DNA from: a virus
Direction: 5' to 3' (one strand)
Length of the DNA stretch: 21,511 nucleotides
Virus record (IMG/VR): IMGVR_UViG_3300042923_001009
Coordinates: 1-21,511 of that record
Positions within the stretch are counted from its first letter, which is position 1; each line of letters begins with the position of its first letter. The notes below the pieces were generated by a model. It was given only the letters and a program-made list of their open reading frames with translations, was not told where the DNA came from and did not search any database. The translations under genes and the position numbers were made by a program. Shown here piece after piece: positions 1 through 21,511 of this stretch.

Positions 1-1021
1 CGCGCCCCGCGCGATGGAAGCGCGGCAGCAGATGCCGAGAGAACGCCTCGCGGATCAGCTTGTTCTCCGACGAGACGAACTCCTCGTAGAAGCTGCGCCG
101 CGCCTCGGCGTAGTTCGCGAACGTCGAACGGTTCAGCCCCACCGCGGCGCCTACGACGATCGGCGGCACCTGGAAGGCGGCGCAGATCCGCGACTCGCTG
201 ATCGTCCGCAGATCCGGGAACTCCAGATCGCGGAGGTTGAACCCGACGGTCTTGACGTCCATGCCGGTCTGCAGGAACGCCGGCTCACCCATGTTGGCGC
301 CGCCGTACGACTGCTTCCACTTCGTCTTCAGGCGGTTCGTGGTCGTGTCATCGAGCGCATCTTCGAGGTCGCCCATCGTCACGATCACAGACGGCATCGC
401 GTGGTTCTTCAGCAGCGACCCGACGAAGCTGTTCGCCCGATTGTCGACCTCGGTGGCCCGCAACGCTGGGCGCATCGGCGGCTGCCCGACGAACGGGTCC
501 CAGGGGTTCGGCAGCCGGATCGGGATGACGTCGACCGGGACGCGGCGCGACCCGTCGACGGTGTAGAAGTAATCGATGCTCGTCTTCCCGCGCTTCATCC
601 GGACGAGGTCGGGGCGAAGCGGCCACAGCTCTACCGGTGTCCCGGCGCGATCCTCGACAACCTCGATGAATGCGATGCCCGCCAGCGACAGATGCAGCTC
701 GATCATCGAGAACAGCTCGGTCTCGCTCATCAGCGGGTTCGGAGTCGCCAGCAGCTTCCGGATCGGGTGGGTCTCGAGCGGCTGACCGCGGCGCGCCGAC
801 GACGACGCGTACGCGCGGATCGGCGCCTCGGCCACCGCGTTCACCCGCTCGGTGATGCACGCGTAGACGAGTTCGTTCTTCTCGTACCCGTTCCGGATGT
901 GCGACTGGAATGACGATGCAGGCCACTCGGGGTCGTCGGGGCCGCCGAAGATCCGGGCGAGCGCGTCGAGGTCAACGGCCTTCCGTCCTGCGGGCGCGCT
1001 CTTGCCACTCAGCCAGCCCAT
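1..1021 (-). CDS. Phage portal protein, HK97 type (3' end cut by window edge)
   Basis: The portal forms the dodecameric ring at the capsid vertex through which DNA is packaged by terminase and ejected. The first 340 codons are present and the C-terminus lies off the left edge. The translation starts MGWLSGKSAPAG and has the usual portal features: a helical N-terminus (NELVYACITERVNAVAEAPI), a block with LRPDLVRM at about residue 130, and the conserved stretch FQVPPIVVGAAVGLNRSTF near residue 290 followed by a helix with YEEFV. The ATG shares its A with the TGA of the small membrane protein upstream, so translation is probably coupled. Position right after the large terminase fits the standard terS-terL-portal order. 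The identification is from family pattern and is strong; total length cannot be given. Confidence 0.93.
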   Translation of the reverse strand, partial: MGWLSGKSAPAGRKAVDLDALARIFGGPDDPEWPASSFQSHIRNGYEKNELVYACITERVNAVAEAPIRAYASSSARRGQPLETHPIRKLLATPNPLMSETELFSMIELHLSLAGIAFIEVVEDRAGTPVELWPLRPDLVRMKRGKTSIDYFYTVDGSRRVPVDVIPIRLPNPWDPFVGQPPMRPALRATEVDNRANSFVGSLLKNHAMPSVIVTMGDLEDALDDTTTNRLKTKWKQSYGGANMGEPAFLQTGMDVKTVGFNLRDLEFPDLRTISESRICAAFQVPPIVVGAAVGLNRSTFANYAEARRSFYEEFVSSENKLIREAFSRHLLPRFHRAGR

Positions 1022-1194
1022 CAGCTTGCCTCATTCCAGCCGAGCATCAGGCCGAGGACGACTGTCAGCCCGCCAGCGGCGGCCAGGCCGAGACCCACAC
1101 CGAACGCCAGGCCAAGCCCGATGCTGAGGACGATCACGCCGACCGCGACGAGGAGGATCGACACCGCGGACCGCGACGTAATCAGCTTCCGCAT
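1021..1194 (-). CDS. Small two-helix membrane protein between terminase and portal
   Basis: 57-residue product starting MRKLITSRSAVSILLVAVG. After a short basic N-terminus there are two hydrophobic segments, about residues 11-31 and 33-52, rich in Gly/Ala/Leu/Val, and a short polar tail ending NEAS. It would be a small integral membrane protein with both ends on the same side. A good ribosome site (GAGAGGGG) sits about six bases before the ATG. The stop overlaps the portal start. No function can be assigned; small membrane proteins at this place are seen in other actinophages, but a role in assembly or lysis is only a guess. Confidence 0.7.
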   Translation of the reverse strand: MRKLITSRSAVSILLVAVGVIVLSIGLGLAFGVGLGLAAAGGLTVVLGLMLGWNEAS

Positions 1195-1205
1195 GCTTGC
1201 CCCTC

Positions 1206-2705
1206 TCAGAAGATCTCAGCTTTGGCACGTGGCTTGCCTGCCAGCTGCCAGCCCCACCATCCGCACAGCAGAGCGAAGAACGGCCCAGCGCCGTCGCCCG
1301 ACTTGTCCCGCTTGAACACGCGAACACCGTCGCGACTAGACATGTCCGCGACCCGCACGGCTCCGTAAAGCAGCGGCGAGTCGCCGTGCCCGAACTCCTT
1401 GTCGCGGATCGCGTCCTGCACGCGCCCGCCCGCTTCCACCCATTGCGGGCCGGCAAGCTGCTCGAGCTTCAGCTTCCGCAGCCGGCGCTTTCCGTCATCG
1501 AGCGCCTCGATCGCCTTCACGATCAGCGGCACCAGGGACGCGGCCTCGCCGAACTTGTCGACCGAGATGCCGACGATGTCCGGGTTCGCCTCGACGACCT
1601 CAGCGATGCGCGCCGGGATGTCGGCGGTCCCGTCGAACTCGAAGACGTCGCCACCCTTCACGGTCGGGATCATCTCGACCTGCGGCTGTCCTGCGGCGTT
1701 CGATCCGACCGCGAGCAGCCACGCGCGCTGTCGATCGAGGCTGACCTCGAGCCCCAGCACGACCGGCGACTGCATGTCCTCGAGGGGCGGGCCGTTCTTC
1801 CAGTCGGACATCTTGAATACGCCGGATCCGGTGTCTTCCTCATCCCAGATGCCGTACCCCTCGCGGTAGAAGCCCTCGTCTGAGCCGAGGAGCTTCTGCA
1901 TCCGCAGGATCGCGTTCTTGCCGGTCCGGTGCGGGTACGACGGGTTGGCCTTCGCGACCTGGTCCCAGTCGATGATCTTCGCGCCCTGGTCGGCGCTGAG
2001 CTCGATGTACAGGGTGTCAGGGTCGCCGGTCAGCCCGTCCTTGCGGCGAGCGGCGAAGACGTCGCCGTTGTCCGTCGGTCGGGGGGGCGTGCCCATCATG
2101 ATGACGAGGCCGTTCGGCGCTGCGTTCGTCGCGGGGACCATGTCGGCCATCGCGACTTCCTTGACGCGCTGGCCCTCGTCGAGCACGAGGATGTCGACCT
2201 TGTCGAAGCCGAGGCCGAAGCCCTGATCCCGGGCGCCGAACAGGATGCGCGAGCCGTTCGTGAACTCGACCGCCTGGTCGCCGTTCGCCTTTCGGACGGC
2301 CTGGATGTACGGCTTCACCTTCGCCTTGCGGGACATCGCCTGCATCTTGCCGAAGGTCTCGTTCGACGTGCGGGTGTGGTGCGCGGTCCAGATGACCGTC
2401 ATGCCCGGGAAGATCGTGCACAACGCGAAGACGATCCAGCCGATCATGTAGGTCTTGCCGACCTGGCGAGGGATCGAGATGATCACGCCGCCGACCCCGG
2501 CCGCGTACATCCCGTCCTCGCGCTTCGCCAGGATCAGCCGACCGGCTCCCTGCTGCCACACATCGAACGGGATCCCGAACTGTGCGAGACGATCGCGGAC
2601 CGCAGGCCAACCGGTCGTGACCATGCCCTCGGGCTTGCGGATATGGCGGGCAACCTCAGATAGCTTCCTCAGACCAGGCTTCGTCTTCGGAGAGGCCACC
2701 ACCAT
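1206..2705 (-). CDS. terL: Terminase large subunit
   Basis: 499-residue ATPase-nuclease that pumps DNA into the prohead and cuts concatemers. The ATPase domain shows Walker A PRQVGKT (residues 79-85), Walker B DILVLDE (171-177) and a coupling motif MMGTP (203-207). The C-terminal half has acidic residues suited to the RNase H-like nuclease, for example in GLEVSLDRQ and VGISVDKFGEA. The N-terminus with EGMVTTGWPAVRDR matches the actinophage terminase style and supports the start at 2705, although this overlaps the small subunit by 50 bases. An ATG at codon 28 is possible but would drop that conserved stretch. It is followed by the membrane protein and portal genes in one operon. Confidence 0.96.
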   Translation of the reverse strand: MVVASPKTKPGLRKLSEVARHIRKPEGMVTTGWPAVRDRLAQFGIPFDVWQQGAGRLILAKREDGMYAAGVGGVIISIPRQVGKTYMIGWIVFALCTIFPGMTVIWTAHHTRTSNETFGKMQAMSRKAKVKPYIQAVRKANGDQAVEFTNGSRILFGARDQGFGLGFDKVDILVLDEGQRVKEVAMADMVPATNAAPNGLVIMMGTPPRPTDNGDVFAARRKDGLTGDPDTLYIELSADQGAKIIDWDQVAKANPSYPHRTGKNAILRMQKLLGSDEGFYREGYGIWDEEDTGSGVFKMSDWKNGPPLEDMQSPVVLGLEVSLDRQRAWLLAVGSNAAGQPQVEMIPTVKGGDVFEFDGTADIPARIAEVVEANPDIVGISVDKFGEAASLVPLIVKAIEALDDGKRRLRKLKLEQLAGPQWVEAGGRVQDAIRDKEFGHGDSPLLYGAVRVADMSSRDGVRVFKRDKSGDGAGPFFALLCGWWGWQLAGKPRAKAEIF

Positions 2706-3057
2706 CGGATTCCTCCCGCCGCTGACGGATCAGCGCGTCGATCTCCTTCGCGATCTCGATCTGCCGACGGGAGAGCGCGGCGAGGTCACGCGGCGGACAA
2801 TTCGGGTTATCCAATGTCCGCGCGATGCGCACGCGCATCAGCCGCAGCTCGTCGAGCGTCGACCCGGCCTCGGCGGCTTCCTCGATCGACTTCAGGACCG
2901 GCGGCAGCGGTGGCGTCTCACCCGGCTCGATCGCATGCAAATGCTGAGGACGCGCCGGCCGACGAACCCGCTTCGGTGGCGTGTGCTTCTCGCAGTACCG
3001 GCGGCGAGCGTCACCCACGAACGAGGCACCACACGAGCGGCATTTCATCTTCGCCAT
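2656..3057 (-). CDS. terS: Terminase small subunit (actinophage type)
   Basis: 133-residue protein directly upstream of and overlapping terL. The N-terminus has a compact zinc-ribbon-like pattern (CRSCG at residues 7-11, then YCEKH at 21-25). A basic proline-rich linker follows, then a long helical region with LDELRLMRVRIARTLDN and LAALSRRQIEIAKEIDALI, the helical pattern seen in small terminase subunits of actinophages. The acidic tail ends EDEAWSEEAI. Such proteins recognise the packaging site and hand DNA to TerL. A ribosome site (GGGGGTGA) is about six bases before the ATG. The call rests on position plus the helical block, so it is good but not certain. Confidence 0.8.
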   Translation of the reverse strand: MAKMKCRSCGASFVGDARRRYCEKHTPPKRVRRPARPQHLHAIEPGETPPLPPVLKSIEEAAEAGSTLDELRLMRVRIARTLDNPNCPPRDLAALSRRQIEIAKEIDALIRQRREESDGGGLSEDEAWSEEAI

Positions 3058-3073
3058 GCGATCACCCCCGTGG

Positions 3074-3106
3074 AAAAACCGTCGGGGAGAGAGATGGCCC
3101 CGTCGA
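3074..3106 (-). terminator. Terminator-like hairpin just upstream of terS
   Basis: Read on the minus strand, TCGACGGGG (3106-3098) and CCCCGACGG (3087-3079) flank a 10-base loop. They form five GC pairs, one mismatch, two more pairs and a wobble, followed at once by TTTTT (3078-3074). This is the layout of a rho-independent terminator, between the HNH gene and terS. Only 16 bases separate the T-run from the terS ATG. The 3' arm CCCCG can also pair with the CGGGGG of the terS ribosome site, so an attenuation or RBS-masking switch is possible. No folding energy was computed. Confidence 0.5.
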
Positions 3107-3156
3107 GGTCAGGTACCCATCGGGTTCATCCGGGTTCTGGACCCCCGCCCCCCCTG

Positions 3157-3693
3157 TTATGCGGCTCGGATGGTCCGTAGAGCTGGGTGACCGGGTGCGA
3201 TCTGGCCTAGTGCGGCTTCCAACTCGGCGATGCGGTCCTCGTATGCTCGGCGCTGCAGCATCTCGGCAGTGTTCTCCGCCTGGGTGGCGGATTGCAGGTG
3301 GTCGGGATTGATGCATGCCCGATTGGCGCAGGCATGGTGTGCCTGGTTCACCCCGAGCTCGTGTCCGAGTTTGGCTTCGAGTACCAGGCGGTGAACCCGG
3401 ACGGCGCCGACCTTCGGGCTCCGGTGGACCGGGTAGCCACGCTTGGTGTATCCGGTCCACACCCAGCATCCAGTCTCGGGGTCGACCTCGGCCAGCGCTC
3501 GGGCGGCCGTGAAGACTCCTGTACTGTCGCCAGCCGTCACCGCTGCCTCGAGTGCTCTGCGCCATTGCGTCGCGGGAGAGTCGGGGCTGAACGCCCTCGG
3601 CCCACAAGCGCGACACAGCGTCGTCTTACGGTTGCTGGTCTTCCACATCGCGTTGCCGCAGTTGGTGCAGACCAACGTCTTCGTATTCGACAT
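3157..3693 (-). CDS. HNH endonuclease with N-terminal zinc ribbon
   Basis: 178-residue protein. Residues 9-31 hold a CxxC...CxxC ribbon (CTNCG and CRACG). Residues 76-140 form an HNH domain of the HNH-3 type: CWVWTGYTKRGYP, then VHRLVLEAKLG, NQAHHACANRACINPDHL with the metal-binding His pair at 119-120, Asn/His at about 129-132, and a following NTAEM helix. The C-terminus is coiled-coil-like. The ATG at 3693 has a GTGAGGAC ribosome site; the open frame further upstream is antisense-like sequence of the next gene. HNH proteins beside terminase often assist DNA cleavage during packaging, but this subtype can also be a free-standing homing nuclease. It begins five bases after a second HNH gene. 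Confidence 0.85.
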   Translation of the reverse strand: MSNTKTLVCTNCGNAMWKTSNRKTTLCRACGPRAFSPDSPATQWRRALEAAVTAGDSTGVFTAARALAEVDPETGCWVWTGYTKRGYPVHRSPKVGAVRVHRLVLEAKLGHELGVNQAHHACANRACINPDHLQSATQAENTAEMLQRRAYEDRIAELEAALGQIAPGHPALRTIRAA

Positions 3694-3698
3694 CGTCC

Positions 3699-3992
3699 TC
3701 ACCACTCCCTGGACTGCGGTTCGACGGTTGCGGATGCGCCTGACCGGATCGCGTTCGTCTTCCGCGCCGCGGCGGAGAGGTTGCACTGGACACACTCGGG
3801 GCCGCGGTACTTCGACCTGTCGTCGTCGTCGTGTCCCAGGTGCCAGTCGGTACCGGTGATGCGGTTGCTGCAGTCGGGCCGCCAGCATGTGATGGTCTCG
3901 CCGGCGTCGATGCGTGCCTGCCAGCGTGCTCGGAGTTTCTGGTGTCGGTGACCGTATCCGCGTTGCGTTGTGCTGGCCCGTGGCTTGGCCAT
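3699..3992 (-). CDS. Small HNH endonuclease
   Basis: 97-residue HNH protein: TTQRGYGHRHQKLRARW (about 8-24), CWRPDC (36-41), WHLGHDDDD (50-58) with the catalytic His region, and YRGPECVQCN (62-71) giving the second zinc cysteine pair and the Asn. This GYGxxHxxLR...H.GH...CxxCN form is the one commonly found immediately upstream of terminase in HK97-type phages, where HNH activity can stimulate terminase cleavage. The start is the ATG at 3992, which overlaps the TGA of the small membrane protein upstream. The longer open frame to 4316 is a shadow of other genes. Of the two HNH genes here, this one is the better candidate for a packaging helper. Confidence 0.85.
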   Translation of the reverse strand: MAKPRASTTQRGYGHRHQKLRARWQARIDAGETITCWRPDCSNRITGTDWHLGHDDDDRSKYRGPECVQCNLSAAARKTNAIRSGASATVEPQSREW

Positions 3993-4081
3993 CAGCCGAG
4001 CGTGGTCAGCCAGTGCACGAACAGGAAGCCGAGCGTCCAACCGACGAAGAACGCGGCGATGCGCAGTGCCATGCCGTTCAC
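3992..4081 (-). CDS. Tiny single-helix membrane protein
   Basis: 29-residue product from a GTG start, MNGMALRIAAFFVGWTLGFL, then a short tail ending HWLTTLG. Residues 5-24 are one hydrophobic segment. GACGAGGA lies seven bases before the GTG, which favours it over the ATG three codons later. The TGA overlaps the start of the small HNH gene. It is very short, but its spacing (two bases after the previous stop, overlap with the next start) and ribosome site support a real gene. Function unknown. Confidence 0.5.
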   Translation of the reverse strand: MNGMALRIAAFFVGWTLGFLFVHWLTTLG

Positions 4082-4083
4082 GG

Positions 4084-4257
4084 TCAGTCCTCGTCGGGTG
4101 CGCGTTCGCCGCTGGTGACGGCCTTACCCATGCGCTCGGCGTCCTTGCGGTTCTCGTAGCCCTGGCCGCCGTCGGTCGCGATGATCTGACCGTTCGGGGC
4201 CACCAGGCGCCACGCCCACTTGCCGTCGTTGCGCTTGTACACGTCGAGTTCGCCCAT
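4084..4257 (-). CDS. YegP/DUF1508-like small protein
   Basis: 57 residues. VYKRNDGKWAWRLVAPNG then QIIATDGGQGYENRKDAE is the beta-beta-beta-alpha repeat of the YegP superfamily (the K.DGK..WRL.A.NG.IIA....Y..K..A pattern). Members are small cytoplasmic proteins of unknown biochemical role, common in actinobacterial phages and hosts. A CGAGGTGG ribosome site precedes the ATG. The gene is tightly packed, with 2- and 12-base gaps to its neighbours. The family call is from pattern; no function is implied. Confidence 0.7.
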   Translation of the reverse strand: MGELDVYKRNDGKWAWRLVAPNGQIIATDGGQGYENRKDAERMGKAVTSGERAPDED

Positions 4258-4269
4258 GACCCACCTCGC

Positions 4270-4380
4270 CTAGTCGCTGCCCCGCACGATGGCGGGGTCG
4301 TCGTCGCCGAGCTCATCCATCAGCAGGTCGCAGCACACGACACCCGGGAACGTCTTCTCACCACACACGTCGCACGTCAT
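4270..4380 (-). CDS. 36-residue zinc-ribbon-like protein
   Basis: Product MTCDVCGEKTFPGVVCCDLL followed by an acidic tail ending IVRGSD. CxxC (residues 3-6) and CC (16-17) suggest a single metal knuckle. The ATG overlaps the stop of the upstream gene (ATGA), and an AGGGG ribosome site sits seven bases before it. Very small cysteine proteins of this sort are frequent in actinophage operons; no role is known. Confidence 0.55.
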   Translation of the reverse strand: MTCDVCGEKTFPGVVCCDLLMDELGDDDPAIVRGSD

Positions 4381-4532
4381 CGGTCGCCCCTGATGACCAT
4401 GCCCGCCAGGATCTCCGCCATCGACACGAGACCGAGACCCCGCACCTGCGAGTACACGCGGGTCGGGGTCTTCGCTGGCTTCGTGAACGGGATGCCGGCG
4501 CGCTTCCGCGCCTTGCGAGCTGCAGTCGACAT
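4377..4532 (-). CDS. Small basic protein of unknown function
   Basis: 51 residues, MSTAARKARKRAGIPFTKPA, then a stretch ending SMAEILAGMVIRGDR. The N-terminal half is strongly basic (possible nucleic-acid contact) and the C-terminus is a short amphipathic helix. A TGAGGAGA ribosome site lies before the ATG, and the stop overlaps the next start by four bases. I do not recognise a family. Confidence 0.55.
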   Translation of the reverse strand: MSTAARKARKRAGIPFTKPAKTPTRVYSQVRGLGLVSMAEILAGMVIRGDR

Positions 4533-4541
4533 CGCGTCTCC

Positions 4542-4682
4542 TCAGTCTCCGGTGATGCACCAGACGAACGCGGCCGCCCAGACGAGGAGCATGGTGCCGA
4601 CGCGTCCGGAGATGCGCCGGTGCTCGCGGTGATGCCAGCCTGGGCGGCCGTTGTACCAGGCGAGCGGGTCGCGGCGTGTCAC
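4542..4682 (-). CDS. Small membrane-anchored protein of unknown function
   Basis: 46 residues from a GTG start: a polar N-terminus rich in Arg and His (DPLAWYNGRPGWHHREHRR) and one hydrophobic helix near the C-terminus (GTMLLVWAAAFVWCITGD). GGAGAG lies five bases upstream of the GTG, and the start overlaps the stop of the upstream gene by four bases. It is probably a tail-anchored inner membrane peptide. No known family was recognised. Confidence 0.5.
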   Translation of the reverse strand: MTRRDPLAWYNGRPGWHHREHRRISGRVGTMLLVWAAAFVWCITGD

Positions 4683-4861
4683 GAGTCTCTCCGGTCGCAG
4701 TGCGCACAGCGCGTCCCGCGGTCGTGCTCCGAGATGCCGTCGTCCAGCAGGATGATCAGGGTGAAGCTGATGAGGCTCGGAAGCCAGCAGCGATCGCACA
4801 GCCCGTCGACCCGCACGGCCCGGACGTATCCGATCGGCTGAGTCTTCGGCGTGGTGTCCAT
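4679..4861 (-). CDS. Small cysteine-motif protein of unknown function
   Basis: 60 residues beginning MDTTPKTQPIGYVRAVRVDG. CxxC pairs occur at LCDRCW and RCAHCDRRDS and flank a hydrophobic segment (SLISFTLIILL). Two distant CxxC pairs suggest a zinc ribbon, though the middle is unusually hydrophobic. The ATG at 4861 lies two bases after the upstream stop, so reinitiation is likely; no clear ribosome site is seen. GTG codons nine and seven codons earlier are alternatives that would overlap the upstream gene. Confidence 0.5.
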   Translation of the reverse strand: MDTTPKTQPIGYVRAVRVDGLCDRCWLPSLISFTLIILLDDGISEHDRGTRCAHCDRRDS

Positions 4862-4863
4862 CG

Positions 4864-5124
4864 CTACACGCGTGGCGGCCACGCCCACGTGCCGTCAGTG
4901 TCGCCTTCGCGCACCGACGTCACCCAGAGCGTGTCGTCCCCGTCGAGGAAGACCTGACCATTCACGCTGCCATCCGGGCAGACCCGGACGACCAGCAGCG
5001 GCAGAATGTCACCCACATACGAACGGTTGCAGTGGACTGTGCAGCGGCCGCGGTGCATGGCGATGCGCTCCACGTCCGCCACTGACAGCTGGTAGTGCAC
5101 GATCCGTGCCACAGTCGGCGCCAT
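4864..5124 (-). CDS. Conserved actinophage hypothetical protein; first gene of the late-side operon
   Basis: 86 residues, MAPTVARIVHYQLSVADVER. Motifs typical of a widespread uncharacterised actinophage family are visible: ARIVHYQLS at the start, a middle section GDILPLLVVRV, then VNGQVFLDGDDTLWVTSV and a closing GTWAWPP. The fold is probably a small beta-barrel. The start at 5124 has a GGGAG ribosome site, but that site lies in the 3' arm of a perfect 10-bp hairpin. An in-frame ATG at 5265 would give a longer protein with a low-complexity N-terminus; I prefer 5124 because conserved-looking sequence begins there. Function unknown. Confidence 0.75.
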   Translation of the reverse strand: MAPTVARIVHYQLSVADVERIAMHRGRCTVHCNRSYVGDILPLLVVRVCPDGSVNGQVFLDGDDTLWVTSVREGDTDGTWAWPPRV

Positions 5125-5125
5125 C

Positions 5126-5151
5126 GCCCGCTCCCGTCGTTGGGAGCGGGC
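5126..5151 (-). promoter_or_regulatory. Perfect hairpin covering a ribosome site
   Basis: GCCCGCTCCC (5126-5135) and GGGAGCGGGC (5142-5151) form a perfect 10-bp stem with a 6-base loop. On the minus transcript the 3' arm GGGAGCGGGC is the ribosome-binding region of the gene starting at 5124, one base further on. No T-run follows on either strand, so it is a poor terminator. It could mask translation initiation or bind a regulator. Confidence 0.55.
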
Positions 5152-5300
5152 CCGCGAGGTCACCCCGCTCGCGGACCCGCCCATCTCAGCCGAACGCCCC
5201 GCCGACTCGTCAAGCGACGTCGGAGGCTCGCAGCCCGCGGATGTGTTCGCGCGGCGGCGGGGCATGGTTCCGGTCCAGGGCACGGACACGGAAGATCGAG

Positions 5301-5342
5301 GGGGCCGCGCCGTATGTGTGTGAGCTGGAGCTGCGCGGCCCC
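5301..5342. repeat. Inverted repeat with 22-base spacer
   Basis: GGGGCCGCGC (5301-5310) is the exact reverse complement of GCGCGGCCCC (5333-5342). It lies just downstream of the early-operon terminator on the minus strand. It may be a second hairpin backing up termination or a protein-binding site; the long spacer and lack of a strong T-run leave this open. Confidence 0.5.
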
Positions 5343-5354
5343 GGGAACGACGAA

Positions 5355-5376
5355 GGCCCCGAGTAGTCTCGGGGCC
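5355..5376 (-). terminator. Probable terminator of the early operon
   Basis: GGCCCCGAG and CTCGGGGCC form a perfect 9-bp stem with a 4-base loop. Read on the minus strand it is followed by TTCGTCGTTCC, a moderately T-rich tail of the kind found at actinobacterial terminators. It sits 67 bases after the stop at 5443, the last gene of the leftward early block. Confidence 0.65.
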
Positions 5377-5442
5377 AGTTCTCGCCTGCGGCTATCGTAT
5401 CCCACGAATCCGCCAAGGTTCCAGTATTTCGCGCGCGCGAGA

Positions 5443-5778
5443 TCACCCGCGTGTCGCCGTCAGCTCGCGCACGCCCTCGAGCAGCTCGACATCCTCTGTC
5501 GGCACGAAGCAGAACCCCGGCCTGCTCGGCGTCGACTCCTGCCATTCGGACTCGGGGTGGAGGCACTCGGCGGTGACGGGATGTCCGTCGACCGGGTGGG
5601 ACAGGGTGGCGACGCGGTCGGTGTGCCCCGCGCAGACGAACATGCAGTACCGGGGGTTCTCCATGAGGTAGTGGTCGGAGGCCGGGGCGCCGCAGATCTT
5701 GACTGCCCATGACGTGACGAACGCGCAGTGACCCTTCGCCGATGTCGGCAAGACGGGGCCGATGTGCCACTCGCTCAC
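5443..5778 (-). CDS. Hypothetical Cys/His-rich protein; last gene of the early operon
   Basis: 111 residues from a GTG at 5778 that overlaps the upstream stop (GTGA). It starts MSEWHIGPVLPTSAKGHCAF. Cys and His are scattered (GHCAF, VKICGAP, RYCMFVCAGH, VTAECLHPE), with a C-terminal acidic helix (FVPTEDVELLEGVREL). A metal-binding fold is possible but no ribbon is clear. The composition and wobble-position GC look coding. I do not recognise the family. Confidence 0.65.
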   Translation of the reverse strand: MSEWHIGPVLPTSAKGHCAFVTSWAVKICGAPASDHYLMENPRYCMFVCAGHTDRVATLSHPVDGHPVTAECLHPESEWQESTPSRPGFCFVPTEDVELLEGVRELTATRG

Positions 5779-6116
5779 GGCGCCCGCTCCGATTCGGACG
5801 GCTCGAGGCCGAGGTGCACGCGCCGGTTGTACTCGACCGGATCAGCTGAATGGATGAGCCCGCTCAGTGCCTGCTTGGCGTCGGCGTCGAGGGCATCGCC
5901 GACGATCCTCTCCACCCGCTCCTCGATCGTCGGATGGGCATCCAGCCACGCATTCAGCTCGTCGCGGAGCTCGACGACGACGTGGCGCTGCAGGAACGAT
6001 CCGTGGGCCTCGTTGACGCCGTGCTTCGGCTCCATGACGCCGGGCGCGGTGTTGATTCGGAACCGAGGGTCGCGGCCGTCCATGTGCCGTCCGGTCGCGA
6101 TGTGGGGATGCTTCAC
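5775..6116 (-). CDS. Hypothetical early protein
   Basis: 113 residues from a GTG at 6116, MKHPHIATGRHMDGRDPRFR. The C-terminal half is helical and acidic (LRDELNAWLDAHPTIEERVE, then LDADAKQALSGLIHSADPVE). GGGAG is seven bases before the GTG, and the start overlaps the previous stop by four bases; the frame further upstream is a shadow. No family recognised and no metal motif or membrane segment is visible. Confidence 0.6.
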   Translation of the reverse strand: MKHPHIATGRHMDGRDPRFRINTAPGVMEPKHGVNEAHGSFLQRHVVVELRDELNAWLDAHPTIEERVERIVGDALDADAKQALSGLIHSADPVEYNRRVHLGLEPSESERAP

Positions 6117-6475
6117 GTCGTGCTCCCATCCGCGCGGGCTCGCTCGTGCTCGCGCCATCCGCGGAGGAATGCTTCGACCATGGCGTCGTACTGCCGTTCC
6201 TCACCGCCTGCCTTCTGCCACACCTGCACGGCATGGTTCTCGCACGGCCAGGACTCGATGCCACCCTCGTACTCTGAGTGCCACTCGCTGCACTCCTGGC
6301 ACACGATGGCCTTCGACGACGGGCAGGCTGCGAGCGGTCGCTCGGCGTCCCGGTCCGCGGGCGTTCCGTGATCACAGTCGCCGTAGATGCAGTCCATCGG
6401 CCAGACGTCCGCTTCGACACGGGTGTGGACGGTGGGCGCGTCGCTCTCGTATTTCTCTTCCAACGTGAATCTCAT
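6113..6475 (-). CDS. Hypothetical cysteine-rich early protein
   Basis: 120 residues, MRFTLEEKYESDAPTVHTRV. Cysteines in MDCIYGDCDHG, LAACPSS, VCQECSEWH and SWPCENH suggest one or two zinc sites. The C-terminus is a basic-acidic helix (AMVEAFLRGWREHERARAD). The ATG at 6475 shares a base with the upstream TGA and has GAGGAG six bases before it, better than the earlier in-frame start at 6532. Function unknown. Confidence 0.65.
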   Translation of the reverse strand: MRFTLEEKYESDAPTVHTRVEADVWPMDCIYGDCDHGTPADRDAERPLAACPSSKAIVCQECSEWHSEYEGGIESWPCENHAVQVWQKAGGEERQYDAMVEAFLRGWREHERARADGSTT

Positions 6476-7287
6476 CACTCGCTCCTCTTCGGTCGTCCAG
6501 TGTTCATCCGGCCCTGCATCCGCTCCCGGCACGCGACGAGCTCGGCGCGACGGAACAACCTCGTGCGCACACCCGCGATGTACACCTCACCCACCGGGGT
6601 CACGTCGCCGTCCTTGATCCACCGGCGCAGCGTCGACGCGGACCCGGCGAGGCCCTCGGCGTCGTCGCGGCCGACGATCGGGTTCAGCCACTCCGCAACC
6701 GGCTCGACGATCTCGAGGCGCTCGTCGTCGTCCTCCCACGGCTGCGGGTTCCGGTCGGCGCGTTCCACACCCCACCGGTCCACCGCGTCCTGCAGCGACC
6801 ATGCGTGGCGGAGACCGTCGACCTCCGGGTGACGGTTCAGGATCAGCGCCGACAGATAGGTGACCGTATCGAGATCGTTCGTGTGCTCCGCGAGATCCAC
6901 GTACGCCCACTCGACGGCCTGCTCCACAGCACCGATCGCGTCCAACAGGTCCGCTGACACCGGCGCCGCCGGCTCCACACTCGACGCCGCCACACGCACC
7001 TGATCCAGTGGTGTCGCCTTCGACGGATCCGCGATCGCCCGCAACCGCCCCAGCAGATCCCGGGCATCCGACAGCAGGCCACGCATCCGGCCGAAGCACC
7101 GGTCACAGATCAGCGACCCATCACGGCACTCACGCGGAGCACATCCCCTGCACCTCGGGTCGTACGCGACCCCCGGCACGCCGGCCGCGCGCGCCTGGTC
7201 GAACGCCTCCTGCATGCCGTAGTCAGCGCATGTCGCATAGTGCACACCACGCACGGTGCAGCCTCGAACGCATACCCGCTCGCTCAT
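6475..7287 (-). CDS. Early protein with zinc cluster and MerR-like helix-turn-helix
   Basis: 270 residues. The N-terminal 70 residues carry many cysteines (CVRGCTVRG, YATCADYG, CRGCAPRECRDG, LICDRCFGRM), consistent with zinc binding. A helical middle section follows. The C-terminus (about residues 215-260) reads SASTLRRWIKDGDVTPVGEV then RTRLFRRAELVACRERM, a helix-turn-helix of the helix-wing type seen in excisionase/MerR-like DNA-binding proteins. Similar zinc-plus-HTH proteins are common in actinophage early operons, where they may regulate or bind phage DNA. The ATG overlaps the upstream stop and has a GGGGGA ribosome site. Confidence 0.75.
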   Translation of the reverse strand: MSERVCVRGCTVRGVHYATCADYGMQEAFDQARAAGVPGVAYDPRCRGCAPRECRDGSLICDRCFGRMRGLLSDARDLLGRLRAIADPSKATPLDQVRVAASSVEPAAPVSADLLDAIGAVEQAVEWAYVDLAEHTNDLDTVTYLSALILNRHPEVDGLRHAWSLQDAVDRWGVERADRNPQPWEDDDERLEIVEPVAEWLNPIVGRDDAEGLAGSASTLRRWIKDGDVTPVGEVYIAGVRTRLFRRAELVACRERMQGRMNTGRPKRSE

Positions 7288-7412
7288 GCGTGTCCCCCGC
7301 TCGCACAGATGCAGTCCACCTCGAGCACATCGAGCCCGTCGTCGACGAGCGCTGTGCCGTTGCAAGCGCCGTGCTTCCCCTCGCCGCACTCGCGGCATCG
7401 CTGACCCGTCAT
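7284..7412 (-). CDS. Small zinc-knuckle protein
   Basis: 42 residues, MTGQRCRECGEGKHGACNGT, ending DCICASGGHA. CxxC (6-9), HxxC (14-17) and CxC near the end form a compact metal knuckle. GAGGAGA is seven bases before the ATG, and the stop overlaps the next start (ATGA). Comparable small proteins are frequent in actinophages; function unknown. Confidence 0.6.
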   Translation of the reverse strand: MTGQRCRECGEGKHGACNGTALVDDGLDVLEVDCICASGGHA

Positions 7413-7423
7413 CGTTCGTCTCC

Positions 7424-7897
7424 TCAGAACGGGGTGTCGTCGCCGGCGGACGGATCCCACGGGGCACTGTCGCCAGGTTCCGCGGTCGCCCACTGCTCGG
7501 ACTGAGCCGCCGGCTTCGCCGCGCTCCCGTTGCCCGCTGCGCGAGTGACCTGCGCGGTCGCATAGCGGAGGCTCGGCCCGATCTCATCGACCTCGAGCTC
7601 AATCGCGGTGCGGTTCGCGCCCTCGCGGTCCTGATAGGTCCGCTGCTTCAGCCGCCCGGTCGCGACGACCCGCATGCCCTTCGACAGCGAGCCGGCCACA
7701 TGCTCCGCGAACTCCCGCCAGCACGACGCCCGCAGGAACAGCGCCTCACCGTCCTTCCACTCATTCGCCGCCCGGTCGAAGCTCCGCGGGGTGCTGGCGA
7801 TCGTGAAGTTCACCACCGGCAGCCCGTTCTGCGTGTATCGCAGCTCCGGATCCGCCGTCAGGTTCCCCACGACCGTGATGATCGTCTCGCCGTTCAT
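7424..7897 (-). CDS. ssb: Single-stranded DNA-binding protein
   Basis: 157 residues with an N-terminal OB fold (about 4-115): [70 protein letters not shown] and [18 protein letters not shown] are all standard SSB segments. A flexible Ala/Ser/Pro linker leads to the acidic tip DDTPF, the peptide through which SSB recruits replication and repair enzymes. It coats single-stranded phage DNA during replication and recombination. The start overlaps the DnaJ-like gene's stop by four bases. Confidence 0.96.
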
Positions 7898-8517
7898 GCG
7901 ATGGCTCCGTTCTGCTTGAGGTACTGCTCGGCGGCCGTCACTCGCTGGAAGTCCTCCGCGCGGCCGCCGAGGTCGGGATGGGTGCTTCGCTTCGCATCGC
8001 GGATGCGACCGCTCACGCGTGTCTCGTCCCGGTCGTATCCGCCGCGGTCGAGGATGAACGTCCACGCCTCGTCGACGGAGCCGAACCCGGCAGGCATCGC
8101 CGTCGCTTCGATCGCGAGGAAGCCGCGGTACTGCTCGCCGCGCCGCGTGACGCCGTAACGATCCACCTTTCGCAGCGCTTCGAGCGCCAGGGCGATCGCA
8201 CGCAGGTTGTCCTGCCACGTCAGGAACGTGTCGCACGGGTACGACAGCGGGCCGTGCTTCGAGTCGAGCGTGAGGATGATCCCGGGGTGCTCAGGCTTCG
8301 CCGTCGCGCGCGGATATCCGTCGAGGCGGAACGCCTCGGGCGCGATCGCGATCTGCATGCGCGCGTTCCGGGCACCGAGCATGGTCAGCTCGCGGCGGAG
8401 CGTGTCCATGGTCGAGCTCAGTGACGACGCGAAGTTCGATCGCGCACGGTTCCGCGTCAGCTCGCCCGGCCACTCGCCGATCGGGTCTACGGCCATGCCG
8501 TCAGGCCAATAGCTCAT
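7894..8517 (-). CDS. DnaJ-like (J-domain-type) phage protein
   Basis: 207 residues. The C-terminal 50 residues, [15 protein letters not shown] then [18 protein letters not shown], have the HPD tripeptide (180-182) and surrounding helices of a J domain. The N-terminal 150 residues carry a conserved-looking segment with [20 protein letters not shown] and a [20 protein letters not shown] helix. Proteins of this layout are annotated as DnaJ-like in actinophages. J domains stimulate Hsp70, and a role in remodelling replication complexes (as with lambda P and DnaJ) is an inference. It is coupled to ssb downstream and to a helical gene upstream. Confidence 0.8.
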
Positions 8518-8738
8518 GCTGTCCTTCTCCCCTGAGCGATGGTGCTCATTCGTTCCACGGCCCGCGCCTGCAGCCGTGCGGTCTGTCGGTACTCGGTACG
8601 GATCAGGCGCGCCTCCTCCACCGTGTTCACCAGGAACCCGGCGTTGCGGAGGTCGTAGATCGCCTTCCTCTCGGCGTTGTCGAGGCGGTCGAGGATCCCG
8701 TCGAGGTTCGCCATCCGGACCCGCTCAGAACGGTTCAT
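8514..8738 (-). CDS. Small helical protein of unknown function
   Basis: 74 residues, MNRSERVRMANLDGILDRLD, followed by NAERKAIYDLRNAGFLVNTV and a long basic helix to the end (TEYRQTARLQARAVERMSTI). The start at 8738 has CAGGGGAC before it but overlaps the upstream gene by 14 bases; an ATG at 8714 would avoid the overlap but lacks a ribosome site. Probably all-helical, with a basic face. No family recognised. Confidence 0.6.
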   Translation of the reverse strand: MNRSERVRMANLDGILDRLDNAERKAIYDLRNAGFLVNTVEEARLIRTEYRQTARLQARAVERMSTIAQGRRTA

Positions 8739-9405
8739 CGTCGTCCCCTGCCTGCTCGTGATAGCTCGCGAGCTTCTCCTCGTAGACCCGGCGTGCGAGC
8801 CACTCGTCCCTGAGCAGGCGGGCATCCCGGCAGGGTCCGCATTTCTTCCGGCCAGCACCGTGAGGCATGTGGTCGTCGCAGAACATCGGCGGGGCATCCA
8901 ACAGCAGCGGACGCTCGGGCGCTGCCTCGGGCTCGGCGCGGTCCTCGCGCACCGCATCCCAGGCGCTCGCCCTCGCGGCGTCCTCCGCCCGCACCTGCGC
9001 TCGCGCCCGCTCCCGCGCCCACTCGCGCCCGCCCGCGCTCCCCCGCCCCACAGCCACGGACGTCCATGGAGAACCCGGCGGCGGGTCCGGGGTCACGATC
9101 CGTGTGCCCCGCAGGTCCACCCGCAGCGGGTGCAGCAACAGCAGCCACTCGCACTCCTCCGCCTGATACGTGGTCAGGAAGTCGGCGTCCATCAGCATCA
9201 GCAGATGCGTCTCGATCTCCCCCACCGTCGACGACAGCGGCCGCCGCGGGTGCATGCGCTCCGCGATCCACTCCGGATCTGCCAGTCCCCGCCCGAGCGG
9301 GTCGAGGTTCAGCCACAGCCACATCGCCGTCGGCTTCGCGACGTCCGGCACCGGATCGAGATGATCCAGGTCGGCGGCGCTGATCATTCGTTGCTTCGTT
9401 GACAC
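8725..9405 (-). CDS. Replication-initiator-like protein with winged-helix N-terminus and SSB-like tail
   Basis: 226 residues from a GTG. The N-terminal 100 residues (AMWLWLNLDPLGRG, LADPEWIAERMHP, EIETHLLMLMDADFLTTY) follow the winged-helix pattern found at the start of many phage replication proteins. An Arg/Ala/Glu-rich linker (about 115-165) follows. Near the C-terminus is a zinc-like motif (MFCDDHMPHGAGRKKCGPC), and the last residues are GDDDEPF, closely resembling the acidic tip of SSB. Its place beside ssb and a DnaJ-like gene supports a replication role. An ATG six codons in is possible. The gene lies almost entirely inside another open frame from the upstream gene. Confidence 0.7.
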   Translation of the reverse strand: MSTKQRMISAADLDHLDPVPDVAKPTAMWLWLNLDPLGRGLADPEWIAERMHPRRPLSSTVGEIETHLLMLMDADFLTTYQAEECEWLLLLHPLRVDLRGTRIVTPDPPPGSPWTSVAVGRGSAGGREWARERARAQVRAEDAARASAWDAVREDRAEPEAAPERPLLLDAPPMFCDDHMPHGAGRKKCGPCRDARLLRDEWLARRVYEEKLASYHEQAGDDDEPF

Positions 9406-9745
9406 CTCGGTCGTTACCTCTCGCGAAGCCCTTGATGCACAGCTCTAGGGCGAGTTCCAGATCGTGCTCAGCGACGGTGAAGCACTCCGTGTAGCCCTTG
9501 CCACCCGGGCCCAGGACAGCCTCGGCGTCCTCCCACGACGCGAACGCCTGCGGCAGCCACCGGCGCAGCACCCGCAGCGCCTCGCGCTCCCACGAGGCAT
9601 CCGTGCCCCGCTGGCACACGATCACCCGGGCGCCGGCATCCATGAGACGCGCGACCCGCGACCACTTCCATGCGCGGCCGACCTTCAGCACGCCCTCGGC
9701 AGGCCAGTAGACGACATACGTCATCGCGAACGTCGGCATGCTCAT
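8735..9745 (-). CDS. GIY-YIG/T5orf172-like protein whose frame runs on through the next gene
   Basis: The first ~110 codons look genuine: AMTYVVYWPAEGVLKVGRAW, RVARLMDAGARVIVCQRGTD, ASWEREALRVLRRWLPQAF and GPGGKGYTECFTV, which fits the T5orf172/GIY-YIG-like nuclease fold (YVVY, LKVGRA, then a late acidic/aromatic motif). After about residue 112 no stop occurs, and the frame stays open for some 225 more codons entirely over the downstream gene; that part is low-complexity Gly/Ala/Arg and looks like shadow sequence. A single-base shift would end the gene at a TAG near 9448 or a TAA near 9418. So the natural product may end near 9420, with a lost stop or an indel here. Start codons at residues 3 and 8 are alternatives. 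Confidence 0.55.
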   Translation of the reverse strand: MSMPTFAMTYVVYWPAEGVLKVGRAWKWSRVARLMDAGARVIVCQRGTDASWEREALRVLRRWLPQAFASWEDAEAVLGPGGKGYTECFTVAEHDLELALELCIKGFARGNDRGVNEATNDQRRRPGSSRSGAGRREADGDVAVAEPRPARAGTGRSGVDRGAHAPAAAAVVDGGGDRDASADADGRRLPDHVSGGGVRVAAVAAPAAGGPAGHTDRDPGPAAGFSMDVRGCGAGERGRARVGAGAGASAGAGGGRREGERLGCGARGPRRARGSARASAAVGCPADVLRRPHASRCWPEEMRTLPGCPPAQGRVARTPGLRGEARELSRAGRGRR

Positions 9746-9846
9746 CGGTCGCCCCCGAACTCATCGACGAGCGCACGCGCCACCTTGTCAAGGTCGATCT
9801 CACCGTCGATGCACACCAGGTCTCCCGCCGACATCGACGCCCGCAT
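9742..9846 (-). CDS. Small acidic protein, frame and start uncertain
   Basis: 34 residues, MRASMSAGDLVCIDGEIDLD, ending KVARALVDEFGGDR; its stop overlaps the next start. The amino-acid pattern is coding-like (SAGDLVCIDGEIDLD). No good ribosome site precedes either ATG (9846 or 9834). In another frame an ATG at 9877 overlaps the previous stop (ATGA), the coupling used everywhere else, and gives MTFIDEDARPD before diverging from plausible sequence and stopping at 9800. The two pieces may be one gene split by a one-base insertion. Confidence 0.45.
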   Translation of the reverse strand: MRASMSAGDLVCIDGEIDLDKVARALVDEFGGDR

Positions 9847-9873
9847 CCGGGCGCGCGTCTTCGTCGATGAACG

Positions 9874-10149
9874 TCATCGCGCTACTCCTGCCTTCTCGTC
9901 GGCGCGCACACCAGCACGCCAGTCCAGGTGCGGCTGCGATACCTTCGAGCAGAGCCCGAACCGGTCGAGCTTCAGCGACCGCTGCCCGCACAGGGCGCAC
10001 GTCGGGAGGTGCGCTTGGTTCGCGTCGATCTCGGCGAGGGCGGCCGTGACGCGTGCGCGGGCCGCGTCGTCGTACTCCCACTCCTTCTCCGGCTCGTCCG
10101 GGACCACGATCACCTCGGCGAACTCCGCGTTCGGCATCCCGAGACGCAC
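9874..10149 (-). CDS. 3' part of a probably frameshifted early gene, CxxC-containing
   Basis: The frame gives MRLGMPNAEFAEVIVVPDEP, then helices (ARVTAALAEIDANQ) and a zinc motif (LPTCALCGQRSLKLDRFGLC). The formal start is a GTG at 10149 or an ATG at 10137, but the same frame upstream of it has no start codon and yet reads like protein (HAGKLASKAPHFTTEGEAET), back to a TGA at 10236-10234. The natural start is most likely the ATG at 10259 in a different frame (MTFAIRWREDASGFVG), coupled to the HNH stop. A -1 shift near 10215 would join the two. The product would be about 125 residues. Function unknown. Confidence 0.6.
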   Translation of the reverse strand: MRLGMPNAEFAEVIVVPDEPEKEWEYDDAARARVTAALAEIDANQAHLPTCALCGQRSLKLDRFGLCSKVSQPHLDWRAGVRADEKAGVAR

Positions 10150-10259
10150 CGTCTCCGCCTCACCCTCGGTCGTGAAGTGCGGCGCCTTCGAGGCGAGCTT
10201 CCCGGCGTGCGGCCCACGAACCCGGATGCGTCCTCACGCCAGCGGATCGCGAACGTCAT
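10110..10259 (-). pseudogene. 5' fragment of the frameshifted gene
   Basis: ATG at 10259 overlaps the upstream HNH stop (ATGA). The first 16 residues, MTFAIRWREDASGFVG, look genuine. After that this frame turns into Arg/Ser-rich shadow sequence and stops after 49 codons, while the plausible continuation lies in the -1 frame. This is a broken or recoded gene, or a sequencing indel. Confidence 0.5.
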
Positions 10260-10624
10260 GCGCTGGTCCACCCTCCGTCGTCGTCGAGATACACGGCGCC
10301 GAGGAGCGCGTGCGGGATCGCGATGTCCCGCGAGCGGTCAGAGCCGAGGCGGGACACCAGCCACCCGAGGGTGCGGGCGTGTCGGCGGTTCGCTTCGATG
10401 CGGGCGTGGCAGTCGTTGCAGAGCAGCACACCGTTCGCCGCCCGGTTCACCCACGTCGCCCGCTTCCCGGCGCCGCCGGCGCCGCGTGGGCACCGGTGAT
10501 GGATGGCCCAGTCGATGCCGCGCCGCTCACGGACGAGGCCACGGCCGCAGCACGCGCACGAGCCCTTGTCGCGCGTCCAGATCAGATCGACGACGCGGGG
10601 CGGGAACCCGACCGGGGCGCTCAT
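10256..10624 (-). CDS. HNH endonuclease, early operon
   Basis: 122 residues: CACC (23-26) zinc cysteines, GIDWAIHHRCPRGAGG (36-51) with the catalytic His pair, VNRAANGVLLCNDCHARIEA (59-78) holding the Asn and second cysteine pair plus His, then a C-terminal extension (TLGWLVSRLG, HALLGAVYLDDDGGW). This is the compact HNH type common in actinophages, with IHHR near the front and LCNDCH at the end of the domain. It sits directly after the DNA methyltransferase and overlaps it by four bases. It could be a free-standing nuclease, a Holliday-junction-type enzyme or a restriction partner; the sequence does not decide. Confidence 0.85.
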   Translation of the reverse strand: MSAPVGFPPRVVDLIWTRDKGSCACCGRGLVRERRGIDWAIHHRCPRGAGGAGKRATWVNRAANGVLLCNDCHARIEANRRHARTLGWLVSRLGSDRSRDIAIPHALLGAVYLDDDGGWTSA

Positions 10625-11532
10625 GACATTTCCAGCGCGTCGGTGAGTTTCGGCGCCGCGATCTCGCGCTCGAGCTCAGTGAGGTAACTGCACCCGGTCG
10701 ACCAGTACGAGGGCTTGAGTTCGATGCCGAGCGCCTCGCGGCCCCACTTCACGGCCACGTACAGCTCCGACCCGACGCCGCCGAACGCGGAGAACACCCG
10801 CTCGCCCGGGTTCGTCCACAGGCGCACGCACCGCTCGATGAAGTCGAGCTGCAGCGGGGTCAGGTGGCGTTCGTCGTCGGCCTCGCGCGCGATCTTCGCG
10901 TTGAGGGTGTTCGACTCGCGGATGCCGTACCAGATCGGCCGTGCCCACTCGATCCACTCTTCGTTGGTGACGTCGGTCTTGACCGGTGCGGGACGTTCGC
11001 CCGGCTTCTTGAAGACCAGGAGGTAGTCCGGCAGTGCGGGCGACACCTTCGCTGAGTCGCGGTTCTTCGTCACGAACATCAGGTGATGCGCCTTCGTGCG
11101 GATCGCCTGCGCCTGCGGATCCTTGTCGACGGTCACGCGCGCCTCGAGCTCCCAGCCCTCGGCCTCGTAGGCGCGGACGACCTCGCCGGAGAAGTCGAAG
11201 ATGCCCGTCCGGTCGTGGCGACCCTTGAGATACGGCACGTCGGCGACGTGCACGCAGGCGTGTCCGCCGGGCACGGTGATACGGAGGTTCTCGCGGATGA
11301 TGTACGCGAACTGGCCGAGGAAGTCCTCGATCGACGTCGCGTTCCCCATGTCGCGCAGCAGCGCCGAGTAGGTGTAGAGCGCCCCGCCTTCGGGTGTCGC
11401 GAACGGCGGCGAGTACACCGACAGGTGCACGCTGTCGGTCGGGATCTCGACCATGCGCTCGGCGCTGTCGCCGAGCCAGAACTCCCACAGCTCCCCGCGC
11501 GCCTCGTCTGTCACATAGGCGTCCTCGTTCAT
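10621..11532 (-). CDS. DNA methyltransferase, amino-group (N4-cytosine or N6-adenine) type
   Basis: 303 residues. Catalytic motif IV is SPPF (41-44, in VYSPPFATP), and the AdoMet-binding motif I FSAFGGVGSE (247-256) with motif II GIELKP (269-274) lies at the C-terminus. This is the beta-type order. SPPF is more often N4-cytosine, but N6-adenine cannot be excluded. A target-recognition region lies between. It would methylate phage DNA, possibly to escape host restriction or to mark replication. It overlaps the helicase stop upstream and the HNH start downstream by four bases each, so helicase-methylase-HNH form a tight set. Confidence 0.88.
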   Translation of the reverse strand: MNEDAYVTDEARGELWEFWLGDSAERMVEIPTDSVHLSVYSPPFATPEGGALYTYSALLRDMGNATSIEDFLGQFAYIIRENLRITVPGGHACVHVADVPYLKGRHDRTGIFDFSGEVVRAYEAEGWELEARVTVDKDPQAQAIRTKAHHLMFVTKNRDSAKVSPALPDYLLVFKKPGERPAPVKTDVTNEEWIEWARPIWYGIRESNTLNAKIAREADDERHLTPLQLDFIERCVRLWTNPGERVFSAFGGVGSELYVAVKWGREALGIELKPSYWSTGCSYLTELEREIAAPKLTDALEMS

Positions 11533-12821
11533 GCGGCCCTCCTGGCGTTGCGGGCGACCAGTCCGTCGATGACGCGGTTCGCCTGTGATTCCTTGCGTGC
11601 GACGTTCTCCGCGATCTGCGCCTCGACGGCGGAGAGCACGATGTGAGCGTCGACGACGCGGGTCTGCCCGTACCGGTACTCGCGACGGATGCCCTGGTAG
11701 TACTGCTCGTACGAGTCGTTCATGCCGACGAAGGCCATGCGCGCGGAGTGCTGGTAGTTCATGCCGAGCCCGGCGATCTTCGGCTTCGTGATGAGCACCG
11801 GGAAGTCGCCGTGCGCGAACCCGAGCAGTCGGTCGGCCTTCTCGTCGGGCGTCATCGACCCGTGGACGTTCACTGCGCCCGGCAGGATCAGCTCGAGCGC
11901 GGCGGCCTCGTCGTTCAGACCGCACCAGAGCAGCCACGGTTCATCGGGCTCGGCGTAGACGAGCTCGGCAGTGCGCTTGATGCGCGCGGCGAGCGTCTCG
12001 CGGCGGACCTTCGATCGACCCTGCACGCCGCCGATGGTCATCGCGAACAGCTCGCCGTCGCCCGGCTCGATCTCGACGTCGACCAGCTGCGGGATGATGT
12101 TCAGCCCCGGCAGGTCGTACCCCTCGTCGGAGTATCCGAGGTCGGACGGGCGTCGGATCGCGATCGCCCACGTGCTCATCCAGTCGAGCATCGGGTCGAC
12201 GGCGTGCCCCTTGAGTCGCCATCCGTCCTGGTCGTGCACGAAGTACGCCGCGAGCATGTTCGTCCGCGTCATGTGCCCGAGGAACTCGGCCTGATTGGTG
12301 AGCTCCTCCGGGTCGTTCGGCGCCGGCGTCGCGGTCCATGTCGACCGGTAGCGGACGTCGCGGAAGTGCTGGATCAGCTTCGTGCGGGTCTTGCCGTCTG
12401 ACTGCTTCAGGATGGACGCCTCGTCGAGCGCGACGGCACCGAGCTTCGCCGGGTCGAAGCGATCGACCATTTCGTAGTTGGTGACGTAGACGCCGGGGCC
12501 GGTGATCTCGTCTCCGCTGCGCACGTAGCGCGCATCGGAGTCGATCAGCGCGGCCTCTTCGGGCGTCTGGCGGGCGACGCCGAGCGGTGCGACGACGAGC
12601 GAGACATCGGCCATGACGCGACACCACTCGAGCTGCATCCGCGTTTTGCCGAGGCCAGTGTCTGCCCATACGGCCGGGCGGCCGACGCGAGCGGCCCACG
12701 TCGTGACGTCGCGCTGGAACGGCTTGAGCGAAGTGTGCAGGTCGCCGGGCGGCACGACGGCGCCGCTATCCTCCGTGCGTCCGCGCCGGCGCGCGAGGAA
12801 CTCCGCATACGGGATCGTCAT
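11529..12821 (-). CDS. Superfamily 2 (SNF2/DEAD-like) helicase
   Basis: 430 residues. Motif I ADTGLGKT (53-60), motif II DEAS (133-136), motif III TATPAPND (163-170), motif V ITKPKIAGLGMNYQ (344-357) and motif VI QGIRREYRYGQ (376-386) are all visible. The N-terminal LKPFQRDVTTW (32-42) is a Q-motif-like SNF2 feature. The enzyme should be a DNA translocase or helicase acting in phage replication or recombination. This compact SNF2-like form is common in siphophages. The upstream gene stop and the methyltransferase start overlap its ends, so it is translated as part of the early operon. Confidence 0.92.
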   Translation of the reverse strand: MTIPYAEFLARRRGRTEDSGAVVPPGDLHTSLKPFQRDVTTWAARVGRPAVWADTGLGKTRMQLEWCRVMADVSLVVAPLGVARQTPEEAALIDSDARYVRSGDEITGPGVYVTNYEMVDRFDPAKLGAVALDEASILKQSDGKTRTKLIQHFRDVRYRSTWTATPAPNDPEELTNQAEFLGHMTRTNMLAAYFVHDQDGWRLKGHAVDPMLDWMSTWAIAIRRPSDLGYSDEGYDLPGLNIIPQLVDVEIEPGDGELFAMTIGGVQGRSKVRRETLAARIKRTAELVYAEPDEPWLLWCGLNDEAAALELILPGAVNVHGSMTPDEKADRLLGFAHGDFPVLITKPKIAGLGMNYQHSARMAFVGMNDSYEQYYQGIRREYRYGQTRVVDAHIVLSAVEAQIAENVARKESQANRVIDGLVARNARRAA

Positions 12822-13285
12822 CGGTGCTCACCTCGCATGTTGGCGTTCAGCGAACGCAGGATGTCTATGTCGCGGCCGATGGCACGCTCGAAGTCGCGGG
12901 CGTACTCGAGCTGCAGCCACGCCGTGTCGCGGGCCACCTGAGCGGCCTTCGCGCGGTCGTTGATGGCGCGGGCGAGGTCGCGGCGTTCCGTCATCGACAT
13001 CCGCGGGTACAGCTGCAGGAGTTCCTCGGCGCCGAGGGCGACCGCGATCCGCAGTTCGTTCTCCGCCTCGAGCAGTGCCTGGCGGAAGCGGGCGAGCGCG
13101 GCTGGTGCGCGGCCGTTGACCTCGCGTGCCTTCAGCAGTGCGCCGGCGGCCTGCGCCGGGGTCGGGAACAGTGCGAGCAGTTCGTTCTCGTCCAGCAGCC
13201 CGAGGTTCAGTGGCACCAGGTGGGTGTCGGTGCCCGGGAACGTCTCCTCGTCTTCGATGACGCCCGTCGCGGTGTCGAGGCTCAT
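12818..13285 (-). CDS. Hypothetical helical protein between RecT-like gene and helicase
   Basis: 155 residues, starting MSLDTATGVIEDEETFPGTD. It has an acidic N-terminus, then long helices (ELLALFPTPAQAAGALLKAR, ALARFRQALLEAENELRIAV, RDLARAINDRAKAAQVARD, WLQLEYARDFERAIGRDI). A coiled-coil or helical bundle is likely. No catalytic motif or metal site is seen. Overlaps of four bases with both neighbours place it in the recombination-replication block. Similar helical proteins occur beside actinophage recombinases, but I do not know their function. Confidence 0.7.
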   Translation of the reverse strand: MSLDTATGVIEDEETFPGTDTHLVPLNLGLLDENELLALFPTPAQAAGALLKAREVNGRAPAALARFRQALLEAENELRIAVALGAEELLQLYPRMSMTERRDLARAINDRAKAAQVARDTAWLQLEYARDFERAIGRDIDILRSLNANMRGEHR

Positions 13286-14064
13286 CGTCCCCGCCCCTTC
13301 CGCTTCGACGCGGCGCGACGCTCAGCGCGGTTCGCCGGCGGCTGGAAGTCCTGCGGGGCGCGGCCCGGTTTCGCGGGCGCGGCGTCGGTGGGCTCGACGC
13401 TGGGGGTCGCGCGGTGGCTCGCGATCTGGTCGGCGAGCTCTGCGATGCGCTCAGGTGTCGCCGGTCCCTGCACGTCTACGCTCGGGCCGGGCGCGGGCTC
13501 CCACTCGGCTTCGATGAGGTGGTCGCGGCGGATCTTGTACGCCATCTCCATGCCACCCGTGCGTGCACGAGCGGTCTTCGCCGCGGCCCAGAGCGCGTCG
13601 AGCTGCTCGACGGTCTCGGCCGCATCGATCTCGTCGCCCCAGTTTCGGGGTGCGGCATCCGTGCGTGGGGCGCCGATCGTCGGCCCGTCGGTGTCGTTCT
13701 CGTCGGGGCCGCGGAGGTCGCCGACCACATCGCGGAACGCGTGACGGATCGCCGAGCGGAGCGCGAACGAGCCGAACAGCTTCATCGGCTTGCGCTCCCA
13801 CAGCGCCCGCCAGTCGTCGGCGGCCGGCACGGATTCGTCCCAGGCGACGATCATCACCGTGGGTGCGGCGACACCCTTCCGGCGGACGGTGGCGCGCGCG
13901 AACGGCGGGAACTCGTGCTCGTCGGTCTTCACCCAGACGGGCAGCCACGTGATGCCGTCGGCCGAGAACTCGACCGGGTCTGCGCCGTCCCACTCCCCTG
14001 TCTTCTGCGCGAGGGCCTCGAACTCGCCGAGGGTCTTCGCGACCTCGTCGATCGTCGCGGTCAT
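13282..14064 (-). CDS. recT: RecT-like single-strand annealing protein
   Basis: 260 residues. The core (about 30-115) reads FSADGITWLPVWVKTDEHEF, FARATVRRKG, TVMIVAWDESVP, WRALWERKPMKLFGSFALRS and AIRHAFRDVVGD, the RecT pattern of a beta-rich DNA-binding domain ending in a W...KPMK..G..A.R.A.R.AF helix. The C-terminal third is a disordered acidic-to-basic tail ending RRAASKRKGRGR. It anneals complementary single strands after resection by the exonuclease encoded three genes upstream. Start at 14064 overlaps the preceding stop; the frame further upstream is shadow. The RecT assignment relies on pattern and on the paired exonuclease. Confidence 0.78.
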   Translation of the reverse strand: MTATIDEVAKTLGEFEALAQKTGEWDGADPVEFSADGITWLPVWVKTDEHEFPPFARATVRRKGVAAPTVMIVAWDESVPAADDWRALWERKPMKLFGSFALRSAIRHAFRDVVGDLRGPDENDTDGPTIGAPRTDAAPRNWGDEIDAAETVEQLDALWAAAKTARARTGGMEMAYKIRRDHLIEAEWEPAPGPSVDVQGPATPERIAELADQIASHRATPSVEPTDAAPAKPGRAPQDFQPPANRAERRAASKRKGRGR

Positions 14065-14408
14065 GCGATCGCCCCCTTCGGCAGCCAGCCGAGCGCCGAG
14101 ATCACGCGGAGCGTCGACGTCGCGTCCTTGCGGTACGACTCGCGGCCGGCCTCGTCGAGGTCGGGCCACGCGACGGTGCCACTCTCGATGCCGTCACGGG
14201 AGTTCGTGTACATCGCGATCTGCTCGACGATCTGCGGGCATCCGCACTCCTCAGCGACAGGCGGCAGTGGTGCGCCGTCCATCGCGGCCTTGAGCTCCGC
14301 AGCGTTTGCGTCGCCGATCTCGCGGCCGCAGTTCTCGCAGCAGCGGTGCACGTGCAGGATCGTCCGGCCGTCTGCCGTCTTCTCGTGCGGGGTGTACGGG
14401 CGGGTCAT
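14061..14408 (-). CDS. Hypothetical cysteine-containing early protein
   Basis: 115 residues, MTRPYTPHEKTADGRTILHV. HRCCENCGREIG and later EECGCPQIVEQIAMYTNSRD suggest a zinc ribbon with a long insertion. The second half is acidic and helical (WPDLDEAGRESYRKDATSTL). The ATG overlaps the upstream stop. It lies between the exonuclease and RecT-like genes, so a role in recombination is plausible by place only. Confidence 0.65.
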   Translation of the reverse strand: MTRPYTPHEKTADGRTILHVHRCCENCGREIGDANAAELKAAMDGAPLPPVAEECGCPQIVEQIAMYTNSRDGIESGTVAWPDLDEAGRESYRKDATSTLRVISALGWLPKGAIA

Positions 14409-14620
14409 CGGACCTTCTCCGGGAGCTTGTCGAGGGTGGTGCGCCACCAGATGTCGACGTTGACCGTGTTCGCCGACGACAGTTCGACGGCGCCGGTGCG
14501 ACGGTTCAGGGTGCGGATGATCCACCGCTTGTCGTCGACGAGCACGGTGTCGTCGATGCGCCACTGCGGCGCCTTCGACCGTTCGCGGGGCGGGAGCGTG
14601 AGGCTCGGGGTGTCGGTCAC
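14405..14620 (-). CDS. Small beta-rich hypothetical protein
   Basis: 71 residues from a GTG at 14620, [21 protein letters not shown] short beta-type domain (RIDDTVLVDDKRWIIRTLN, AVELSSANTVNVDIWWRTTL) fills most of it, resembling an SH3-like small barrel. GGAGA is six bases before the GTG, and the start overlaps the exonuclease stop. Similar little proteins accompany actinophage exonucleases. Function unknown. Confidence 0.65.
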   Translation of the reverse strand: MTDTPSLTLPPRERSKAPQWRIDDTVLVDDKRWIIRTLNRRTGAVELSSANTVNVDIWWRTTLDKLPEKVR

Positions 14621-15621
14621 TTCGGGTCTCCGTTCGGGTTCACACGGAACACCGGGGCGACCGGCTTCGTGGTGGTGTACAGCTCGGCGGCGAGGCAGCG
14701 CTGCGCTTCGGCGCGGGCGATCGTGCTCACGTACTCCTCGTACGTGGCGGGCTCGGCCTCACGCCATGCGAGCTCGTCGAGCACAGGGGTCGGGGGCTTC
14801 GCCTGCACGAACAGCGACGCGCGGGATCCGGACTTCCGCAGCGGGCCGTCCTCGGGCAGGTTCTCGGCGGCGTACGCGTCGATCACGAGGCGGGCGAGCT
14901 TCTTGCGGGCGTCGGCGTCGGCGGCGTCCGCGAGCGCCCGGGCGTACTCGGCGAGCGCGTCGTCGACCTCGTCGGGCAGGTCGTCGACCTCGGGGGCGCC
15001 GCACTCACGCCACGCGATGAACGCGTCCGCCTCACGGACCAGGGCGGCGATGCGCCGATCGTTGCGGGGCACCCACACATGCCGGATGCCGTCGATGCCC
15101 TCCACGGTGACGACGTACAGCCACCACTCGAGGCCGGTGACGTGCATGCCCCACTGCATCTGATCGAAGTGCTCGGCCGGGATCACGGACTGGTCCCAGT
15201 CCCCCGCCCACACCGCACCCGCCCAGCCGGCGGCGTGCCACTTCGCCTCGATACCGAACGGCTGGCCGAGCTGCGCGCTCATCCCGAACCCGTCCGGGGT
15301 GGCGCGGTGCAGCGGGTTGTCCCAGTTGCCGAACAGGGCGTGCGACTCGTGCGCCGACACGACGCCGGGCAACTCGCGGACGGCGGCGATCATGCCCGCC
15401 TCGGCGTCATGGCCCGCTCGGGTGTGCGCGTTGCCCTTGAACGTCGAACCGTTCAGCTTCCCGTCGAGGATCGTGCGCTGCGCCTTCCGGGATCCGACGG
15501 CGATGTCGTGGATCTCCGACGCCGTCACACCCTCGTCGCGGCCGTCGTGCCACTCATCCTCGGGTGCGTCCTCGGCGACGATGACGAGCAGGCCCCGTTC
15601 CTCCTCCTCCACGGTGCTCAC
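14617..15621 (-). CDS. YqaJ-type phage recombination exonuclease
   Basis: 334 residues of the PD-(D/E)xK lambda-exonuclease/YqaJ group. Key elements are [16 protein letters not shown] (33-48), [18 protein letters not shown] (63-80) with E74, [10 protein letters not shown] (105-114) with D110, [10 protein letters not shown] (122-131) with the ExK pair E125/K127, and [14 protein letters not shown] (150-163) with the helix glutamines. The enzyme resects 5' ends of double-stranded DNA to make 3' tails for the RecT-like partner. GTG start overlaps the previous stop. The tail after residue 190 is helical and Asp/Arg-rich and may contact the partner. Confidence 0.9.
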
Positions 15622-16268
15622 GACTCGGCCCCGACAGTGCGCAGGCGGGCGAGGAGGTCGGCGAGTCCCTCGGGAGCGACGAGCACGTCTCGCGCTTTCG
15701 CACCCTCGGCCGGCCCGACCACGCCGTGCGCCTCGAGGAGATCCATGAGGCGCCCGGCCTTCGCGTAACCGACGCGCAGCTTCCGCTGGATCATCGACGT
15801 GGATGCGAACTGTGATGCGACGACGAGCTCGGCCGCGGCCACGAGCAACTCGGTGTCGCCGTCAGCGGCCGCCGGTGTCTCTGTCGGAGCTTCCGTCGGC
15901 GCTCCCGAGCTGAAGGTGACCGTGACGCCCTCATCGCGCATGCTGCGGATGGTCTCGGCGAGCGGATCCTCGACACCGAAGTTGAAGTCGAGCGTCGCGT
16001 CGCCGGTGCGCTCGGCCCGCTGCCGTGCCATCGCCTCGAGGACGTTCTCGCGGTCGTCGCGGTCCGTGATCGGTTCGATGAACAGGACGCCCGCGGTCGG
16101 GGTGTACCGCTCCTCGCCGTCGTGGTCGATCGTGGTGCGCAGGCAGTCCACCACCATCACGACGACGTGGCGGCGTTCCGGGTTGCCGACGAGCTGCGAG
16201 TGCAGCTTGTCCATCCCGTTCCGGTCGTACTCCTTCGGCAGTGCGCCGGCGAGCTTCACTCCGCTCAT
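15618..16268 (-). CDS. Phage protein with C-terminal FtsK-gamma-like winged helix, no motor
   Basis: 216 residues. The N-terminal ~90 residues ([57 protein letters not shown]) form a domain I know only as an actinophage hypothetical. Residues 139-198 read [59 protein letters not shown], a close match to the FtsK gamma domain that reads KOPS sequences and touches XerD. No Walker motifs are present. It could bind host KOPS-like sites, engage host Xer machinery or serve as a phage DNA-binding module. It overlaps the exonuclease start by four bases. Confidence 0.82.
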
Positions 16269-16271
16269 GAG

Positions 16272-16379
16272 TCAGGCTCCTCTCCGCCGCGGTGGGCGGC
16301 TGTTGCGCAGCTGCAGAGCCGCGATGGTGATGGTGATGGCCGCGATCGCCGAGGCGAGCGCGAGGATCAGGGTGAACAT
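16272..16379 (-). CDS. Small single-helix membrane protein
   Basis: 35 residues, MFTLILALASAIAAITITIA, ending RNSRPPRRRGA. One hydrophobic N-terminal helix is followed by a very basic tail, giving an inside-facing C-terminus by the positive-inside rule. The ATG overlaps the preceding TGA by one base (TGATG). The longer open frame above it is shadow. Function unknown. Confidence 0.55.
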   Translation of the reverse strand: MFTLILALASAIAAITITIAALQLRNSRPPRRRGA

Positions 16380-16816
16380 CAGATGCGGCCGACCGCTCGG
16401 CCGCCGGTGAGGGCGACCTCGACGACCGAAGGGAACCGCTGCCCGGTCGGGTAGGAGAGGATGAGCAGATCGTCGGCGGGCATCCAGCGGAGGCCGGACC
16501 CGTCGGGGAACCGCTGCCACGTCTCCGCGTCGGCGTCGAAGGTCTCGGCGGCGAGGTCGACCGCGATCTGCTCCGGCAGGAACCGGGCGACACGGAGGAA
16601 CACTGCGACGACATCGCGCTGCGGGATGGGCTGGTCGAAGTCGATGAACTCGCGCCAGGCGCCGAACGCGAGGTCGTGCAGTTCGTTGGCGGTCAGCGCG
16701 TGGCGGTGCTCCTCGAGCGCGTCGCACACGGTGGCCGCGTGAGCGGCGCGTGCGGCGATGCTGAGGGTGGTGACGTGGTCGAGCGCGATGTCGTGCTCGA
16801 TGTGCAGGTGATCCAT
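16379..16816 (-). CDS. Hypothetical early protein
   Basis: 145 residues, MDHLHIEHDIALDHVTTLSI. His-rich at the N-terminus, then helical (ARAAHAATVCDALEEHRHAL, NELHDLAFGAWREFIDFD) and a beta-rich end (GLRWMPADDLLILSYPTGQR, VVEVALTGGRAVGRI). GAAGGGC precedes the ATG. A 59-base gap with no gene separates it from the membrane protein upstream. I recognise no family. Confidence 0.65.
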   Translation of the reverse strand: MDHLHIEHDIALDHVTTLSIAARAAHAATVCDALEEHRHALTANELHDLAFGAWREFIDFDQPIPQRDVVAVFLRVARFLPEQIAVDLAAETFDADAETWQRFPDGSGLRWMPADDLLILSYPTGQRFPSVVEVALTGGRAVGRI

Positions 16817-16875
16817 TCGAGTGCCCTTCGTTCGGATCGGTGGTCGAGTGTTCAGATGTGGGGAACCGCCGGGGG

Positions 16876-17085
16876 CTACGCGTCTGGGAGTCGCGCACCT
16901 GGGGAGGGTGGTGTGCCCCCGGCGGTGGTCTCGTACGCGGACAGTGCCGCGAGCAGGAGGATCGCCAGGCCGAGGCCGGCGAGCAGGAGGAAGAGGCCGT
17001 CGATGGTCCAGTCGCGGGCGACCGCCTGACCGATGCCGGCGAAGATCAGCGCGAGGCCGATCAGGATGCCGAGCCCGCGGATCAC
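16876..17085 (-). CDS. Small two-helix membrane protein
   Basis: 69 residues from a GTG at 17085, MIRGLGILIGLALIFAGIGQ. Two hydrophobic segments (about 3-22 and 30-49) are separated by a short charged loop (ARDWTIDG), with a soluble Gly/Pro tail. The strong ribosome site GGAGGTGG is six bases upstream, and the start overlaps the antirepressor stop (GTGA). Function unknown; early placement argues against a late holin role, but that cannot be ruled out. Confidence 0.6.
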   Translation of the reverse strand: MIRGLGILIGLALIFAGIGQAVARDWTIDGLFLLLAGLGLAILLLAALSAYETTAGGTPPSPGARLPDA

Positions 17086-17930
17086 GACGCCACCTCCGTG
17101 ATGACGCCGAGGCGGACGCGGAGACGCTCGAGGCCGCGCGCGGTCACCCGGACCTGCGGCGCCGTCGGCACGAGGTCGCCGTCGCTGTTCAGGCGGGGCG
17201 GCATCGCACGCTCGGTGAGGTACCCGGCGTCCAAGGCGGACGCGTACGGCCGCCACCGCTTGCCTTCACCGCGGTACGTCCACCGGATCTCGCCGAGCGT
17301 CTCGAAGAGACGCTGCGGACCGGTGTCCACGCCGGCACGCTTCAGGATCGACGCGGCATCCGCGACGGCATAGTCACCGGCGGCGTCAGCGAGCTCATCC
17401 CACGCCTCAGCGCGGGGCGTCAGCTCGGCGATCTGCACATCGCGCCGCGCGATGATGCCCTGCGCCGCGGTCAGCGCGCGCGCCACCAGCTGCTCGGGGG
17501 TCTCCGGCGCGGTGTACGAGCCGGTGCGGCGGATGCTCGGCAGCACCTCGTGCGTCACCCACCTCTTGAACTCGCGGGCGCCGTCGACACGGGCCCGCAT
17601 GATCGCCGAGTACAGGCCGGGCTCGCTCAGCACGACGACCTCCTGCGGGCCGCCAAGGGTGTGCAGAACTCGCACCCCCTTCTCGTCATCGTCGAGGCTC
17701 CGCGTCATCGCGGACGTCGCGGAGTAACCGAGTACCGCGGCGACGTCGACAGCGACGAACCACGCCTCTCCGTCGACCAGCCCGGCGCGGACTCCGTGGC
17801 CCGCGAACTCGAACCGCTCGGCGTCCGTGACGACCTCGTCGCGTCCGAGACCGAACGACTCGGCGACACGGTCGTACGCGTGGTGCTGCGTCGCGGGGAT
17901 GCCGACCTCGAACGGGGCCCGGGCGTTCAC
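17082..17930 (-). CDS. Phage antirepressor (BRO-N plus KilAC-type C-terminus)
   Basis: 282 residues. BRO-N domain at about 38-135: FEFAGHGVRAGLVDGEAWFV, AVDVAAVLGYSATSAMTRSL, VLHTLGGPQEVVVLSEPGLY, REFKRWVTHEVLPSIRRTGS. A helical linker (QLVARALTAAQGIIARRDVQ) leads to a KilAC-like DNA-binding region (about 165-275) with AVADAASILKRAGVDTGPQR, LFETLGEIRWTYRGEGKRWR and VRVTARGLERLRV. Such proteins counter phage repressors and favour lytic growth. GTG start at 17930 with GGGAGC six bases upstream overlaps the HTH gene stop. It is the third gene from the leftward promoter, so it should be expressed once repression lifts. Confidence 0.9.
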   Translation of the reverse strand: MNARAPFEVGIPATQHHAYDRVAESFGLGRDEVVTDAERFEFAGHGVRAGLVDGEAWFVAVDVAAVLGYSATSAMTRSLDDDEKGVRVLHTLGGPQEVVVLSEPGLYSAIMRARVDGAREFKRWVTHEVLPSIRRTGSYTAPETPEQLVARALTAAQGIIARRDVQIAELTPRAEAWDELADAAGDYAVADAASILKRAGVDTGPQRLFETLGEIRWTYRGEGKRWRPYASALDAGYLTERAMPPRLNSDGDLVPTAPQVRVTARGLERLRVRLGVITEVAS

Positions 17931-18154
17931 GACTGCTCCCGCGTGCCGACGCGGCTCGCCGCGACCCATGCATCGATGTCGTCGGCGCGGTAGATCACCG
18001 TGCGCGCGGTCGGCTTCTGGTACGCGGGGCCGACGCCGCGGTCGCGGAGATCCGCGAGCCGCACCTTCGTCATGCCCGGCACGCGCTCGCACACCTGCTC
18101 GGGCGACAGCCAGACCGGCGCCTCTGTTCGCGGGCGCAGCGCGGTGACGGCCAT
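17927..18154 (-). CDS. xis: Excisionase-like helix-turn-helix protein
   Basis: 75 residues. WLSPEQVCERVPGMTKVRLA (15-34), then LRDRGVGPAYQKPTARTVIY and RADDIDAWVAASRVGTR, is the winged helix of the excisionase/AlpA/MerR-like family (LT..EVAE.L.....TL..LR..G.GP.Y.K....V.Y...D...W). It may direct integrase to excision or act as a small regulator. It overlaps its neighbours by 1 and 4 bases. An excisionase role is inferred from fold and place, since small HTH proteins of this type also work as plain transcription factors. Confidence 0.75.
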   Translation of the reverse strand: MAVTALRPRTEAPVWLSPEQVCERVPGMTKVRLADLRDRGVGPAYQKPTARTVIYRADDIDAWVAASRVGTREQS

Positions 18155-18387
18155 CAGCGGACCCGCCCGGTCTCGCGCGGCAGCAGGTCACGCACTCGAC
18201 GCTTCGTCACACCCGCGAGGAGACGCAGCTCGCGGGTCGTGAAGGACGTGATGCCCTTCAGCTTGCGGTCGAGCGACGCGTACGGGATCCCGGATGCCTT
18301 CGCCCCACCCTGCACCGATCCGAAGGCCTCGATGATCGCCGCCTTGGCGATCTGACCAGTCGCCCGGTCGTACTCTGCGTGATCCAT
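18154..18387 (-). CDS. Cro-like HTH protein, first gene of the leftward early operon
   Basis: 77 residues, MDHAEYDRATGQIAKAAIIE. The helix-turn-helix lies in FGSVQGGAKASGIPYASLDR and KLKGITSFTTRELRLLAGVT, similar to small XRE-type regulators with G.....A...GI....L.R.L.G....T..EL. It is divergent from the repressor gene, the standard place for a Cro-like lytic regulator. I chose the ATG at 18387 over the GTG at 18396 because a promoter -10 ends seven bases before it and no ribosome site exists, pointing to a leaderless message. An operator-like palindrome covers this start. Confidence 0.75.
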   Translation of the reverse strand: MDHAEYDRATGQIAKAAIIEAFGSVQGGAKASGIPYASLDRKLKGITSFTTRELRLLAGVTKRRVRDLLPRETGRVR

Positions 18388-18396
18388 ACGGAGCAC
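18379..18396. promoter_or_regulatory. Operator-like palindrome O1
   Basis: GTGATCCATACGGAGCAC is a near-perfect 18-bp palindrome (mismatches at the fourth and eighth pairs). It covers the start codon of the leftward HTH gene. It shares the GTGATCC...GGA pattern with the sites at 18404 and 18517, and starts exactly 25 bases from the former. Confidence 0.65.
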
Positions 18397-18423
18397 GCTA
18401 GCCGTGATCCGAACGGATTACAA
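18387..18423 (-). promoter_or_regulatory. Leftward early promoter (leaderless)
   Basis: On the minus strand TTGTAA (18423-18418), a 17-base spacer and TAGCGT (18400-18395) form a plausible sigma-70-type promoter. Seven bases separate the -10 from the ATG at 18387, so transcription should begin at or next to the start codon. O2 lies in its spacer and O1 over its start. Confidence 0.6.
18404..18421. promoter_or_regulatory. Operator-like palindrome O2
   Basis: GTGATCCGAACGGATTAC, 18 bp, is symmetric except for one pair and the central AA. It fills the spacer and part of the -35 of the leftward promoter, so a bound repressor would block RNA polymerase there. Confidence 0.7.
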
Positions 18424-18512
18424 GCGTGAAGTATCAGAAACTTGAAACGCCCCTCTTCGGCGCACCGAAAACGGGTTGTATCAGAATCCGCGGGCAATGC
18501 TCTTCCAGCGAG

Positions 18513-18526
18513 TACAGTGATCCGAA
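18513..18526 (+). promoter_or_regulatory. Repressor promoter -10 (leaderless)
   Basis: TACAGT (18513-18518) is seven bases before the ATG at 18526; no ribosome site precedes that ATG, so the message is probably leaderless. No good -35 is visible at 16-18 bases, so the promoter may be weak or activated. Confidence 0.5.
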
Positions 18527-18534
18527 TGGAGCAG
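18517..18534. promoter_or_regulatory. Operator-like site O3
   Basis: GTGATCCGAATGGAGCAG shares the left half-site and spacing of O1 and O2 with a weaker right half. It overlaps the end of the repressor -10 box and the repressor start codon, which fits autoregulation. Confidence 0.6.
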
Positions 18535-18765
18535 GGAATGGACGACTACACCCTCGCCGTAGCCGCAATCCTCAAAAAGGCACAGCAGCAGGACGGTCAG
18601 CCGAGCTACACCCAGATCGCGGAGCGAACATCGCTGTCGCGCCCGACGGTCGAACGAATGCTGAACGGCCGGCGCGACATCAACCTCCGCTACCTCAGAG
18701 AGCTGTGCGAGGTACTCGGGCTCGATATCGCCGAGGTCGTCGACGAGGCCGAAGAGAATATCTGA
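18526..18765 (+). CDS. Small HTH immunity repressor (CI-like)
   Basis: 79 residues, MEQGMDDYTLAVAAILKKAQ. The XRE-type helix-turn-helix covers about 22-72: PSYTQIAERTSLSRPTVERM, then LNGRRDINLRYLRELCEVLG and LDIAEVVDEAEENI. The ORF is a bare HTH domain without the usual oligomerisation or peptidase part, so it is short for a CI repressor. It diverges from the Cro-like gene and is flanked by operator-like sites, the position expected of the maintenance repressor. An ATG at 18538 with GGAG six bases before it could give a 75-residue form from a longer message. Confidence 0.8.
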   Translation: MEQGMDDYTLAVAAILKKAQQQDGQPSYTQIAERTSLSRPTVERMLNGRRDINLRYLRELCEVLGLDIAEVVDEAEENI

Positions 18766-18914
18766 CGGAGGATCGCTCCGAGCGTCGTGCCCTGCTCAAT
18801 CGCGATCGCTCGCGCTTCGGAAACGCTCGGACAGTTGAATGCCCGGCGGAGGAACGGGCAATCGCGTTCGCAGTTGGCACCGGTGCCGCACAGCGGCTGG
18901 ACGTCGTCGGTCAT
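18690..18914 (-). CDS. Possible small cysteine-rich protein, antisense to the repressor 3' end
   Basis: 74 residues, MTDDVQPLCGTGANCERDCP, then FLRRAFNCPSVSEARAIAIE and a Ser/Thr-rich tail. The first ~50 residues have four well-spaced cysteines and plausible composition; the last ~25 are antisense to the repressor and look like shadow sequence. No clear ribosome site. It may be a short gene with a run-on end or simply chance. Confidence 0.3.
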   Translation of the reverse strand: MTDDVQPLCGTGANCERDCPFLRRAFNCPSVSEARAIAIEQGTTLGAILRQIFSSASSTTSAISSPSTSHSSLR

Positions 18915-19136
18915 TTTAGGTTTTGGCTCTCTCAGGCGGGGTGGCGGTTGGGGGCTGCCTGTACCGTCTTCCCCTCCCCCGATGGAGGCGCCGACGATGA
19001 GAGGACTCTAACCCGGCACGGCGACACTGGGGAGGTGTATTGCTGCGGCTTCCTCAGCAACGGATCACGATTCGGTAAACGCTCGCCAAAGTGTCCCCCT
19101 TAAGGGGGACAAGAGTTCGGAAGTCGTGTAACTAGG
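18766..19136. other. 371-base region with no secure gene
   Basis: Between the repressor and the leftward ribbon-helix-helix gene. It holds the uncertain cysteine-rich frame (to 18914), an operator-type half-site GTGATCC on the minus strand at 19068-19062, and a 20-bp perfect palindrome at 19092-19111. AT content is locally higher than in the coding blocks (for example TCATTTTAGGTTTTGG near 18911). Nothing else was recognised. Confidence 0.5.
19092..19111. repeat. Perfect 20-bp palindrome
   Basis: TGTCCCCCTTAAGGGGGACA reads the same on both strands, with no central loop. A long uninterrupted palindrome points to a dimer binding site rather than a terminator; there is no T-run after it. It lies 26 bases beyond the stop of the leftward ribbon-helix-helix gene. 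Confidence 0.7.
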
Positions 19137-19307
19137 CTAGCGATCAGGTGGTGGCATCGACCCGCCACGGCCGCGAGACCGTTGGCCCTCGACGTACTCG
19201 CGCAGCATGCGTTCGATCACATCTTCGAGACGCTCACCATTCGCCGCGGCCTTCGCCTCGCCAAGTCTCGCGAGCTCGCTGTCCACTCTGACCTCGGGAT
19301 CGGTCAT
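19137..19307 (-). CDS. Ribbon-helix-helix DNA-binding protein
   Basis: 56 residues, MTDPEVRVDSELARLGEAKA, then ANGERLEDVIERMLREYVEG and a basic/proline tail. A beta strand (VRVD) and two helices split by NGE match the Arc/MetJ fold of small repressors and antitoxins. A TACCAT -10-like box ends seven bases before the ATG at 19307 and no ribosome site is seen, again suggesting a leaderless message. It diverges from another ribbon-helix-helix gene 59 bases away; no toxin-like partner is seen downstream. Confidence 0.6.
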   Translation of the reverse strand: MTDPEVRVDSELARLGEAKAAANGERLEDVIERMLREYVEGQRSRGRGGSMPPPDR

Positions 19308-19366
19308 GGGCGGGATGGTACCAGCAGAGCAATACACCCCACCAGAGCAGGTGTCAGCATTGGCTC

Positions 19367-19822
19367 GTGCCGAACCAGCCCAAGACTCGACCGCGGACCT
19401 TCCGCATCCCAGATGACCCCTACTTTCCTGCCCAGGAGAAGGCTCGCGCCGAGGGGACGAACCTCACCGCGCTCGTCAACGAGTGGGTACTCGAGTACGT
19501 CTACGGCGACGACGACGAGCGTCAGGACGGATTGACACGCCCCGCATCGTCAAGATACCTTGACGACATGACGCACCCTGACACCGCCTTCCAGCACATC
19601 CGCGAAGCCGCCGGATCACTTCGGACCGACGACATGGACGCCAGCAACGAGGCCATCCTCCGCTCGTACGCGGAGCTGCGGCGCGTGTTCGACGACGACC
19701 TCGCCGAGCAGGTGCGCGCGGCACGCTCTATGGGCTGCTCGTGGGAGCGCATCGGCGCCGCGCTCGGCATCACGAAGCAGGCAGCGCACGAACGCTACGC
19801 GCGGATAACAGAGCCGGCCTGA
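19367..19822 (+). CDS. Ribbon-helix-helix protein fused in frame to an HTH regulator
   Basis: 151 residues from a GTG. Residues 10-47 (TFRIPDDPYFPAQEKARAEG, TNLTALVNEWVLEYVYGDDD) form a ribbon-helix-helix domain. Residues 68-151 form a helical protein ending with AEQVRAARSMGCSWERIGAA then LGITKQAAHERY, a sigma-region-4-like HTH common in actinobacterial regulators. The two halves meet at RQDGLTRPASSRYLDD, whose DNA contains a complete promoter and operator for the second half. So this could be one fused protein, or a small gene that lost its stop and runs into the next. The stop overlaps the integrase start (TGATG). Confidence 0.55.
   Translation: MPNQPKTRPRTFRIPDDPYFPAQEKARAEGTNLTALVNEWVLEYVYGDDDERQDGLTRPASSRYLDDMTHPDTAFQHIREAAGSLRTDDMDASNEAILRSYAELRRVFDDDLAEQVRAARSMGCSWERIGAALGITKQAAHERYARITEPA
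19532..19567 (+). promoter_or_regulatory. Internal promoter with palindromic operator
   Basis: TTGACA (19532-19537) matches the -35 consensus exactly; 18 bases later TACCTT (19556-19561) serves as -10, and six bases after it is the ATG at 19568. The site TCGTCAAGATACCTTGACGA (19547-19566) has perfect 8-bp arms around ATAC and covers the -10, so a bound dimer would shut the promoter. It probably drives the HTH gene and integrase. Confidence 0.7.
19568..19822 (+). CDS. HTH regulator as a separate leaderless product
   Basis: 84 residues, MTHPDTAFQHIREAAGSLRT, same frame as the longer fusion. Helices (NEAILRSYAELRRVFDDDLA) lead to the HTH (SMGCSWERIGAALGITKQAA). The promoter directly upstream places the transcript start at this ATG, and the palindrome over its -10 suggests self-regulation. 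This may be the main product of the frame. The gene shares a base with the integrase start, so it may set integrase level. Confidence 0.55.
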   Translation: MTHPDTAFQHIREAAGSLRTDDMDASNEAILRSYAELRRVFDDDLAEQVRAARSMGCSWERIGAALGITKQAAHERYARITEPA

Positions 19823-21009
19823 TGGCGGGGAGCATCACCGCGTACGCGACCGCCGATGGGCGACGGTACCGCGTCCGCTACCGCAAGCCCGACAAGTCGC
19901 AGACCGACAAGCGCGGATTCAGGACGAAGCGCGACGCCGAACTGTTCCTCGCATCCATCACCGTCAGCAAAGCCACCGGCGACTACGTCGACCCGGCCGC
20001 CGGGCGCGTCACGATCGCGCACCTCGGCCCGCTCTGGCTCGAGAAGAAGTCGACGCTGAAGCCCTCGTCGTACCGGCCGCTCGAGATCGCGTGGCGCGTC
20101 TACGTCCTGCCGAAGTGGGGCGCGTACCCGGTATCAGCGATCGACGCCGCCGACGTCGAGGCGTGGATCTCGCAGCTCATCAAAGGCACCGCGCCGCGCG
20201 AGCGTCAGCGCGGGAACGCGAAGCGCGTGCCCGCCGCCGAGCCGCTCGGCGCGACGAGCGTGCTACGCGCCGTCGGCGTGCTCGCCGGCATCCTCGACGA
20301 CGCCGTCCGCGCCGGGCGCATCAAGAAGAACCCCGCGCGCGGCACCGACAACCTGCCCCGCAAGCAGACGAAGAAGGCGCGCCGCTACCTCACCGACGAC
20401 GAGGTGATGCGCCTCGCCGAAGCGATTGGCGACCCCGTCCGGTCCACCCTCGTGCTCACGCTCGCGTACACCGGCGTGCGGTGGAGCGAAGCCATCGGCC
20501 TCCGCGTCCGCGACGTGAACCCGCTTCGCCGCCGACTGCAGGTGCGGCGGCCTCTCGTCGAGCTCGACGGCATCTTCCACGAGGGTGAGCCGAAGAGCTG
20601 GGAGCGACGGTCGGTTCCGTACCCCGCGTTCCTCGTCCCGGCGATCGCGCAGCTGTGCGAGGGGCTCGGCATGGACGGCCACGTCTTCGTCGACGAGAAC
20701 GGCCACAGCATCCGGCAGCCGCACGTCGAGTCCAGCTGGTTCCTCGCCGGTCTCCGCGACGCCGGCATCGAGCGGCTCACCCCGCACGACCTCCGCCACA
20801 CCGCGGCCAGCCTCGCGATCAGCAGCGGCGCGAACGTGCTCGTCGTGCAGCAGATGCTCGGCCACAAGTCCGCCGCGATGACCCTCGACGTCTACGCCGA
20901 TCTGTTCCCCGACGACCTCGAAGCGGTCGCCGAACGCCTCGATGCACGAGCGACCGCCGCCGCAGATGTGGGCAAAATGTGGGCACGCGTCGGCATCCGC
21001 ACCGCCTGA
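19822..21009 (+). CDS. int: Tyrosine-family phage integrase
   Basis: 395 residues. The N-terminal arm-binding domain (SITAYATADGRRYRVRYRKP) precedes a core-binding SAM-like domain (about 62-170). The catalytic domain shows R220 (LAYTGVRWSEAIGL), K258 (GEPKSWERRSVP), H322 and R325 (PHDLRHTAASLAI), H348 (MLGHKSAAMT) and nucleophile Y358 (DVYADLF). All catalytic residues are present, so it should be active. Start ATG at 19822 overlaps the HTH stop. The last codons (DVGKMWARVG) encode one of the two repeats taken as arm-type binding sites, as in many actinobacterial integrases that use tRNA targets. Confidence 0.96.
   Translation: MAGSITAYATADGRRYRVRYRKPDKSQTDKRGFRTKRDAELFLASITVSKATGDYVDPAAGRVTIAHLGPLWLEKKSTLKPSSYRPLEIAWRVYVLPKWGAYPVSAIDAADVEAWISQLIKGTAPRERQRGNAKRVPAAEPLGATSVLRAVGVLAGILDDAVRAGRIKKNPARGTDNLPRKQTKKARRYLTDDEVMRLAEAIGDPVRSTLVLTLAYTGVRWSEAIGLRVRDVNPLRRRLQVRRPLVELDGIFHEGEPKSWERRSVPYPAFLVPAIAQLCEGLGMDGHVFVDENGHSIRQPHVESSWFLAGLRDAGIERLTPHDLRHTAASLAISSGANVLVVQQMLGHKSAAMTLDVYADLFPDDLEAVAERLDARATAAADVGKMWARVGIRTA
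20967..20986 (+). repeat. Integrase arm-site repeat, copy A
   Basis: TGTGGGCAAAATGTGGGCAC, within the end of the integrase gene. It contains two GTGGGCA units. Copy B at 21176-21195 differs at one base and has the same orientation. Confidence 0.65.
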
Positions 21010-21016
21010 GCGAAAC

Positions 21017-21052
21017 AAAAAAGGCCGCCGATCAGGGATTCCTGATCGGCGG
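21017..21052 (-). terminator. Strong terminator reading leftward, after the tRNA fragment
   Basis: CCGCCGATCAGG (21025-21036) and CCTGATCGGCGG (21041-21052) form a perfect 12-bp stem with a 4-base loop. On the minus strand it is followed by TTTTTT (21022-21017). It lies between the tRNA 3'-end fragment and the integrase end, so it would stop tRNA transcription from entering the integrase gene in antisense. Confidence 0.8.
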
Positions 21053-21059
21053 TCCTGCG

Positions 21060-21084
21060 TAGGGCGGGTGGGACTTGAACCCTC
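21060..21084 (-). other. attP: tRNA 3'-end fragment, probable att core
   Basis: Read on the minus strand, GAGGG-TTCAAGT-CCCAC-CCGCCCT-A has the layout of tRNA positions 49-73: T stem, TTCAAGT loop, T stem, 3' acceptor strand and discriminator base (one A-A mismatch in the stem). A matching 5' acceptor strand (AGGGCGG) is not present in the next 90 bases, so no whole tRNA is here. Phages that integrate into tRNA 3' ends carry such a piece to restore the gene. The tRNA identity cannot be told. Confidence 0.65.
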
Positions 21085-21175
21085 TCCGGCGTCGCGCCAG
21101 AGCGCCACTCCCCCGCGATCACGCGGGATGAAAGCCCATGTTGACACCACTGAACACGCGACAGCCGCGCTCGAC

Positions 21176-21195
21176 TGTGGGCAAAGTGTGGGCAC
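21176..21195 (+). repeat. Integrase arm-site repeat, copy B
   Basis: TGTGGGCAAAGTGTGGGCAC, 209 bases from copy A and on the far side of the tRNA fragment. Finding arm-type repeats on both sides of the core is what an unrecombined attP has. Confidence 0.65.
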
Positions 21196-21226
21196 TCACT
21201 CGTGTCGGTGACGATAGCCTGCGCAC

Positions 21227-21421
21227 ATGGACCTCGTCTCAGCGTTCGTCATCATCTCTGCGCTCATCGGCTTCGTGCTCTATCTCGGCGTTACCGCCGC
21301 CGTCCTCTGGATCGGGTACCGGCTGGCCCGGGCGGCGGTCAAGTACGGCATCCTGGACGCCGACGCCGAGCGAGCTTCAGCGCTCCAGACGCGCGCCAGC
21401 AATCTCCCGCCCGCCGGCTGA
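21227..21421 (+). CDS. Small membrane protein of unknown function
   Basis: 64 residues, MDLVSAFVIISALIGFVLYL, continuing GVTAAVLWIGYRLARAAVKY and a soluble tail ending SNLPPAG. The hydrophobic stretch (about 4-30) may be one long or two short helices. A TAGCCT -10-like box ends six bases before the ATG and no ribosome site is visible, so it may be leaderless. It lies beyond the att region; if attP is intact, it is a phage gene. Confidence 0.6.
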   Translation: MDLVSAFVIISALIGFVLYLGVTAAVLWIGYRLARAAVKYGILDADAERASALQTRASNLPPAG

Positions 21422-21511
21422 TGTATCAGCGAGGCGTCTGCCGTCCTCCCGTGAGTATGGACACGCGCCACCCCTCCGTCGCACCGGCCACCTTCGACGC
21501 CCCGGCAGGTA
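21421..21511 (+). CDS. Possible gene start running off the right edge
   Basis: An ATG at 21421 shares a base with the stop of the membrane protein gene (TGATG) and the frame (MYQRGVCRPPVSMDTRHPSV) stays open to the edge. A later in-frame ATG at 21457 is an alternative start. There is too little sequence to say more; the overlap style is the main support. Confidence 0.3.
   Translation, partial: MYQRGVCRPPVSMDTRHPSVAPATFDAPAG

Follow-up and report, generated by a model that had tools for sequence, protein, structure and literature searches.

The window, as we call the whole stretch of DNA analysed here (a virus record of 21,511 bp), has a terminase region similar to those of actinobacterial phages, and contains two divergent genes for small HTH proteins, designated rep and cro, with three related 18-bp sites, O1, O2 and O3, at and between their start codons (Table 1). 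The rep gene lies on the integrase side, about 1 kb from the integrase start with small genes between, whereas cro runs leftward at the head of the lytic operon and is followed by genes for an excisionase-like protein (xis) and an antirepressor (ant). Three contigs of the IMG/VR collection, L018, L019 and L020, carry homologous switches, and the window and these three are referred to below as the four switches.

Table 1. Coordinates of genes, putative operators, predicted promoter elements and repeated elements (positions in the window unless a contig is named).
Feature	Position	Strand	Remarks
Antirepressor	17082..17930	-	Bro-N and KilAC domains; Pfam PF02498, PF03374; PHROG 130
Excisionase-like HTH_17 protein	17927..18154	-	Next gene after cro; PHROG 66; Pfam HTH_17 below cut-off
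cro-like gene	18154..18387	-	77-aa HTH protein; ATG in O1; PHROG 4583
O1, 18-bp dyad operator	18379..18396		GTGATCCATACGGAGCAC; equivalent site in L018, L019, L020
Predicted cro promoter	18394..18422	-	-35 TTGTAA, 17-bp spacer, -10 TAGCGT; predicted start at ATG
O2, 18-bp dyad operator	18404..18421		GTGATCCGAACGGATTAC; kept in four of four switches
Upstream copy of TGTATCAG element	18430..18437	+	AGTATCAG; conserved in L019, L020
Downstream TGTATCAG element	18477..18484	+	Centre 45.5 bp upstream of predicted rep start
Predicted rep -10 box	18513..18518	+	TACAGT, 7 nt before ATG; TA(C/A)AGT kept in four switches
O3, 18-bp dyad operator	18517..18534		GTGATCCGAATGGAGCAG; kept in four of four switches
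rep (immunity repressor)	18526..18765	+	79-aa HTH-only protein; ATG in O3; Pfam HTH_31/HTH_3, PHROG 4583
Tyrosine integrase	19819..21009	+	Pfam PF00589; PHROG 1
TGTATCAG direct repeat pair, L019	9966-10028		Between O2 and O3
TGTATCAG direct repeat pair, L020	3358-3425		Between O2 and O3

The initial annotation of this DNA had described the repressor as a bare HTH protein of about 79 residues, and this is borne out both by the conservation of its start codon, Met1 being present in all four Rep sequences, and by a confident AlphaFold2 model of five helices (pLDDT 90.3) in which the HTH_3/HTH_31 domain is accompanied by little else. The Cro-like protein has no Pfam match and is likewise modelled with five helices (pLDDT 88.9); its start is the ATG at 18387 and not the GTG at 18396, and the former is kept in L018 and L020. 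In L019 the cro frame appears broken, at about 9857-9910, between the operator-embedded ATG and the HTH part. Both proteins match the profile of PHROG 4583, a family of transcriptional repressors (Rep, E 6e-9; Cro, E 2e-8, in a search run from the upstream GTG 18396), as do Rep and Cro of L018 and L020, and as such the two are probably paralogues that read a common site with differing preferences. The exposed residues of their recognition helices do differ (SRPTVER in Rep, PYASLDR in Cro).

The models of Rep and Cro are XRE folds which resemble the N-terminal domain of lambda CI, ClgR and the controller proteins of restriction-modification (R-M) systems. When the Rep profile was compared with the PDB, the only credible sequence matches were to C.BclI and C.AhdI; matches to TAL effectors were rejected as repeat artefacts, as no stretch passes alone. 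With 79 residues in five helices, Rep has no counterpart of the C-terminal oligomerisation and cleavage domain of the lambda CI family, and it is lambda-like by the layout of its locus rather than a CI homologue over its length.

The three 18-bp sequences are found where the initial annotation had placed them, and the starts of O1 and O2 are indeed 25 bp apart. Its layout of GTGATCC and GGA holds as a shared core, but the gap between the two is four bases and not three; written as GTGATCC-N4-GGA, the pattern has exactly three matches in the 21.5-kb window. With up to one mismatch permitted there are seven, against 2.38 +/- 1.43 in shuffled sequence, and none of 100 shuffles reached seven. The dyad symmetry of the sites had gone unmentioned: O1, O2 and O3 are inverted repeats, near-perfect dyads with the consensus GTnATCCRnnYGGATnAC, such that the reverse complement of each is also motif-like. 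It follows that the shared orientation previously attributed to them is without meaning; functionally, O1 and O3 point in opposite directions. A pattern-free search for the best symmetric 18-bp triple in 18370-18545 returned exactly O1, O2 and O3, with a score of 61; 40 dinucleotide shuffles gave 42.4 +/- 1.6, the highest being 47.

A weight matrix derived from the four switches scores O1, O2 and O3 at 27.6, 27.1 and 22.4, respectively, and finds no further comparable operator site in the 21.5-kb window. The next best, a lone operator-like site at 8589-8606 (score 16.2), is distant from the switch and probably due to chance. The window thus holds only three comparable sites, all of them dyads at the switch, and not the dispersed asymmetric sites of the Cluster A stoperator systems (L5 type). 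O3 is the weakest of the three by this matrix, although the ranking is less clear in L018, where O3 is a perfect dyad.

The overlaps of the sites with start codons and promoters had been assigned correctly, O1 to the Cro-like start codon, O2 to the leftward promoter and O3 to the -10 box and start codon of the repressor, and comparison of the four switches renders the geometry considerably more exact. The cro and rep start codons (the latter a GTG in L018) occupy operator positions 10-12 in eight of eight cases, and before each start lies a -10 box of the form TAnnGT, which stands 7 nt ahead of the codon and whose last two bases double as the first two operator bases. On its minus strand, O1 is joined in this way to the cro -10 box and contains the cro ATG, and O3 likewise extends into the rep -10 box and includes the rep ATG. 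The start-to-start distance of O1 and O2 is nearly constant (25, 25, 26 and 25 bp), whereas that of O2 and O3 varies (113, 43, 133 and 136 bp). The cro promoter elements TTGTnA and TAnCGT are kept in all four switches, and because the -35 hexamer overlaps the edge of O2, O2 fills the promoter spacer while O1 covers the -10 box, the start site and the start codon. No recognisable -35 accompanies the rep -10 box. A generic sigma-70 scan reported neither promoter, and the case for both therefore rests on their conservation. Judging by the spacing, the predicted transcription start of both cro and rep is the start codon itself, which would make both messages leaderless, with starts inside O1 and O3, a feature that the initial annotation did not contain. 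The lambda cI mRNA is leaderless. In Yersinia phage PY54 and the immB region of N15, mapping of the cI and cro mRNAs placed their 5' ends at the AUG, with no leader (PMC4488713).

The annotation had also named its own test beforehand, namely that the motif should recur beside homologous repressors in related phages. We scanned IMG/VR (2.9 million contigs) with a degenerate pattern of two adjacent sites separated by 0-25 bases, using DNA only and no protein information, and only L018, L019 and L020 matched. In each of these three loci the motif stands beside homologues of Rep (49%, 72% and 71% identity, respectively) and of Cro (40%, 61% and 64%), a third site covers the rep start, and the geometry is the same. 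When IMG/VR was scanned with another pattern, confined to the cro start site, the matches were again L018, L019 and L020 only. The motif accompanies only fairly close homologues of Rep and Cro, at three loci, and two of the three derive from metagenome data sets whose numbers are adjacent. Single-protein searches of IMG/VR with Rep and with Cro gave no homologue, and a single-protein search in genome contigs gave one unrelated alphaproteobacterial stretch only. A looser rep-side pattern brought ten extra contigs, which we rejected as chance: none has Rep or Cro homologues, and most of the frames are unrelated or broken. A distantly similar repressor occurs in Anatole, a phage of P. freudenreichii (41% identity to L018 Rep), the genome of which (L028) has at 2492-2509 an operator-like sequence, CTTATCCACATGGATGAC, covering the start of the gene annotated as immunity repressor; neither matching partners for this site nor a significant triple were found there, 5 of 40 shuffles being equally good. 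The same search gave no significant symmetric triple in an M. abscessus prophage.

Given the sites, their symmetry, geometry and conservation, and their co-occurrence with both proteins, we would put at about 0.9 the probability that this region comprises the operators of a lysis-lysogeny switch of lambda type in a temperate phage of actinobacteria, at which small HTH Rep and Cro proteins would compete for O1 and O2 (governing cro) and O3 (governing rep). As in other switches of this type, the HTH genes diverge, with the repressor on the integrase side and Cro heading the lytic operon, and several copies of one dyad operator lie between them and overlap both promoters. Dimers of Rep would bind the 18-bp dyads. 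In the lysogen, occupation of O2, between the -35 and -10 elements, and of O1, from the -10 box over the start codon, would occlude the leftward cro-xis-ant promoter and keep the lytic genes off. O3 covers the rep -10 box, transcription start and start codon, and rep would be silenced when Cro occupies this site in lytic growth or when Rep itself does so at high concentration, the latter suggested by O3 being the weakest match. The assignment of proteins to sites, the order of affinities, dimerisation and the leaderless starts are all part of what we infer here. If so, this is a very small lysogeny switch, made up of about 160 bp of DNA and two HTH-only proteins, 77 and 79 residues long. With the start codons inside operators, the constraints on promoter, operator and coding sequence fall together. 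The comparison of four switches predicts the exact base pairs to mutate, and the system is well suited to asking how switching can be sharp when the repressor has no oligomerisation domain.

Other readings of the array must be weighed against this one. That the sites are repeats arisen by chance in a phage genome rich in GC has nothing in its favour beyond their small number; the shuffles speak against it, and the independent recovery of three homologous switches by DNA pattern alone refutes it. It is also very improbable that the likeness of O1 and O3 merely reflects a conserved -10 box joined to the N-terminal coding sequence (M-D/E-x) of paralogous genes, with no protein bound; each does overlap a -10 box and first codons, and the rep start region of Anatole is similar while showing no clear partner sites, but O2 is non-coding and nonetheless has the same sequence and symmetry, and neither promoters nor coding explain dyads. 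A division of the array, with Rep acting mainly on O1 and O2 and Cro only on O3, such that the two do not compete for all three, is a tentative proposition for which there is precedent in Staphylococcus phage Phi11, where CI occupies O1 and O2 of three homologous operators and Cro only O3 (PMC3991615). The differing recognition helices noted above speak for such a division, yet the three sites have one consensus across four switches and the two proteins belong to the same PHROG family.

A further alternative concerns how rep is driven. That Rep, besides repressing cro, activates its own promoter from upstream, as lambda CI does from OR2, is suggested by L018, where the centre of O2 falls at -43.5 relative to the predicted rep start, a position like that of OR2, and by the lack of a visible -35 in the rep promoter. 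In the window, L019 and L020, however, O2 lies at -113.5 to -136.5 and the position at -45.5 is taken by TGTATCAG, an element unlike the operator, and we regard self-activation as unlikely. In each of these three loci the centre of the downstream TGTATCAG copy lies at -45.5 relative to the predicted rep start, with the upstream copy at variable distance, and L018 has no TGTATCAG elements, its O2 being found at -43.5 instead. TGTATCAG is the sole 8-mer common to the O2-O3 interiors of the three, and the 7-mer GTATCAG occurs twice in each interior, an outcome reproduced by none of 1000 shuffle sets; this evidence spans only three loci, which are mutually related. Since the rep promoter has no visible -35, the downstream TGTATCAG is a plausible candidate for an activator site, and the TGTATCAG layout and that of L018 suggest alternative ways to drive rep. 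It is possible, if doubtful, that a separate regulator, a third input to the switch, binds the paired TGTATCAG and activates the rep promoter from -45, with the HTH-only Rep and Cro serving purely as repressors; such a regulator would take the part that CII, or CI bound at OR2, plays in lambda, and the system lends itself to asking whether TGTATCAG supplies the missing activation. The elements were absent from the initial annotation, and the conserved pair with its downstream copy at -45.5 is what is new here.

The layout and logic of the switch are otherwise already known from the switches of BPs, Phi11, PY54 and C.Esp1396I, although we found no paper among the open-licence literature describing this operator family. 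Mycobacteriophage BPs, also an actinobacterial phage, has int, rep and a divergent cro-like gene, and one of its operators sits in the cro promoter, between -35 and -10, while another overlaps the rep transcription start; its operators, however, consist of two 12-bp half sites and are joined by further ones spread over the genome, whereas here all sites lie at the switch, and its Rep is a tetrameric protein of 103 aa with attP inside the gene (PMC4557955). Lambda CI and Cro at OR likewise have divergent genes with three dyad operators between; CI has the C-terminal domain that the HTH-only Rep lacks, and the sites described here form a pair and a single site at variable distance, with start codons inside operators. 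In Phi11, cI and cro diverge around three homologous operators, with O1 near cro and O3 near cI, but its sites are 15 bp, its CI is larger and its host is unrelated (PMC3991615). In PY54, Cro binds a single operator, and the proteins and sites differ from ours (PMC4488713). The R-M controllers C.AhdI, C.BclI and C.Esp1396I are HTH-only homodimers of similar size, C.Esp1396I binding three operators of which two are adjacent and cooperative, and leaderless C transcripts are common; the controllers act on restriction-modification genes and have no Cro partner, but their example shows that HTH-only proteins of the size of Rep can dimerise and act on paired operators. In phages of P. freudenreichii, repressor, cro and antirepressor genes are annotated in this order with no description of operators (PMC5831693).

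Between rep and the integrase, the ORFs of the window encode a ribbon-helix-helix protein (19137-19337, minus strand), an Arc-like protein with a second HTH (19367-19822, plus strand) and a small Cys-rich protein, and none is a metalloprotease of the kind that marks ImmR/ImmA-type switches; HELxH-type ORFs do occur in this interval in relatives such as L007 and L010, but not in the window. Counterparts of the ribbon-helix-helix and Arc-like/HTH proteins are present in L019 and L020 and were not seen in L018, and thus co-occur with TGTATCAG. Along with the Cys-rich protein, they would be the first candidates for a factor that binds this element. The Cys-rich protein (CGTGAxCExxC...CP; window 18690-18914, minus strand) has no convincing match in Pfam, PHROGs or NCBIfam; its gene is convergent with rep, with overlapping 3' ends, and homologues of 42-43% identity sit in the same place in L019 (10265-10486, minus) and L020 (2927-3181, plus).

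A search with the integrase gave 13 contigs, all with xis and seven or eight of them with ant, among which the gene order ant-xis-cro / rep-int recurs and the excisionase-like counterparts are 51-59% identical. The rep/cro regions of these integrase relatives differ in sequence, and symmetric three-site arrays of their own are often present (L010, L005, L015, L009, L017), while in L012, L014 and L011 the array scores are barely above shuffles. The architecture is thus more widespread than this one operator sequence, which is what one would expect of heteroimmune phages, and the arrays of the relatives, with TGCATGrAnnTyCATGCA in L010, L005 and L015 and CTATGCCATATGGCATAG in L009, look like further immunity specificities.
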